From NCBI RefSeq assembly GCF_000423865.1, contig NZ_AUIU01000015.1:62001-126000 (forward strand): DNA of 64,000 nt, written 5' to 3'. Under the pieces are notes generated by a model, which was not told the DNA's origin, searched no databases, and was given only the letters and a program-made list of their open reading frames with translations. Shown here in pieces: positions 1 to 64,000 of this stretch. Both the position numbers and the translations under genes were made by a program. Origin of the DNA: Thermodesulfovibrio thiophilus DSM 17215. Lineage in GTDB: Bacteria > Nitrospirota > Thermodesulfovibrionia > Thermodesulfovibrionales > Thermodesulfovibrionaceae. Positions within the stretch are counted from its first letter, which is position 1. Every line of letters starts with the position of its first letter.

Positions 1-1891
1 CCAATACTGTGCCAGGTATCAATGGCTCTGTAAATATGTGCACTTCATCAAAACCAGCTTTTTTAAGAGCGTAATGAAGTGTGAACGGTTTCCATCTTGT
101 TACATGATGAGGTGGATAGTCATTATACCACCATTTATATTTTCTGTATCCTTTAGCTGTGTTTTCAAATTTATAAAAAGGAGGGCAACTTAATATGAGT
201 ACTCCACTTTCATCAAGAAGGGAGTGGATTTCTTTTAAAAACTTCATCGGTTCGTAAACATGTTCAAGCACTTCAAAAGCAGTGATAATGTTGTAAGCTC
301 TTTTAAAATCTTCTGAAAGCTCATCAAAAGACAGAGCCTGCACTACATTGAGTTTATTTGTATTTTTTGCAATTTCAACAGCTTTTTCAGATGCTTCCAT
401 TCCATATGGTTCAAAACCAAATTTTTTTGCAATAAGAAGGAAAAATCCTGTTGAACAGCCAATATCAAAAAGTCTTCCCTTTGGAATTTGAGAAAGAATT
501 GGTAACAAAACATTGAATCTTGGAGTCCTGCTCCATTTTTCAACTTCTATATTTTCTTGTTCAACATTTTGATATGAGTCATATGCCATATTGCCATAAC
601 TCAGAAGATCCTTATGATTTTTATTGTAGGCATCTTCGTAATCCATAATCTTCATTGGATATGTAAAATGAAGTCCACAGGAAGGACATTCAAACACTCT
701 TGAACCATTTATCACTTCAAAAAGTGGAATATCACCCGCAAAATCGCAGACAATGCATTTTTGCGGCTTTGGATATTCTTTGACTCTAAGTAATTCTGCA
801 TCTTTCAATGCAAAATAAATAACATCCGGTGGTATACTTTCTATGCAGGGACTATAAAACTGTCTTTTAATTTGTGCTTCTATGCAGGGTCCTTCTGTTG
901 CATGCTTCATGCATGGGGAGACACAGCTCTGTCCGGTATAATTTGGTGCAAGAGGTATTACAGTCTGATAGTTTGAAGCTCTCAGTTCTGCATCTATAGG
1001 TCCTGAAATAAGCACTGTGGGTTTTTTAAGTCCTGCAGCTATATGAAGTGTTGCTGTATCTGCTGTAATAACAGCATCAGATAAAGATACAGAGGCTATC
1101 AGATATTTTATATTTTTCATGAAAACTGATAAATTCGCCGCTCTGATACCATAAACATCAAGTGCTGTCTCAACAGTTATATCTTCATCTGGTAAAGAGC
1201 AAATCACAGGTACATACTCATCCCAGATTAAATCTTCAATTTCTTTAAGTAGTTTAGGTGGCAGTGTTCTGTGTACTGAAGATGCAAGATAATGAAAAAG
1301 TAAGACCTTTTTACCACCAGAAGCCTGTTTTATTCTATCAAAAACTTCTTTCATTTCATTCAGAACAGCTTCGTCAACATTGATATCAGGAGTTTCTTCA
1401 TCTGCTTTATATATACAGAGTTTCCAGAGAAAGTAGTCAATCAGGCTCAGGTTGTCAAACTGTGGAGTATTAACCATCTCGATTGTTTTTACAATGTAAT
1501 CTGCTTTTGCAACTTCTTTGAATGAAACAGGCATTGGAAGAAGATTATCAATGTATGGTAATCCCTCAAGCACAGGTTTTGCTCTGCCTGAAATTGTAAC
1601 ATTAAGCGTTATATCGGGATATTTTTTTTTGATTTCCCGTAAGGCAGGAGTCATGCACAGTGCATCACCAATTGCTGCTTGAGCTATTACAAGCAGAGTT
1701 TTACCATTTAAAGGCTCACCTTTATAAAATGGAGGAAGTACGCTATGTGCCTGTTCAAATCTTGATTTTACAGGTTCAGGCAGTGCATTGAATACATCAT
1801 CAGCAAAAAGGAACTTATCTCCTGGTTTTATTTTAAAGTTGTAATCATTAAAATTAAAATCAATTTTATCTTTTGCCTTCCAGATTTTCAT
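1..1891 (-). CDS. Glycosyltransferase family 9 / zinc-ribbon / SAM-methyltransferase fusion, partial
   Basis: The reading frame runs off the left edge; 630 codons are visible. The ATG at 1891 overlaps the fliW stop codon as ATGA, so it is translationally coupled to the flagellar operon. From about residue 60 to 345 it looks like a GT9 (heptosyltransferase-like) enzyme: a VIAQAAIGDAL start of the nucleotide-binding fold, a TADTATLHIAAGL stretch, and a cysteine-rich tail (CVSPC...C). Near residue 379 there is a CxxC...CxxC zinc ribbon, followed near residue 475 by a class I methyltransferase SAM loop (DIGCSTG) and later AFEVLEH. The position behind fliW suggests modification of flagellin or another surface glycan; that role is inference. 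The C-terminus is not visible. Confidence 0.8.
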   Translation of the reverse strand, partial: MKIWKAKDKIDFNFNDYNFKIKPGDKFLFADDVFNALPEPVKSRFEQAHSVLPPFYKGEPLNGKTLLVIAQAAIGDALCMTPALREIKKKYPDITLNVTISGRAKPVLEGLPYIDNLLPMPVSFKEVAKADYIVKTIEMVNTPQFDNLSLIDYFLWKLCIYKADEETPDINVDEAVLNEMKEVFDRIKQASGGKKVLLFHYLASSVHRTLPPKLLKEIEDLIWDEYVPVICSLPDEDITVETALDVYGIRAANLSVFMKNIKYLIASVSLSDAVITADTATLHIAAGLKKPTVLISGPIDAELRASNYQTVIPLAPNYTGQSCVSPCMKHATEGPCIEAQIKRQFYSPCIESIPPDVIYFALKDAELLRVKEYPKPQKCIVCDFAGDIPLFEVINGSRVFECPSCGLHFTYPMKIMDYEDAYNKNHKDLLSYGNMAYDSYQNVEQENIEVEKWSRTPRFNVLLPILSQIPKGRLFDIGCSTGFFLLIAKKFGFEPYGMEASEKAVEIAKNTNKLNVVQALSFDELSEDFKRAYNIITAFEVLEHVYEPMKFLKEIHSLLDESGVLILSCPPFYKFENTAKGYRKYKWWYNDYPPHHVTRWKPFTLHYALKKAGFDEVHIFTEPLIPGTVL

Positions 1892-2298
1892 TTTTTTATT
1901 GGTTCTTTAAAATTGTATTGTTCATCTTCAAGAAGAATCTGAACTCCAATTTTTTTGTTTTTGTTTATCAAAAACGGAGATTTAAGATTTGCAGCAACAC
2001 CATCATTATATTTTAGCAGAGCAACATAAACATCAAGTTCGTTTTCTGTCTCAGCGTCAAGTACTGATGCAATTTCATCACTGATTTCAAATCCATAGCT
2101 TGGAAAAAATTTAAATGGAGGTATAACAAGTATTGCTACGTCAGGGTCATCAACTGCAATAAGCCATTTAACCGGATCAAGACATTCACGGAGAATAAAT
2201 CTTTCACCAGGAATTCCTGGAATTCCTGCTGGAAAATTTATTATTTTATTTTCATCAATTACCATCTCTCCAAAACGCTCTGATTTAAGCTTAATCAT
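1888..2298 (-). CDS. fliW: Flagellar assembly factor FliW
   Basis: A 136-residue FliW. In the family it binds flagellin and, when free, antagonises CsrA, so that flagellin translation follows export. The protein has the typical FINFPAGIPGI-like N-terminal strand and the PPFKFFPSYGFEI region. I chose the ATG at 2298: an AAGGAG ribosome binding site lies 8 bases upstream. A GTG at 2307 in the same frame is inside that site and is unlikely to be used. It follows csrA directly, the usual regulatory pair, and ends in an ATGA overlap with the glycosyltransferase fusion. Confidence 0.93.
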   Translation of the reverse strand: MIKLKSERFGEMVIDENKIINFPAGIPGIPGERFILRECLDPVKWLIAVDDPDVAILVIPPFKFFPSYGFEISDEIASVLDAETENELDVYVALLKYNDGVAANLKSPFLINKNKKIGVQILLEDEQYNFKEPIKK

Positions 2299-2303
2299 AA
2301 AGT

Positions 2304-2525
2304 TCACTCCTTTATAATGTCATCCAGTTTTATCTCTTTTGAAGATTTCAGTGCCTCAATATTACTTTCTCTGAGTTTTTCATAAAGCTCTCCTCTGAAA
2401 ATCTGAATCCCCTTTGGAGCTTCAATTCCTATCTTAATCTGAGAGCCATCAATATCGATGATTTTTATTATAATATTATCGCCAATTCTTATGTATTGGC
2501 CTGATTTTCTTGTCAGAACAAGCAT
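2304..2525 (-). CDS. csrA: Translational regulator CsrA
   Basis: A 73-residue CsrA with the standard start [10 protein letters not shown] and the RNA-binding core [19 protein letters not shown]. CsrA dimers bind GGA-containing hairpins in mRNA leaders, typically repressing flagellin translation. It sits between flgL and fliW, the arrangement seen in Bacillus and Campylobacter relatives, which argues for the CsrA-FliW-flagellin partner switch. No strong ribosome binding site precedes the ATG; translation is probably coupled to flgL, which ends three bases upstream. Confidence 0.95.
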
Positions 2526-2527
2526 TA

Positions 2528-3928
2528 TTAACTCAGAAAATCAAAAAGATTACTACGGAAGAAATCTGTAAATGTTACTCTTAATGCCTGTAAAACACTC
2601 ATTCTCTGAGTAAGATCTGAGATTACCTGAACAGCATCAGCATCCTGATCATTTGAGAGAGACTGTTGAGTGTTTGTTTTAATATCAAGGTTGTAGTCAG
2701 TAATACTCTCAATTTTACTGAGTCTTGCTCCAATAATAGATTGTTGTTTATAAAGATTGTCTGATATTTTATCCATATAATCAACTGCCTTCTGAATTTT
2801 TCCCTGATCATTGTTTTCAAGAGCAACCTTAAGAAAATAAACTGCCCTCAGGTAGTTGCTTTCATTGAGGTAGTTGTTATTAAAGCTGTAGTAATTGGGA
2901 TCTGTTGCGTCTGTGATATAATTGTAACCATTTATGTTATTTTCAACTGTCATAGTCGCAGACCCTGTTTCAGGGCTGTAAGATAAGAGATTTAGTCCTG
3001 TCCCAGCTGCATCTGTTGTGTTTATAGAGATTCTGATTTGATCCGACTTTCCAGCTGGCATACTATTAATTACTAGACGATAGTCTGGTACAGTGGATGT
3101 ACCTGTGTTCACAACCCATGCTTTAACATAATCTCCTGCCTGAGAATTGATTGCATCTCTTACATCATTTAAAGAAGCAGGAGCACCAATTGTAACCTCT
3201 ACCGGGTTATTGTCAGCAAATTTTATGGTGAGCGTCCCCCCATTTGTTGTAAATGGTGTTGTTGGATCTATTATAGCACCACCTGAAGGCCTGGACATCA
3301 ACAATGCAGAAAGAGGATCAACATCATGAATACTACCTGTGTCTGTTTGATTATATGGCGTAAACACCTGCGTTGAAGCCCCTACATAAGTGAAAAATTT
3401 CGAAGCTGGTAAATTTACAGGTACGTCAAGAAAAGAGTTTATATCAAGATATTGAAGATTTGAATCAGACTCATAAACTCCTGTTGATGCGTTTACAGGA
3501 GGTGTATCGCCTTTATATCCGGCAAATATATATCTTCCTCCTATTTTTGTGTTTACTGTGTCAATACTGCGCTGAATTAATGTGTTGACATCATCTGCCA
3601 AAGCAAGTCTGCCTGTAGCTGAAAGTGTGTCTGTGGAACCCTGAACAGCATACTGTTTTGCCTGTATAACCATGTTTTTAAGGTCTTCAATAGCTGTTTC
3701 AATAGCAGAATTATAATTTTTTGCAGTATCAATAACTCTCTGATATTCATCAAGTGCGGCAATTTCTGACTTGTATTTAGTAATTCTTGAAATTGCAACT
3801 GGATCATCGCCCGGAGAAAGAACTCTCTTTCCTGTTGCAAGTTGTAGTTGATCTTTATACATTGCGTCAAGCTGTTTGTTAAGATTGGCCACAAATGTTT
3901 CATAAAAGAAATTTGTTGTAACTTTCAT
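2528..3928 (-). CDS. flgL: Hook-filament junction protein FlgL (HAP3)
   Basis: A 466-residue FlgL. It joins the hook to the flagellar filament together with FlgK. The N-terminus has the flagellin-like helix (residues 1-60, with [19 protein letters not shown]), and the C-terminus the matching helix with the [20 protein letters not shown] stretch. The middle (about 140-330) is a variable surface domain, longer than in enteric FlgL (about 317 residues in Salmonella). It directly follows flgK with one base between them. It is secreted by the flagellar type III apparatus and has no signal peptide. Confidence 0.93.
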
Positions 3929-3929
3929 G

Positions 3930-5579
3930 TTAGCTCACCATATCAAATAATGTTTTTAGAATTTCATCTGCAACTTTTATTACCCTTGCAGATGCTTCAT
4001 ACATCTTCTGATACTTAACGAGATTTACAGCTTCTTCATCAAGGCTTACTCCTGAGATGTCCTGTCTTTTTTGATCTATCTGCTGGACAAGGGATTGTTG
4101 AAAACTCTTCTGAGTCTGCGCACTGGATGAGTAAACACCGATTTCAGAAACTATTGATCTATAAAAATCAACAGGATTGGAATTGCCAATTATTGAACTA
4201 TTGAGTAAATTATAAATTTTTCTTGCATTGTCATTATCCATTACTCCACTTGTAGAGCCTGTTGGATTCTCTCCGGCTGCTGCAATTTTATTTATATCAT
4301 TAATTGCAACTTCTGAATACATAGTAGGGTTTGATTTTATTTGATATGTAAAATTAAGATCTGCTGAAGGATTTTTCAAAGTTATTTCTATGTTATTGAA
4401 ACTTAATTTGTAGTAAGTGTCAGTTCCTTCTGTCCATGAAGTCACAGTAGGAGATACTGATGTAGGAGGAGTTGTGGTTAAATCGTTGACAGTCCAATTT
4501 GTACCATCAAATTGAATTTGATATTTATCGTATGTGCTTGTATTTATATCTTTGAGGTTTATTGCCATATCTGAATATGAACCATTTGAAATTGTTAAAT
4601 CATAAAGCGAATTGAAAAAATTATTCCCACTTGAACCATCAAGACCATAACCTGATCTATGTTGTTCATTAATTGCTTCTGTTAAGTCAAAAACAAACAT
4701 ATTAAGTTTATTCATATACTCTGGAATTACATTATCTCTTAAATCAATCCCGGCTTTTAGTTTCCCACCCTGGATTAAAGTTGTAACATCAACATTACTT
4801 GAACCCATTTGAAGACTGAACTTCATATTTTGAGTGTTGTTATCAAGTCCTACACTTAACTGGTAAGCTTTCCCTCCATCAACAAGAGGCATTCCACCTA
4901 CTAAAATAGAGTATCTTCCGAAGTTGTCTTCAAAGTATGTAATTTTGACAATGTCGTTGAGTTGTTTAACAAGATTGTCTCTCTGATCTTTTGCATCGAG
5001 GGCACCAGGATTTGCCGCAATTTTTTCATTAAGCGCATTTATCTGATCAATATATTGATTGGCCTGATCAACAAGGTTCTGCGTATCTTTGTAGATTTCG
5101 TCTCTCTCTTCAATTAAAGATTGATAGGAAATCTTAATTCGTTTTGTAAGATAATCTGCTTTATCGAGGAGCAAATTCCGTTCAGTTGTTCCTGAAGGAT
5201 TTTGGCTGAGTTCCTGCCAGGCATTAAAAAAGTCATTTATTAAATTGCCCATTGAATCATCAGAGGCTTCATTGAAAATATTTTCAAGCGTTAGCATCCC
5301 ATTCTGAAAAACATTCCAGTATGTAAGATTGGAACTTTCAGTCTTGAGCTGCAGATCTATAAAGGAGTCATACATTCTCTGAATATCTATAATCTTTACT
5401 CCACTACCTGAAACTCCTGAAGTGCTTACTATCCCTGATGTAATATTTTGAAGTATAACATCTTGTCTTGTGTATCCATCAGTTGCTGCGTTCGCTATAT
5501 TGTGAGAGGTCACTTCCAGTGCCTTTTGATAGGTTAATATTCCAGATTTTCCAATATCAAAAAGAGCTGTAAGCCCCAT
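3930..5579 (-). CDS. flgK: Hook-associated protein FlgK (HAP1)
   Basis: A 549-residue FlgK, the first hook-filament junction protein. It has the rod/hook signature SHNIANAATDGYTRQ near residue 26 and the C-terminal SLDEEAVNLVKYQKMYEASARVI helix that packs in the axial core. Length and both ends match the family. The ATG is preceded by an AAGGAGG site. It lies between flgN, whose product is its expected export chaperone, and flgL. Confidence 0.95.
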   Translation of the reverse strand: MGLTALFDIGKSGILTYQKALEVTSHNIANAATDGYTRQDVILQNITSGIVSTSGVSGSGVKIIDIQRMYDSFIDLQLKTESSNLTYWNVFQNGMLTLENIFNEASDDSMGNLINDFFNAWQELSQNPSGTTERNLLLDKADYLTKRIKISYQSLIEERDEIYKDTQNLVDQANQYIDQINALNEKIAANPGALDAKDQRDNLVKQLNDIVKITYFEDNFGRYSILVGGMPLVDGGKAYQLSVGLDNNTQNMKFSLQMGSSNVDVTTLIQGGKLKAGIDLRDNVIPEYMNKLNMFVFDLTEAINEQHRSGYGLDGSSGNNFFNSLYDLTISNGSYSDMAINLKDINTSTYDKYQIQFDGTNWTVNDLTTTPPTSVSPTVTSWTEGTDTYYKLSFNNIEITLKNPSADLNFTYQIKSNPTMYSEVAINDINKIAAAGENPTGSTSGVMDNDNARKIYNLLNSSIIGNSNPVDFYRSIVSEIGVYSSSAQTQKSFQQSLVQQIDQKRQDISGVSLDEEAVNLVKYQKMYEASARVIKVADEILKTLFDMVS

Positions 5580-5580
5580 T

Positions 5581-6027
5581 CTATACCTCCTTGGAGAAGT
5601 TCTGTCTGGCAGTTATCCCGAAACTTTCAAGAAATTTCACTGCTGTTCCAATATGCACAATTGAGCGATCAATGAGTTGTTCGTTTATCTTCTGAATTTC
5701 AGCAATTGCACAAAGCAGAGTTTTCATATTCTTATACAGTTCTTGAAGCCGGGATATTTCATCAGACTCCTCATTATCAGCATTTTTTAAAATTTCAGAA
5801 AGACAGCTACCATTCAGTCCATGTTTTTTAAGAAGTTTCTCTCTTTCTTCCTCCCACAAAGACAGTTTCACAAGAGCCTGTTCCTTATCTCTGAGTATTC
5901 TTTCAAGCTCTGCAGATTTAAGTCCAACAATAGCGTCTCTCTCTTCTGAAACAATGCTGTACAGATTGCCAAGCAGAGCTTTTTCTTTTTCAAGAATGTT
6001 CACAAGCTCTTTATGCAAGCTTGTCAA
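5581..6027 (-). CDS. flgN: FlgN-like flagellar export chaperone
   Basis: A 148-residue, largely helical and highly charged protein (LVNILEKEKALLGNLYSIVSEERDAIV) typical of the FlgN family, which escorts FlgK and FlgL to the export gate. Sequence conservation in this family is low, so the call rests on length, helical character and position between flgM and flgK. It starts with TTG at 6027, supported by an AAGGAGG site 6 bases upstream, and overlaps the end of flgM by 17 bases. Confidence 0.8.
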   Translation of the reverse strand: MTSLHKELVNILEKEKALLGNLYSIVSEERDAIVGLKSAELERILRDKEQALVKLSLWEEEREKLLKKHGLNGSCLSEILKNADNEESDEISRLQELYKNMKTLLCAIAEIQKINEQLIDRSIVHIGTAVKFLESFGITARQNFSKEV

Positions 6028-6310
6028 TTAGCGCCTCCTTTATTATTTTCCCTGCAACTTCGCTTCCTTTAACTTCATAAGTTCCTGAATTTATAGCATT
6101 TTTTAGCTCTTCAACTTTATCTGCTCTTATATCTGGAATATTGCTTGTTTCAACCATAAGTCTTGATATATTTTTTGCTGATTCAGAAACTGTAACCTGG
6201 TCTTTTGTTAGGACTTCTTCCCTTTTTTCAGATGTCTTTCCTTGAGATTTTTCAGGAGCTATCTGCGTATTTGGTATAATTCCATCTATTCTTACTGGTC
6301 CTCCTATCAT
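6011..6310 (-). CDS. flgM: Anti-sigma-28 factor FlgM
   Basis: A 99-residue FlgM. It holds the flagellar sigma factor FliA inactive until the hook is complete and FlgM is exported. The disordered, charged N-terminal half and the C-terminal binding helix (VEELKNAINSGTYEVKGSEVAGKIIKEAL) match the family. The ATG at 6310 is preferred: GGAGG lies 8 bases before it, while the in-frame GTG at 6319 overlaps that site. The flgM-flgN-flgK-flgL order is the usual checkpoint block. Confidence 0.9.
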   Translation of the reverse strand: MIGGPVRIDGIIPNTQIAPEKSQGKTSEKREEVLTKDQVTVSESAKNISRLMVETSNIPDIRADKVEELKNAINSGTYEVKGSEVAGKIIKEALIDKLA

Positions 6311-6340
6311 TTTAAACACCTCCTTTTTGATAGTTTATAT

Positions 6341-7090
6341 TTATGAAATCGACGATTTTTCTAAATTATTTATCATAGCCATTGGGTTTATAGGTTTCCC
6401 ATTTTTGCGAACTTCAAAATGAAGATGAGGACCTGTGGTCCTTCCAGTTGAACCTGAAAGAGCAATTGTTTTATCAGGACTAACTGTATCTCCAGTTTTA
6501 ACAAGATTCTTTGAGTTGTGAGCATAAACAGTCTGAAGTCCGTCATCATGCTCTATTATAATGCAGTTTCCATATCCCTTGCTGTACCCTGAATAAATAA
6601 CTTTTCCAGACGAAACAGGCTTTATTTTTGTTTTTGTAGGAACAGCTATATCAACTCCATTATGATGTTTTACTTTCCCATCTATGGGATCTATTCTCAA
6701 TCCAAATGATGACGTGATTTTTCCAGAAATAGGTAAAGAAGAAAACTTTGATGATAAATTTAAAGATAATTTTGAAGGTTTTTCAATTTTTTGTTCATTA
6801 GATTGAGAGGGATTTAGTTCAATTTTTTGATTCTTTGCTATGTTATTAAAAAAAGCCGGATTTTGTGTTAAAAATTTTCCAATTCCTAAATCTCTTTCAG
6901 CCATCATCTGTGCAACTTCAGGAATAACAGCAGTCATATAAGTGGAGGTTGTCTTTTCTTTAGCCAGAGACGTGCTTTCAAACATTACTTTTAAAAGTTC
7001 ACTCAGAAAAAGTGTTTCTATCTTTTTTGATAGCTCTTTTATCTGAGGAGAAGTTTCCTGTTTTGCTGGCGACAGAGTTATTTGTGTCAT
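6341..7090 (-). CDS. flgJ: FlgJ-type rod-binding domain fused to an M23 peptidase
   Basis: A 249-residue fusion. Residues about 15-90 are a FlgJ N-terminal rod-scaffold domain (LFLSELLKVMFEST ... VAQMMAERDLGIGKFL). Residues about 125-245 are an M23/LytM metallopeptidase with intact zinc ligands: H and D in HHNGVDIAV and the HxH in GPHLHFEV, plus the YAHNS motif. In gamma-proteobacterial FlgJ the second domain is a glucosaminidase that opens the wall for the rod; here an endopeptidase takes that place. It sits between flgI and flgM, and a GGGAGG site precedes the ATG. Confidence 0.9.
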   Translation of the reverse strand: MTQITLSPAKQETSPQIKELSKKIETLFLSELLKVMFESTSLAKEKTTSTYMTAVIPEVAQMMAERDLGIGKFLTQNPAFFNNIAKNQKIELNPSQSNEQKIEKPSKLSLNLSSKFSSLPISGKITSSFGLRIDPIDGKVKHHNGVDIAVPTKTKIKPVSSGKVIYSGYSKGYGNCIIIEHDDGLQTVYAHNSKNLVKTGDTVSPDKTIALSGSTGRTTGPHLHFEVRKNGKPINPMAMINNLEKSSIS

Positions 7091-7100
7091 AATGTCCTCC

Positions 7101-8231
7101 CTACATTATCACTAAATCAGCCTTAAGAGCCCCTGCTGTTTTAAGTGCCTGAAGTATGGATATTAAATCTTTTGGTGTAACTCCAAGAGTATTCAGTGCA
7201 TTAACAAGCTCTCCAACTGTTGAGCCTTCTACCTCAACCAGAGAGGCTTTCTTTTCTTCAACTGTAACCTCTGTTCTTGGGACTATCTCTGTTCTTGCTC
7301 TTTCAGGAGCTAAAGGAGGCGGTTGAACTACCTCTGGTGTTTCTTTTATTGTAATTGTTAAACCTCCATGAGCTAGAGCTGTGGAAGCAATCTTGACATG
7401 AGAGCCGATAACAACAGTACCTGTTCTTTCATTAATTACAACACGAGCTGGTTGATCTGTGACTACGTCAATTTTTTCAACCTCAGTCATAAAATCAAGA
7501 ACACTTCCTCTATATCTTGGTGGAACATTAACTGAAATTGTTGAAGAATCTATAGCTTTTGCAACACCTGATTGAAAAGTTTGATTTATTTTATCAGCTA
7601 CTGTGGTGGCAGTAGTTATATCAGGAAATTGTAATAGAAGCTGAAGCTCATTTTTTGCATTCAGATTAACTGGAACAGTTTTTTCAACAATAGCTCCTTC
7701 AGGAATAGAACCAGCGTTTTGGTGATTTTTTATTGCCCGTGCACCACGACCTGCAACAATAAATCCACCAATTGAAATTGGACCCTGGGCTAATGCATAT
7801 ACTTCTCCATCTGGACCTGTAAGAGGAGTCATCAGAAGAGTTCCTCCCTGAAGACTTTTTGCATCACCAATTGATGAAACCTGAACATCTATCTTTGAAC
7901 CTGGTTTTACATTGGTTGGCAATTTTGCTGTGACCATAACTGCAGCAACATTTTTAACTTTACCTTTTAAATCTCTGGCATTAAGTGTAATACCCATTCT
8001 CTTCATCATATTAACAATGGGCTGGTAAAAATATGTCCCATCTTTATCTCCTGTTCCATTTAAACCAACCACAAGTCCGAATCCAACAAGTTCGTTTTCT
8101 CGTACTCCTGCCCAGTTTGCAATATCCTTAATTCTCTCAGCAAAAGCTGAGGTTGTAAATAACAGTATGATCAGTATCGTGATTGTAAGATTTATTGGAC
8201 TAAAAATAGATTTTATTATTTTATCAATCAT
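7101..8231 (-). CDS. flgI: Flagellar P-ring protein FlgI
   Basis: A 376-residue FlgI, the periplasmic P-ring subunit. After a hydrophobic signal segment ending in SAFAERIKDIA comes the highly conserved NELVGFGLVVGLNGTGDKDG block, and the protein ends in the typical ALNTLGVTPKDLISILQALKTAGAL. The ATG at 8231 has GGAGG 6 bases upstream; a longer frame opening at 8267 would run back into flgH and gains nothing. Gene order here is flgA-flgH-flgI. Confidence 0.95.
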   Translation of the reverse strand: MIDKIIKSIFSPINLTITILIILLFTTSAFAERIKDIANWAGVRENELVGFGLVVGLNGTGDKDGTYFYQPIVNMMKRMGITLNARDLKGKVKNVAAVMVTAKLPTNVKPGSKIDVQVSSIGDAKSLQGGTLLMTPLTGPDGEVYALAQGPISIGGFIVAGRGARAIKNHQNAGSIPEGAIVEKTVPVNLNAKNELQLLLQFPDITTATTVADKINQTFQSGVAKAIDSSTISVNVPPRYRGSVLDFMTEVEKIDVVTDQPARVVINERTGTVVIGSHVKIASTALAHGGLTITIKETPEVVQPPPLAPERARTEIVPRTEVTVEEKKASLVEVEGSTVGELVNALNTLGVTPKDLISILQALKTAGALKADLVIM

Positions 8232-8244
8232 TTTCAGCCTCCGT

Positions 8245-8961
8245 TTAAAAGGGCCATATTTTATCAAGTAATCTTACAAGCCATCCCTGTGATTGCTTAT
8301 CTCCCAGAGTACCTTCACCAACAAGATATATTTGAGCATCAGCAACATACTGACTCAAAATTGTATTGCTCTGACTTATGTCATCAGGTCTTATAATGCC
8401 TCTGAGCACCAGTATTTCCTTTTCATTGTTAACTATAACCTCTTTACGTGATTCAATAACAAGATTTTTATTAGGTAAAACTTCTACTACTTTGGCAGTA
8501 ATGGTTCCTGTAATCTTTCCTGCTCTTTCTGTGTCAGCATCTCCTTTAAAATCACTCAGTGCAGAACCTTTTATATTTGGAGAAAAAACATTTGTTCCTC
8601 TGTAAAGTCCGTTTATAAGCGGCCATGTCTGAATGTTAAAATCTGTATTCATACCAAGAAATGTATCAAGACCATAGTTTGTTGAAGAGTTCCTCGATGC
8701 ATTTGTTGAGGCTGTTTTTTGAGCAGATGTGCTCTCATTTATTATGATTGTAACTAAATCATTTACCCTCCGAGCTTTATTGTCTTCGTAAAGAGAAGCA
8801 CTATTTCTCCACAAAGAGCCTTCAGATGCGACTTGTTGAGGAGGTTCTGGATAATACTTTGGTGGCATTCCAGCATTTTTAATGTCTCTTACTTCTTTAA
8901 GCTCTGAACATGCTGACAGAAATATGATGAAGACAGGCAAAATTAATAATAATTTTTTCAT
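8245..8961 (-). CDS. flgH: Flagellar L-ring lipoprotein FlgH
   Basis: A 238-residue FlgH, the outer-membrane L-ring subunit. It has a lipoprotein signal with lipobox LSAC at about residue 15-18, the conserved SLW...SLYEDNKARRVNDLVTIIINES stretch, and the C-terminal LRGIIRPDDIS...V.DAQI. The presence of FlgH and FlgI together indicates an outer membrane. The start codon overlaps the end of flgA by 4 bases. Confidence 0.95.
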   Translation of the reverse strand: MKKLLLILPVFIIFLSACSELKEVRDIKNAGMPPKYYPEPPQQVASEGSLWRNSASLYEDNKARRVNDLVTIIINESTSAQKTASTNASRNSSTNYGLDTFLGMNTDFNIQTWPLINGLYRGTNVFSPNIKGSALSDFKGDADTERAGKITGTITAKVVEVLPNKNLVIESRKEVIVNNEKEILVLRGIIRPDDISQSNTILSQYVADAQIYLVGEGTLGDKQSQGWLVRLLDKIWPF

Positions 8962-9632
8962 AGCGATACCCTCACTTTATCTTTATCCACTAACTTCCCA
9001 ACAATTTCCTTGCCAGTTTGAAGGCATCGGACTCGGGCATTGCTTCCAACTATTGCGTCAGATTTAAGAACACCTTCTGTCATTATTGTGACCTGTCCTT
9101 TATTTATTATTACATTAACCTTGCTACCTCTTTTAACAGGTATTCCAGGGTAAAGATGCTCCTCTTTAATAATTAATCCCTGAGCAAGAGTTCTTTTTAA
9201 AACTTTACCAATTATGAGCTCTTTATTGGTAATAGCTCCGAAAGGAATTCTACTTACAGGTTGCTTTATTCCTATAATATCGTCTTCATTAATTGTATCA
9301 CCTCTTCTTAGAGGTTTTTGAGCAACGTAAATAACAGTCAAAATGTCATAATTTGCAATTGCTCTATACTGTCTTTTATTGCAGTTAAAGGTGAATTCAA
9401 CGGAGCTTGGTCTTTTTATTTCCCTGATTTTTAAATCTTCTGGAAGACAGCTTTCTTGAGGTTGAAATGCAATAAATTTGATCTGGTCAACCCGAACTTC
9501 CTTGTTGATAGCTGACTTTTTTATCTCTCTGGCAAGCATGTTTGCCAATATAGAAGTATCGAAAGCAAGCGACGTAGAGATTGAAAGCAGTGATAATAAA
9601 ATAGTGAAAATAAAAAGATTAAAATATTTCAT
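8958..9632 (-). CDS. flgA: P-ring assembly chaperone FlgA
   Basis: A 224-residue periplasmic protein with a signal peptide (LFIFTILLSLLSISTSLAF). The C-terminal half is a SAF/FlgA domain (VAQKPLRRGDTINEDDI ... ILKRTLAQGLIIKEEHLYPGIPVKRGSKVNVII), the P-ring assembly chaperone fold. It follows flgG by two bases and precedes the ring genes whose products it is expected to help fold. Confidence 0.92.
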   Translation of the reverse strand: MKYFNLFIFTILLSLLSISTSLAFDTSILANMLAREIKKSAINKEVRVDQIKFIAFQPQESCLPEDLKIREIKRPSSVEFTFNCNKRQYRAIANYDILTVIYVAQKPLRRGDTINEDDIIGIKQPVSRIPFGAITNKELIIGKVLKRTLAQGLIIKEEHLYPGIPVKRGSKVNVIINKGQVTIMTEGVLKSDAIVGSNARVRCLQTGKEIVGKLVDKDKVRVSL

Positions 9633-9634
9633 GG

Positions 9635-10423
9635 CTACCTCTTAAGCGCTACTACGGTCTGTAACATCTCATCAGAGGTCTGCACTGCTTTAGAATTAAT
9701 ATCAAAAGCTCTCTGGGCAATTATCATATTTGCAAGTTCTTCAACAATGTTCACATTTGACATCTCTAAAAAACCCTGAACAATTGTTCCTCTTCCTTCT
9801 AATCCCGGAGTTCCTGTTGTAGGTGTTCCGGATGCATCTGTTTCAAGAAAAAGATTTTTACCAATTGCCTGTAATCCTGCAGGATTAATAAATCTTGCAA
9901 GCTCAATTCTTCCAATTTCCACTGGAGCAACAGTTCCAGGCTGAAGCACTGTAACAGTTCCGTCAGCACCAACTGTAAGTTTTGTTGCGTCCTCTGGAAC
10001 AGTGATGCTTGGTTCAAGAGGATAACCGTCATTAGTTACAATCCTCCCATCTCTGTCGATTCTAAAGTTTCCTGCTCTTGTATATGCGATTGTTCCATCA
10101 GGCAGCGTTGTCTGAAAGAATCCATCTCCCTGAATAGCCCAATCAAGATCATTATTCGTGTTAACTAAATCACCAGGTGTAAAAAATTTTGCCACTGCAA
10201 CAGGTTTCACACCGAGTCCAACCTGTATTCCTGTTGGATACTGAGTTCCATCATCAGATGGTGCACCTGGATTAATAACATTTTGATAGAGCAAGTCCTG
10301 AAACTCTGCTCTTCCTTTCTTGTAGCCAGTTGTGTTCACATTTGCAAGATTATGAGAAATAACATCAAGATTTAACTGCTGTGCATACATTCCTGTGGCT
10401 GCTGTAAAAAGTGACCTTAACAT
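9635..10423 (-). CDS. flgG: Distal rod protein FlgG
   Basis: A 262-residue FlgG, the standard length. It starts MLRSLFTAATGM and contains the rod signature ISHNLANVNTTGYKKGRAEFQDL, the DLDWAIQGDGFF motif and the C-terminal LEMSNVNIVEELANMIIAQRAFDINSKAVQTSDEMLQ helix. It forms the distal rod that passes through the P and L rings. GGAGG precedes the ATG, and it lies 12 bases downstream of flgF. Confidence 0.96.
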   Translation of the reverse strand: MLRSLFTAATGMYAQQLNLDVISHNLANVNTTGYKKGRAEFQDLLYQNVINPGAPSDDGTQYPTGIQVGLGVKPVAVAKFFTPGDLVNTNNDLDWAIQGDGFFQTTLPDGTIAYTRAGNFRIDRDGRIVTNDGYPLEPSITVPEDATKLTVGADGTVTVLQPGTVAPVEIGRIELARFINPAGLQAIGKNLFLETDASGTPTTGTPGLEGRGTIVQGFLEMSNVNIVEELANMIIAQRAFDINSKAVQTSDEMLQTVVALKR

Positions 10424-10435
10424 CTTTTGCCTCCT

Positions 10436-11164
10436 TTATATTCTTGCGATTTCACTTACAGCTCTCTGGGCAAGTTGATCAAAATTAGTAGTTAGCCTTT
10501 GACTTAAATCAAAATTTCTTATTGCCTGAATCATCTGAACCATTTCATTCATTGGATTTATATTTGAACTCTCTATCCAGCCCTGAAGAATTTGTCCGGT
10601 TGCCTGACCTGCTTCTTGTCCTTCATAAAGAGATTGTCCGATATGTTTTACATTATTTAACCTGACGAGCTTTAGTCTTGAAACAAGGTTGTTATCAACA
10701 AAAATACTTCCATCTTGACCTACTTCAATTCTGTCTTTATCAACTATTGGAAGTATTATTGGATTATTATTTTCATCAAGCACCCTTAATCCAGCATGTG
10801 TAATTAGATAGTTTTCTTTATCTTTTGTAAAGGAACCTTCTCTGGTATATATAATGCGATTGCCTTGCCTTACAGCAAAAAATCCCTCTCCCTGAATAGC
10901 AAAGTCAAAAAGATTGCGTGTTTGCTTTAATGAACCCTGAGACAGATCAATATACTGTCCACCAAAATATGTCTGAGCACGAGCATTATGATAAATAGCA
11001 TTGAGCTCAGCGGGTTTTCCTGAGAGAAGAGGATAAAGCTTGCTTGAAAAACTCTGCCTTTTATAACCTGTAGTGTTGATGTTTGCAAGATTGTTTGCAA
11101 CAGAGGAAAGTTCATTTTCCCTCATCATCATTCCAGTCATCGATATGTATATGCCTTTGTACAT
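10436..11164 (-). CDS. flgF: Rod/basal-body protein FlgF
   Basis: A 242-residue FlgF-like rod protein, colinear with FlgG: MYKGIYISMTGM aligns with the FlgG start, followed by VANNLANINTTGYKRQSF and the C-terminal WIESSNINPMNEMVQMIQAIRNFDL. It is the first gene of the operon. I place the start at the ATG at 11164 because it matches FlgG residue for residue. The frame can be extended to a TTG at 11182, but that codon lies inside the sigma-54 promoter. There is no ribosome binding site; the predicted mRNA has only a 3-base leader. Confidence 0.9.
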   Translation of the reverse strand: MYKGIYISMTGMMMRENELSSVANNLANINTTGYKRQSFSSKLYPLLSGKPAELNAIYHNARAQTYFGGQYIDLSQGSLKQTRNLFDFAIQGEGFFAVRQGNRIIYTREGSFTKDKENYLITHAGLRVLDENNNPIILPIVDKDRIEVGQDGSIFVDNNLVSRLKLVRLNNVKHIGQSLYEGQEAGQATGQILQGWIESSNINPMNEMVQMIQAIRNFDLSQRLTTNFDQLAQRAVSEIARI

Positions 11165-11177
11165 GCTATTTAAAAAT

Positions 11178-11193
11178 AGCAATATTTATGCCA
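11178..11193 (-). promoter_or_regulatory. Sigma-54 (RpoN) promoter of the flagellar operon
   Basis: On the minus strand this reads TGGCATAAATATTGCT. It matches the sigma-54 consensus TGGCAC-N5-TTGCW, with GG and GC exactly 10 bases apart. Counting C as -12 puts +1 at about 11167, three bases before the flgF ATG. Sigma-54 control of rod/hook genes is common in polarly flagellated bacteria. Confidence 0.82.
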
Positions 11194-11268
11194 TTAATTA
11201 ATCATGATAATTTATTGAAAAATTTAAGAAATCATAAATATTAGAGCATTCTATTAATAGGAAAAATT

Positions 11269-11281
11269 TTCCTTGAAGGAA
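11269..11281. promoter_or_regulatory. Inverted repeat TTCCTT-G-AAGGAA, candidate enhancer
   Basis: A perfect 6-base inverted repeat with a one-base centre lies at about -108 relative to the predicted sigma-54 start, a normal distance for an NtrC-type activator site. It is flanked by A/T runs (AAAAATT and TTTTT), so it could instead be a transcript hairpin. No activator gene is in the window. The rest of the 304-base gap between flgF and gltX shows no gene. Confidence 0.3.
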
Positions 11282-11400
11282 TTTTTAAGCAAACACGTTA
11301 TTATGAAAGATATATGCCAGATGTTTAGTTGTACTATTAAGTTATGAACTAAATTTATTAGTATTTGCAGGCTACGTTGCTTAATTAATTGAGACTACTG

Positions 11401-11409
11401 TGATATACT
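11401..11409 (+). promoter_or_regulatory. Extended -10 promoter for gltX
   Basis: TGATATACT is a TGnTATAAT-type extended -10. A start near 11416 would give a leader of about 53 bases before gltX. No good -35 is visible at the right distance, as is tolerated with an extended -10. Confidence 0.4.
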
Positions 11410-11468
11410 AAAGTTATTAAACATATTTTAATTTCTTGATTAATTATTGAATAAAAGCAGGAGGAATT

Positions 11469-12866
11469 GTGGTAAGAGTTAGATTTGCACCGAGTCCAAC
11501 AGGACATCTACATATTGGAGGAGCAAGAACTGCTCTTTTTAACTGGCTTTTTGCAAGGCATAACAATGGAAACTTTATCTTGAGAATTGAAGATACAGAC
11601 AGGTCTCGTTCAACAGAAGAGTATATTGAATCAATTATTGAGGCATTGAAATGGCTTGGTCTTGACTGGGATGAAGGACCATTCAGACAGACTGATAGGA
11701 TGGAAATATATCAGAAGATAGCTTATAAGCTTCTTGAAGAAGGCAAAGCATATCGTTGTTACTGCAGTCCTCAGGAGCTTGAAGAAAGAAGGCAAAGGGC
11801 TTTAAAAGAAGGCAAAACTCCAAGATATGATCGTAGATGTCGAAGTCTAACAGAAGTTCTTGATAAACCATTTGCAATTCGGTTTAAAATGCCCTTTGAA
11901 GGAGAGACATATGTGGATGATCTTGTTAAAGGCAGGGTAATATTTAAAAATAGCGAGATTGAAGACCTTGTAATTCTAAGAAGTGATGGAACTCCCACAT
12001 ACAATTTCTGCGTTGTTGTTGATGACTTTGATATGAAAATTACTCATGTAATAAGAGGAGAGGATCACCTTAATAACACTCCAAAACAGATCCATATTTA
12101 TCATGCGCTTGGCATGGAACTTCCTGCTTTTGCTCATATTCCAATGATTCTTGGTGCTGACAAATCACGTTTAAGTAAAAGGCATGGAGCAACGGCTGTT
12201 CTTTCTTACAGAGATGAGGGATACCTTCCAGAGGCTCTTGTTAATTATCTTGTTCGTCTGGGTTGGTCATATGGTGACCAGGAAATATTCACAAGAGAGG
12301 AATTGATTAAATATTTCAGCCTGGAAAATGTTGGAAAGGCAAACGCCGTTTTTAATCCTGAAAAACTGTTATGGTTAAACAGTGAGTATATCAAACTTAC
12401 AGATGAAGCAATGCTTTTTGAAAAGGTCAAACCTTTTTTGATAAAAGAAGGGTATTTAAAGGAAAACGAATCAGTAGATATAAGCTGGGCATGTAAGGCC
12501 ATAAAATCTCTCAAAGAAAGATGTAGAACCCTTCAAGAACTTGCGCATGCTATGAGATATTATCTTCTTGATTATGTTGATATTGATTTAAAGGCAAAAG
12601 CCAAGTATATAAACTCTGATTCAATTCCGATACTTAAGGAGGTTACAGAGAAACTTGCATCACTTGATGAATTCACTCAACCAAATATTGAAAAGATCTT
12701 CATGGACATGGTGAATAAGAAAAATTTAAAGCTTGGTCAAGTAGCTCAACCAGTGAGAGTTGTAATAACTGGAAGCACTGTAAGTCCGGGAATATACGAA
12801 GTTTTAGAAATTTTAGGTAAGGAAAAAGCGATTAAGAGGTTAAGGAGGGTTATAGATGTCTCTTGA
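11469..12866 (+). CDS. gltX: Glutamate--tRNA ligase
   Basis: A 465-residue class I aminoacyl-tRNA synthetase. The HIGH-type motif is at residues 7-18 (APSPTGHLHIGG) and the KMSKS-type motif is DKSRLSKRHGA near 235. A zinc-knuckle segment (CYC...YDRRC) lies near residues 96-120. Length fits discriminating or non-discriminating GluRS; which it is cannot be told here. It starts with GTG at 11469, preceded by AGGAGG. It is divergent from the flagellar operon and overlaps the next gene by 11 bases. Confidence 0.95.
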   Translation: MVRVRFAPSPTGHLHIGGARTALFNWLFARHNNGNFILRIEDTDRSRSTEEYIESIIEALKWLGLDWDEGPFRQTDRMEIYQKIAYKLLEEGKAYRCYCSPQELEERRQRALKEGKTPRYDRRCRSLTEVLDKPFAIRFKMPFEGETYVDDLVKGRVIFKNSEIEDLVILRSDGTPTYNFCVVVDDFDMKITHVIRGEDHLNNTPKQIHIYHALGMELPAFAHIPMILGADKSRLSKRHGATAVLSYRDEGYLPEALVNYLVRLGWSYGDQEIFTREELIKYFSLENVGKANAVFNPEKLLWLNSEYIKLTDEAMLFEKVKPFLIKEGYLKENESVDISWACKAIKSLKERCRTLQELAHAMRYYLLDYVDIDLKAKAKYINSDSIPILKEVTEKLASLDEFTQPNIEKIFMDMVNKKNLKLGQVAQPVRVVITGSTVSPGIYEVLEILGKEKAIKRLRRVIDVS

Positions 12867-13044
12867 TAAAGAATTGCTTGAAATTATAGTTTGTCCAAAA
12901 TGCAAGAATGATTTAATTTATGAACAGGAAAAAGAAAGGCTTGTCTGTATAAAATGCAATGTTTACTATCCAGTGAGAGAAGATATTCCTATTCTTTTAA
13001 TTGATGAGGCTAAGCCACTTGGTAGAGAATATTTAGTTCAATAG
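12856..13044 (+). CDS. Trm112-family / UPF0434 zinc-ribbon protein
   Basis: A 62-residue protein with CPKC near residue 13 and CIKC near residue 32, followed by YPVREDIPILLIDEA, the signature of the Trm112/YcaR family. Members are small activating partners of methyltransferases or of unknown role. It overlaps the end of gltX by 11 bases, so it is probably co-translated, and its 3' end overlaps the convergent rlmH by 7 bases. Confidence 0.85.
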   Translation: MSLDKELLEIIVCPKCKNDLIYEQEKERLVCIKCNVYYPVREDIPILLIDEAKPLGREYLVQ

Positions 13045-13478
13045 TGGTAGCTTTTTCCATGAATAATTGTCATTGCTCTGTAAATCTGCTCAAGCAATAT
13101 GAGTCTTGTCAGCTCGTGAGTAAATGTTAATGGTGAAAGGGAAACTATTAATTCTGATGCATTAGAAACTTCATCATTTACTCCATAAGTTCCACCAATA
13201 ACAAATTGATGAAATGATTTATTTTTTATTAATTTTGCAAACTCTATAGAATTAAATAATTGACCGGATTCATGAAGAAGAATAAATTCATTTTTTACTC
13301 TATTTAGTATGGTTTTCGATTCTTCCTGTATGACCTTTTGTCTTTCTCCATGTGCTTCTTTAAGTTCGATGATATCAATTTTCGCATAGGCATATAGTAG
13401 CTTAAAATAGTGTTCTATACCTTCTTTAATAAACCTGATTTTTGTTTTACCTGGATAGAGAATTTTTATTCTATACAA
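13038..13478 (-). CDS. rlmH: 23S rRNA (pseudouridine1915-N3)-methyltransferase RlmH
   Basis: A 146-residue SPOUT methyltransferase. The knotted C-terminal core is clear: FVIGGTYGVNDEV, then SLSPLTFTHELTRLILLEQIYRAMTIIHGKSYHY, which match the RlmH SAM-binding and dimer motifs. It modifies helix 69 of 23S rRNA in the assembled ribosome. It is the last gene of the cinA-ligA-rlmH run and starts two bases after the ligA stop. Confidence 0.94.
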   Translation of the reverse strand: MYRIKILYPGKTKIRFIKEGIEHYFKLLYAYAKIDIIELKEAHGERQKVIQEESKTILNRVKNEFILLHESGQLFNSIEFAKLIKNKSFHQFVIGGTYGVNDEVSNASELIVSLSPLTFTHELTRLILLEQIYRAMTIIHGKSYHY

Positions 13479-13479
13479 A

Positions 13480-15498
13480 TTAATCCTGCCTGATAAGTTT
13501 CAGAAGTTCTTCAAATGAGACTGTTTTTACTCCAAGTTCCTGCGCTTTTGTTAGTTTGCTGCCAGGGTCTTCTCCGACAACAAGATAGTCAGTGTTTCTA
13601 GAAACAGACGATGACACCCTTCCTCCTGCTTGTTCAATTATTTCCTGAACTTCATGTCTTGGTCTTGGAAGCGTTCCTGTTATAACAAAAGTAAGACCCT
13701 TAATGGGCAAAGGTTTTTCTTTTTCCTGATAATCTGGATTTTCAACTGTCAATCCCATTCGTTTAAGTTCATCAATAGCTTCAAGGTTTTCTTCATTATT
13801 AAAGAACTGTTCAATTGCTCGGGCAGTTTTTTCTCCAATCTGTGGAATTTTAATAAGTTGCTCCATCTTAACATGGTACAGATCTTCAATTGTTCTGAAA
13901 TGTTCAGCAAGAAGTTTTGCAGCATACTCGCCAACCTGACTGATTCCAAGAGCATAGATGAATCTGGCAAGAGTTGTTCTCTTGCTGCGCTCAATGGCTT
14001 CAATTAGTTTTTTTGATGAAAGTTCGGCAAAGCCTGGAAGATCTCTCAGGTGATCCTGTTTTAGTTTATAAATATCTACAAAATTTTTTATTAGTCCTCT
14101 CTCATGAAGAAGTGATACTGTTTTATCTCCTAATCCTTCAATATTCATTGCTCTTCTTGATGCAAAATGCTTTATACGTTCTTCAACCTGTGCAGGACAG
14201 TTAAGGTTAATGCATTTAAGAGCAACCTCACCTGGTTCTCTAACGATCTTTGCCCCGCATATTGGGCAGTGTGCTGGAGCCTCCGGTTCAGTTTCATTGC
14301 CTGTTCTACGATCAATAACAACTCCGATTATATGTGGAATTACTTCACCTGCTCTTTCAACAATGACGTAGTCTCCAATTTTGATATTCTTTCTTTTTAT
14401 CTCATCCCAGTTGTGAAGTGTAGACTTTGATACAGTGACTCCGCCAATTCTTACAGGCTCAAGAATTGCAACAGGTGTTATAACTCCTGTTCGTCCAACA
14501 CTGGATAAAATATTAATAAGTCTTGTGATACCCTGGTGTGCCGGGTATTTATAGGCAATGGCCCATCTTGGCTCTCTTGTTTTTGTTCCGAGACGCTTCT
14601 GAAGCTCAAAATCGTTGACTTTAACAACTGCTCCATCAGTTTCAAAAGGATATGTCTGACGTATTCTTTCAAGTTCTTTTATGGCATTTATTACTTCATC
14701 AACTCCTCTTGCAATTTTAATATATGCTGGAATAGGAAATCGTGCTTTACGTAGCCATTCTATAAAATCAAACTGAGATTTAATTTCTATTCCAGAATAG
14801 TAACCAATTCCATAGCATGCCATATGAAGTTTTCTTCTGGCTGTGATAGAAGGATCAAGTTGACGCACGGAGCCTGATGCTGCATTTCTCGGGTTTGCAA
14901 AAACAGGCTCTCCGCGTTCCTGTCGTTCTTTATTTATCCTTTCAAACTCATCAATATTCATGTAAACTTCGCCTCTTATGTCAATCTCATCAGGAACTTT
15001 ATCCACTCCTTCAATTCTCAATGGAATTGCTTTTATCGTTTTAATGTTCTGAGTAATGTCTTCACCGACATATCCATCACCACGAGTACCCGCTTTAAAA
15101 AAAACTCCATTTTTGTAGGAAAGTTCAACTGCAAGGCCATCATATTTGGGTTCAACAGTGTATTCAATAGACTCATTTGTTCCGAGAAGACGTTTTATCC
15201 TTGCGTCAAACTCTCTTAGTTCTTCAATGGAAAAAGCATTATCAAGAGAAAGCATCGGTTCACGATGTTCCACCTTTTCAAATTTCTCTGAAGGTGATGC
15301 TCCAACTCTCTGTGTTGGCGAGTCAGGGAGTATATACCCCCATTGTTCCTCAAGTTCTTTGAGTCTTCTTAGCATCATATCATACTCTTCATCTGAGATA
15401 ACAGGGCTATCGAGAACATAATAGCGATAGTTATGATAGTTTAGCTCTTTGACAAGCTTTTCAATCTCTTTTTTTATTTCTTCAGGAATTTCTTTCAT
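13480..15498 (-). CDS. ligA: NAD-dependent DNA ligase LigA
   Basis: A 672-residue LigA, full length. The Ia domain (DSPVISDEEYDMM) is followed by the adenylation motif EPKYDGLAVELSY with the nucleophilic lysine near residue 118. A four-cysteine zinc finger (CPIC...CINLNC) starts near 407, then come helix-hairpin-helix repeats (ILYALG-like and IPQIGEKTARAIEQF) and a C-terminal BRCT domain (FVITGTLPRPRHEVQEIIEQ). It joins Okazaki fragments using NAD. It starts one base after the cinA stop and is probably co-transcribed with it. Confidence 0.97.
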   Translation of the reverse strand: MKEIPEEIKKEIEKLVKELNYHNYRYYVLDSPVISDEEYDMMLRRLKELEEQWGYILPDSPTQRVGASPSEKFEKVEHREPMLSLDNAFSIEELREFDARIKRLLGTNESIEYTVEPKYDGLAVELSYKNGVFFKAGTRGDGYVGEDITQNIKTIKAIPLRIEGVDKVPDEIDIRGEVYMNIDEFERINKERQERGEPVFANPRNAASGSVRQLDPSITARRKLHMACYGIGYYSGIEIKSQFDFIEWLRKARFPIPAYIKIARGVDEVINAIKELERIRQTYPFETDGAVVKVNDFELQKRLGTKTREPRWAIAYKYPAHQGITRLINILSSVGRTGVITPVAILEPVRIGGVTVSKSTLHNWDEIKRKNIKIGDYVIVERAGEVIPHIIGVVIDRRTGNETEPEAPAHCPICGAKIVREPGEVALKCINLNCPAQVEERIKHFASRRAMNIEGLGDKTVSLLHERGLIKNFVDIYKLKQDHLRDLPGFAELSSKKLIEAIERSKRTTLARFIYALGISQVGEYAAKLLAEHFRTIEDLYHVKMEQLIKIPQIGEKTARAIEQFFNNEENLEAIDELKRMGLTVENPDYQEKEKPLPIKGLTFVITGTLPRPRHEVQEIIEQAGGRVSSSVSRNTDYLVVGEDPGSKLTKAQELGVKTVSFEELLKLIRQD

Positions 15499-15969
15499 CT
15501 ATAAAACTTTTTCAAGAAGTTTCAATGCATTAAATGTAGCTTCTTTTTTGTTTGAAAGTCTATCGTTATCAAGATTTAATTCTATGGTATAATTTTGTTT
15601 TAGCGTTGCAACAGCTATGTAAATAAGTCCCTTTGGTTTTCCCTCCATTGTGTCAGGACCTAAATTTCCAGTTGTTGCAATTGAGTAGTCAGAGCCTGTA
15701 AGATGTTTTATTGAATTAGACATAGCTTCAGCCATTTGAAGTGAAATTACTCCATATTTGAAGACTTCTTCGTTGATGTTTAAAATCTTTTTTTTCATTT
15801 CTGTGGCGTAAACAACAACTCCACCACTAAAAACTTTACTTGCTCCTGGAACATCTGTAATTGTGGAACTTATAAGGCCTCCTGTACAGGATTCAGCTAT
15901 TGAAAGAGTTTTATTTTTTTCTGATAATTTTTTGACAATCTCTGTTGCAAGATTACTTAATTTATTCAT
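15499..15969 (-). CDS. pncC: CinA C-terminal domain protein (NMN deamidase, PncC-like)
   Basis: A 156-residue stand-alone CinA C-terminal domain: SIAESCTGGLISSTITDVPGAS...FSGGVVVYA, then TGNLGPD and GKPKGLIYIAVA. PncC-type enzymes deamidate nicotinamide mononucleotide, a by-product of NAD-dependent ligase, so the position just upstream of ligA is meaningful: the two could form an NMN production/recycling pair. The N-terminal MoCF domain of full-length CinA is absent. There is no ribosome binding site; a perfect TATAAT ends 6 bases before the ATG. Confidence 0.9.
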   Translation of the reverse strand: MNKLSNLATEIVKKLSEKNKTLSIAESCTGGLISSTITDVPGASKVFSGGVVVYATEMKKKILNINEEVFKYGVISLQMAEAMSNSIKHLTGSDYSIATTGNLGPDTMEGKPKGLIYIAVATLKQNYTIELNLDNDRLSNKKEATFNALKLLEKVL

Positions 15970-15975
15970 GAGTAA

Positions 15976-15981
15976 ATTATA
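15976..15981 (-). promoter_or_regulatory. -10 element of a leaderless cinA-ligA-rlmH promoter
   Basis: The minus strand reads TATAAT-TTACTC-ATG. A perfect -10 hexamer six bases before the start codon places +1 at or next to the A of ATG. The -35 region is only T-rich and overlaps the U-tract region of the dsrD terminator. Confidence 0.55.
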
Positions 15982-15999
15982 GCAAACTTAAAAAATAAT

Positions 16000-16029
16000 A
16001 AAAAAGGAGGATTTTAATCCTCCTTTTTT
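16000..16029 (-). terminator. Rho-independent terminator of dsrABD
   Basis: A 14-base perfect inverted repeat (AAAAAAGGAGGATT / AATCCTCCTTTTTT) with a minimal loop, followed on the minus strand by further T-rich sequence. It lies 27 bases past the dsrD stop and ends the dsr operon before the cinA promoter. Confidence 0.85.
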
Positions 16030-16055
16030 ATTAAGATAGCTGTAATACAACTTTA

Positions 16056-16280
16056 TTAAGCGCCTTGGCGTTTTTCTCCAAGTTCTATGTAACTTCCACC
16101 GAAGTATGTATAAATTAAGTCTCCCGCGTCAATGAGTTCTCTGATTGCTTCTTTTATCTGAGCATCAGCTAATCCCTGCTGCCTGAAATGTTTAATAATA
16201 TCATTTTGTTTGTATTTCTTTTTACCTGCGGATTCTTTTATAAGATTATAAATCTGTTTTTTAAGCTCCTCTTTGTCCAT
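16056..16280 (-). CDS. dsrD: DsrD, activator of dissimilatory sulfite reductase
   Basis: A 74-residue DsrD: small winged-helix protein (IYNLIKESAGKKKYKQNDIIKHF ... IKEAIRELIDAGDLIYTYFGGSYIEL). DsrD has been reported to bind DsrAB and stimulate sulfite reduction. The gene marks sulfite-reducing, rather than sulfur-oxidising, dsr loci, and its place after dsrB is canonical. AGGAG precedes the ATG. It is separated from dsrB by a strong hairpin that may set its expression relative to dsrAB. Confidence 0.94.
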   Translation of the reverse strand: MDKEELKKQIYNLIKESAGKKKYKQNDIIKHFRQQGLADAQIKEAIRELIDAGDLIYTYFGGSYIELGEKRQGA

Positions 16281-16307
16281 TTAAAAACTCTCCTTTCATA
16301 AAAAATT

Positions 16308-16338
16308 AATAAGGAGGGTAATACATACCCTCCTTATT
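16308..16338 (-). terminator. Hairpin between dsrB and dsrD (attenuator or processing site)
   Basis: A 13-base perfect stem (AATAAGGAGGGTA / TACCCTCCTTATT) with a 5-base loop starts 10 bases after the dsrB stop. On the minus strand it is followed by TTAATTTTTT-like sequence (with the stem's own ATT), a moderate terminator tail. Since dsrD lies downstream with its own ribosome binding site, this is more likely partial termination or an mRNA-stabilising 3' end than a full stop. Confidence 0.65.
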
Positions 16339-16348
16339 TTATTCTTAA

Positions 16349-17449
16349 TTATTTAACCCATTTAAACTGTGTTGTAGTTCTGAATGTTTCTCTTGCAATT
16401 GTCCAGTCATCAATATGCTGGAATGTAAATGGCAATCCTGTTACAGCAAAGAATTTCTCCCACCCAATTCTCTCTATCCATTCACCAACTCTTTCATGCT
16501 TCCTAGCACCTGCAATATAGGCATCAAGAATTATCTTTGTTGCCTTGACAACTTCTGGCCATCTTGGTGGATTATTTGGTAAATATGGAATAGCAAGTTT
16601 AGAAAATTTTGGATGACTTCTAAGGTTACCAACCTTTCCACCCACCACTATTGCAACTCCGTCATTCTCTGGGTCAGCAATTTCCAATGCAGGGCATACT
16701 GAAAAGCAGTTACCACAGTACATACATTTCTCAGGATTAATTTTAACTGATTTTTTTGCTGGATCAGGTGTTATTGCTGCTGTTGGGCAGGCAGCCATTG
16801 TAGTTGGAAGCTCACAGACGTTTTTAAAAGTATCATGGTCTATTCTTGGAAGCTTTCTGTGAATTCCAACAAAAGCTATATCTGAGCAGTGAACTGCACC
16901 ACACATATTTGTACAGCATGCAACAGCAAGTCTTACTTTATTTGGTGTTTCTTTTGTTGTAAAGTAATCAGCAAGTTCATCCATCAAAGATTTAACCAAT
17001 CCAGAAGCATCAACTGCTGCAGAATGACAGTGAACCCATCCCTGAGTATGGACAATATTGCTTATTCTTGAACCAATTCCACCTATCATGTATTTTTTAG
17101 CTTTAAGTTCATCAATTAGAGGCTGAACTTTACTTTCATCAGAAACAAGAAATTCTATATTATTTCTTGTCGTAAATCTGAAATATCCACCACAGTACTT
17201 CTCAGCAATATCTGCAATCTCTCTTAATGTAACCGTGCTTAGAATCCTTGGAGATGCAACTCTTACTGTCCAGATTTTATCTCCAGAATTTGCTATATGA
17301 ACCATTAAGCCAGGGCTTAATATTTCATGCGTTTTCCAGTCACCATAGTTTTTCTGAATTACCGGTGGTAAAAAATTCTTATAATGTGGACATCCTATAT
17401 CTGTTTTTCTTTGTTTTACATCAACTACATCAGGAATTACATAAGGCAT
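16349..17449 (-). CDS. dsrB: Dissimilatory sulfite reductase beta subunit
   Basis: A 366-residue DsrB. It has the siroheme/[4Fe-4S] ligand motif ACCTNMCGAVHCSDIAFVG near residue 185 and a ferredoxin insert (CMYCGNCFSVCPAL) with an additional CPTAA. With DsrA it forms the cytoplasmic alpha2-beta2 enzyme that reduces sulfite onto DsrC. AAAAGGAGG precedes the ATG and it lies 24 bases after dsrA. Nothing in the sequence suggests a defect. Confidence 0.97.
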   Translation of the reverse strand: MPYVIPDVVDVKQRKTDIGCPHYKNFLPPVIQKNYGDWKTHEILSPGLMVHIANSGDKIWTVRVASPRILSTVTLREIADIAEKYCGGYFRFTTRNNIEFLVSDESKVQPLIDELKAKKYMIGGIGSRISNIVHTQGWVHCHSAAVDASGLVKSLMDELADYFTTKETPNKVRLAVACCTNMCGAVHCSDIAFVGIHRKLPRIDHDTFKNVCELPTTMAACPTAAITPDPAKKSVKINPEKCMYCGNCFSVCPALEIADPENDGVAIVVGGKVGNLRSHPKFSKLAIPYLPNNPPRWPEVVKATKIILDAYIAGARKHERVGEWIERIGWEKFFAVTGLPFTFQHIDDWTIARETFRTTTQFKWVK

Positions 17450-17473
17450 AATTTTTTCCTCCTTTTATTCTCG

Positions 17474-18682
17474 TTATTTTATATAAGTTTCCCATGGCTT
17501 CTTGGATAGATCTTCTTCTGTCCAGAACCAGAATGGATCTCTTCTTGGTTCTTTAACTATCTCAGGTGTTGGCTCAAGTCCGCATACTTCAAGGAATTCT
17601 CTCATTCCACGGCGAATTATAAGTTCTCCAATTCTTTCTCTGTTCTTTCCATATTCATTCCACCAATCCCACATTTTTCTTGTCAGGTCTTTCAATTCAT
17701 CATAAGGAGGCTCCATTTTCATAAATGGAACTATTACCCATGATAGTGTAGCGCCTATAACAAAAGGTGCTTTTGAACCAATAAGTATAGTCGCACCTTT
17801 CTCGCCATTTGGTCTTAATGCATGAGGCATTCTGGTTATGCAGTGCATACAACGTAGGCAGTCTGAATTATTTATTTTAAGGCCATTTTCATTATAACTT
17901 ATACACTGTCCAGGGCACATATTTACTATTTCTTCCTGAATGTTCATGCCTTTTTTAGCATAGTCTTTTACTGCATCCTGATCTATCTCAATTGTTCCTC
18001 TCCATGTTCCAATAACAGAACAGTCTGCACGGGCTATTGAAGCATTACAATCAACAGGACAACCAACTATTTTAAATTTAAATTTATATGGAAATTGAGG
18101 TCTGTGAAGCTCGTCCTGAAATTCCTGAGTTAACTCATATGTAATATCAAGAGTATCAATCATTGACCATTCACATCTTGCCGGGCCAAGACAACAGCTT
18201 GGAGTTCTCATTGCAGAACCTGAACCGCCAAGATCAAACCCATTAATGCTTAAAACTGTGGCAATAGGTTCAAGATTTTCAGTTACTGTTCCCAATAAAA
18301 CCATATCACCTGTTGAACCATGGAAGTTTGTCAGACCGCTTCCATATTTGTCCCATAGATCGCATATAAATCTGATTGTCTCAGAAGTATAAAATAATCC
18401 TGATGGCTGATTTACACGAACTGTGTGAAAGTGAGCAACTCCTGGAAACTCATCTGCTAATTGTGAGTATCTTCCAATAACTCCTCCACCGTATCCTCTG
18501 ACACCAACAATTCCTCCATGCTTCCAGTAGGTTACTTTGTCTCTAAAACTTTTTTCTAACTGACCAAGTTCATCTGCAGCCATTGAATTTTTAGCAGCTG
18601 CTTTTTTGATTTCAGTGACGAAACTCGGGAAAGGACCCTTTTCAAGCTCATCCAATAAAGGTGTTTCATACTTCTTCGTCAT
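17474..18682 (-). CDS. dsrA: Dissimilatory sulfite reductase alpha subunit
   Basis: A 402-residue DsrA. The siroheme/[4Fe-4S] ligands are CCLGPARC (about residues 163-170) and CPVDC (about 208-212). The ferredoxin domain follows (CPGQC and CLRCMHC with a later proline). The reductive, DsrD-containing locus points to sulfite reduction rather than oxidation. It is first in dsrA-dsrB-dsrD, with AGGAGG before the ATG and a 22-base predicted leader. It is divergent from smc. Confidence 0.98.
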   Translation of the reverse strand: MTKKYETPLLDELEKGPFPSFVTEIKKAAAKNSMAADELGQLEKSFRDKVTYWKHGGIVGVRGYGGGVIGRYSQLADEFPGVAHFHTVRVNQPSGLFYTSETIRFICDLWDKYGSGLTNFHGSTGDMVLLGTVTENLEPIATVLSINGFDLGGSGSAMRTPSCCLGPARCEWSMIDTLDITYELTQEFQDELHRPQFPYKFKFKIVGCPVDCNASIARADCSVIGTWRGTIEIDQDAVKDYAKKGMNIQEEIVNMCPGQCISYNENGLKINNSDCLRCMHCITRMPHALRPNGEKGATILIGSKAPFVIGATLSWVIVPFMKMEPPYDELKDLTRKMWDWWNEYGKNRERIGELIIRRGMREFLEVCGLEPTPEIVKEPRRDPFWFWTEEDLSKKPWETYIK

Positions 18683-18710
18683 AGCTTCCTCCTGCTTGTG
18701 ATTTTTTAAA

Positions 18711-18719
18711 ATTATACCA
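18711..18719 (-). promoter_or_regulatory. Extended -10 promoter of dsrABD
   Basis: The minus strand reads TGGTATAAT, a perfect -10 with the TGn extension. Transcription would start near 18704, giving a leader of about 22 bases that holds AGGAGG. No convincing -35 is seen at 17 bases. Confidence 0.65.
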
Positions 18720-18816
18720 TAAATTTTAATGTCTATACACAGTAAAATAGTTATAGTTCTTTGGTCAAATAAAAAAAATTTATGCTAACATTAAAGCTTT
18801 TAAATGAAAAATAAGA

Positions 18817-18822
18817 TAAAAT
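18817..18822 (+). promoter_or_regulatory. -10 element of a leaderless smc promoter
   Basis: TAAAAT (5 of 6 to consensus) lies exactly 6 bases before the smc ATG, with no ribosome binding site between. The -35 region is not recognisable. Confidence 0.4.
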
Positions 18823-18828
18823 ACTAAA

Positions 18829-21800
18829 ATGCAGATAAGATGGATCGAGCTTAACGGCTTTAAATCTTTTCCTGAAAGAACGAAAATAGAGATACATGAA
18901 GGAATAACCTGCTTTGTAGGACCAAATGGAGCGGGTAAAAGCAATATTGTTGATGCCTTCAGATGGATTCTTGGAGAGCATAATCCCAGAACCCTTAGAG
19001 GAGAAAAGATGGAAGAAGTAATTTTTCAGGGTTCAGCGTCAAAAAGAGAAAAAGGTATAGCTGAAGTGAGCATTCTTTTGGATACTCAAAAGAAGTCAGA
19101 AAATGGGAATGAACCTGAAAAAGAACAAATCGAAATAAAGAGAAGATTTTATAGAACAGGGGAATCATATTTTATTATTAATGAAAAACATTCTCGTCTT
19201 AAAGATATAAAAGAAATTTTTGTTTCTGAAGGAGTTGATATAAGGACATATGCAATAATTGATCAGATAAAAATAAATGAACTTCTTACAAGACCTGCTC
19301 AGAGAAAGGCTCTTCTTGAAGAGTGTGCTGGAATTTCGATATATAAATTAAAAAAGACAGAAGCTGAGACAAAGCTACAATCGTCGAAAGAGAACTTGCA
19401 GAGGCTTGAAGACATTATCGGAGAAATCAGAAAACAGCTTTCTTTGCTTGAAAGGCAGGCAAAAAAAGCTGAAAAGTATAAGAAAATATCAGGAGAGTTG
19501 AAAAACTTAGAGCTAAGAGCTTCAAAAAAAGAAACCCTCTGCTTTGTTGATGAATTAAATAATTTCAATGCTGAAATTGAAAGCCTTGAAATGAAACATG
19601 CACAACTTAAAGATAAAATTGAAAAAATTATAAGAAGTATCAGTCAGCAAAAAAATCAGATATCAGTAATGGAAATCTCCATCCAGGATGTTGACAGACA
19701 GATAAGGCAATTTGAAGTTGAAAAGGCGAAATTAGAAAAAGAAATCGCTCTTTGTTCCATGGAGCTACAAAATAAAAGAGAGCAGATTGTAAGGCTGACA
19801 GAAGAAAACTCCACATTGAGTATTGAAATAGAAAAAATACAACAGCAACTTAATGATTCTATAGCTCTTTGTAGTGAAATAGAGGGAAGCATAACTGTAT
19901 TTCAAAAAGAAATAATTGATAAGGAACAAACAATTTTAGAGTCTCAGAAAGAATTAGAAAAAGTTGAGATAGAGTTAGAAAAAGATAGAAAAAATCTTTT
20001 CAATCTTTCTACTGAACTTGTAAATAAAAAAAACCACTATCAGTCAATAAAAAAATCCTTTGAAAATGCACAGAATAGAACTAATATTCTCAAACAAAAA
20101 ATTAAAGAAACAAAACTAAAAGTTATATCCTTTGAAAAAGAACTTAAAGCGAGGAATGAAAAAATTCAGAGTCTTAACATAAATTTTCAAACAGAAACTT
20201 CAGAAATGGACAAACTAAAGCAAGAGATAATAGGTTTAGAAAAGGAATTGGAAGAAAAAGCACAGTTGCTTATTGAGAAAAAGCAGTTTGAAGCTGTTAT
20301 AAATGGCAAAATACAGGCACTTGAGTCAGAAATATGGGAAGAGGACAGAACATGTAAACTTTTTTTTGAATGTATAGATGTAACTCCTGATATGGAGGAA
20401 TTAATTGAGAGTTTTTTTGATGAAAAACTCAGAGCAATAGTAGTTGATAATATTGATGAAATCAAAGATACAGGAAATAAAAAAATTTTTTTTCTGAAAA
20501 ATATTTCTCAGGGTACTGTCAGCTCTAATGATTTTATGCTGACAGAAAGACCATTAAAGTATCTGAAGGAATTTGTAAAAATCAAGGAAAATGGAATAAG
20601 CAAAAATTTTTTCGATAATGTTTTGATTGTTGAAGACCTTAAAGAGGCTATACAGCTTAAAAAATTTTTACCGCATGCTTCTTTTATTACAATGAACGGT
20701 GAAGTGCTTTTTGCAGAAGGGTTTATTAAAACAGGCAAAGGAGAAAGTATTCTTGTAAAAAAAAGAATGCTTGAAGAACTAAATAGAGAAAAATTAGATA
20801 TATTCTATCAAATTGAAAGCATCGGAAATGATATTGAAAAAATTAAGATTAAAAAACAGGAACTCATAAAACAACTTGAAAACAAAAGAGAAAAAATTTC
20901 GCAAATCAGGACAGAAATTATCCATACAGAAGCCAGATACAGAAATTGTCTTAATGAGATAGAATCAACAAAAAAGAAAATCACATACATGGAAAACGAA
21001 GAAAAAGCTTTAAATAATGAGATTGAGCAGAATAAAGAATTAATAACAAAGACTCAGTCAGAAATTGAGTATATATCATATTCTATTGCTGATGTCGAAG
21101 AAAAAATTGAAAAATTGAAAAATCTTCAGGCGGAGACATCCAACATTCATAATGCAATAAAAGAAGAGTTGTCACAGAAGAGAGTGAGTATGTCCACAAT
21201 AAAAGAGAGACTCAATGCCAAAAAAAGTGAAATAGACAGACTTAATGAAGAGGTAAAAAAAAATTCTAATACAAAAAAAAGGAATCAAAATGAGATTGAA
21301 CAAAACACTAAAAGAATTAGTCAAATTGAAGTAGAAATAAAAGAAAAAAGCAGCCAAATTGCAACTGTTTCTGAACAAATACAAAGGCTAACAGAACAAA
21401 AGGCAACTCTTCTGACAGAGTTTAACAATAATAAAAATTCTCTCAATCAGCTTGATAAGGATTATCAGAAGTTGAACCAGGAATTACAGAGTCTTACAAC
21501 AATAACAGGTGAAAAGAAAGCTATTGTGGGAGAGACAAAATTGAAACTTGAAAACCTCTGGAATGAGATTTATAACCGTTACGGGATTGATATTCTTAAG
21601 GAAGATATTGAACCAGCAGAAGATCTTCAAGCAATCAAACAAAAAATTACTCATCTTGCGCTTCAACTTAAAGAAATAGGACCTGTAGATGTTGAAATTT
21701 TGAGAGAGTATGAAGAAGTAAAAGAAAGATATGATTTTTTAATTATCCAGCAAAAAGATATCATGACATCAATTGAGGAGCTTGAGGAAGCAATAAAGAA

Positions 21801-22287
21801 GATTAATTCACTTACAAGAAAAACCCTGAGACAAACATTCAGTTTGCTCAAAGAGAAATTTAATAGCCTGTTTAGTGAACTTTTTGGTGGCGGAAAAGCA
21901 GACCTGGTTCTTACTGATGAAAACAATATTCTTGAGTCAGAGATTGAGATACAGGTTCAACTGCCTGGCAAAAAAACCAATAATATAAATCTTATTTCAG
22001 GTGGAGAGAAAACTCTTACAGCACTGGCTTTTATATTTGCCTGTCTTTCAATTCGTCCTTCTCCAGTATGCATTCTCGATGAAATAGATTCACCACTTGA
22101 TGACCCAAACACTTTGAGATGCCGGAATATGATAAAAGCATTGAGCAATAAAACTCAGTTTCTGGTTATTACTCATAATAAACTCATGATGGAACTGGCA
22201 GATTACATATATGGAGTTACGATGCAGGAGGAAGGGGTATCAACTGTGATTTCTCTTGGATTACGTGAAGCAGAGGTATATTTGTGA
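18829..22287 (+). CDS. smc: Chromosome segregation protein SMC
   Basis: An 1152-residue bacterial SMC. Walker A is GPNGAGKSN at residues 31-39; two very long coiled coils flank a hinge domain (about residues 500-650); the ABC signature LISGGEKTL is near 1055 and Walker B CILDEIDSPLDD near 1081. It condenses and aligns replicated chromosome arms, loaded by ParB. parAB lie only 1.3 kb downstream on the other strand. It overlaps the next gene by GTGA. No ribosome binding site precedes the ATG. Confidence 0.96.
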   Translation: MQIRWIELNGFKSFPERTKIEIHEGITCFVGPNGAGKSNIVDAFRWILGEHNPRTLRGEKMEEVIFQGSASKREKGIAEVSILLDTQKKSENGNEPEKEQIEIKRRFYRTGESYFIINEKHSRLKDIKEIFVSEGVDIRTYAIIDQIKINELLTRPAQRKALLEECAGISIYKLKKTEAETKLQSSKENLQRLEDIIGEIRKQLSLLERQAKKAEKYKKISGELKNLELRASKKETLCFVDELNNFNAEIESLEMKHAQLKDKIEKIIRSISQQKNQISVMEISIQDVDRQIRQFEVEKAKLEKEIALCSMELQNKREQIVRLTEENSTLSIEIEKIQQQLNDSIALCSEIEGSITVFQKEIIDKEQTILESQKELEKVEIELEKDRKNLFNLSTELVNKKNHYQSIKKSFENAQNRTNILKQKIKETKLKVISFEKELKARNEKIQSLNINFQTETSEMDKLKQEIIGLEKELEEKAQLLIEKKQFEAVINGKIQALESEIWEEDRTCKLFFECIDVTPDMEELIESFFDEKLRAIVVDNIDEIKDTGNKKIFFLKNISQGTVSSNDFMLTERPLKYLKEFVKIKENGISKNFFDNVLIVEDLKEAIQLKKFLPHASFITMNGEVLFAEGFIKTGKGESILVKKRMLEELNREKLDIFYQIESIGNDIEKIKIKKQELIKQLENKREKISQIRTEIIHTEARYRNCLNEIESTKKKITYMENEEKALNNEIEQNKELITKTQSEIEYISYSIADVEEKIEKLKNLQAETSNIHNAIKEELSQKRVSMSTIKERLNAKKSEIDRLNEEVKKNSNTKKRNQNEIEQNTKRISQIEVEIKEKSSQIATVSEQIQRLTEQKATLLTEFNNNKNSLNQLDKDYQKLNQELQSLTTITGEKKAIVGETKLKLENLWNEIYNRYGIDILKEDIEPAEDLQAIKQKITHLALQLKEIGPVDVEILREYEEVKERYDFLIIQQKDIMTSIEELEEAIKKINSLTRKTLRQTFSLLKEKFNSLFSELFGGGKADLVLTDENNILESEIEIQVQLPGKKTNNINLISGGEKTLTALAFIFACLSIRPSPVCILDEIDSPLDDPNTLRCRNMIKALSNKTQFLVITHNKLMMELADYIYGVTMQEEGVSTVISLGLREAEVYL

Positions 22288-23642
22288 AAGATTTGAATTT
22301 AATTAATGGTATTGATATTTCAGATGAAAAAGAAGATTTGGTCTGTTACAGCTATGATGCTTCATATGGAAAGGGCACAATTCCAGAAGTTGTTGCCTGG
22401 CCTAAAAATACAGAAGAAATTGTCAGAATTGTAAAATGGGCAATAAACAGGGGTTTAAAAATTGTTCCAAGAGGTGCTGGAACAGGTATGGCAGGAGGAA
22501 CTATTCCTGTTAATTCAAGAAGCATTGTTATCAGTCTTGAAAGAATGAACAATGTAGTTGATATAAATACTCGAAACCTTATTGCAACTGTTGAGCCCGG
22601 AGTGATAAACGGAGATCTCCAGAAGGAACTCTTAATTCATGAACTTTTTTATCCACCTGACCCTGCATCCCTTGAGTACTGCACAATTGGTGGAAATGTT
22701 TCAACAAATGCAGGTGGTCCACGAGCTATAAAATATGGTGTTACAAGAAACTATGTAATGGAGCTCGAGGTTATCCTTTCAAACGGCAATGTGCTTAGTT
22801 TAGGTGGAAAAACTGTTAAGAGGGTTGTAGGATATGAAATAAAAGAGCTTTTTATTGGTTCAGAGGGAACACTTGGCATAATTTCAAAGGTAAGTCTCAG
22901 AGTTCTGCCACAACCTGAAGAGGTCATCACGCTTCTTATAAGTTTTAAAAATCTTTTGGATGCAGGAGAGTTTATTGCAAAAACTATCGGAACAGGAATT
23001 ATCCCAAGAACTCTTGAGTTCCTCGACAGTTTATGTCTTCGGATGATTGAAGAAAATAGAGAATTCGGGTTACCAGCAGATGTGGAGGCACTACTTCTTG
23101 TTGAAGTTGATGGAGAACTCACTTCAATTAAAAGGCAGGCTGAGAAAATAGTTGATATAGCAAGAAAATTTAGAGGAGAAACTCAGATTGCAACAGACTA
23201 CTATTCAAAGGAAAACTTATGGCATGCAAGACGAAGTATTTCTCCATGCATTTTAAAGATGAAAGATAAAGAAAAAATCAACATTGATATTACTGTTCCC
23301 ATTGATAATCTTCCCAGAATGCTTTTAAGTATTAAAGAACTTTCTCAAAATTCTGGAATTCCGATTATTTCTTTTGGCCATGCAGGAGATGGCAATATTC
23401 ATGTAAATATTTTGGTAACCAAAGGTGATGAGGAATATCGGCAGAAAGGCTTTGAGATTGCAAAAAAAATATTTGAGCTAACAGTTGGTTTTGAAGGAGC
23501 TATTTCAGGAGAACATGGCATTGGGATAACAAAAAAGCCATATATTGAAATACAGTTAACAAGACAGCATCTTGAACTTATGAAAGCAATCAAAAGAGTA
23601 TTTGATCCAAAGGAAGTTATGAATCCAGGAAAGATTTTTTGA
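22284..23642 (+). CDS. FAD-linked oxidase, GlcD/D-lactate dehydrogenase family
   Basis: A 452-residue flavoprotein of the glycolate oxidase GlcD / D-2-hydroxyacid dehydrogenase family. It has an N-terminal FAD-binding domain (VPRGAGTGMAGGTIP, EYCTIGGNVSTNAGGPRAIKYGVT) and the C-terminal substrate domain (FGHAGDGNIHVNI, EGAISGEHGIGITK). The substrate cannot be set from sequence; D-lactate or glycolate are the usual ones. No glcE/glcF or lactate permease lies nearby. It starts with GTG inside the smc stop, and its end overlaps convergent parB by 26 bases. Confidence 0.88.
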   Translation: MKDLNLINGIDISDEKEDLVCYSYDASYGKGTIPEVVAWPKNTEEIVRIVKWAINRGLKIVPRGAGTGMAGGTIPVNSRSIVISLERMNNVVDINTRNLIATVEPGVINGDLQKELLIHELFYPPDPASLEYCTIGGNVSTNAGGPRAIKYGVTRNYVMELEVILSNGNVLSLGGKTVKRVVGYEIKELFIGSEGTLGIISKVSLRVLPQPEEVITLLISFKNLLDAGEFIAKTIGTGIIPRTLEFLDSLCLRMIEENREFGLPADVEALLLVEVDGELTSIKRQAEKIVDIARKFRGETQIATDYYSKENLWHARRSISPCILKMKDKEKINIDITVPIDNLPRMLLSIKELSQNSGIPIISFGHAGDGNIHVNILVTKGDEEYRQKGFEIAKKIFELTVGFEGAISGEHGIGITKKPYIEIQLTRQHLELMKAIKRVFDPKEVMNPGKIF

Positions 23643-24456
23643 ATATCCTCTGCAGTATCCCATCAAGTTCATCAAGGGAGTTGTAAAATATCTCGAGTTT
23701 GCCTTTTTTGCCTTTATGAAGAATTTTCACCTTTGCTCCGAGTTCACTTATCAGCTTGTCTTCAAGATCTTTGATCTCAGGAATCTCTGTATTTGCTTTT
23801 ACTGCCTGAGGTTTGCTCATTCTTTTTACAAGTTCCTCAGTCTGTCTGACTGATAAAGATTTTTTTATCACTACTTTGGCAGCTTCAAGTTGCTTTTGAG
23901 GGTCTTCAATGGACAGTATCGCTTTTGCATGACCGACTGTTAGACTACCATTTTTTAGATATTCTCTTGCTTCCTCAGGAAGTTTAAGTATCCTCAAATA
24001 ATTTGCAATTGTAGCCCTGTCCTTTCCAACTCTTTTTGATAACTCCTCCTGAGTTATGTCGAACTCTCTTAGAAGTCTTTCAAAAGCTGAAGCAGTTTCT
24101 ACAGGGTCAAGATCTTCTCTTTGAATATTTTCAATAAGTGCGATCTCAACTGCCTCTCTAGGGGAGACATCTTTGATGACAGCGGGAATTTTTTCAAGCC
24201 CTGCAATTTTAGCTGCCTTCCATCTACGTTCTCCAGCGATTATCCTGAATGTTCCATCGCCAACTCTTGAGACAACAATGGGCTGTATAATTCCCTTCTC
24301 TTTAATTGATTGTGCAAGCTCTTTTAATGACCCCTCATTAAAACCTGTTCTTGGCTGAGATGTACCAGGAAGTATTCGTTCTATCTCAATCTCAATAAGA
24401 GTGTCTTCTTTTTTGGGAATTAATGCATCCAGCCCTTTACCGAGTGCTTTCTTCAT
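23617..24456 (-). CDS. parB: Chromosome partitioning protein ParB
   Basis: A 279-residue ParB/Spo0J. It starts [13 protein letters not shown], then has the CTPase/ParB-N motifs ([29 protein letters not shown]), a helix-turn-helix ([22 protein letters not shown]) near residues 135-160, and a C-terminal dimerisation helix. It spreads from parS sites and loads SMC. The start overlaps the end of parA by 20 bases. I saw no parS-like TGTTTCACGTGAAACA in the window. Confidence 0.96.
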
Positions 24457-25207
24457 TTAAAAACTCCATGGCAAAACTTAAATAACTCTGCGATCCTTTT
24501 GACCTTATATCATAGAAAACAGCTGGTTTTCCATGACTTGGAGCCTCTGCCAGAGTAATATTTCTTGGTATCACTGTATTATAAACTTTTTTACCGAAAA
24601 ATCGTCTTACTTCCTCTGCAACCTGTTTCGAAAGCGTGTTTCTGCTGTCAAACATTGTAAGAAGAATGCCTTGAATTTGAAGTTGAGGATTCAGCTTGGT
24701 TTTAACAAGTTCAAATGTTTTTATAAGTAATCCAAGTCCTTCCAGTGCATAATACTCACATTGCACGGGAATGAGAATGGAGGTTGCAGATACAAGACAG
24801 TTAAGCGTTAAAAGTCCTAAAGACGGTGGCGCATCAATTAAAATATAATCAAAATCTGAAACTACTGGAACTAAAATATTTCTTAAAAGAAACTCTCGTG
24901 TTTCTTTCTGTATGAGCTCAACTTCAACTCCAACCAGGTCTATTGTTGATGGAATTATCCATAAATTTTCAAAAGCTGTTTTAGTGATAACTGAATCTAT
25001 AGATGCAGAGTCTAAAAAAAGGTCATAAAGGCTGGACTCAAGTTCTGACCTTTCTATGCCTGCTCCTGTTGAGAGATTTCCCTGCGGATCTGAATCAACA
25101 AGAAGAACTTTTTTCCCTTCAATGCTGAGACAGGCTCCAAGATTTAAAGCTGTTGTTGTTTTACCAACCCCACCTTTTTGATTAACTATTGTTATTATTT
25201 TACCCAT
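24437..25207 (-). CDS. parA: Chromosome partitioning ATPase ParA/Soj
   Basis: A 256-residue ParA. It has the deviant Walker A KGGVGKTT at residues 11-18, switch [12 protein letters not shown] and Walker [16 protein letters not shown]. It drives origin segregation with ParB. It follows the PBP1A gene by 17 bases. There is no clear ribosome binding site; a TAAAAT sequence lies 5 bases before the ATG, so an internal promoter is possible. Confidence 0.96.
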
Positions 25208-25224
25208 TGTTTATTTTAACATTA

Positions 25225-27012
25225 CTACTTCAGAACTTCAGGAGGATACACGTCTTTCATAAAATCAATCCATATGGGAAGTGCAGTCCGTGATCCAGCT
25301 TCTTTTGGACCAATTGGTTTATGATTATCTCTTCCAACCCATACACTCACAAGTAAGTCATTGTCAAAACCAACAAACCATGCATCTGAAAAATCATTGG
25401 TTGTTCCTGTTTTTCCATAGATTTCTCTATCCAGTTCTTTTGCCCTTTGTGCTGTTCCTGATAAAACAACTTCCCTTAATAATTCACGCATTGATTCAAC
25501 AATTTCTTCAGACAGAATAGTTTCAGCTTCTGGCTTGTTTTCTTCGATTACAACACCATTGTGATCTATAATTTTTTCATAAAAAATTGGTTTTATTTTT
25601 TTTCCTGTTGCAAAAACTGAATAAGACTGGGTGAGTTCTATTGGTTTTATATCAGAAGCTCCGAGCGCAGTTGAAAGATATGGGTAAATTTTTGTGCTGA
25701 GTCCGCATTGTTCAGCAAATTCAACCACTTTTTTTATTCCCACCTGAGAGGCAAGTCTCACAGTTGCAGCATTCAGAGAACGAGCAATTGCTGTGCGAAG
25801 TGAAACTTCTCCATAGTATTCGTTATTATAGTTTCTAGGACTCCATATTTTATTAGCTGTGGCCCCTGGAAAAGACACAGGTGTATCAAGAATTAAATCA
25901 TCAGGGCTGTAGCCCTCCATAAGAGCAACAGCGTAAACAAAAGGCTTAAAAGCACTACCAGGCTGACGCAGAGAAAAAACTCTGTTATACTGAGTTTCCC
26001 AGAAGTCATTCCCTCCAACAAGGGCTTTCACATAACCGGTTTTAAGTTCCATTGCAATTAACGCTGCCTGAACCTGAGGTTTTGTCCTTTTATGAATTTC
26101 AGCAAGTCCTTTGGTTACAGCTTCCTCTGCTTTCTTTTGAAGGTTATAATCAATTGTTGCATAAATTCTTAATCCATCTTTGTAAAGCCTGTCTCCATAT
26201 TTTGATTCAAGTTCCTGCCTCAACACCTCAACAAAATATGGAGCTTCGAACTTTCTCCAGTGAGGATGTTCTGGCAGAGGTTCTTTCAGTGATTCATTGT
26301 ATTGTTCCTTTGTAATAAATCCCTCTTCAAGCATTTTTCGTAAAATTATGTTTCTTCGTTTTAATACTATATCAGGTTTTTTAAAAGGATTATAAGCTGA
26401 TGGAGCTTTTGGCAGGGATGCAAGAAGGGCAATTTCTGATATTTTAAGCTCTTTAAAGGATTTTCCGAAATAAGTTTCAGCAGCAGCTGCTATTCCATAT
26501 GCTCTGTTACCAAAGTAAGCCTGATTCAGATAAAGTCCGAGTATTTCATCCTTTGTATACTTTTTCTCAATCTGCATTGAAAGCAATGCTTCTTTTAATT
26601 TTCTCGTTATGCTTCGTTCAGGATTAAGGAAAAGCATTTTTGCAAGCTGCTGTGTAATTGTGCTTCCACCTTCGACAATGCTTCGTGATTTTATATCTCT
26701 ATAAAGGGCACGCAAGATTCCAATAACATCAACGCCAGGATGTTTGTAAAATCTCACATCCTCTGCAGCAATAAATGCTTGTTTAATAATATCAGGTATT
26801 TCATAATAGGGAACAAATGTTCTTCTTTCATAGAAAAACTCTGTAAGAACCTGACCATCAGATGAATATACAATGGAAGATTCACTTGGTCTGTATCCCT
26901 CCAATGCTTTTATATCGGGCAGATCTGAAAAAAGCCAGTATATATAACCACCAATAACACCGATAAAAAAAAGAGAACTAAATAATAAAATGTGAATTAT
27001 TTTTATTTTCAT
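25225..27012 (-). CDS. mrcA: Class A penicillin-binding protein (PBP1A-like)
   Basis: A 595-residue bifunctional peptidoglycan synthase. It has one N-terminal membrane anchor (residues about 5-28), a GT51 glycosyltransferase domain (AAEDVRFYKHPGVD, EGGSTITQQLAKML), and a transpeptidase domain with SxxK (GSAFKPF), SxN (RSLNAATV) and KTGT (GKTGTTNDFSDAWF). It is shorter than enteric PBP1a (about 850 residues), lacking the inserted domain. It starts one base after the JAMM gene stop. Confidence 0.94.
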   Translation of the reverse strand: MKIKIIHILLFSSLFFIGVIGGYIYWLFSDLPDIKALEGYRPSESSIVYSSDGQVLTEFFYERRTFVPYYEIPDIIKQAFIAAEDVRFYKHPGVDVIGILRALYRDIKSRSIVEGGSTITQQLAKMLFLNPERSITRKLKEALLSMQIEKKYTKDEILGLYLNQAYFGNRAYGIAAAAETYFGKSFKELKISEIALLASLPKAPSAYNPFKKPDIVLKRRNIILRKMLEEGFITKEQYNESLKEPLPEHPHWRKFEAPYFVEVLRQELESKYGDRLYKDGLRIYATIDYNLQKKAEEAVTKGLAEIHKRTKPQVQAALIAMELKTGYVKALVGGNDFWETQYNRVFSLRQPGSAFKPFVYAVALMEGYSPDDLILDTPVSFPGATANKIWSPRNYNNEYYGEVSLRTAIARSLNAATVRLASQVGIKKVVEFAEQCGLSTKIYPYLSTALGASDIKPIELTQSYSVFATGKKIKPIFYEKIIDHNGVVIEENKPEAETILSEEIVESMRELLREVVLSGTAQRAKELDREIYGKTGTTNDFSDAWFVGFDNDLLVSVWVGRDNHKPIGPKEAGSRTALPIWIDFMKDVYPPEVLK

Positions 27013-27013
27013 A

Positions 27014-27400
27014 TCACTTGATAATTAACTTTTTTTCGTTAATATTTCTATTTTCTATCTTAAAACATTTCACTTCAAACTCTGGTTCAAAAGCAACTAT
27101 CAAATAGTAAACATCATAAAAAACAAGCTCTATGTCCTTGTGAGATGGATAGGCATAACCATAAGGATGACTGTGAAATATAGCCATCATGTCCATTCCC
27201 TTATTTCTTATATCTTTCATTGCCTTAAGTTGTTCAGTTGGTTCCATAAAGTAACTGATGGACGAGATTTCAACATTTTTTATCTTATAAATAATACTGG
27301 CCAGATTGTCCTTGCCCGCAAGAATTCCACATGCCTCATATGGTAAACAATTTCTGCAATGCTCTATCATTTCATTATAGGTTTCTTTTTTAATCTTCAT
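27014..27400 (-). CDS. JAMM/MPN-domain metalloprotease
   Basis: A 128-residue JAB1/MPN protein. The zinc motif is complete: a glutamate in YEACGILAG, then HSHPYGYAYPSHKD (HxH-x7-S-x2-D). Bacterial JAMM enzymes of this size trim C-termini of sulfur-carrier proteins of the ThiS/MoaD type or cleave related conjugates. The gene overlaps the end of an E1-like gene, which supports a link to a ubiquitin-like carrier. The ATG at 27400 is preferred over a GTG at 27418. No carrier gene is nearby. Confidence 0.87.
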   Translation of the reverse strand: MKIKKETYNEMIEHCRNCLPYEACGILAGKDNLASIIYKIKNVEISSISYFMEPTEQLKAMKDIRNKGMDMMAIFHSHPYGYAYPSHKDIELVFYDVYYLIVAFEPEFEVKCFKIENRNINEKKLIIK

Positions 27401-28133
27401 TTTTTTGACATATTTCACAGGCTGGATTTTTTACAAATTTCACTTCCCTGAAAAATCCCTTTAAAGCATCATAAATGATCATTCTTTCATGAATTGGCTT
27501 ACCTATTTTAAGCAAGAGCTTGATTGACTCAACAGCCTGAAGAGCTCCGATTACACCGGCAACAGGAGATAGAATACCCTCCTGCCCTATATCATCTTTT
27601 GCCTCATTAAATATGCATCTATAGCATGGGCCATAGGGGGGTATTATATCAAAAACATGTCCTTCGAATTTTGCGACAGCTCCCATCACCAATGGTTTAA
27701 GCAGTTTTAAACAGATGTCATTTAAGATAAGTCTGGTACTGAAATTATCAGGGCAGGCAACAACAAGGTCATATAATTTGATTATATCTGGAGCATTTTT
27801 ATAATTAATCTCATCTGGATATGGAAGTACTTCCACTTCACTGTTAAGTTTTTTAAGGCTTATCATGGCTGATATAGCCTTTGGCATTCCAATCCGCTCT
27901 TCATTATGAAGAATTTGTCTTTGAAGATTACTTATTTCAACTGTGTCAGGATCAACTATACCAATGTGGCCAACCCCTGACGCTGTAAGATAATAAGAAA
28001 CAGCACTTCCAAGACCGCCTGCACCTACAATTAAAACCTTTGAATTTTTTAATTTTTCCTGACCTTCAAGACCAATCTGAGGAAGTATAATATGTCTTTG
28101 ATATCTCAAAAAATTAGTATTCCTCTCCCTCAA
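27390..28133 (-). CDS. MoeB/ThiF/HesA-family E1-like adenylyltransferase
   Basis: A 247-residue E1-like enzyme. It has RYQRHIILPQIGLEGQEKL, the ATP loop VGAGGLGS, DPDTVEISNLQRQ, and two zinc CxxC pairs (CYRC and CEIC). It would adenylate the C-terminal glycine of a ubiquitin-like sulfur carrier. By manual alignment, the position of the ThiF/MoeB cysteine (TC-xxx-GV in E. coli) is isoleucine here (DIGQEGIL). The start is uncertain: TTG at 28133 overlaps hom by 20 bases, and another TTG at 28109 is possible. It is followed by the JAMM gene. Confidence 0.85.
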   Translation of the reverse strand: MRERNTNFLRYQRHIILPQIGLEGQEKLKNSKVLIVGAGGLGSAVSYYLTASGVGHIGIVDPDTVEISNLQRQILHNEERIGMPKAISAMISLKKLNSEVEVLPYPDEINYKNAPDIIKLYDLVVACPDNFSTRLILNDICLKLLKPLVMGAVAKFEGHVFDIIPPYGPCYRCIFNEAKDDIGQEGILSPVAGVIGALQAVESIKLLLKIGKPIHERMIIYDALKGFFREVKFVKNPACEICQKNED

Positions 28134-29394
28134 CTCTTATAAATACACTTTTCCCTGCAACAACAGGTAATTTGTCTATTTTATCAACTGCATCCAGCAC
28201 ATCATTTTCTCTGGCTTTATGAGTTAAAATCACAAGAGGAACAGCACCAGCTTTTGACCGCCCTTTTTGAATAACTGATGCAATACTTATATTGTGTCGT
28301 CCAAAAACTCCTGAAATTTTTGAAAGCACTCCAGGACTGTCAAGAGCTGTAAACCTGAAATAATATCTGCTTTCGATTTCTTGAACTGGTTTAATATTAT
28401 ACTTCTCTGAAAAATCAAAAGGTAAAGTTTCAGAACCCTTTGCAATATCAACTATATCTGCCACAACCGCTGAACCTGTTGGCATACTGCCAGCTCCTCT
28501 TCCATAGTAAAGAGTTGGTCCAACACTATCACCTTCAACATATATGGCATTGAAAACGCCATCAACTTTTGAGATTAAATAGTTATCTGGAATCATTGTT
28601 GGATGAACTCTGAGTTCAATCTCTCCATCGAGAATTTTGGTTATTGCAAGAAGCTTGATTTTGTAACCAAACTCTCCTGCAAAGGCTATATCCTGAGCAG
28701 TTATTTTAGTTATACCCTCGCAATAGACTTTATTGAAACTCAATGGAATTCCATAGGCAAGGGAGGCTAAAATTGTAAGCTTATGAGCTGAGTCTATCCC
28801 TTCAATATCAAGCGTTGGATCAGCTTCTGCATACCCAAGATCCTGAGCCTGTCTGAGAGCATCCTGAAAATCTATTTTTTCATCGGTCATTTTTGTAAAA
28901 ATATAGTTTGTTGTGCCATTTATTATTCCATAAATTGCAAGCATTTTATTTGCAACAAGACCTTCTCTCATCACTTTAATTATTGGTATTCCTCCACCTA
29001 CAGAAGCTTCAAAGCCAAGCTTGACACCTTTCTGTCTGGCTTCCAGAAATATATCATTACCTTCCTCCGCTAAAAGCGCCTTGTTAGCTGTAACAACATG
29101 TTTGCCATTTCTGAATGCTTCAATGATAAAATCTTTTGCCGGATGAATTCCTCCAATAAGCTCGACAACTATATCGATCTCAGGATTTTTAATAAGTTCC
29201 ATTGCGTCTGTTGTTAGAATTTCTTTTGAAAGAGTTATCTCTCTTGGTTTTTCAATGTCTTTATCAGCAACTTTTTTTAAAATCAGGTCTATACCTGTTC
29301 TTTTTTTTATAAGCTCTCTCTGATTGAGAAGGATTTTTATTGTTCCTGTTCCAACTGTTCCAAATCCAATTATTCCAATTCTGACCTGTTTCAT
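28114..29394 (-). CDS. hom: Homoserine dehydrogenase
   Basis: A 426-residue homoserine dehydrogenase. The NAD(P) loop GIIGFGTVGTGTI is at residues 7-19, the catalytic domain includes GIINGTTNYIFTKM and AYGIPLSF, and a C-terminal ACT domain (about 345-426, YYFRFTALDSPGVLSKISGVFG) implies threonine feedback. It reduces aspartate semialdehyde on the way to threonine and methionine. It lies 9 bases downstream of the aminotransferase gene. Confidence 0.95.
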   Translation of the reverse strand: MKQVRIGIIGFGTVGTGTIKILLNQRELIKKRTGIDLILKKVADKDIEKPREITLSKEILTTDAMELIKNPEIDIVVELIGGIHPAKDFIIEAFRNGKHVVTANKALLAEEGNDIFLEARQKGVKLGFEASVGGGIPIIKVMREGLVANKMLAIYGIINGTTNYIFTKMTDEKIDFQDALRQAQDLGYAEADPTLDIEGIDSAHKLTILASLAYGIPLSFNKVYCEGITKITAQDIAFAGEFGYKIKLLAITKILDGEIELRVHPTMIPDNYLISKVDGVFNAIYVEGDSVGPTLYYGRGAGSMPTGSAVVADIVDIAKGSETLPFDFSEKYNIKPVQEIESRYYFRFTALDSPGVLSKISGVFGRHNISIASVIQKGRSKAGAVPLVILTHKARENDVLDAVDKIDKLPVVAGKSVFIRVEGEEY

Positions 29395-29403
29395 ATTTTA
29401 CCT

Positions 29404-30612
29404 TTAACTAACTTTTCTTATTTTTTTTACTGAAGGTACAAGATTTAGTGCTTTTTTAATTCCCTTAACTGCCTGTCTGATTCTATGCTCATTTTCAACA
29501 AGAGCAATTCTTACAAAGCCTTCTCCACCTTCGCCAAATCCAATTCCAGGAGAAACCGCAACCTTTGCTTCATTTATCAAAAACTTTGAAAATTCAAGTG
29601 ATCCCATTTTTTTAAATGGTTCTGGAATCTCTGCCCATACAAACATAGTTGCTTTTGGGGGTTCAATCTTCCAACCAGCCTGATTAAGTCCTCTGATGAG
29701 CACATCTCTTCTTCGTTCATAGGTTTTTCTCATTTCTTCAACACAATCCTGAGGACCTCTCAATGCAACAATTGATGCAATCTGAATTGGTTGAAACATG
29801 CCATAATCAAGATAGCTTTTTATCTTTGTTAGCGCTCCAACAATCTCTTTATTTCCAACGCAGAAGCCGACTCTCCAGCCAGCCATTGAGTAGCTCTTTG
29901 TCATGGAGAAAAACTCAACTCCAACATCCTTTGCTCCTGGAACCTGTAGAAAGCTTGGCGCTTTGTAATCATCAAAAACAAGATCAGCATATGCAAGGTC
30001 ATGAATAACCATAATATTGTTTTCCTTTGCAAAATCAACAACTTTTCTAAAGAAGTCAAGATTTTCAACTACCGCTGTTGTCGGATTGTGTGGAAAGTTA
30101 ATTATTAAAATTTTTGGTCTGGGCCATGAGTTTTTATATACCTGTTCCAACTCATAAAAAAAGTCCGTACACGGGCATATATTAAATGTTCTAATATCTC
30201 CGCCCGCAATAATTGCACCATAGGGGTGAATTGGATATGCAGGAGAGGGAGTAAGCACAACATCACCTGGTTGTATTGCCGCAAGCAATAAATGACTCAA
30301 TCCCTCTTTAGAACCGATTGTAACAACAGCTTCAGTTTCAGGGTCTATGTCGACATCAAATCTTCTCTTATACCACTCAGAAATTGCACATCTTAGTTGA
30401 GTAATCCCTCTGCTGGCTGAGTATCTGTGATTTTTTGCAAGTTTTGCCGCCTCGCAGAGTTTATCAACTATATGTTTTGGTGTAGCTAAATCAGGATTCC
30501 CCATGCCGAGATCTATAATATCTTCACCTTTTCGTCTTAACTCCATTTTCAGTTGATTCACAACAGCAAATACATAGGGAGGCAGTCTTTTTATTCTTGG
30601 AAAATCAAACAT
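29404..30612 (-). CDS. alaC: Alanine aminotransferase-type PLP enzyme (AlaC-like)
   Basis: A 402-residue class I/II aminotransferase. The N-terminus [19 protein letters not shown] and [17 protein letters not shown] match the AlaC/LL-diaminopimelate-like group. The PLP lysine is in [15 protein letters not shown] near residue 235, and the C-terminal arginine region is [14 protein letters not shown]. Alanine or methionine/DAP-type substrates are possible; AlaC is the closest pattern. GGAGGGG precedes the ATG. It heads the run to hom, the E1/JAMM pair, PBP1A and parAB. Confidence 0.88.
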
Positions 30613-30740
30613 TTTTCCCCTCCAGTTTTTATTTAATCATTTGCATTTTTTAACATTTCTGTCAATATATTTTTTAATAATACCACCAATTTTATTTTCT
30701 TTCCCTTTACCGAAAACTATTTTTGTGGGATTGAAAAAAA

Positions 30741-31601
30741 TCAAAATTTTCCATATTTTCCATCTTTCAGCGCTGAATATATTTCATATGCTCTTGTAGA
30801 GCTTCTAACAAGAGGTCCACTCAACACTATTTTAAATCCTGTTTTAAAAGCAAACTCTGCAATCTCTTCAAATACTTCTAACTTTATATATTCTACCACA
30901 GGTAATGCTCTTTTTGATGGTTGCAGATACTGTCCTATTGTAACTATATCGCATCCAGCATTATTTAAATCCTGCAAAGTCTGTAGTACTTCTTCAATAG
31001 TTTCTCCAAGTCCTAACATAAATCCTGATTTGGTAATAATTTCAGAATTAATCTTTTTTGCAGATTCAAGAACTTTTAATGAACGACAGTAATCAGCTTT
31101 CCTTACATAGCCGTAAAGCTTCCGTACTGTTTCTATATTATGAGCGAAAACAGATATGCATGAATTAACAACTTTTTCAATAGAACTTTTATTTCCTTGA
31201 AAATCTGGTACAAGAACCTCAATCAGAACATTATCATTGAGCTTTTTAATTTCCATTATTGTGCTTGCAAAATGTTCTGCACCTCCATCAACAAGGTCGT
31301 CTCTTGTAGGAGATGTTATGACAACATATTTTAATAAAAGATCATTTACTGCATGAGCAATTTTTTCAGGCTCTTTATTATCTGGAAAAGCAGGATTGCC
31401 TTTTTCTGCGTTGCAAAAACTGCATCCTCTCGTACAGATATTCCCAAGAATCATAAATGTTGCTGCTGGTTCCTTATAACAGACAGTTCTGTTTGGGCAT
31501 CTTAATGTTTCACATACAGTATTAATATTGCGATGTTTAAAATATTTTTGGGTTGTTTTTATTCCTTTTAATTGGGTTTTTACCCATTCTGGAAGAGGCA
31601 T
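30741..31601 (-). CDS. lipA: Lipoyl synthase
   Basis: A 286-residue radical SAM enzyme with both lipoyl-synthase clusters: the auxiliary-cluster motif C-x4-C-x5-C (CETLRCPNRTVC) and the radical SAM CTRGCSFC, plus ITSPTRDDLVDGG and the C-terminal RSSTRAYEIY with the arginine-serine region that binds the auxiliary cluster. It inserts sulfur into octanoyl groups on lipoyl domains. No lipB or lipoyl-enzyme gene is in the window. Its start lies only about 20 bases past the cold-shock terminator and has no clear ribosome binding site. Confidence 0.94.
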   Translation of the reverse strand: MPLPEWVKTQLKGIKTTQKYFKHRNINTVCETLRCPNRTVCYKEPAATFMILGNICTRGCSFCNAEKGNPAFPDNKEPEKIAHAVNDLLLKYVVITSPTRDDLVDGGAEHFASTIMEIKKLNDNVLIEVLVPDFQGNKSSIEKVVNSCISVFAHNIETVRKLYGYVRKADYCRSLKVLESAKKINSEIITKSGFMLGLGETIEEVLQTLQDLNNAGCDIVTIGQYLQPSKRALPVVEYIKLEVFEEIAEFAFKTGFKIVLSGPLVRSSTRAYEIYSALKDGKYGKF

Positions 31602-31622
31602 TTGATGGAAGGTTTATGAAAA

Positions 31623-31641
31623 GGGGAGCAAGACGCTCCCC
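31623..31641 (-). terminator. Terminator of the cold-shock gene
   Basis: GGGGAGC / GCTCCCC stem of seven base pairs with a 5-base loop, followed on the minus strand by TTTTC. It lies 8 bases past the cold-shock stop. The T-tract is short, so some read-through into lipA is likely. Confidence 0.7.
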
Positions 31642-31649
31642 TCAGGTTG

Positions 31650-31853
31650 TCAGATTTTTTCTACATTAACTGCTTTAGGTCCGCGGTCTCCCTCAACAAC
31701 GTCAAATTTAACTCTGTCGCCTTGTTTTAGAGTCTTAAATCCATCACTTTTAATTGAAGTGTAATGGACAAAGACATCCTGTCCGCCATCCTGCTGAATA
31801 AACCCAAATCCCTTCGACTCATTAAACCACTTAACACGTCCTTCAAAAGTCAT
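31650..31853 (-). CDS. csp: Cold-shock domain protein (Csp)
   Basis: A 67-residue cold-shock protein with both RNA-binding motifs (KGFGFIQQ and VFVHY) and the family ending [10 protein letters not shown]. It is a single-strand RNA/DNA binder. The frame is open upstream to 31919, but the family start is the ATG at 31853 ([10 protein letters not shown]), with AAGGAGG about 11 bases before it. The predicted leader is about 68 bases, shorter than the enteric cspA leader. Confidence 0.95.
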
Positions 31854-31928
31854 ACTTCTTAAAACCTCCTTTTTCTCTCCCTGTCTAATAGCAGGTACTA
31901 AAAACTCTGCAAAATGCACAGCTAATCT

Positions 31929-31958
31929 TTTATAACATGGTCACTTTAAAAAAGTAAA
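31929..31958 (-). promoter_or_regulatory. Promoter of the cold-shock gene
   Basis: On the minus strand TTTACT (-35) and TATAAA (-10) are 18 bases apart; +1 falls near 31922. Confidence 0.45.
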
Positions 31959-32037
31959 GGATTTTTTTAGAAAAAATTAATATACACAAAAATTATCAGC
32001 GTATGGTGTTTTTAAAATAAAAATTAGGGTTTTCGGA

Positions 32038-32067
32038 TTGACAGACATATAAAAATTTTTTTATTCT
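32038..32067 (+). promoter_or_regulatory. Sigma-70 promoter of a leaderless arsR-family gene
   Basis: A perfect TTGACA -35, 18-base spacer and TATTCT -10. The -10 ends 6 bases before the ATG at 32074, so +1 should coincide with the start codon. No ribosome binding site exists. Confidence 0.6.
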
Positions 32068-32073
32068 TATCTT

Positions 32074-32439
32074 ATGGAAAAATTGGCAAAAATTTTTAAG
32101 GCATTATCTGATGAAACCCGTCTTAAAGTTATTAAGCTCCTTGAAAAGGGCGAACTTTGTGTATGTGAGATTGTGGCAGCTTTAAATATGATACAGCCGA
32201 AGGTTTCTTTTCATCTTTCAGTGCTTAAAGATGCCGGACTTGTAAAAATGAGAAGAGAAGGGAAATGGATCATTTATAGCCTTGATGACGCGGATTTATT
32301 CAAGAGATTTTTGATTTTTTCAGTTTTAGAAAAAATTCCTGATGAAAAAATTATCAATGAACTTAGGAATTTAAACAGATTCAAGGAAAATGAGGACCCT
32401 CGTTTACTGTTTAAACTCCAAAAAGATAAAAATATATAA
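32074..32439 (+). CDS. ArsR/SmtB-family transcriptional regulator
   Basis: A 121-residue winged-helix repressor. LSDETRLKVIKLLEKGELCVCEIVAAL carries the ELCVCEI CxC motif in the third helix that senses As(III) in ArsR proteins, then the recognition helix (PKVSFHLSVLKDAGLV). Such proteins usually repress an ars operon, but the next feature is a 5S rRNA gene and no arsenic gene is near, so the target is unknown. It starts with a likely leaderless ATG. Confidence 0.9.
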   Translation: MEKLAKIFKALSDETRLKVIKLLEKGELCVCEIVAALNMIQPKVSFHLSVLKDAGLVKMRREGKWIIYSLDDADLFKRFLIFSVLEKIPDEKIINELRNLNRFKENEDPRLLFKLQKDKNI

Positions 32440-32497
32440 TAAACTAAAGAGCGAATTCATTGATTTTTCTAATTTTTATATTTAATTGAATTTTGTC

Positions 32498-32527
32498 TTG
32501 CATTTTTCTAGAAACTTATGCTAATAT
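32498..32527 (+). promoter_or_regulatory. Promoter of the 5S rRNA gene
   Basis: TTGCAT, 18 bases, TAATAT; the -10 ends 7 bases before the predicted 5' end of the 5S RNA at 32534. This would let the solitary 5S gene be transcribed on its own. Confidence 0.45.
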
Positions 32528-32533
32528 TAAATT

Positions 32534-32651
32534 GTCTGGTGGCTATACCGGCGGGGAAACACCCGTTCCCATACCGAACACGGAAGTTAAGCTCGCCAGG
32601 GCCGATGATACTATGACCGTGAGGTCATGGGAAAGTAGGTCGCTGCCAGGC
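32534..32651 (+). rRNA. rrf: 5S ribosomal RNA
   Basis: About 118 bases. The 5' end GTCTGGTGGC pairs with the 3' end GCTGCCAGGC to form helix I. The internal conserved block CCGAACACGGAAGTTAAGC is intact, followed by the GATGATACT and GGGAAAGTAGGTCG segments of loops D/E. No 16S, 23S or tRNA gene is adjacent, so it is a stand-alone copy. An open frame across it on the plus strand is chance. Confidence 0.95.
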
Positions 32652-32660
32652 TTTTTTTTT
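32652..32660 (+). terminator. T-run terminating the 5S transcript
   Basis: Nine T residues directly follow the closing stem of the 5S RNA, which can serve as the terminator hairpin. Confidence 0.6.
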
Positions 32661-32743
32661 ATTGCTCAATCTATCTTTTTCAAATTCATTCCAAAAAAAT
32701 TTTTAAAGCCTTTGTTATAAATAAGTCAAACAGGTTTTATTTA

Positions 32744-32773
32744 TTGTCATATGGTAAAATAAAAAACTAATAT
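32744..32773 (+). promoter_or_regulatory. Promoter of hldD
   Basis: TTGTCA, 18 bases, TAATAT upstream of hldD, with GGAGG in the short leader. A TGGTAAAAT extended -10 at 32752-32760 is an alternative. Confidence 0.42.
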
Positions 32774-32788
32774 ATTTCGGAGGTTAAA

Positions 32789-33754
32789 TTGAGCTATATA
32801 GTTGTTACAGGTGGAGCTGGGTTTATCGGGGCGAATGTTATAAAAAGGCTCAATGAACGTGGAGAAGAAAAAATTATTGTGGTTGATAATTTAAATTCAT
32901 CTGAAAAATGGAAAAACTTAGTCGAACTTTCCTTTGAAGATTACGTTCACAAAACTAAATTTATTGAAATGATAAAAAATGAAACTTTTACCAGGGCATT
33001 CCGAGCAATAATGCATCTTGGTGCAAGAAGCAGTACAACTGAAAAAAATGTGGAATTTCTAATGGAAAACAACTATAACTATACAAAGGAGCTGGCGAAA
33101 TACTGCCTTGCAAATAATGTCAGATTTATATATGCATCAAGTGCAGCAACCTATGGTGATGGATCGCGGGGTTTCTCTGACGAGCACGCTCTTATTCCTC
33201 TGTTAAGGCCTTTAAATGCCTATGGATACTCCAAGCAGATATTTGATTTATGGGCATTAAAAAATGGATTTCTTGATAAAATAGTTGGGTTAAAATATTT
33301 TAATGTTTACGGTCCAGGAGAATGGCATAAAGGTGAAATGAGAAGTATGGTTCTTAAAGCCTACGAGCAGATAAAAAAAGACAAGAAAATAAAACTCTTT
33401 AAATCCTATAACACTCTATATAAAGATGGCGAACAATTGAGGGATTTTATTTATGTTAAAGATGCTGTTGAAATGACTATATTTTTTCTTGAAAAAACGG
33501 AATTAAATGGAATTTTTAATGTTGGAACAGGAATTGCACGTTCATGGAATGATCTGGCAAATGCTGTTTTTTCTGCTCTTAGGATGCAGCCTGAAATTGA
33601 ATATATTGATATGCCTGAAGAAATCAAAAATAAATATCAATATTTTACAAAAGCTGAAATGACCAAGCTGAAATCAGCAGGTTATAATAACCCAACATTT
33701 TCTCTTGAAGATGCGGTAAGAGATTACATATTAAACTATCTTGAAAAATGCTAA
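32789..33754 (+). CDS. hldD: ADP-glyceromanno-heptose 6-epimerase
   Basis: A 321-residue short-chain dehydrogenase. It has the Rossmann loop VTGGAGFIGANVIKRL, ASSAATYGDGSRGF, the catalytic YGYSK near residue 150, and LKYFNVYGPGEWHKGEMRS, a signature of HldD. It makes ADP-L-glycero-beta-D-manno-heptose for the LPS inner core. It starts with TTG, supported by GGAGG five bases upstream. Its end overlaps the convergent aldolase gene by 4 bases. Confidence 0.93.
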   Translation: MSYIVVTGGAGFIGANVIKRLNERGEEKIIVVDNLNSSEKWKNLVELSFEDYVHKTKFIEMIKNETFTRAFRAIMHLGARSSTTEKNVEFLMENNYNYTKELAKYCLANNVRFIYASSAATYGDGSRGFSDEHALIPLLRPLNAYGYSKQIFDLWALKNGFLDKIVGLKYFNVYGPGEWHKGEMRSMVLKAYEQIKKDKKIKLFKSYNTLYKDGEQLRDFIYVKDAVEMTIFFLEKTELNGIFNVGTGIARSWNDLANAVFSALRMQPEIEYIDMPEEIKNKYQYFTKAEMTKLKSAGYNNPTFSLEDAVRDYILNYLEKC

Positions 33755-34332
33755 ATCTGTTTCTGAGTTAAAACTATGAACAGATAAATCTGGCAGAGTT
33801 TTTCAAGAAGTGCAGATGTATAAAATGCTTCATTGATATTTTGGCCAACTGTAACTGCGCCATGCTTTGATAAAAAAACAGCTTTTTTATCTGCCAATGC
33901 TTTGACAGATTCAATTGCAAGATCATCAGTACCTGAAGGAGCATAATTTGCAACACTGATTTCTCCTCCAAGAAACTCTTTTTGTTCATCAAGAATAACA
34001 GGAAGAGATAGATTTAAAGCTGCCATTGTACAGGCAAAAATTGAATGTGTATGAATTACTGCATTTACATCTTTTCTTGATTTGTAAATTTCAACATGAA
34101 GTTTATATTCAGACGAAGGCATTTTATGTCCATCTATTATATTCCCTTCAAAATTAATCTCAACAATATCAGAGGATTTAAGTTTTTCGTAGGATTTGGA
34201 ACTTGGAGTAATTAAAATAAGTTTATCTCCCACTCTCAGACTTATATTACCGCTGTGTGCTGTAACAAAGCCTTTTTTATAGATTTGTTTTGTATATTTT
34301 ACTATTTCTTCTCTTTCTTTTTTCCATTTCAT
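33751..34332 (-). CDS. Class II aldolase/adducin family protein
   Basis: A 193-residue class II aldolase: AHSGNISLRVGDKLILITPSS, the zinc-binding HTHS, and a third histidine in FLSKHGAVTVG. The family includes L-fuculose-1-phosphate aldolase and methylthioribulose-1-phosphate dehydratase; the substrate cannot be decided. No sugar operon or methionine-salvage gene is near. No ribosome binding site; TATAAT ends 8 bases before the ATG. Confidence 0.85.
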   Translation of the reverse strand: MKWKKEREEIVKYTKQIYKKGFVTAHSGNISLRVGDKLILITPSSKSYEKLKSSDIVEINFEGNIIDGHKMPSSEYKLHVEIYKSRKDVNAVIHTHSIFACTMAALNLSLPVILDEQKEFLGGEISVANYAPSGTDDLAIESVKALADKKAVFLSKHGAVTVGQNINEAFYTSALLEKLCQIYLFIVLTQKQI

Positions 34333-34340
34333 AATTTTAT

Positions 34341-34346
34341 ATTATA
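34341..34346 (-). promoter_or_regulatory. -10 element close to the aldolase start
   Basis: The minus strand reads TATAAT followed by 8 bases and ATG, so the leader would be 0-2 bases. No good -35 is visible. Confidence 0.4.
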
Positions 34347-34388
34347 AACAAATATAATTAATTTCATTTATTACTTCTGGAGGATTTT

Positions 34389-35027
34389 ATGAGAAGCTTT
34401 TTAAAAATGGTTTTTTTATTATTAATTCTTTTTCCTCTTAATCTTGTGTATGCCTATACAATGGATGATCTATTTAACGAATTGGATACTCCTCAATGGA
34501 GCGAAAAGGTATCTGATCCTGCTTTTATAGAAAAATTTAAAAATCCTGATATGGTATCCACTGTTATAAACTTTACAGATACTGGAAAATATCACTGGCG
34601 ATATAGACTCAGAGCAATAAAACTTCTTGGAAGTATTGGAACTCCTCAGGCTAAGAAAGCTTTATTAGACAGGTTTCAGGATTATTTCTTTCATCGTGAC
34701 TGTCCTGCTTTAAAATCTTATTTAGCAGATGCACTGGGAAATTTTAAACCAGAAATGAGATTAATTGAAGTTCTGAAAGAGGGTTTAAAAGACCCTGAAC
34801 TGCTAGTTCGAGAAGCCGCAGCTCGGTCCCTTGGAAAGCTCAGGATGCCTGAGTCTATAAAGTATCTGAAAGAGGCTTTCTTATCCGAAAAAAGTATGGC
34901 AGTGAAAATAGCCATTGTTAATGCATTAAAAGAGATAGATACACCAGAGGCAAAAAACTTTATAATCCAGATAGCATCTGAGACAAATAACAGGGAGTTA
35001 ATAAATGCTCTTGGAGGCTCTATATAA
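34389..35027 (+). CDS. Exported HEAT-repeat protein
   Basis: A 212-residue protein with a signal peptide (FLLLILFPLNLVYAY) and about four helical HEAT/PBS-lyase-like repeats: RLRAIKLLGSIGTPQAKKAL, LKSYLADALGNF, LVREAAARSLGKL, VKIAIVNALKEI. Such repeats form protein-binding scaffolds. GGAGG precedes the ATG. Its end overlaps the phosphatase gene by 23 bases, implying coupled synthesis, but this protein should be periplasmic while the phosphatase has no signal. Confidence 0.82.
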   Translation: MRSFLKMVFLLLILFPLNLVYAYTMDDLFNELDTPQWSEKVSDPAFIEKFKNPDMVSTVINFTDTGKYHWRYRLRAIKLLGSIGTPQAKKALLDRFQDYFFHRDCPALKSYLADALGNFKPEMRLIEVLKEGLKDPELLVREAAARSLGKLRMPESIKYLKEAFLSEKSMAVKIAIVNALKEIDTPEAKNFIIQIASETNNRELINALGGSI

Positions 35028-35880
35028 TCCAGATTTGTTAGAAAAATTGGATCCAGATGGAATTATTGAAGTCTTTGAAGCAACAACAGAAATTCTTAAA
35101 CAAGAGCCTCCATATGTGAAACTTAACTATTTTGAAGGTGAAGCAGTTTTTGCAGGAGATACACATGGAGATTTTTCAACCACAAAATATATTATAAAAA
35201 AGTTTCTCACCAATAAAACTGAACAATATCTGATATTTCTCGGAGATTATATTGACAGAGAGCCTGAACCTGAAGGTTCTCTTTATAATCTTCTTTATTT
35301 ATGCTTGCTTAAAATAAACATTCCTGATAGAGTTTTTCTTTTAAAGGGTAACCATGAAGCTCACTATTCAGTTTTTTGTTATCCCTACGCGTTTGACCGA
35401 GAACTTATAGAAATATTTGGAAATTTTGGAATAAAAATTCACCGCGCTGCTGTATCTCTTTTTAAAGAAATGCCATTGATGATAAAAACAACCAATGGAG
35501 TTATAGCATCCCATGCAGGATTTCCTCTTCATGGGCAGGAGATTAATGATAAATCAAGACAGGATTTAATTATAGATATACTATGGTCTGATGCTGATAT
35601 ATCTCCTATGTTTCGAGGATTTGGAATTCCCAAATTCACAGAAGATCAGCTTATTCATTTTTTAAAAACTTATAATGCATCCTGCTTTATAAGAGGACAT
35701 GATTACAATGTTGCGGGTAAATCTATTTATTCAAACAGATGTATAACAGTATTTACCTGCCGAAGATATTCGTCAATTGCCGGTATAAAAATAGCAAGAG
35801 TTGATTTAGCAAAAAAAATCAATGACGCAGCCGGTGTTATTTTAGAAGAAATCAGCCCTTCTTTTGATACATTGCTATGA
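35005..35880 (+). CDS. PPP-family serine/threonine protein phosphatase
   Basis: A 291-residue metallophosphoesterase with the PPP-type signature in order: GDTHGDF (near residue 52), GDYIDRE (near 81), KGNHEAHY (near 114), and later SHAGFP and RGHDYN. These bind two metals and phosphate. In eukaryotic-type PPP enzymes the second motif is GDxVDRG; here E replaces the final G. The substrate is unknown. Translation is coupled to the HEAT gene, and its 3' end overlaps the opposing DUF6485 gene by 29 bases. Confidence 0.85.
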
Positions 35881-36052
35881 ATCTTTCAATACTTCTGTCA
35901 TATGTAGCCTCGACCTCTGGTGTAAAGTAACATGCAGGAAGTTCTCGTCTTTTCCTGTGATAGGCAATACAATCGCAACATATGCCATTTCTTTCACAGC
36001 CTTCATAACTACATGTACATATTTTTCTGTTTCGTTCAATCTTGCATTCCAT
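35852..36052 (-). CDS. Small cysteine-rich protein, DUF6485-like
   Basis: A 66-residue protein with six cysteines in the first 45 residues plus one later (C3, [17 protein letters not shown], then ELPACYF), probably a metal-binding knuckle, and a basic middle ([13 protein letters not shown]). It resembles the DUF6485 group of anaerobes; the function is unknown. GGAGG lies 6 bases before the ATG, which supports it as a real gene despite the tail overlap with the phosphatase. Confidence 0.75.
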
Positions 36053-36167
36053 AATACTCCTCCACTTTTAGTTATTTTATATTTTACTTTATCTGTATCG
36101 TGCTAGTCATTATTGAAATTAATCCGCAAATAAAAGATATTTTGTTTTGTTCATTGAAAAAATGTGC

Positions 36168-36173
36168 TATAAT
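36168..36173 (+). promoter_or_regulatory. -10 element upstream of the chemoreceptor
   Basis: A perfect TATAAT, with TTGTTC 15 bases before it. Start would be near 36180, giving a leader of about 50 bases with AAGGAGG. No sigma-28 motif was seen. Confidence 0.35.
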
Positions 36174-36230
36174 TTAGCAACTAATGTCTGAATTTCAACA
36201 TTAAAAGTTAAAACAAGGAGGGGGTTGAGG

Positions 36231-37850
36231 GTGTTTAAAAATCTCACAATTGGTAAAAAACTTGGCATAGGTTTTGGAGTATTAATTTTTCTTCTCTTAA
36301 TTTTTGGTGGTGTGACAATCATACAACTGGGTATTATCAAAAAGAATGCTACAGATATTGATGAAAGAATTGACAAAGTAAACAATTCAGTTGGAATAAG
36401 ACGGGCTGCGATAGCAATTTTTTCTTCAGTGAGGGATATGTTAATTATTGATGATATGAAAAAGAAAGAAGAGGCTAAAAAATCAATTGAAGAAAACAGA
36501 GCCAAATATAAAGAACTAATCGAAGCAATAAAGAAGATAACATATACGAAAGAAGGAATGACACTTTTACAAAATATAGAAGAAGCATTGAAAGATGCAG
36601 CACATTACAACAATCAAGTAATTGAACTTGTAATGGCTGGGAAAAAACAGGAGGCAATAGCTCTGTATTATAAAGAAGTGAATCCAAGAATTGTGAAACT
36701 AGAAAAGACTCTTGATGAAGAAGTTATTTTTCAGAGAAAAGGATTAAATGCAAGTCTGAATGAAATGAATAATGTTATAAAAAAAGAGACAGTAACAGTT
36801 GTTATACTGACAGTTTCAGGTTTAATTTTTGGAGTTTTCTCTGCCACACTTATCTCTCGTTCCATTAGTAAACCAGTTGCTGAGCTAAAAGACGCACTTG
36901 AAAGAATAGGTCAGGGAGATCTGACAGTTGAGATAAAAGCTGAAAGCAAAGATGAGATAGGAGTGATTTCAAATTCATTAACACAGGCAATTGTAAGCAT
37001 TAAAAATCTAATTGGACAATCAAAGACAATATCAAGTTCTCTTGCATCATCATCAGAGCAGCTAAGTGCCACAACAGAAGAGATATCGAGGAATCTAAAA
37101 TCCCAGACAGAGAGAGCCAGTCAGATAGCATCAGCAGCAGAAGAGATGTCTCAGACAGTTGTTGATATAGCAAAGAATGCATCAAACATAGCAGAAGTAA
37201 GTGTTACCACAGCGAATGTAGCAAAAGAAGGAAAAGATATGACCATAAACACAGCAGAAGAGATAAAAATAATAGAAGACTCAGTAAATAAACTATCCGG
37301 TATAGTGAATGATCTTGGAGAGCGTTCACGTCAAATAGGAGAGATAGTGACAGTGATAAAAGACATAGCAGATCAGACAAATCTACTTGCATTAAATGCA
37401 GCGATAGAGGCAGCAAGGGCAGGAGAGCAAGGTAGAGGCTTTGCAGTAGTAGCAGATGAAGTGAGGAAACTTGCGGAGAGAACGGCAAAAGCAACAGATG
37501 AGATAGCGGATATGATAACAAGGATACAGACAGAGGTAAATGTTGCTGAACAGTCAATGGAAGATGCAACAAAGAAAGTGGCAAGTGGAGTAGAACTGTC
37601 AGAGAAAGCAGCAAATACACTCACACAGATACTCAACAAAGCGCAGGAACTGCAAAGCATGATACAACAGATAGCCAGTGCAACAGAGGAGATGTCATCA
37701 GTGACAGACCATATAACACAGGATATAGGAGGTATAGCAGAGGGTTCAAAAGAAATCTCAGTAGCAGTGGATCAGTCAGCTCAGACAGCATCGGACATTG
37801 CAAGATTGGGTGGAGAGTTAAATGCTGCCATAGGCAGATTCAAAGTTTAA
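36231..37850 (+). CDS. Methyl-accepting chemotaxis protein
   Basis: A 539-residue chemoreceptor. It has a transmembrane segment at about residues 10-32, a small periplasmic four-helix ligand domain (to about 185), a second membrane segment ([20 protein letters not shown]), HAMP, and the signalling domain whose hairpin tip is [39 protein letters not shown]. Glutamine/glutamate-rich methylation helices flank it. I prefer the GTG at 36231, 9 bases after AAGGAGG, to the TTG at 36225, which is too close. No other che gene is in the window. Confidence 0.93.
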
Positions 37851-37863
37851 ACGTGGAGGAGCT

Positions 37864-38637
37864 ATGTTTATTGAAACATCTTTGTTAACGTTCATAGTAG
37901 TAATTTTTTTAGCAATTTATATTCTGAGCAGTGCAATTAAAATTCTTAAAGAATATGAAAGAGGTGTTGTATTCAGGCTTGGTAGAATAATCCCGGTTAA
38001 GGGCCCGGGGCTTATCCTTATATGGCCTGTTATTGATAAGCTGGTTAAAATAAGCTTGAGAATTGTAACAATGGATGTTCCTGCGCAGGATATTATTACA
38101 AAAGATAATGTCTCTGTTAAGGTTAATGCTGTTGTATATTTTAAGCCGGTTGATCCCATTAAAGCTATTACAGCGGTTGAAGACTTTTACTATGCAACAA
38201 GTCAGATTGCTCAGACAACTCTCAGAAGCATTCTTGGACAGAGCGAACTTCAGGATTTATTGACAAATCGTGACCAGATTAATGCAGAACTTCAAAAGGT
38301 TATTGACTCCCAGACAGAACCATGGGGAATTAAGGTAACAGCAGTGGAGGTTAAGAATGTTGACCTGCCACAGGAAATGCTGAGAGCAATGGCAAGGCAG
38401 GCAGAAGCTGAAAGAGAACGTAGAGCAAAAATCATTCATGCAGAAGGAGAACTTCAGGCAGCTGAAAAACTTACAGAAGCAGCGAGAATTATTTCTTCTG
38501 AACCAGCAGCCATCCAATTGAGATATCTTCAGACTCTGAAAGAAATTGCTTCTGAGAAAAATTCAACAATTCTTTTCCCTCTTCCAATTGATTTAATAAC
38601 ACCATTTCTGGAGAAATTATCTGGTGGTAAAAAATAA
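37864..38637 (+). CDS. Slipin / SPFH (band 7) membrane protein
   Basis: A 257-residue stomatin-like protein: one N-terminal membrane hairpin ([21 protein letters not shown]), then the SPFH domain ([31 protein letters not shown]) and a charged helix ([26 protein letters not shown]). Slipins organise membrane microdomains and usually pair with an NfeD protease-like partner, which is not here. GGAGG precedes the ATG; it follows the chemoreceptor by 13 bases and overlaps the next gene by 14. Confidence 0.92.
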
Positions 38638-39376
38638 ACCAGCTTTTAAAGCACTGTTCAGAGTTTTTGCTCTGGCAGTGCTTATTGCTTTAATTGTTTT
38701 TGTCTCCTACGAATTGGGTATTATTGAATTTTTTCTTAATGAAGAAAAACTTAAAAATTTTATTCAATCACTTGGTCCTGCAGGCATAGTTGGTTTTGTA
38801 CTTCTTCAGGCTTTTCAGGTAATTGCTGCTCCAATTCCAGGTGAAGTTACAGGATTACTTGGTGGTTATCTATATGGAACAGTTGGTGGCATTATTTTAT
38901 CAACTATAGGACTTACCATTGGTTCAATGCTTGCCTTTATTCTTGGCAGAGTATTTGGCAGACCTTTTGTTGAGAAAGTTGCTGATCCGGTGGTTCTTAA
39001 TAAATTTGATTATCTTTTGCATCATAAAGGTGCTTTTTTAGTATTTTTTCTGTTTTTAATCCCTGGATTTCCAAAAGATTATCTAAGCTATTTTCTAGGG
39101 TTGAGCAGGCTTTCTCTTATAGAATTCACAGTAATTGCAGGAGTTGGAAGACTTTTGGGCACAGTTTTGCTTTCACTTGGAGGAAGTTATCTGAGACATC
39201 ATGAGTATAAAAACTTTATTACTCTCACAGGCATTGCAATTATTGTAATGGCAACAGTATGGCTATTTAAGAATAAAATTGAACGACTCTTAAGAAAATG
39301 GCATATAAGTAGATATAAAAAAATCAAGGACAGCAAAAAAAAAGACTCACAGTCTTCTGCTCAGAATAAAAAATGA
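38624..39376 (+). CDS. VTT-domain (TVP38/DedA-like) membrane protein
   Basis: A 250-residue integral membrane protein with five or six hydrophobic segments. The VTT core is visible: [50 protein letters not shown] and [23 protein letters not shown]. Relatives are lipid scramblases or flippases. It starts with GTG inside the slipin gene and ends in a lysine-rich cytoplasmic tail. Confidence 0.88.
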
Positions 39377-39397
39377 AAATAAGGTTCTATCGCTGTT

Positions 39398-40375
39398 TTA
39401 CCACTTAATTAAAGCACTCCCCCATGTAAGTCCTGCACCGAATGCTGCAAGCATCACATAGTCACCCTGTTTTAGTCTGCCTTCTCTGACAGCTTCATCC
39501 AGAGCAATTGGTATTGACGCAGATGAAGTATTTCCATATTTTTGAATATTAATCTTCACCTTTTCCATTGACAACTCAAGCCTTTTTGCCATTGCCTGAA
39601 TAATCCTTATATTTGCCTGATGTGGAATTAAAAGACCCAATTGGGAAGAAGTTATTCCGCCTTTCTTGAGTGTGGTTTCAACAATTTCTTCAAGTGTTTT
39701 AACTGCCACTTTGAATGTCTCATTACCTTTCATTTTTATAAAATTAAGTCTTTGTTTTATTGCGTCTTCAGTAACAGGAAGCTTTGATCCTCCTGCAGGC
39801 ATATGAATAAAATCCCACATTGTTCCATCCGAGAAAATGTCTATTATTCTGATACCTTCATCATTTTCAGAAGGCTCAAGAATAACAGCTCCAGCTCCAT
39901 CAGCAAGAAGAACACACGTTGTTCTGTCTGTCCAGTCTGTAAATTTTGAAAGTATTTCAGCACCAACAACCAGTGCTCTTCGGGATGCTCCTGTTCTTAT
40001 AAATTTTTCAGCAATAGATAGAGCATAAATGAAGCCTGTGCATGCTCCATTTATGTCAAAAGCCACCGCATGTGTTGCTCCGAGTTTCATCTGTAAAACA
40101 CATCCACAGGATGGAGTTAGCATATCAGGGGTTACAGTTGCAACCACTATTAAATCAAGGTCATCTGCGGTTAAATTGGCATTTTTTAAAGCTTTTGTTG
40201 CAGCTTCATAGGCGAGGTCACTTGTTGCCTGATGAAGAGAAGCAATTCGTCTTTCTTTTATTCCTGTTCTCTCTATAATCCATTCATCTGTTGTTTCAAC
40301 CATTTTTTCAAGATCATGATTTGTCAAGACGTTTTCAGGAACATAAGAGCCTGTTGATACTATTCTGGCATTCAT
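39398..40375 (-). CDS. fabH: 3-oxoacyl-ACP synthase III (FabH)
   Basis: A 325-residue KAS III. The catalytic cysteine is in DINGACTGFIYAL near residue 111, histidine in LIPHQANIRI and asparagine in YGNTSSASIP. It condenses acetyl-CoA with malonyl-ACP to begin fatty-acid synthesis. The start codon overlaps the plsX stop by one base (TAATG). It is last in the yceD-rpmF-plsX-fabH operon. Confidence 0.96.
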   Translation of the reverse strand: MNARIVSTGSYVPENVLTNHDLEKMVETTDEWIIERTGIKERRIASLHQATSDLAYEAATKALKNANLTADDLDLIVVATVTPDMLTPSCGCVLQMKLGATHAVAFDINGACTGFIYALSIAEKFIRTGASRRALVVGAEILSKFTDWTDRTTCVLLADGAGAVILEPSENDEGIRIIDIFSDGTMWDFIHMPAGGSKLPVTEDAIKQRLNFIKMKGNETFKVAVKTLEEIVETTLKKGGITSSQLGLLIPHQANIRIIQAMAKRLELSMEKVKINIQKYGNTSSASIPIALDEAVREGRLKQGDYVMLAAFGAGLTWGSALIKW

Positions 40376-41376
40376 TAATTTCCCCCGGTATAATAATTTA
40401 AATTTTCAGAGATGTTTTTATATATCTGTTTGGTTGCCATTTTTACAGCAACCTGTATAGCATTTTTAATTGCCTTAGCTGAAGATCTTCCATGACATAT
40501 TAGAGACGTGCCGTTAATTCCTAGTAATAATGCACCACCGTATTCTGAATAATCAATCTTTTTTTTGAAACTTCTTATAGCTGGTTTTATCATCATATAA
40601 CCAATTTTTCCAGTTATTACATCTGCAACCTCTCTTTTAAGCATCTTCATCAGAGCATCTGCAAGTCCTTCGCCAACTTTCAAAACGATATTGCCTATAA
40701 AACCATCACATACAACAACATCTGCTAAACCGAAAAATATATCCTTTCCCTCAATATTGCCTGTAAAATTTAAAGTTGTTGCCTGAAGTAGCTTGAAAGC
40801 TTCTTTTGTAAGTTCATTTCCCTTTGAACCCTCTTCGCCAATGCTCAGAAGGGCAATTCTGGGAGATTGTGTCCCAAATAGTGCTTTATGATACGCATCT
40901 CCCATAAATGCAAACTGGAGAAGATGTTCTGGTTTGCAGTCTACATTAGCACCTGCATCAAGTAAAATAAAATGTCCCTTCAGACAGGGCATAACAGCGG
41001 CAATCGCAGGACGTTCAACATCAGGCAGTTTGCCAAGCAGAAGATAACTTAAAGCCATCATTGCACCAGAATGACCTGCGCTTATAACAGCATCAGCTTT
41101 ACCATCTCTGACAAGTTGCACCGCTATTCTCATGGAAGTATTTCGTCTTCGGATAGCAGAAGATACATTTTCATCCATTTTAATTGTATCTTCTGTATGA
41201 AAAATGATAATATTGCCTTTTAGTTCTTTTTTATCAGTTAAAAAACTCTTTATTTTTTGTTCATCACCTACAAGAATAATCTCAACATCCTGATCAACTG
41301 CCACTTCATAAGCACCAAGAACATTAACATCGGGGGCAAAATCGCCCCCCATTGCATCTACAGCAATTCGTAACAT
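40375..41376 (-). CDS. plsX: Phosphate acyltransferase PlsX
   Basis: A 333-residue PlsX: RIAVDAMGGDFAPDVNVLGA, SAGHSGAMMALSYLLLG, LLDAGANVDCKPEHL and DGFIGNIVLKVGEG. It turns acyl-ACP into acyl-phosphate for phospholipid synthesis. The position between rpmF and fabH is the widely conserved order. It starts 8 bases after the rpmF stop without a strong ribosome binding site. Confidence 0.96.
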   Translation of the reverse strand: MLRIAVDAMGGDFAPDVNVLGAYEVAVDQDVEIILVGDEQKIKSFLTDKKELKGNIIIFHTEDTIKMDENVSSAIRRRNTSMRIAVQLVRDGKADAVISAGHSGAMMALSYLLLGKLPDVERPAIAAVMPCLKGHFILLDAGANVDCKPEHLLQFAFMGDAYHKALFGTQSPRIALLSIGEEGSKGNELTKEAFKLLQATTLNFTGNIEGKDIFFGLADVVVCDGFIGNIVLKVGEGLADALMKMLKREVADVITGKIGYMMIKPAIRSFKKKIDYSEYGGALLLGINGTSLICHGRSSAKAIKNAIQVAVKMATKQIYKNISENLNYYTGGN

Positions 41377-41384
41377 TTTTTAAT

Positions 41385-41564
41385 TTACTCTTCAATCTCT
41401 AGAATTTTCCTGCCTTTGTAAGAGCCGCAATTAGGACATACCCTATGAGATAGCTTTGGTTCTTTGCAATCATGACAAAGAACCAAGTTAGGCGCTGTTA
41501 TTTTCCAGTTAGCCCTTCTTTTATCTCTTTTAGATGGGGTATGACGATGCCTTGGATTAGCCAT
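41385..41564 (-). CDS. rpmF: 50S ribosomal protein L32
   Basis: A 59-residue L32, found by reading the gap before plsX. It starts MANPRHRHTPSKRDKRRANW and contains the zinc ribbon CHDC ... CPNC, a zinc-binding version, and ends GRKILEIEE. The start overlaps the yceD end by 8 bases, with AGGAGG inside yceD. The order yceD-rpmF-plsX-fabH confirms the call. Confidence 0.96.
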   Translation of the reverse strand: MANPRHRHTPSKRDKRRANWKITAPNLVLCHDCKEPKLSHRVCPNCGSYKGRKILEIEE

Positions 41565-42075
41565 ATTTTTTCATCCTCCTTAAAAGTGATTGTAATACTG
41601 CCATTCTTGGATCAATTTCTTTAACCTCGCATTGACACTCAAATTTATTCAAATCTGTACCACATATTGGACATAAGCCTTTACAATCTTCAGAGCATAA
41701 AGGTTTCATCGGGATATTAAGCAATATCTGGTCACGAATTATATCATCTGTATCAATTAGTCCTTCCCTATAAAAATCAACATCCATTTCATCTCTTTTC
41801 AGTTCAACCAGTTCTTCTCTATTCAATTCTTCTATTGGATGATAATTCAGTTCAATAAGAGTTTTTATTTGCATTTTATAATCTTTCAAACATCTGCTAC
41901 ATTCAAGTTCAACTTCTCCAGTAATAATTCCTTTTACCAATACTTCTAGCCCTTTTTTGTCCAGACTTAATATTGCCTTAAAAGGCTGTGTAATTGTTAC
42001 TCCATCTATCTTTGGAGTGTCTTCCAGCTCAATATTAAGTCCTTCTAACGGAATGTCAAAGACCTCAATTTTCAT
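41557..42075 (-). CDS. yceD: YceD/DUF177 family protein
   Basis: A 172-residue DUF177 protein: VELECSRCLKDYKMQI in the middle and a C-terminal zinc pattern (CSEDCKGLCPICGTDLNKFECQC). Members are linked with 23S rRNA or ribosome maturation and nearly always precede rpmF, as here. GAGGT precedes the ATG. The 123-base gap upstream to ctpA probably holds the operon promoter, but I could not choose one with confidence. Confidence 0.9.
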   Translation of the reverse strand: MKIEVFDIPLEGLNIELEDTPKIDGVTITQPFKAILSLDKKGLEVLVKGIITGEVELECSRCLKDYKMQIKTLIELNYHPIEELNREELVELKRDEMDVDFYREGLIDTDDIIRDQILLNIPMKPLCSEDCKGLCPICGTDLNKFECQCEVKEIDPRMAVLQSLLRRMKKYG

Positions 42076-42198
42076 TTAAAAACCTCAAAAATAAAATATT
42101 AATTAAAGACCAAACAAAATATTTTAACAGAAAATGAAACTTCCTTTACAATTAAGGATACAATAAGAAATTCACTCTATTTTAATTCGATGTATGGT

Positions 42199-43470
42199 CT
42201 ATGCTGCTTTTTTCAATTTTTCCATTATTTTCCAGCTTTTTAAAATATCAACACCTCTCTGTAGCTGAGTATCATCTTTTTCATCAACTTCCTGTGGTGC
42301 TTTTTCCTGCGGTTCAACTTTTTCTCCTTTTAAATGCTCTTCAAGATCCTTCTCCCTGATAACAGGCACTTCTTTTCCATTTTTGCTTTCAAGCTTAACT
42401 ACAATGTCAGGTATTATTCCAACTGCATGGATACTTTTTCCTTTTGGTGTATAGTATTTTGCTGTTGTAAGTTTTAATGCTGAACCATCACTGAGCGGAA
42501 TAAGACTCTGAACAGAACCCTTACCAAATGTTTGAACTCCTAAAATCAATGCTCTTCCCCAGTCCTGCAAAGCTCCAGCAACTATTTCCGATGCTGAAGC
42601 AGAACCCTGATTTACAAGAACAATCATCGGAATATCAGTGTATGACGGTCGCAGTTGTTCTGTATAATACTGCATTTTTTCACCAACTCGTCCCTGGATT
42701 GATACAACAAGATGTTTTTGAGGTAAAAACTGCTCAGAAACATCAACAGCACTCTGAAGAAGCCCGCCAGGATTATTTCTTAAATCAAGAATAAGGCTTT
42801 GCATTCCTGAATCTTTAAGACTCTTTAATGCTTCTGCAAGGTCCTGAGCTGTGCTTTCCTGAAACTGTACCAATTTTATATATCCTATTTCCTTATCAAT
42901 CATTCTGTATTTAACACTTTTGATTTTAATGATATCTCTTACGATTGTTATGTCTTTTAGTTGTTTCCATTCATCTCTCTGGATTGTAAGAGTGACAGCT
43001 TTCCCTTTTGGTCCACGCATTTTTGAGACAGCATCATTAATATTCATATCTTTTGTTAATGTTCCATCAATTTTTATTATTTTATCGCCTGCTTTAATTC
43101 CTGCTTTCCATGCAGGAGTGTCTTCAATTGGAGCAATTACTGTGAGTACTCCATCTTTTATCCCAATCTGAATACCTATCCCTCCGAATTCTCCTTTGGT
43201 CTCTGTTTGGAATTCTTTAAAAGCCTCGGGTGGTAAATAAGCAGAATGAGGGTCAAGAGAATTTACCATTCCTTTTATGGCAGAACGAATAAGTTCTTGA
43301 GGATTAACCTCTTCTACATAGTTCTTTTTTATTGTGGTAAAAACTTCTGTAAAACTACGTAAATCTTGATAAATCGCATCTGTGCTTTGAGCAGCTGACC
43401 ATCGTCCTATCATTATTCCCATGACAGTGATAACGAAAATTAATGAAAAAATTGTAATTTTTTTCTTCAT
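42199..43470 (-). CDS. ctpA: C-terminal processing peptidase (S41, CtpA)
   Basis: A 423-residue S41 protease with an N-terminal membrane anchor (residues about 5-22), a PDZ domain (GGIGIQIGIKDGVLTVIAPIEDTPAWKAGIKAGD) and the peptidase core. The catalytic serine lies in NQGSASASEIVAG near residue 290 and the lysine in FGKGSVQSLIPL near 316. A charged tail follows. It trims periplasmic proteins, often wall hydrolases or their regulators, which fits its place after envC. Confidence 0.95.
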   Translation of the reverse strand: MKKKITIFSLIFVITVMGIMIGRWSAAQSTDAIYQDLRSFTEVFTTIKKNYVEEVNPQELIRSAIKGMVNSLDPHSAYLPPEAFKEFQTETKGEFGGIGIQIGIKDGVLTVIAPIEDTPAWKAGIKAGDKIIKIDGTLTKDMNINDAVSKMRGPKGKAVTLTIQRDEWKQLKDITIVRDIIKIKSVKYRMIDKEIGYIKLVQFQESTAQDLAEALKSLKDSGMQSLILDLRNNPGGLLQSAVDVSEQFLPQKHLVVSIQGRVGEKMQYYTEQLRPSYTDIPMIVLVNQGSASASEIVAGALQDWGRALILGVQTFGKGSVQSLIPLSDGSALKLTTAKYYTPKGKSIHAVGIIPDIVVKLESKNGKEVPVIREKDLEEHLKGEKVEPQEKAPQEVDEKDDTQLQRGVDILKSWKIMEKLKKAA

Positions 43471-43491
43471 TGTTATGTATCTCCCTCCCTT

Positions 43492-44643
43492 TTATCTTCT
43501 TAACCACTGTTCTGGATTGAGTGGTTTACCTCTATATCTTACTTCAAAATAAACAGCTGTGGTATCTATATTTGATTTTTCGCTTACTGTACCCACCACT
43601 TGACCTGTTTTCACATAAGAACCATCTCTTACGCTCACCGAGCCAAGATTTCCATATACTGTGTAATATCCATCGCCATGACTTATTATAACAAGGTTTT
43701 CATATCCTTTGAAATAGTTTGCATAAACAACTTTACCTTCAGCAGATGCTTTTACACTGGTGCCAGGAGAAGCTTGTATATAAATTCCGCTTCTGAACAT
43801 TGGAACATTAAACACGGGATCTTTCTGACTTCCATAATGAACAACAATCTGCCCATTTACAGGCCATATAAGAGTTCCTCTTTTTTGAGTAAATCCACGT
43901 TCTGGTAAAGAACCAGATTTGCCTTTCTTTTTTTCTTTTTGTTCAGTTTGTTGAATAAGTCTGGTAAGTCTTTTTGCATTGTTTTCAAGTTCAGCTATTT
44001 TTTTCTCATAAAGAGCTTTATTCTGTCTTACTTTAGCTAGTAAAATTTCTCTTTCTCTTTGTTTCTGTTTTTGATCATACTCTGCTTTTTTGAGTGATTG
44101 TTCCTCCTGTTTTAAAGATGCATAAAGCCTCTGCAATTCTGTTTGTTGCATAATCAAACTATTGAGCTCTGCTTGATATTGGTCTATAAGTTTTTTATCA
44201 ATATTAATAATTTTTTGAGTATTTTTTACTAAGCGAAATGCTTTTGTAGTATCCTCTTGCATTAAAATGATTAAAAGAGGATCTGGTTGATTATGCATTC
44301 TTTGCATTGCTTTTATTCTACTTAAAAGATAACTTTTCCTTGCTTCAAGTTGATTACTATAACTTTTTATCCCTTTTTCTGTTTCAGCAATTTTTAATTG
44401 AAGATTTTTTATTTTTGCTCTATGATTTTTTATTTTTTTTTCTATTATATTAATATCGTTTGAAACTTTTTTTAAATCTTCAATAACATTCTGTTCAATC
44501 TTCTTTGTTTCCTGTAGTTTCTTTTTGTGAACATTAAGCTCTTTTTTGATCTGTTTTAACTCCTCTCTGGGTGGAGCAGCCTGGCTCAGAGAACTTAACA
44601 TAATAAAAAACATACCTATTGCAATTGTTATTTTTTTCAACAT
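43492..44643 (-). CDS. envC: EnvC-like murein hydrolase activator (degenerate M23)
   Basis: A 383-residue protein: signal peptide, a long coiled coil (residues about 25-245) and a C-terminal LytM domain. The zinc site is lost: where active M23 enzymes have HxxxD and HxH, this has RSGIYI and VYFEV. Degenerate LytM with a coiled coil is the EnvC pattern, which activates amidases when FtsEX hydrolyses ATP. It lies two bases after ftsX, confirming the role. Confidence 0.93.
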   Translation of the reverse strand: MLKKITIAIGMFFIMLSSLSQAAPPREELKQIKKELNVHKKKLQETKKIEQNVIEDLKKVSNDINIIEKKIKNHRAKIKNLQLKIAETEKGIKSYSNQLEARKSYLLSRIKAMQRMHNQPDPLLIILMQEDTTKAFRLVKNTQKIINIDKKLIDQYQAELNSLIMQQTELQRLYASLKQEEQSLKKAEYDQKQKQREREILLAKVRQNKALYEKKIAELENNAKRLTRLIQQTEQKEKKKGKSGSLPERGFTQKRGTLIWPVNGQIVVHYGSQKDPVFNVPMFRSGIYIQASPGTSVKASAEGKVVYANYFKGYENLVIISHGDGYYTVYGNLGSVSVRDGSYVKTGQVVGTVSEKSNIDTTAVYFEVRYRGKPLNPEQWLRR

Positions 44644-44645
44644 TG

Positions 44646-45509
44646 CTATTGATATTTTATTCTTCCAAGTGCAAAAAATGAAGAAAACATTCCAAAAAAT
44701 ATACCAAACAATGGCAAGACACAGAAAATCTCTAAAGGAAATGCTACAGTAGTAATAGCAGGCAGAAATTCTGAAAAACTTCTTGAATGTATAACAAAAT
44801 ATACTATTATCATTAAAATAGTTGCAAACAAAGCTCCTCCAAGACCGAGAATTCCGCCTTCTATTAAAAATGGAAATCTTATATATGAAGGAGTTGCACC
44901 GAGAAGTTTTAAAATTTCAATTTCTTCTGTTTTTTTCCAGTAAAAACTTTTTACAGTAGCATAAATTATAAATAAAACAGCCAGTAAAAGAAAACAGAAT
45001 ACGACTAAAGCAAAATTCCATAAAGTTACTTTTATTATCTTTAATCCATTTATAATTTTAGCTGGATAGTAAATATCATCAACACTTCCAAATCCTTTAA
45101 TTTTTTTTATTATTTCTTCGATATTTTGCAAACTTTCTTCTTTTATAAAAGCCTCTATTGTATCAGATAAAGGATTATATCCAATGAGTTGTATCATCGA
45201 GGGATCAATAATATTTTTCATTTCTTTTAACGCTTCATCTTTTGAAATATACTGTAATCTAGAAAAAACTCCAGATTTTTTTAGTTGATCAGTTATAGAA
45301 GAAATTTCAGATTTACTTACTCCATCTTTTAAATAAATAACAATAGCAGCTTTTGTTGAAAGCTTCTTTGTAAACAACTCAAGATTGTAAAGAAGTAGAG
45401 AAACGCCTGTCACAATAAAAAAACATATTCCAATACTGAGCATTGACAGCAAAGTTGACCATCTATTAATCCATAATCCCTTAATTGCAGATATAATATG
45501 TCTTTTCAT
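44646..45509 (-). CDS. ftsX: Cell-division ABC transporter permease FtsX
   Basis: A 287-residue FtsX with four membrane segments (about 22-45, 170-195, 215-240, 260-280) and the large periplasmic loop between the first two that contacts EnvC. TEEIEILKLLGATPSYIRFPFLIEG is the typical coupling-helix region. The start overlaps the ftsE end by 4 bases. Confidence 0.94.
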   Translation of the reverse strand: MKRHIISAIKGLWINRWSTLLSMLSIGICFFIVTGVSLLLYNLELFTKKLSTKAAIVIYLKDGVSKSEISSITDQLKKSGVFSRLQYISKDEALKEMKNIIDPSMIQLIGYNPLSDTIEAFIKEESLQNIEEIIKKIKGFGSVDDIYYPAKIINGLKIIKVTLWNFALVVFCFLLLAVLFIIYATVKSFYWKKTEEIEILKLLGATPSYIRFPFLIEGGILGLGGALFATILMIIVYFVIHSRSFSEFLPAITTVAFPLEIFCVLPLFGIFFGMFSSFFALGRIKYQ

Positions 45510-46156
45510 TGTATAATTTTCCCTTCTTTTAAACTAAAAACTCTGTAATGTGTATTTTTAAAAAGTTCTGAATTATGTGTCGCAATAACAACACTGCATC
45601 CTTTGGCATTTATTCTTTTAAAAAGAGCCATAATATCCTGTGAAGCCTCTGGATCAAGGTTACCTGTTGGCTCATCTGCAAGAACTATATGAGGATTTAT
45701 AATGATTGCTCGTGCTATTGCAACCTTCTGCTGCTCTCCACCAGAGAGAGTTCTAACAAGGTTGTCTGCCTTTGATCTTAAGGCAACATCTTTCAGAGCA
45801 TCAAGCACTCTCTGTCTTATATCTCTTTCTTTTTCACCAATAACCCTGAGTGGAAGGGCTATATTGTCAAATACTGTAAGGTCATGCCTTAACCTGAAAT
45901 CCTGAAATACAAAACTTACGATCCTTCTTAAAAAAGGTATCTCTGAATGTTTAATATTTGAAAGGTCAAAATTTTCAACTTTTATTGTCCCTTCATCAGG
46001 GACTTCGCTTCCAAAGATTAATTTAAGAAGCGTTGTTTTGCCTGCTCCAGAAGGACCTGTTATAAAAACAAGCTCTCCTTTTTCTATATTAAAAGAAAGA
46101 TCCTGTAAAACCGCTACTGAGCTATAATACTTAAAAACTCCTGAAAAAGTTATCAT
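45506..46156 (-). CDS. ftsE: Cell-division ATPase FtsE
   Basis: A 216-residue ABC ATPase: Walker A GPSGAGKTTLLK near residue 35, signature LSGGEQQKVAIARA near 140, Walker B IVLADEPTGNLD. FtsE powers the FtsX conformational change that switches on EnvC. It overlaps the transketolase gene end by 4 bases. Confidence 0.95.
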   Translation of the reverse strand: MITFSGVFKYYSSVAVLQDLSFNIEKGELVFITGPSGAGKTTLLKLIFGSEVPDEGTIKVENFDLSNIKHSEIPFLRRIVSFVFQDFRLRHDLTVFDNIALPLRVIGEKERDIRQRVLDALKDVALRSKADNLVRTLSGGEQQKVAIARAIIINPHIVLADEPTGNLDPEASQDIMALFKRINAKGCSVVIATHNSELFKNTHYRVFSLKEGKIIQ

Positions 46157-47136
46157 TTTTTAAAAAATTCTTTAACTATTTTAACTATATTTTCAGCTGT
46201 AAGCCCATAGAATTTAAGCAATTCTTTTGATGGGCCAGAACATCCAAAACTATCACTTATCCCGATTCTTTTTATAGCAACAGGATGGTTTTCAGCCAAA
46301 AATTCACTGACAGCCGAACCAAGCCCTCCAATTATTGAATGTTCTTCTGCTGTTATGACTAATTTTGAAGCTTTTGCAGTTTTAAATAATGCGTCCTCAT
46401 CAAGTGGCTTTACTGATGAAAAGTTTGCCACACCAGTATCAATGCCATCTTTACGCAAGACCTCAGCTGCTTTCAGTGCTTCTGAAACCATCAATCCATT
46501 GGCAACTATGTTTGCATCTTTACCAATTCTAAATATATAAGCTTTACCAATCTGAAATCTGTAATCTTCAGGCATTACCGCTTGAACTTTAGCTCTGCCA
46601 AGCCTTATATACACCGGGCCATAATATTCTGATGCTTTTACAATACTCTGAGCAGTTTCATATGCATCTGAAGGCACAATAACACTCATTCCCGGAATAA
46701 CACGCATGAGGGCAATATCCTCTAATGCCTGATGAGTTGCACCATCTTCTCCAACTGTAATTCCTCCATGTGTTGCAACAACTTTTACATTTGCATTTGA
46801 GTAGCAAACAGTCTGTCTTATCTGTTCCCATGCTCTACCGGTTGCAAATATTGCAAATGTTGACGCAAATGGAATTTTTCCAGTTAGAGCCAGTCCGGCT
46901 GCTGTTCCAATCATATCCTGTTCAGAGATTCCCATATTAAAGAATCTATCAGGAAAGAGTTTTGCAAACTTTGCCGTTTTTGTTGAACAACTGAGATCAG
47001 CATCAAGAACAACTATGTCAGGATTTTTCTTTCCCAGTTCAACGAGGGTAATCCCATAAGCATCTCTTGTTGCCATATCTTTTCCGTAGAATTCGGATAA
47101 ATCACTCAAACTGCAAATAGATTCAGTTTTGCCCAT
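46153..47136 (-). CDS. Transketolase, C-terminal subunit
   Basis: A 327-residue protein holding the pyrimidine-binding and C-terminal domains: RDAYGITLVELGKKNPDIVVLDADLSCSTKT, NMGISEQDMIGTAAGLAL, THGGITVGEDGATHQALEDIA. Together with the preceding gene it forms a split transketolase of the archaeal/anaerobe type, for pentose-phosphate interconversion. It overlaps its partner by 14 bases. A relation to DXS is less likely because the two halves are transketolase-like. Confidence 0.92.
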   Translation of the reverse strand: MGKTESICSLSDLSEFYGKDMATRDAYGITLVELGKKNPDIVVLDADLSCSTKTAKFAKLFPDRFFNMGISEQDMIGTAAGLALTGKIPFASTFAIFATGRAWEQIRQTVCYSNANVKVVATHGGITVGEDGATHQALEDIALMRVIPGMSVIVPSDAYETAQSIVKASEYYGPVYIRLGRAKVQAVMPEDYRFQIGKAYIFRIGKDANIVANGLMVSEALKAAEVLRKDGIDTGVANFSSVKPLDEDALFKTAKASKLVITAEEHSIIGGLGSAVSEFLAENHPVAIKRIGISDSFGCSGPSKELLKFYGLTAENIVKIVKEFFKK

Positions 47137-47956
47137 TTTTTAACTCCTTAAGTGCAATCTCCAGCTCTTCATGGGTGGGAGCCATCCCATGATATTGAAC
47201 TTTGCCTTCAAATATAGAAACTCCTTTACCTTTCACAGTGTTTGCCACAATCATTGTAGGCTTTTCTTTTATCTTTTCAGCTTCATCAAGAGCATTAATA
47301 ATTTCGTACATATCATGCCCATCGATTGTAAAAACATTCCATCCAAAAGCTATAAATTTATCTTCTATTGGTTCGACATTCATAACATCTGAACAATATC
47401 CATCAATCTGTAAATTATTATGATCAACTATTGCACAGAGATTATCTATTTTATAATGAGCAGCCGTCATGGCAGCTTCCCAAATCTGACCTTCCTGAAT
47501 TTCTCCATCTCCTAATAGGCAGTAAACTCTTGATAAAATCCTCTCAAGCCTCAATCCAAGAGCCATTCCATTTGCAACAGAAAGCCCCTGACCAAGTGAA
47601 CCAGTGGAGACCTCAATGCCTGGAATGCTCTTACAGCATGGATGTCCCTGAAGAGGTGAATTAAGCCTTCGTAAACTTCCAAGTAATGACTTATCAAAAT
47701 AACCTGATAATGCAAGAACTGCATAAAGCACCGGTGCAGCATGCCCCTTTGAAAGAACAAATCTGTCACGCTCTTTCCATCGAGGGTTTTGTGGGTCGTG
47801 TTTCATTTTATAAAAATAAAGAGCAGTTACAATATCCGCTGCAGAAAGACTTCCTCCTGTATGTCCAGATCCTGCTTTAGTGAGCATTTTAACAATTTCA
47901 ATCCTTAGTTGTCTTGCTTTATCTTTTAAAAATTCTATATCTGCCACTGCATCCAC
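47123..47956 (-). CDS. Transketolase, N-terminal subunit
   Basis: A 277-residue TPP-binding half: TKAGSGHTGGSLSAADIVTALYF, SKGHAAPVLYAVLAL, STGSLGQGLSVANGMALG, and the TPP motif GDGEIQEGQIWEA ... IVDHNNLQIDG. The frame starts at a GTG at 47956, but a GTG at 47947 has GAGGTGG at a better distance, so the true start may be three codons later. A TATAAT on the minus strand lies upstream, near 47980. Confidence 0.92.
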   Translation of the reverse strand: MDAVADIEFLKDKARQLRIEIVKMLTKAGSGHTGGSLSAADIVTALYFYKMKHDPQNPRWKERDRFVLSKGHAAPVLYAVLALSGYFDKSLLGSLRRLNSPLQGHPCCKSIPGIEVSTGSLGQGLSVANGMALGLRLERILSRVYCLLGDGEIQEGQIWEAAMTAAHYKIDNLCAIVDHNNLQIDGYCSDVMNVEPIEDKFIAFGWNVFTIDGHDMYEIINALDEAEKIKEKPTMIVANTVKGKGVSIFEGKVQYHGMAPTHEELEIALKELKNGQN

Positions 47957-48024
47957 CTCAATTTGTTGATTGATTTTTTAATTATAAATCAAAAATCTGA
48001 AAAAAGACAGCATATTCATTTTCG

Positions 48025-48033
48025 TGGTATCTT
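48025..48033 (+). promoter_or_regulatory. Extended -10 of a leaderless polA promoter
   Basis: TGGTATCTT: a TGn extension and TATCTT ending exactly 6 bases before the polA ATG. No ribosome binding site lies between. Confidence 0.45.
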
Positions 48034-48039
48034 AAAGAT

Positions 48040-50598
48040 ATGGATGAAATTTATCTTTTAGACGGAAGTTGTTTTGTTTACAGAGCCTATCACGCTATAA
48101 AGGCTTTGATCACATCCAGAGGCTTTCCAACCAATGCAATCTATGGATTTATAAGAATGCTTCTCAAACTTCTTAAAGAAAAGGATGTTCAGTATCTACT
48201 CATTGCTTTTGATAGCCCTCATCCTACAAAAAGGCATATAGTGTATGAGGATTATAAAATAACAAGGCCTGAAACACCCGGGGATTTACCGATTCAACTT
48301 GAGCAAATAAAAAAAATTATTGATGCTTTTGGCATAAAAAGGATTGAAATTCCTGGCTATGAAGCTGATGATATTATAGCTACAGTAGTTTTAAATCTCA
48401 ATAACCAATCAATTACTAACAATATTTTTATTGTCAGTCTTGACAAGGATATGCTTCAGCTTGTTTCTGATAATGTAAAAATATATGATCCATTCAGTAA
48501 CCTTATCATTGATAGAGACTATGTAATTAAAAAATACGGAATTCCTCCAGAAAAACTCAATGATTTCATGGCCTTTACAGGGGATAGTATTGATAATATT
48601 CCCGGAGTTAAGGGTATTGGAGAAAAAACCGCAGCAGAGCTTATGAAGAGATATGGTTCTGTTGAAGCTATATTGAAAAATCTTGACATAATCAAGCCTG
48701 CAAGGGTGGCTGAACTTATCAGAAAAAATATAGATTCTCTAAAATTTAGCAGGGAACTTGTAGCATTGAAGAGTGATGCTCCAATCAAACTACAAATCGA
48801 TGACATTAAAATAAAGGAGCAGGATAATGACAAACTCACACAATTGTTTCAGGAATTTGAGTTCAGCACGCTTTTAAAAGAGGTTGTGACTAAAAACAAT
48901 GAAATTAGAAACTCTGATGCTATAACAACAATAAAAGCCGGGATTGAACGGATTTTAGAAAAAATACATGAAAAAGGAGTATTCACGCTAACTCTTACTG
49001 AGAATAAATCGGATATTTTTAAGACAACTTCAAAAGTAATCAACTCAAAAGATGATTATACGATAAATATAGGAATTAATGGAGATATCTACGAAGTAGC
49101 TTTACAGGATTCTAAAGTGAACAAAATTTTATCTTTAGATGCATTGAAGATTGTATATAACGCAAAAGAGATATTAAAAAAACTTAAACATGCAGGCATG
49201 AAACTCTATTCTCCTTACTTTGATATTATGATAGCAGCTTATTTGATAAATCCAAATAGAGGAAAATACAATTTCAATGAAATTACACTTGAGTTTCTTG
49301 GGAAGCTCTACGACAGTCTAGAATCTTCCAATTTGATAATGTTTGAACTTTACGAAAAACTACATAGAGAACTGAAAGAAAAAGAGCTTGAGAGACTTTA
49401 TTTTGATATTGAGATGCCTTTGATAGATGTTCTTTTTGAGATGGAAGAAGCCGGTATAAAAATTAATATTGACAAACTTGAGGCTCTCACAAAACAGATA
49501 TCTTTTGAGCTTGACAAACTCAGAGAAAAAATTTATGGACTCGCTGGAGCTGAGTTTAACATTAACTCTCCAAAACAGCTTTCAGAGGTTTTATATGATA
49601 AACTCGGACTTAAATCCAGAAAAAGAGGTAAAAAGGCACGTTCAACCGAGATGGAGGTTCTTGAAGAACTTTCTGTACAGCATGAACTACCACAAGAAGT
49701 GATTAACTATCGTACGCTGAATAAACTTTTAACAGGATATCTTCTCCCCTTAAAAGATCACATAAATCCCGCAACCAATAGAATACATACAAAATGGTCT
49801 CAAACAGTAGCTGGAACAGGAAGAATTGTTAGCAGCGAACCAAATCTTCAGAATATTCCTGTAAAAGGACAGTGGGCTCAGCTTTTACGAGAAGTTTTTG
49901 TTCCTGAAGATGGCTTTTTGTTTTTAAGTGCTGACTATTCTCAGATTGAACTGAGACTTCTGGCTCATCTTAGTGAAGATCCTGCTTTAATCAGAGCATT
50001 TAAGGAGGGTAAAGATATTCATAATGCCACGGCATCTGAGATTTTTTCAGTTAATGAAAATGATGTTACTGAGGAACAGCGAAGAATTGCCAAAACAGTG
50101 AATTTTGGTATTTCATACGGAATAAGCCCATTTGGACTTTCTGAATCGATAAAAATTCCCTATGAAAAGGCTCAGGAGCTGATTGATCTTTATTTTTTGA
50201 GATATCCACAGGTAAAAAAATTTATTGAAGAAAGCATCGAATTTGCAAAGGAAAATGGCTATGTAAAAACACTTTTTGGAAGAATTAGACCTGTCTCTGA
50301 AATTAACAGTCAAAATCAATTTCTCAGATCACAGGCAGAAAGAATTGCTGTGAATGCAAGAGTGCAGGGAACTGCAGCAGATATCATAAAAATCGCAATG
50401 GTAAAAATTCATAATAGAATCAGGCAGGAGATGCTGAATGCAAAGATTATTTTACAGATTCATGATGAAATAGTGCTTGAGGTTAAAGAACAATTACTAG
50501 GAAGAGTAAGTGACATTGTTCAGAATGAAATGAAAGATTTTAATTTAAAAGTTCCTCTTGAGGTCAATGTATTTACTGGAAAGAGCCTGAATCTATAA
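48040..50598 (+). CDS. polA: DNA polymerase I
   Basis: An 852-residue PolA. The 5'-nuclease domain is intact (DGSCFVYRAYHAI, AFDS, GYEADDIIAT, FTGDSIDNIPGVKGIGEKTA). The polymerase domain has motif A SADYSQIELRLLAHL, motif B RRIAKTVNFGISYG and motif C QIHDEIVLEV. The central 3'-5' exonuclease domain is present but lacks its acids: the DxE position reads FTLTLTEN, and the N-x3-YD and Y-x3-D motifs are also gone. Proofreading is therefore probably absent, as in Taq. Confidence 0.96.
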   Translation: MDEIYLLDGSCFVYRAYHAIKALITSRGFPTNAIYGFIRMLLKLLKEKDVQYLLIAFDSPHPTKRHIVYEDYKITRPETPGDLPIQLEQIKKIIDAFGIKRIEIPGYEADDIIATVVLNLNNQSITNNIFIVSLDKDMLQLVSDNVKIYDPFSNLIIDRDYVIKKYGIPPEKLNDFMAFTGDSIDNIPGVKGIGEKTAAELMKRYGSVEAILKNLDIIKPARVAELIRKNIDSLKFSRELVALKSDAPIKLQIDDIKIKEQDNDKLTQLFQEFEFSTLLKEVVTKNNEIRNSDAITTIKAGIERILEKIHEKGVFTLTLTENKSDIFKTTSKVINSKDDYTINIGINGDIYEVALQDSKVNKILSLDALKIVYNAKEILKKLKHAGMKLYSPYFDIMIAAYLINPNRGKYNFNEITLEFLGKLYDSLESSNLIMFELYEKLHRELKEKELERLYFDIEMPLIDVLFEMEEAGIKINIDKLEALTKQISFELDKLREKIYGLAGAEFNINSPKQLSEVLYDKLGLKSRKRGKKARSTEMEVLEELSVQHELPQEVINYRTLNKLLTGYLLPLKDHINPATNRIHTKWSQTVAGTGRIVSSEPNLQNIPVKGQWAQLLREVFVPEDGFLFLSADYSQIELRLLAHLSEDPALIRAFKEGKDIHNATASEIFSVNENDVTEEQRRIAKTVNFGISYGISPFGLSESIKIPYEKAQELIDLYFLRYPQVKKFIEESIEFAKENGYVKTLFGRIRPVSEINSQNQFLRSQAERIAVNARVQGTAADIIKIAMVKIHNRIRQEMLNAKIILQIHDEIVLEVKEQLLGRVSDIVQNEMKDFNLKVPLEVNVFTGKSLNL

Positions 50599-50629
50599 AA
50601 TATAAGTTTGTCTCTAAGAGCAGATACTT

Positions 50630-52171
50630 CTATTTATAAACTCTGGTTGTTATAGTTTCAATCAGAGTTTCAATTTTTTTGGTTGTATCAATTTTTATAA
50701 GTTTTTCGGAAGAAATTTCGATTGGTTCTTCAAATCGTTTCTTTTGAGCTAAATAAATTTCCCACCTCGCATCTGAAATATCCGGATCTAATGCTCTTTT
50801 TTTAAATCTTTCCTTTATGACACTGTCTTCTGCTGTACTCCAGATCCAGTAAATATCTGCTAAACAAAGTTCTGTCATGACCAGCTCTCTGTGGTGTTTT
50901 TTAAGAAATGTGGCATCAAGAATAACATCTCTTCCTTTTTTTGACTCTTCTTTAGCAAGGTCTATCATTTTTTTATACGTTTTATCAGTAAAATCCTGAG
51001 TGTAAATTCCCTGTTCAAATGGTTCATATTTATGCTCCTCTGGAGGCAGTCCGGCAAGGTTTTTCCTTACAATATCTGATGCAATCAAGTTAGAAAGAGT
51101 GTGATTCTTTAATTCTCTTGCAATTGTTGACTTTCCTGTTCCTGAAAAGCCAAAAACCACAAAAATCCGGGGTTTGAAACCACTGTAAATACAGGCAAGG
51201 TCAAAATATCTCTGAGCTTGTTCAAGTTCCTTTTGTCTTGTTTTGTCTGTTAATGATGAATCTTCAGATGTAAAACAGGCAATTTTACCTCTTACATAGG
51301 CACGGTAACATTTGTAAAAATTAAGAACTTTAATTAAACCTCTATCTCCTGATCTTTCAATGTAGCTTTCTATAAAATATTTTGAAAGCTCCCAATAACC
51401 GTGAAAGTCAAGGTCCATACTTAAAAAAGCTATGTCACCTGCCACATCTCCGCATCTGAATCTTTCATTAAACTCAACACAGTCAAATATATAAACTTTT
51501 TTAAGATTGTCAAAACATATATTGGCAGAATAAAGGTCTCCATGTCCTTCACGAATATAACCTTCTTTTATGCGACTATGAAAAACTGAGGCATTCTTCT
51601 TAATAAAAGTTCTGGTCCAGTTGATGATTGCATTATATCTCCATTTATTTAAAGCTTTGCCAACAAATTTCTCTGTCTGTGCAAAGTTTTCTTCAGTGTT
51701 AAACGAAACAGTATCTATTGAGCCATATTCATTAACTCCAGTACCTGTTTTTGCTGATTTGTAAAATGAAACTAAAATATCAACAATTAAATCAATATGT
51801 TTTTTCGTTAGAGCATCCTGGTTCAATATGTTTTGCATCATTCCTTCTTCCGGAAGTCTTTTCATCTTTACAGCATACTCAACAGGATTTTCACTGTTTT
51901 CAACTTTATAGCCATATTTTGTCTCTGAAATAGGCACAACTCCGAGATAGATATCAGGACATAGCCTACTGTTCAGTTCAATCTCTTTTTCACAGAAAAA
52001 TTTTCTTTTTTCAAGAGTCGTATAATCAAGAAAGCCAAAATTTACAGGCTTTTTTATTTTGTAAACAAACCGGTCAATAAAAACATACGATATATGAGTC
52101 TGCTCAACCCATAGCTTTTCTGGTTTATCCGGAAAGGAGTTTATATTTAAAGCATGTGCCCAGTTTATCAT
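50630..52171 (-). CDS. Aminoglycoside-phosphotransferase-like / P-loop kinase fusion
   Basis: A 513-residue two-domain protein. Residues about 25-310 are a protein-kinase-like APH fold with the catalytic EGHGDLYSANICF and FDCVEFNERFRCGDVAGDIAFL. Residues about 340-513 are a P-loop ATPase/kinase (FVVFGFSGTGKSTIA, then a lid-like RFKKR). Such fusions are common and of unknown substrate; antibiotic resistance should not be assumed. It is divergent from lpxL and convergent with polA. Confidence 0.85.
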   Translation of the reverse strand: MINWAHALNINSFPDKPEKLWVEQTHISYVFIDRFVYKIKKPVNFGFLDYTTLEKRKFFCEKEIELNSRLCPDIYLGVVPISETKYGYKVENSENPVEYAVKMKRLPEEGMMQNILNQDALTKKHIDLIVDILVSFYKSAKTGTGVNEYGSIDTVSFNTEENFAQTEKFVGKALNKWRYNAIINWTRTFIKKNASVFHSRIKEGYIREGHGDLYSANICFDNLKKVYIFDCVEFNERFRCGDVAGDIAFLSMDLDFHGYWELSKYFIESYIERSGDRGLIKVLNFYKCYRAYVRGKIACFTSEDSSLTDKTRQKELEQAQRYFDLACIYSGFKPRIFVVFGFSGTGKSTIARELKNHTLSNLIASDIVRKNLAGLPPEEHKYEPFEQGIYTQDFTDKTYKKMIDLAKEESKKGRDVILDATFLKKHHRELVMTELCLADIYWIWSTAEDSVIKERFKKRALDPDISDARWEIYLAQKKRFEEPIEISSEKLIKIDTTKKIETLIETITTRVYK

Positions 52172-52191
52172 ATGTTCTCCATTTTTAATTC

Positions 52192-52220
52192 TTGTAATTC
52201 CTGGATAAGGATATTATAAT
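52192..52220 (+). promoter_or_regulatory. Sigma-70 promoter of the LpxL-like gene
   Basis: TTGTAA, 17 bases, TATAAT. Start near 52227 leaves a leader of about 9 bases without a ribosome binding site. Confidence 0.6.
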
Positions 52221-52235
52221 TATTTTTTAGACTTC

Positions 52236-53111
52236 ATGAAATCTTTATTTAAACATATTGTTTTTAAAGGCGGGCTCAGGCTCTTCTTCTGGCTTGGAAA
52301 GTTGTTGAGGAAACAACAACTCCCTAAAATTTCAAAAATCATAGCAACTATTTTATATCGTCTTCCATGGTCACGTAAATCTATTACATTAGATAATCTT
52401 AAAATTGCTTTTGAAAATAAATATAATGAGCAAGAATTAAAAGATATTTTAAAAAAATTTCTTCAGGAAGTGATTTCAATTGCTCTTGAAGTTGCATTTA
52501 TTGTAAAAAAAAAGGAGCCGCTGTCTCACTGGGCAGTTGCCGCAGGCCTTGAACATCTTGATGATGCATTGAAACAAGGTAAAGGAGTTATTGCTTTAAG
52601 TGCCCATATTGGAAACATTCCTATAATGCTTGCATGGCTTGCAGAAAAAGGATATCCTGTGGCTGTTCTTTTTAAAGAGGGGAAATATCTTCCAGAGGGT
52701 TTTCTTTACAGGCTTATCAGTTCTTATAAAATTTATCCAATTCCATTTTGTTCTGACAGAGAAGTTCCGAAGGAAATAATAAAGGCATTAAATAAAAATA
52801 TGATTGTTTTTATACTTGCTGATCAGTCAAGAAGAGGAGTTTATGCAAGGTTTTTTGGTAAGCTTGTGCAATGTCAGAAAGGTGCTTTTTTAATTGCTTT
52901 AAGAAAGATGTGTCCTGTTATTCCTGTTTTCATTACAAGGCAAGAAAATATATATAAAATAAAAGTTTATCAATCAATAAATATGTCTGACGATAAAAAT
53001 ATTGTTGAATATATTGAGCAATATAATTCACTTCTTGAGAGTATTATATTGCAACATCCTGAGCAATATTACTGGTTTCACAGAAGATTTAAGAAGATGA
53101 AGCTTCTGTAA
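52236..53111 (+). CDS. LpxL/HtrB-like lysophospholipid (lipid A) acyltransferase
   Basis: A 291-residue LPLAT-family acyltransferase: membrane-anchoring N-terminus, TLDNLKIAFENKYNEQELKDI, the catalytic region LSAHIGNIPIMLAWL, and LADQSRRGVYARFFGKLVQCQKGAFLIALR. The usual H-x4-D/E dyad reads H124-IGNI-P129, so the acid is missing and activity by the standard mechanism is in doubt. It lies tail-to-tail with msbA (23-base overlap), consistent with a lipid A role. Confidence 0.85.
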   Translation: MKSLFKHIVFKGGLRLFFWLGKLLRKQQLPKISKIIATILYRLPWSRKSITLDNLKIAFENKYNEQELKDILKKFLQEVISIALEVAFIVKKKEPLSHWAVAAGLEHLDDALKQGKGVIALSAHIGNIPIMLAWLAEKGYPVAVLFKEGKYLPEGFLYRLISSYKIYPIPFCSDREVPKEIIKALNKNMIVFILADQSRRGVYARFFGKLVQCQKGAFLIALRKMCPVIPVFITRQENIYKIKVYQSINMSDDKNIVEYIEQYNSLLESIILQHPEQYYWFHRRFKKMKLL

Positions 53112-54870
53112 ACTGAAGATGCCATAACTCCCTGTATAGTCCTTCACGAGACAGAAGTTCCTCATGAGTTCCCTGTTCAATTATTTTTCCTTTATCTATG
53201 ACAATAATTTTGTCAGCTCTTTTTATTGTTGAGAGTCGGTGGGCAATTACTATGGTTGTTCTGCCTTTTATCATTTCTTCAAGTGCTCGTTGAATTTTTT
53301 CTTCTGATTCTGTGTCAAGAGATGCAGTTGCTTCATCAAGTAGTAAAATTTTAGGTTTTCTTAAAATTGCTCTTGCTATGGTAATTCTCTGTTTTTGTCC
53401 ACCTGAAAGTAAAATTCCTTTTTCACCAACTATAGAATTATAACCATCTGGAAGATTTATTATAAAATCATGAGCATCTGCCATTTTTGCAGCTTCTATG
53501 GCTTCTTTATCAGTTGAAGAAATATTCCCAAATTTTATATTGTTCATAGCTGTATCATTGAATAGAACTATATCCTGTGTAACAAGGGCTATCTGAGAAC
53601 GCAAGGTATGTAGAGAATACTGCTTTGTGCTTATTCCATCAATTAAAATCTCTCCCTCAGTTGGATACCAGAATCCAGCTACTAAGTCTGCTATTGTGCT
53701 TTTTCCTGATCCAGAAGGGCCAACTATTGCAACTGTTTCTCCAGGTTTTATATCAATATTAATATTTTTCAATGCATAGTCTTTTGAAACAGGGTATTTA
53801 AATGAAACATTTTTAAAGGTAATATGCCCTTTAATCTCTTTTTTAATTCCTTCTTCTGCTTCATGGTTTACAAATATGATTTCTCTCAATCTTTCAACAA
53901 CATTTCTTCCCCTCTGAAATAATGCATTCACTCTTGTAAGTCTTTTAAGAGGTGTGTACATAAGCATAACAGCGGTTGCGAAAGAAAAAAAGTCTCCAGA
54001 TGAAATTTTATCATTGACTACAAGCCAGCCACCATAAAAAAGTATCATTGCTACACCAACTCCTGCAATAATTTCAGTTATTAAGCTTGTGAATTCTTCG
54101 TTTTTCACTTCCCGCATTATATTTCTGTAGTGCTCATTAAGAGCTTTCCTATATCTATTAATCATGTCATCTTCCATTGTGAACGCCTTAATAATCTTTA
54201 TTCCATGCAATGCCTCATGAAGAAGTGTTGTGACTCTGGCAATTCTTAAACGAGTTTTCATTCCTATATCTTTCATTCTTTTTCCAAGCTTTGTCATCAC
54301 ATAAACCATTAAAGGAATAACAACAAAGGAAAGCAAAGCAAGGTCCCATTTGCGATAAAATGCAACACCAGCAAGCACAACCACTGTAAGTCCTTCAACG
54401 ATGAAGTTTTTTATTGTATATGACACGGTATTGTTAAGAAGGTCAATATCATTAAGTAATTTTGAAATAATATTGCCAGAGCTATCTCTGCAAAAAAATG
54501 AAAAAGGAAGCCTTAGAAGCTTATCGTAAACAGCCTCTCGTACGCTCTTTACAATATTTGCACCGATAGAACTCATAAGATAGTTATTAAAAAATGTAAA
54601 AAGTCCTCGAAGGGTAAAAAGAATTACAACAGCAATTAAAATGAGATAAAGATACTCTGATGATTTCTTAACAAAAATCTGGTCCATTGCTGGTTTAACA
54701 GACCATGCAATAGCTCCATTTGTCCCTGATATAGCAATACTGCAAATCATTGCTATAAGAAATCTCAATCTATGTTTTTTAATAAGTCTCCAGAATACAG
54801 CAAGATCATCAATCCATTTTTTTTTATACTTTATTTTAAACTGTCTTTGTATTTCCATATTCTTTTCCAT
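53089..54870 (-). CDS. msbA: Lipid A export ABC transporter MsbA
   Basis: A 593-residue ABC exporter with six membrane segments in the first 320 residues and an ATPase domain: Walker A VGPSGSGKST near residue 388, signature LLSGGQKQRITIARAIL, Walker B ILLLDEATASLD. It flips lipid A core across the inner membrane. ATG at 54870 has TATAAC 8 bases upstream; a second ATG four codons later is possible. Other half-size exporters look alike, but the lpxL and hldD neighbours favour MsbA. Confidence 0.88.
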   Translation of the reverse strand: MEKNMEIQRQFKIKYKKKWIDDLAVFWRLIKKHRLRFLIAMICSIAISGTNGAIAWSVKPAMDQIFVKKSSEYLYLILIAVVILFTLRGLFTFFNNYLMSSIGANIVKSVREAVYDKLLRLPFSFFCRDSSGNIISKLLNDIDLLNNTVSYTIKNFIVEGLTVVVLAGVAFYRKWDLALLSFVVIPLMVYVMTKLGKRMKDIGMKTRLRIARVTTLLHEALHGIKIIKAFTMEDDMINRYRKALNEHYRNIMREVKNEEFTSLITEIIAGVGVAMILFYGGWLVVNDKISSGDFFSFATAVMLMYTPLKRLTRVNALFQRGRNVVERLREIIFVNHEAEEGIKKEIKGHITFKNVSFKYPVSKDYALKNINIDIKPGETVAIVGPSGSGKSTIADLVAGFWYPTEGEILIDGISTKQYSLHTLRSQIALVTQDIVLFNDTAMNNIKFGNISSTDKEAIEAAKMADAHDFIINLPDGYNSIVGEKGILLSGGQKQRITIARAILRKPKILLLDEATASLDTESEEKIQRALEEMIKGRTTIVIAHRLSTIKRADKIIVIDKGKIIEQGTHEELLSREGLYRELWHLQFTEASSS

Positions 54871-54932
54871 GTGTATAGGTTATAAAAAATTGTTAGAAAC
54901 TAATCTTAAAAAACATAAAATTCAAAAAACAA

Positions 54933-55904
54933 TCAACCTCCTATTGTTGACATGGGGCGTAGAGGTTTTATATATTTTGACATAGCTTGAGGTTTTGAAT
55001 GGATTGTTTTTATAAGAATTTTTCTAATTTCTTTATCCGATGAAGCAGCTCTTAAATGCTTTTTTAAATCAATCTCTTTATCCGAAAAAAGACATGCTCT
55101 GAGTTTTCCATCTGCTGTAAGTCTGAGCCTGTTGCATCTTGCACACATATGAGTTGTCATAGGGCTTATAAATCCAAGAAGTCCTTTTGCTCCTTGCAAC
55201 ATGAAATACTCAGCAGGACCAGATTTTTTTACCTGAACCGAAATTAAGTTTCCTACTGTGGTTTGTATTCTGGATTTAATTTCATCTGAGGATACAAAAA
55301 GCTCTTTACTCCAGAGCTTTAATCCTCCAAGAGGCATAAATTCTATAAATCTAATCTGATAAGGCACTTCTTTGCTCCATTGAGCAAACTTTTCTATTTC
55401 ATTATCATTAATTCCTCTCATTACAACAACATTGATTTTTATTGGTGTAAAGCCAATCTCATTAGCTTTTTCAATTCCTTCAAGGACATCTTTTAAATGA
55501 CCAAATCTTGTTATCATACTAAATTTTTTTTCATCAAGCGAGTCAAGACTTATATTCAGTCTTTTTAATCCTGCTTCAAAAAGATCTTTTGCATAGCTTT
55601 TGAGCAGCACTCCATTTGTGGTTATCCCTATATCATTGATTCCATCAATCTTTGCCAGTTTTTCGATGAATCCAACAACTCCTTTTCTTACCAGTGGCTC
55701 TCCACCTGTGATCCTTACTTTAGATGTTCCAAGAGTGACTGCAATATTTATAACTCTTAAAATTTCTTCATAAGTGAGAATTTCTTGATGAGACAGTATT
55801 TGTTTTATGCCTTCTTCAGGCATACAGTAGATACATCTTAAATTGCATCTATCGGTAATAGAAACCCTTAAATAGTTTATTTCTCTGTTATATTGGTCTT
55901 TCAT
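54933..55904 (-). CDS. moaA: GTP 3',8-cyclase MoaA
   Basis: A 323-residue radical SAM enzyme of molybdopterin synthesis. It has the N-terminal CNLRCIYCM cluster, ITGGEPLVRKG, and the second cluster CARCNRLRLTADGKLRAC. It ends with the GG required for catalysis (MSTIGG). It starts inside the cpoB stop (4-base overlap), an unusual link of cofactor synthesis to Tol-Pal genes. No other moa gene is here. Confidence 0.96.
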   Translation of the reverse strand: MKDQYNREINYLRVSITDRCNLRCIYCMPEEGIKQILSHQEILTYEEILRVINIAVTLGTSKVRITGGEPLVRKGVVGFIEKLAKIDGINDIGITTNGVLLKSYAKDLFEAGLKRLNISLDSLDEKKFSMITRFGHLKDVLEGIEKANEIGFTPIKINVVVMRGINDNEIEKFAQWSKEVPYQIRFIEFMPLGGLKLWSKELFVSSDEIKSRIQTTVGNLISVQVKKSGPAEYFMLQGAKGLLGFISPMTTHMCARCNRLRLTADGKLRACLFSDKEIDLKKHLRAASSDKEIRKILIKTIHSKPQAMSKYIKPLRPMSTIGG

Positions 55905-56749
55905 TTTCTTTTTTTCTTTGTTGTGGTTTTCTTCGGTGTTGATTTAGTTCCAGTATTCATACTTTTAAGTATTTCTACTATTTTCTGTTGGGCAATTGTG
56001 GCTTCCTTGGATTGAGGATATTTTTCAATTACTCTTTCAAAAACTACTTTTGCGGTTTTTTTATCCTTTAACTCTAAAAATGCCATCCCTTCCTTAAGAA
56101 GTGCTCCTGGTGCCTTATCATGTTTTGGATATCTTTTAAGAAACTCCTCATAAGAAAGAATAGCATCTTCATATTTTTTCTCGCCATAATAAGTTTCTCC
56201 AATCCAGAAATAGGCATTTGGAACAAGTTCAAAATCTGGATCATTTTTAATTATTTCCTGAAATTTTTCTCTGGCAGATGTAAAATTTTTATTTTTTATA
56301 TCAATATGAGCATCATCATAAAGTTGTTTTGGATCCTTTAATGTTTCTTTAGGAGGTTGTACAGGTTCCTGTTTCTCGACTGGTGGAGCAGATGGAGTAA
56401 GTTTTGCCTGTAATTCTGTTATTTTATCATTTAGTTCTTTGAATCTTTTTTCATTATTATAGGAGCTTTCCTCAAATTTTCCTTTAAGAATCTGAAGCTC
56501 TTTCACATAATCCTGTGTCTGAGCAATAAGTGTAAGTTGTCCTTCTTTTAACGCAACTGTTGTGTTAAGATCAGAAGAAAGATTATCAACCCTTGTTTTA
56601 AGTTCAGAAATCTCTTTTCTCAGTTCACTATTTTCCACATAAAGTTTTGCAATATCTGATTTCATCTGATCAAATTCTCCGGTGGTTACACAACCAAACA
56701 AAGCTATTGATGCAAATCCAGCAAATATAAGGCTAATTCCCTTTTTCAT
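55901..56749 (-). CDS. cpoB: CpoB/YbgF-like Tol-Pal system protein
   Basis: A 282-residue periplasmic protein: lipoprotein-like signal (IALFGCVTTG), an N-terminal coiled coil (about 25-115), a proline-rich linker, and C-terminal TPR repeats (AYFWIGETYYGEKKYEDAILSYEEFLKRYP ... APGALLKEGMAFLELKDKKTAKVVFERVI). It ends in a lysine-rich tail. CpoB couples wall synthesis with outer-membrane constriction. It overlaps the end of pal by 4 bases. The cysteine suggests lipidation, unlike E. coli CpoB. Confidence 0.9.
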   Translation of the reverse strand: MKKGISLIFAGFASIALFGCVTTGEFDQMKSDIAKLYVENSELRKEISELKTRVDNLSSDLNTTVALKEGQLTLIAQTQDYVKELQILKGKFEESSYNNEKRFKELNDKITELQAKLTPSAPPVEKQEPVQPPKETLKDPKQLYDDAHIDIKNKNFTSAREKFQEIIKNDPDFELVPNAYFWIGETYYGEKKYEDAILSYEEFLKRYPKHDKAPGALLKEGMAFLELKDKKTAKVVFERVIEKYPQSKEATIAQQKIVEILKSMNTGTKSTPKKTTTKKKRK

Positions 56750-57297
56750 CTGGCCTCCTCAATAAATACAAAATGTGCTCTTCTATTTTTCTGCCAGCAT
56801 TCTTCGGTATGTTCCATGCATAAAGGTTTTTCCTCACCATAACTTATTATGTCTATCCTTGAAGACATAACTCCAAGATTTATTAAATACTGTTTGGCAG
56901 CGTTTGCTCTTTTTTGACCCAGTGCAAAATTATATTCATTAGTGCCTTTTTCGTCACAGTGTCCTTCAATGATAACTTTCAGTTTTGAATATTTTTGAAG
57001 TGTTTTAGCTACTTGTTTTAATGTCGGAATGTCCTCTTGTTTTATATCGTATTTATCAAAATCAAAATGAATATCCCCTATTTGCTCCTGAAGCTTTTTA
57101 ATTAGCTCTGACATTTGAGCGGATGATAAACTTTCTTCTTCAGAAGGCTTTGTCTCTTCAACCTCGGCTTTTTGTTCTTGCTTTGATGTAATTCCTTCAG
57201 CACCTGTTTGCCCTCCTGGCATATAAATTTTCCTTTCAGCGCAGCCAGCTACAAGTAAAATGCAAAAAATAATCAGAAAAATAGTTTTGAAATGCAT
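56746..57297 (-). CDS. pal: Peptidoglycan-associated lipoprotein Pal
   Basis: A 183-residue Pal with lipobox VAGC at about residues 16-19 and an OmpA domain: IHFDFDKYDIKQEDIPTLKQVA, then LKVIIEGHCDEKGTNEYNFALGQKRANAAKQYL and RIDIISYGEEKPLC. It anchors the outer membrane to peptidoglycan. tolB/tolA/tolQR are not in the window, so the Tol-Pal genes are split. Confidence 0.95.
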   Translation of the reverse strand: MHFKTIFLIIFCILLVAGCAERKIYMPGGQTGAEGITSKQEQKAEVEETKPSEEESLSSAQMSELIKKLQEQIGDIHFDFDKYDIKQEDIPTLKQVAKTLQKYSKLKVIIEGHCDEKGTNEYNFALGQKRANAAKQYLINLGVMSSRIDIISYGEEKPLCMEHTEECWQKNRRAHFVFIEEAR

Positions 57298-57365
57298 TTT
57301 TGCCTCCAGAGAATGTTTTTTAATGCGGGGTTTTTAATTTTTTTCATACATATATAATACAACAA

Positions 57366-59405
57366 TTAGTAAAGCTTTGAAATGTCTGCAACTGATTTCA
57401 ATAATTCCGACAACTCCTGAATTAATGCAATGCGATTTCTTTTGATATGTTCATTTTTGTCCATAACAAGGACTCTGTCAAAAAAATTATTTATTACAGG
57501 AGTGAGTTGATTTAAATGATTTAAAGCTTCCAAAAACTGCTCATGTTTTAAATAAATTGTAATCGTTTCTCTATTTTTCAACATTACTTTATATAACTCT
57601 TTTTCTTCTTCTGTAATAAAAAGCTCTGGATTAAGCTCAATTTTTTCATAATCTTTAATGATATTTGAAACTCTCTTTACAGCGAGGAAAAAACTTTCAA
57701 ATTCTTCATTTTTCTGGAATAATTTTACTGCCTGAATTCTATTTTCAATCTCATATACAGGTCGATTTAAAATAAAGTCATTTACTGTTTTTATCATGTT
57801 TACATCATATCCAGAGGTTTCTAAATAACTCTCTAGCCTCTGTGCTATAAAAATTGCAATTCTTTTTTTTGTTTCCTCATCAATTAATTCATCTATCATA
57901 TCAACAACGTCTTTGATGCTTATTAAATATTTTTTCTTTAAAAGTATTGCAATTATTCCATTGGCAGCTCTTCTTAATCCAAAAGGATCCTCTGTTCCAG
58001 TAGGAAGTTCCTCAAGGTAAAAAAATGATGCAATATGGTCAAGCTTATCTGCAATGCTTACAATACAACCTGCATCTGAAGACGGAACTTTATCCTGGAA
58101 GGTCTTAGGGAGATAGTGTTCATTAATTGCTTGAGCTACTTCATCTGGGAAATTAGCAGCCCTGACATAATATCCTCCCATAATGCCCTGTAACTCAGGA
58201 AATTCTCTAACAACTCCACTTGCAAGGTCAGCTTTACAGTATTTTGAAGCAAGCCTTATAAGTTCAGTTTTTTCAGGCAAAAGCTTTTGCGATAACTTTG
58301 TAGCTATATTGATAATTCTAATGGTTTTATCATAAAGACTTCCAAGCTTTTTATGATAAACAATGCCTTTTGTTGCCTCAAGAAGTCTTTCTATTCCATT
58401 TTTTAGATCTTCTTTATAATAAAATCTGGCATCCTCAAATCTTGCTCTTATAACCCGTTCTGCACCCTTTCTTACATTTTCTCTGTTTTCTAAAGATGTG
58501 TTGCTTACAACAATAAAGTGATTTTTAAGTCTTCCTGATGAATCGATAACTGCAAAATATCTCTGATGATCCTTCATTACTGTAATGAGTAATTCTTCTG
58601 GTAGCGAAATATACTGATCAGAAAATACACAGAGTACAGTATCCGGAAACTCAACAAGATAGTTTACTTCCTCAACCAGCCTGTCATCCAGTAAAACTGT
58701 ACAGCTTATTTTTTCGGCACACTTAATAGCTTGATTAACAATAGTTTCCTTTCGCTTTTCCTGATCAACTATAACAAAAGCTTTTTCAAGATGATTCTCG
58801 TATTCGTCTATTTTTGATATAGTTAGAGGGTTTTCGGCAAGAAATCTGTGCCCAGAAGTTTTACAATCACTTTTGATTCCTTCTATTTCGAATTCAATGA
58901 CCCTATCCTCATATAAAGCCAGAAGCCATCTTACTGGTCTTACAAACTTGAGGTTGCCATCACCCCAGCGCATCATTTTTGGGAAAGTTAATGAAAAGAA
59001 AAGACTTTTAAGAACCTCATGCAAAACTTCCTCTGTATTTTTACCTTTCTCTTTTATTGCAGCACATACATAGTTCCCCTTGCCTTTCTGTTTAATCTGT
59101 AACTCTGAAACTTCAATCCCCTGTGCTTTTGCAAATGCAAGGGCTGGTGCATCGGGATTCCCATTTTTATCAAATGCAACATGAGCAGGAGGTCCCCATA
59201 TTAATTTTTCTTGAGTTGTCTGCTGTTGAGATATTTTTGCTTTAATGGTGAGTCTTCTTGGTGTTGCATATACCTTTGGTTTTTCAAAGTTAATCCTGTA
59301 TTCCTCGAAAATTCTTTTGAAGTTTTCTTCTAATTGAGAAGTAGTTGATGGAATAAATCTTGCAGGAATCTCTTCAACTCCTATTTCAAAAAGCAGATTA
59401 GCCAT
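57366..59405 (-). CDS. glyS: Glycine--tRNA ligase beta subunit
   Basis: A 679-residue GlyS with the family start [16 protein letters not shown], the [22 protein letters not shown] block, [13 protein letters not shown], and the HD-like middle ([25 protein letters not shown]). It recognises tRNA-Gly in the alpha2-beta2 enzyme. It overlaps glyQ by 8 bases. Confidence 0.97.
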
Positions 59406-60249
59406 TATTATCCCTCTTTTTCAGATAAGCCTCTGCACAGGCTTTTGCAAGCGTTCTTACTCTTCCAATATAATTTGTTCTCTCTGCTACTGAAAGAACT
59501 CCTCTTGCGTCAAGTAAATTAAACATATGAGAACACTTTAAACAGAACTCATATGCAGGCAGGATCAAACCTATCTGGAGCATAGTTTTAGATTGCTTTT
59601 CAAAATCATCAAAATGTTCTCTAATCACTGAATGGTCAGAATGGTCAAAGTTGAAATATGAAAACTCTACTTCTCTTTCATGATGAATATCTCCGTAGCT
59701 TAGATATTTGTTCCATTTTATATCGAAAACATTTTCTACTTCCTGTAAATACATTGCAATTCGTTCAAGTCCGTAGGTTATCTCAACAGAAATTGGATTT
59801 AAATCAATACCACCAACCTGCTGGAAGTATGTAAACTGGGTTATTTCCATTCCATCAAGCCATACTTCCCATCCAAGTCCCCATGCACCAAGAGATGGAG
59901 ATTCCCAGTCATCTTCAACAAATCTTATATCATGCTTTGAAGGCTCTATACCAAGTGCTTGAAGGCTTTTTATGTAGAGTTCCTGAGAATCTTCAGGAGA
60001 TGGCTTAAGGATGACCTGATATTGATAATACTGACCAAGTCTGTTAGGATTTTCTCCATATCTCCCATCTGTTGGTCTTCTGCATGGTTGAACATAACCT
60101 GTGTTCCATGGTTCATTTCCAAGAACTTTGAAAAATGTTGCAGTGTGAAATGTTCCCGCGCCAACTTCAATATCATATGGTTGAAGTATAACGCATTCTT
60201 TTTCTGCCCAGTATTTATTGAGTGTGAAAATTATATCTTGAAAATACAT
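59398..60249 (-). CDS. glyQ: Glycine--tRNA ligase alpha subunit
   Basis: A 283-residue Gly[72 protein letters not shown], and [23 protein letters not shown], the class II catalytic core. It has no ribosome binding site. A TTGACA/TATCAT promoter ends 8 bases before the ATG, so the mRNA is probably nearly leaderless. Confidence 0.97.
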
Positions 60250-60257
60250 AGATTTTC

Positions 60258-60287
60258 ATGATACTTTAGCATAGAAACTATTGTCAA
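60258..60287 (-). promoter_or_regulatory. Sigma-70 promoter of glyQS
   Basis: On the minus strand a perfect TTGACA, 18 bases and TATCAT. +1 falls within a base or two of the glyQ ATG. The -35 touches the start codon of the divergent cbiA-like gene at 60288. Confidence 0.6.
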
Positions 60288-61661
60288 ATGTATCCCAGAA
60301 TACTTATAGCAGGTATCAGAGGTGGTGCAGGAAAAACAACTGTAACTTTAGCCATTCTTTCACTTTTGAGGGAAAAAGGATTAAATGTTATTGCTTTTAA
60401 AAAAGGTCCTGACTACATAGATAGCGGCTGGCTTTCTCTTTTTTCAGGAAATCCATGCTATAACCTTGATACATATATGATTCCTCCAAATAAAGTGATT
60501 CGCTCATTTATTGAGAGATCAGAAGGAGATATCTCTGTTATTGAGGGAAACAGAGGGCTTTATGACGGAATGGATATAGAAGGTACAGTGGCAACTTCAG
60601 AACTTGCAAAGCTACTTAAATGTCCTGTAATTTTAGTTGTTGACTGCACGAAAATTACACGCTCTGTTGCTGCGATTATTCAGGGATTTGTAAATTTTGA
60701 CAGAGATGTCTATCTGAAGGGAGTTGTCCTTAATCAGGTTGCAAATGCAAGACATGAAAAAATTATCAAAGAATCAATAAAAAGATACTGCAATATTGAG
60801 ATTGTTGGATCAATTCCGCGATTCAAAGATATAAAAATGCCTGAAAGGCACATGGGCCTTACTCCTCACCAGGAACAGGAGATGAAAAAAGAAACTGAGG
60901 ATTTTATATATAGAGTAGCTGATTATCTAGATATAGAAAAAATTTTAAAAATAGCAAGAGACGCTCCTCCAATATCATATATTTTTAATGATACAAAACC
61001 ATATATTAATGGTGAAGGAGTAAAAATTGGTGTTATAAGAGACAGAGTATTTCAGTTTTACTATGAAGAGAATCTGGAAGAGCTAAAAAAATACGGGGCA
61101 GAAATTGTTTTAATTAACTCTCTTGAAAATAAAGCCTTGCCTGAAATCGATGCTTTATATATTGGAGGAGGTTTTCCTGAAACCAATATTAAGCCTTTAT
61201 CTGAAAATGTTGACTTAATTAAAAATATAAAGGAAAATGCGCAGAAGGGACTACCAGTATATGCTGAATGTGGTGGACTAATGTATCTTTGCAAGAGTTT
61301 AATCACTCATGAAGGAGAATTTTCAATGGCAGGCATTTTTCCTTTTAAATTAAAGATGTTTAAAAAACCACAGGCACATGGATATGTTATGGCTAAAGTC
61401 AACGAGGATAGTCCCTTTTATGAAAAGGATATCGAAATAAAAGGCCATGAATTTCATTACTCAAGGGTAATAGACTATGATGAATTACCACATATGTGCT
61501 TTACAATGTTAAGAGGAGAAGGGATAGTCGAAAATCAGGATGGAGCCTGTTTTAAAAACACTCTTGGCACTTATGTTCATGTTCATGCAATTGGATGTGA
61601 GGAGTGGATAAAGGGAGTTTTAAAGATAGCAAAAAATTACAGGGAGATTAAAAATGCGTAA
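60288..61661 (+). CDS. CbiA/CobB-type a,c-diamide synthase, DsrN-like
   Basis: A 457-residue glutamine-dependent amidotransferase. The N-terminal ATPase has the P-loop GIRGGAGKTTVTLAIL and FKKGPDYIDSGWLS; the C-terminal class I glutaminase has YAECGGLMYL (nucleophile cysteine) and a histidine in HVHAIGCEEW. CbiA amidates cobyrinate; the related DsrN is thought to amidate siroheme for DsrAB. No cobalamin gene is here, while dsrC and dsrM follow, so a DsrN role is favoured (inference). There is no ribosome binding site. Confidence 0.88.
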   Translation: MYPRILIAGIRGGAGKTTVTLAILSLLREKGLNVIAFKKGPDYIDSGWLSLFSGNPCYNLDTYMIPPNKVIRSFIERSEGDISVIEGNRGLYDGMDIEGTVATSELAKLLKCPVILVVDCTKITRSVAAIIQGFVNFDRDVYLKGVVLNQVANARHEKIIKESIKRYCNIEIVGSIPRFKDIKMPERHMGLTPHQEQEMKKETEDFIYRVADYLDIEKILKIARDAPPISYIFNDTKPYINGEGVKIGVIRDRVFQFYYEENLEELKKYGAEIVLINSLENKALPEIDALYIGGGFPETNIKPLSENVDLIKNIKENAQKGLPVYAECGGLMYLCKSLITHEGEFSMAGIFPFKLKMFKKPQAHGYVMAKVNEDSPFYEKDIEIKGHEFHYSRVIDYDELPHMCFTMLRGEGIVENQDGACFKNTLGTYVHVHAIGCEEWIKGVLKIAKNYREIKNA

Positions 61662-62625
61662 AGAACTACCAACATGTCTTTTCTGTGGCAGGATAATTAT
61701 GCCTCCTCAGCAGACAATGACAGAAATAGGAGAAGTTATATCTGGAAAATGCGAGTGCGGAGCAATTTATGTCTGCGAACCAACAGGACATAATCAGGGA
61801 GATGCTTTAGTTGATGCTATGCTACTTGCCTCTCCAGAGGGGATAGAAAATATAGAATTAGGAGTAAACTTTGAGATCAGAGAAAGAGACTACGATTATA
61901 GAACTCATCAGTATGTTTATATAAAAAGCTGGCCTTTCAACGGGAGGCTTTTTTTCATAAAAGCTCTGACAGGAGGTGAAAGAATAGTTGTGGAGGATAA
62001 TATCAAAATAACAAAAAAGGATTTTATTGATCTCATTGAAAATAGAGATTTTGAAAAAATAGAAAAATTAGCACTTCAGAATAAAAATTCTATTGGCTGG
62101 TTGATCTCTCTTTCGTATGATAAAGAAAATCTTATATCCTGGAAAGCAATAGAGGCAATGGGACATGTTGCAAAAGCATACATTGAGGCAGGAGACATAG
62201 AAACCCTGAGAAACACTATAAGAAAACTCCTCTGGTCGATGACTGATGAATCTGGTGCTATAGGATGGCGTTCGGCAGAATTAATAGGCGAAATTATATA
62301 TGCCAATCCCTCGCTTTTTGAAGACATAATACCTATTTTATGGTCTCAAAGGGAAGAAGAGAGTTTTATTGAGAGCGTCCTCAGAGGTATTTTAAAATTA
62401 TCCAAAAAAGTTAATCTGTCCAATTATATAAAAATTAACTGTCAGGAACTTGAAAATCTTTCCAGACATAAAAATGATGATATAAAAGGATTATCTACTT
62501 TGCTAACGAAACGCACCACATGTGATTATGAGTTGCCTGAAGAAATCAAACAAATAACCATTTCCATGTATGATAACGGGAAAACGATAAAACTAAAAGT
62601 TAATGACGCTGAAAAATTTTTATAA
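61654..62625 (+). CDS. Unknown zinc-ribbon / HEAT-like protein, candidate Dsr accessory
   Basis: A 323-residue protein that I cannot name. The N-terminus has a metal-site pattern C8, C11, C33, C35, C41 (CLFCGR ... KCECGAIYVC) followed by EPTGHNQGDALVDAML. Residues about 110-290 are helical and HEAT-like (ISWKAIEAMGHVAKAYIEAGD, AIGWRSAELIGEIIYANP, SVLRGILKLSKK). No signal peptide, so cytoplasmic. It overlaps the cbiA/DsrN-like gene by 8 bases and precedes dsrC by 144, so a role in sulfite-reductase cofactor or partner handling is plausible but unproven. Confidence 0.75.
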   Translation: MRKELPTCLFCGRIIMPPQQTMTEIGEVISGKCECGAIYVCEPTGHNQGDALVDAMLLASPEGIENIELGVNFEIRERDYDYRTHQYVYIKSWPFNGRLFFIKALTGGERIVVEDNIKITKKDFIDLIENRDFEKIEKLALQNKNSIGWLISLSYDKENLISWKAIEAMGHVAKAYIEAGDIETLRNTIRKLLWSMTDESGAIGWRSAELIGEIIYANPSLFEDIIPILWSQREEESFIESVLRGILKLSKKVNLSNYIKINCQELENLSRHKNDDIKGLSTLLTKRTTCDYELPEEIKQITISMYDNGKTIKLKVNDAEKFL

Positions 62626-62644
62626 GTTTATAAACTAAACTTAT

Positions 62645-62674
62645 TTGACTTTAAAAATTGTCATACTTTAAAAT
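62645..62674 (+). promoter_or_regulatory. Upstream dsrC promoter (P1)
   Basis: TTGACT, 18 bases, TAAAAT. Start near 62681 gives a leader of about 89 bases. Confidence 0.5.
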
Positions 62675-62709
62675 TTTTTACTTTAAAAATAAAAAATGCA
62701 AATATAGAC

Positions 62710-62738
62710 TTGAATTATTATTCCCAAAAAGTTAAAAT
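62710..62738 (+). promoter_or_regulatory. Proximal dsrC promoter (P2)
   Basis: TTGAAT, 17 bases, TAAAAT. Start near 62745 gives a leader of about 25 bases that contains AAGGAGG. Two promoters in tandem would suit the very high DsrC level expected. Confidence 0.55.
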
Positions 62739-62769
62739 ATTTGCAAAAAACTAAGAAGGAGGTTCTACA

Positions 62770-63105
62770 ATGCCGTACATTGAATTTAAGGGAAAGCAGA
62801 TTGAGATTGATGAGGATGGATATCTTAAAAACCTTGATGATTGGACACCTGAGTTATCTGAGTACATGGCTCAACAGGATGGGCTTACGCTAACAGAGCA
62901 ACATTGGGAGGTTATTAACTTTTTGAGAGATTACTATCAGAAATATCAGATTGCTCCAATGATTAAAATACTTGTCAAAGAAATGGCTAAAATGTTCGGA
63001 CCTGAGAAAGGAAACACAAAATATCTTTATGGTCTTTTCCCAGATGGTCCTGCAAAACAAGCATGTAGATACGCAGGGCTTCCAAAACCAACAGGATGCG
63101 TATAA
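62770..63105 (+). CDS. dsrC: DsrC sulfur-carrier protein
   Basis: A 111-residue DsrC/TusE-family protein. The flexible C-terminal arm has both redox cysteines: C99 and the penultimate C110 (CRYAGLPKPTGCV). They form the trisulfide with sulfite-derived sulfur from DsrAB and are re-reduced by DsrMKJOP. The body is canonical (DWTPELSEYMAQQDGLTLTEQHWEVINFLRDYY). The AAGGAGG site is strong and two promoters precede it. A terminator follows. Confidence 0.98.
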   Translation: MPYIEFKGKQIEIDEDGYLKNLDDWTPELSEYMAQQDGLTLTEQHWEVINFLRDYYQKYQIAPMIKILVKEMAKMFGPEKGNTKYLYGLFPDGPAKQACRYAGLPKPTGCV

Positions 63106-63116
63106 TTTATCTAATT

Positions 63117-63149
63117 GAAGGGGTAGAAATCTGCCCCTTCATCTTTTTT
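63117..63149 (+). terminator. Terminator after dsrC
   Basis: A ten-base-pair stem with one G-U pair (GAAGGGGTAG / CTGCCCCTTC), 4-base loop and a run of six T. It should limit read-through from dsrC into the dsrM genes. Confidence 0.85.
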
Positions 63150-63223
63150 GAAAAAGAGCGGGTTGATTATATTATGACCCTGACTCTATCAGATGCAAAA
63201 CTTTTTATAAATAGGAGAATACA

Positions 63224-63748
63224 TTGGAAATAAATAGCGTCTTTTCAAAGAAAAGGCAAGCTATCATCGACAAAGCTTTTAATCTGACTATCTCAACTTA
63301 TCCAGAAGGAGGGATCTCCTTTTTAAAGGGAAAGCATGAACAATTTACCAACCCTGTTGGCTATAATATTTATCAAAGTATTCAAAAGATAGTTGATAAC
63401 CTGATTGCTGATGAATCTTTAGAAAGTTTTGTTTCCTCTATTGAAGAAATTATACGTATAAGAGCAGTTCAGGATTTTACTCCTTCTCAGGCTGTGGGAT
63501 TCATTTTTTTGCTTAAAAAAGCAATATATGATGAATTGTACAACGATGTGGATTTGTTTCAGCTTATGGGTTATCTTTCCAGGATAGACTCTCTTGCTCT
63601 TATAGCTTTTGATATCTTTATGAAATATAGAGAGAAAATCTATGATCTTAAATCTAAGGAATTAATTGATAGAACATGGTGGGTTCTTAAAAAGTGGAAT
63701 ATTGTTTCAGAAATTAACGATGAAAAAGATGAAACTGTGCAAAAATAA
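63224..63748 (+). CDS. RsbRD N-terminal-domain protein
   Basis: A 174-residue all-helical protein resembling the RsbRD N-terminal domain (IRAVQDFTPSQAVGFIFLLKKAIYDEL is its hallmark), without the STAS output domain of RsbR. Stand-alone copies occur next to dsrM in sulfate reducers; their role is unknown. It starts with TTG, preceded by AGGAGA. It is 28 bases upstream of dsrM, so probably in the same operon. Confidence 0.82.
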   Translation: MEINSVFSKKRQAIIDKAFNLTISTYPEGGISFLKGKHEQFTNPVGYNIYQSIQKIVDNLIADESLESFVSSIEEIIRIRAVQDFTPSQAVGFIFLLKKAIYDELYNDVDLFQLMGYLSRIDSLALIAFDIFMKYREKIYDLKSKELIDRTWWVLKKWNIVSEINDEKDETVQK

Positions 63749-63776
63749 AAAAATTATTAAAGAGAGGTAGGGTGAG

Positions 63777-64000
63777 ATGGGTCTAATATCAGCCTTTTTA
63801 ATTGTGATGGGGTTAATAATTTTTGCTTATATTGGTAGTAGTATTTCAGGGTTGCAACCTCTTTTTGCTGTAGTATTCCCCTATGTTGCATTAATAATAT
63901 TTATTGTAGGTTTTGTTGTAAGGATTATTAAATGGGGAAAATCTCCGGTTCCATACAGAATACCGACAACAGCTGGACAACAGTTTTCTCTTCCATGGAT
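63777..64000 (+). CDS. dsrM: DsrM, membrane subunit of DsrMKJOP, partial
   Basis: Only the first 74 residues are in the window. Two hydrophobic segments (about 3-20 and 27-48) are followed by KWGKSPVPYRIPTTAGQQFSLPW, which matches the DsrM/HmeC N-terminus. DsrM is the cytochrome b-like quinone-side subunit that passes electrons to DsrK and DsrC. AGAGAGG lies upstream of the ATG. dsrKJOP would be expected beyond the right edge. Confidence 0.88.
   Translation, partial: MGLISAFLIVMGLIIFAYIGSSISGLQPLFAVVFPYVALIIFIVGFVVRIIKWGKSPVPYRIPTTAGQQFSLPW

Follow-up and report, generated by a model that had tools for sequence, protein, structure and literature searches.

A four-cysteine HEAT-repeat protein encoded between dsrN and dsrC is a probable accessory of the reductive sulfite reductase system

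Gene X of Thermodesulfovibrio thiophilus DSM 17215 (61654..62625, + strand, 323 aa) encodes a four-Cys module fused to a HEAT module, and since both modules are nearly confined to DsrAB-bearing genomes, its product is probably an undescribed helper of the sulfite reductase system. That X is a Dsr-specific accessory protein we regard as very likely. All coordinates refer to the window, the whole stretch of 64,000 nucleotides analysed here. DsrAB-dependent sulfite reduction is a major driver of the anoxic sulfur cycle, but the literature searched neither explains the route of amidated siroheme into DsrAB nor describes a cofactor-insertion factor for this enzyme. X offers a concrete candidate, as its two modules track dsrA in three phyla, appear from sequence comparison to have been fused at least three times, and are often placed between dsrN and dsrC. 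Full-text searches combining dsr with HEAT, PBS lyase or TPR turned up neither X nor either module in a Dsr role, and the identity, architecture and distribution of X appear to be new.

Gene X overlaps dsrN within a dsr gene cluster

An earlier note on this DNA had placed gene X and a CbiA/DsrN-like gene, overlapping by 8 bases, in front of dsrC and dsrM, and this held exactly. Both open reading frames are real; gene X begins with the ATG at 61654 and the stop of the dsrN-like gene ends at 61661 (ORF coordinates), giving an overlap of 8 bases (61654..61661, +), which is identical in all 7 of the 7 other members of the genus where it was measurable. A ribosome binding site, AGGGAG (61641..61646, +), could be read from the sequence within the 3' end of dsrN. 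Codon comparison places gene X under purifying selection, with a dN/dS of about 0.1 (about 0.09-0.11 against five congeners, dS being saturated). Matches to Pfam and NCBIfam gave the order dsrN-X-dsrC-dsrT-dsrM, comprising dsrN (60288..61661, +), X, dsrC (62770..63105, +; PF04358 and TIGR03342), dsrT, which encodes an RsbRD_N-domain protein (63224..63748, +; PF14361) positioned beside dsrM as in PMC10504309, and dsrM (63777..64000, +; NF038037), cut by the window end. A dsrKJOP-like run, recognised by position and length only (L056), follows dsrM beyond the window end. The dsrABD genes lie in the same window, 42 kb from X, and consist of dsrA (17474..18682, -; TIGR02064 at 536 bits, over the cut-off, and PF01077), dsrB (16349..17449, -; PF01077/PF03460 with a ferredoxin insert) and, after dsrB, a dsrD of 74 aa (16056..16280, -), which has a weak winged-helix-like Pfam match and a position conserved in relatives. 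SMC-like and FAD-linked oxidase genes, divergent from dsrA, occupy 18829-23642 and recur by dsrAB in other Thermodesulfovibrionales.

The gene at 60288 encodes a CbiA/CobB-family amidotransferase of 457 aa in which the CbiA NTP-binding and GATase_3 domains are both present, and it was assigned as dsrN from these domains and its dsr neighbours. DsrN is the likely siroheme amidase and, in published trees, stands apart from bacterial CbiA/CobB, after the CfbB-bearing clade (PMC10504309). The window gene scored 456.8 for the Ni-sirohydrochlorin amidase CfbB against 439.6 for PRK01077 CobB, whereas the cobalamin-operon CbiA of the same genome scored 339.1 and 428.8, respectively; this relative preference of the window gene for CfbB is as expected for DsrN. 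The gene for the second CbiA lies on a different contig and shares its operon with CobT-, CobS-, CobQ-, CbiB-, CbiC/X- and CbiM-like genes. A search of the window for the non-amidotransferase genes of that operon gave no match, in agreement with the earlier observation that cobalamin genes are absent near X. A link of X to cobalamin synthesis, which had been named as evidence against a Dsr role, was likewise not found, the true CbiA being in the separate cobalamin operon. DsrN, a homolog of CbiA/CobB/CfbB, is the partner whose gene overlaps X, but X itself is no amidotransferase and is without any catalytic family match.

Protein X consists of a conserved four-Cys module and a HEAT module

The HEAT module (aa 120-323; 62011..62622, +) makes up the C-terminal two thirds of X and matched the equivalog domain model NF045662 of NCBIfam (DVU0298 family) with 106.2 bits over model positions 4-205/213, the curated cut-off being 75 bits. 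The AlphaFold2 model of X (mean pLDDT 91.2) predicts a small domain rich in beta structure and a helical solenoid, joined by a linker of low confidence at residues 109-113. Residues 110-323 of the model could be superposed on HEAT/ARM solenoids (Z up to 13.6; 174 residues; 3.0 A). Scores of this size are usual among repeat proteins, and the arrangement, being common, is uninformative on the function of X. The NF045662 score and the predicted alpha-solenoid fold bear out the HEAT-like body proposed for X from the letters alone. The accompanying view that X belongs to no named family was correct in part, as the HEAT part belongs to the DVU0298 family, whereas the four-Cys part has no Pfam or NCBIfam match. 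The NF045662 model spans the HEAT part only, and X differs in carrying the extra four-Cys module, which is named in no library. The DVU0298 family has been a name without an attached function, and gains a firm link to a pathway here. The sole paper naming DVU0298 gives it as a CO dehydrogenase gene, a poor fit to a HEAT protein and probably a locus-tag slip. HEAT proteins of the phycobilisome-lyase type (CpcE/CpcF-like) act on tetrapyrroles. The PBS-lyase HEAT-repeat family is absent from the Pfam matches of X and its relatives, the latter matching mainly HEAT_EZ and HEAT_2.

The N-terminal module, termed ZnR (aa 1-105; 61654..61968, +), is encoded by a separate gene in relatives. Four cysteines, C8, C11, C33 and C35, are kept without exception in the alignment of distinct relatives (86 of 86 rows), while the fifth cysteine, C41, is a cysteine in 37/86 and is not conserved; the five-cysteine pattern described earlier is therefore present in X, but just its first four positions are invariant. 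The two CxxC knuckles of a classical zinc ribbon were not seen, the 86 distinct rows having C8-x-x-C11 and C33-x-C35, and with C-x-C as its second pair the module is called a 'zinc ribbon' as a working label only. The module probably binds a metal, either Zn or Fe. No Pfam or NCBIfam family matched the first ~105 residues of X. Modelled alone, the module reached a pLDDT of 85.8, and its matches to PDB folds were weak (Foldseek E 0.42 at best; highest Z 3.9, for 75 residues at 4.1 A), so that Foldseek and VIA gave no confident fold match in the PDB, a result that does not imply a novel fold; a PDB sequence search returned nothing usable. This previously unnamed domain could serve as an annotation marker of reductive-type Dsr. 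DsrD and DsrT resemble X in being small accessory proteins linked to reductive-type dsr (PMC10504309), but they differ in family and domain make-up, and no relation was found.

Both modules follow dsrA across three phyla

The HEAT (NF045662) and dsrA (TIGR02064) profiles were searched in 445 genomes, comprising 148 Nitrospirota, 148 Desulfobacterota and 149 Bacillota-group genomes (phylum names of the latter two samples are from the titles of centre loci). Both genes were found in 133 genomes, HEAT only in 6, dsrA only in 31 and neither in 275. Thus, dsrA was present in 133/139 HEAT-bearing genomes, and HEAT in 6/281 genomes without dsrA (Fisher 4e-74, a p-value that ignores shared ancestry, the weight lying in the agreement of three phyla). 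Two of the six HEAT-only exceptions are incomplete genomes (85% and 74%). The ZnR module was detected in 94 genomes, 89 of which carry dsrA. The earlier note had asked for such a profile comparison and had named occurrence mainly in genomes without dsrAB as evidence against its proposal; the distribution proved to be the opposite. None of 14 well-known control genomes had a HEAT-family match, and of 20 genomes behind HEAT loci, Chloroflexi and Actinobacteria MAGs among them, dsrA was present in 18. In one of the other two, from Riflebacteria, HEAT, ZnR, dsrN, dsrC and dsrMKJ share one contig.

HEAT was missing from 31/164 dsrA genomes, several of which have dsrD and dsrN, and ZnR from 40/74 dsrA genomes of Desulfobacterota, so neither module is universally required. 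HEAT without ZnR occurred in 31 Desulfobacterota genomes, indicating that the HEAT protein is able to act without ZnR. Most of the dsrA-positive, HEAT-negative genomes belong to two DsrA clades (the label changes 5 times on the DsrA tree, against a shuffled mean of 16); the loss therefore tracks the enzyme lineage. In one Nitrospirota family (f18; G043, G052, G060, G069, G076, G082), dsrA and HEAT were found and ZnR was undetected.

The modules are fused repeatedly and keep dsr partners when split

Among genomes of the same taxonomic order as the window, the two modules are joined either N-C or, in reverse, C-N (L040, L054), or else they are encoded separately, side by side or far apart. In a quick tree of HEAT sequences, the fused proteins occupy three places, namely a Nitrospirota N-C clade, the C-N pair and a clade of Desulfobacterota and Desulfotomaculia. 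On this sequence comparison, the modules of X have been fused at least three times, once in reverse order, and that they were joined more than once, and in either order, is a good indication that ZnR and HEAT work together. Some Desulfobacterota have a ZnR-HEAT-TPR architecture, with TPR added behind. Triple fusions of this kind, of about 580 aa, were seen a few kb from dsrA (L160:8362-10104, L161:8191-9933, L162:10110-11849, L163:8859-10577).

The gene order dsrA-dsrB-dsrD-dsrN-HEAT-ZnR-dsrC-dsrT-dsrMKJOP recurs in Nitrospirota. Split modules often keep dsr partners, ZnR with dsrC-dsrMKJOP and HEAT with dsrN/dsrAB: among 10 genomes with the modules far apart, ZnR precedes dsrC-dsrM in 6 (L029, L031, L034, L038, L041, L043) and HEAT lies beside dsrN/dsrAB in 6 (L030, L037, L042, L044, L048, L049). 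HEAT loci were collected with a 6-row alignment, because one of 17 rows offered no sufficiently conserved stretch to search with; among the 80 HEAT loci so obtained, which are biased towards the patterns of that alignment, a dsr gene lies within 3 kb of HEAT in 32 and dsrN itself in 28. All four ZnR genes of the Bacillota sample are within 5 kb of dsrA, and in two Desulfotomaculia loci (L117, L131) a stretch of about 10 kb holds dsrAB and dsrMK together with both a ZnR-HEAT gene and a lone HEAT gene.

Possible roles of X in sulfite reduction

The role in sulfite reduction suggested by the earlier note is strongly supported by the co-occurrence with dsrA, the synteny with dsrN, dsrC and dsrAB, and the separate cobalamin CbiA. 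The specific roles that it offered as a guess, namely amidation or delivery of siroheme or assembly of DsrAB/DsrC, are candidates. Our tentative best explanation is that X is a dedicated accessory of reductive Dsr, built from two once-separate dsr-linked proteins, and most likely a scaffold for maturation or hand-over. For action in maturation as such, the case is suggestive, and slightly short of even. Metal binding, the client proteins, and maturation instead of turnover or repair are points that we infer. In the mechanism that we find most likely, the HEAT solenoid would be a docking scaffold holding the client of the DsrN step, which may be apo-DsrAB or else DsrN loaded with its siroheme product, and the four-Cys module would touch DsrC/DsrMK or stabilise the open enzyme; as the outcome, the siroheme amide would be inserted and DsrAB brought to DsrC. 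In its most specific form, in which the four-Cys and HEAT modules would be a dedicated maturation machine handing siroheme amide on from DsrN to DsrAB with a coupling to DsrC, the proposal is doubtful. If true, such a machine would be a cofactor-insertion factor for an ancient enzyme.

X may instead act like DsrD, a proposed activator, in that it would bind DsrC, DsrMK or DsrAB during catalysis and tune the flow of electrons or sulfur, with no part in assembly. X lies directly before dsrC in the window and the separate ZnR genes listed above precede dsrC-dsrT-dsrM and not dsrN, as this reading would have it; the tight 8-base coupling of X is, however, to dsrN, and separate HEAT genes accompany dsrN/dsrAB. 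We consider a role in turnover unlikely.

A second alternative comes from the 80 HEAT loci, in 25 of which HEAT has a flavodiiron neighbour no more than 3 kb away, never together with dsr genes. These flavodiiron-linked HEAT genes form two separate clades, in Nitrospirota and in Desulfobacteraceae, and the neighbour matches the NO-reductase flavorubredoxin family. Stand-alone HEAT genes just downstream of a flavodiiron gene were noted at L060-L067, L071, L074-L077, L124, L126, L128, L129 and L135, often with rubrerythrin or desulfoferrodoxin nearby. Nearly all tested genomes with flavodiiron-linked HEAT still have dsrA, and two Nitrospirota genomes among them retain ZnR before dsrC (L031/L032, L033/L034). 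The HEAT family may thus protect siroheme, Fe-S and DsrC thiols in the sulfite reduction apparatus from oxygen or nitric oxide, or repair them, and the proximity in two clades keeps such a role a live rival, one that would account for flavodiiron siting in these clades and dsr siting in others. Against it, no flavodiiron protein is near the window gene or most of the Nitrospirota fusions, which belong to the dsrN-dsrC operon, and the distribution follows dsrA, whereas oxygen defence genes would be expected in many dsrA-less anaerobes too. A protective role seems to us quite unlikely as the explanation of X.

It is improbable that X is a transcriptional or signalling regulator of dsr genes, with the four-Cys module as sensor and the HEAT module as interaction platform; the four invariant cysteines, the small beta-rich module and the RsbRD-like nature of the adjoining DsrT would suit such a regulator, but no DNA-binding or signalling domain is among the Pfam/NCBIfam matches of X, and 31 Desulfobacterota genomes have HEAT without ZnR. 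Mere hitch-hiking, with X unrelated to Dsr and sharing its operon and the sulfate-reducer lifestyle by chance, is very improbable, for although shared ancestry inflates the co-occurrence and some lineages are without the genes, the same pattern is seen in three phyla, the operon links recur with both modules in differing orders, and the losses follow DsrA clades.

Other genes of dsr neighbourhoods

Unnamed syntenic conserved proteins, '1-4', were marked in acidobacterial dsr clusters by Hausmann et al. 2018 (PMC6018796), so that unnamed companions of dsr had been noticed before; these proteins likewise travel with dsr and could include X, the text of that paper not giving their identities. Three candidates were set aside. 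A direct DsrN-HEAT fusion of 691 aa (L037) was downgraded, as it arises in one MAG by one codon change, TAG to CAG, the stop being kept in two congeners; a 429-aa frame (L045) was judged an artefact of wrong-frame extension in GC-rich DNA; and a conserved ORF, 'L019_239', was likewise judged an artefact, probably of the strand opposite dsrC. In two genomes of a HEAT-lacking DsrA clade, a 298-aa gene, carbon-nitrogen hydrolase-like by eye, lies between dsrN and dsrC (L189:4601-5497, L197:11277-12173). Near dsrABD and the ZnR-HEAT gene of Desulfobacterota and Desulfotomaculia, a TPR protein and a CxxCxxCC (PF03692) protein recur (L166:6700-9085, L167:6825-9183, L117:14398-15647, L121:4469-6498), accompanied in most by a ~380-aa protein without a family match.
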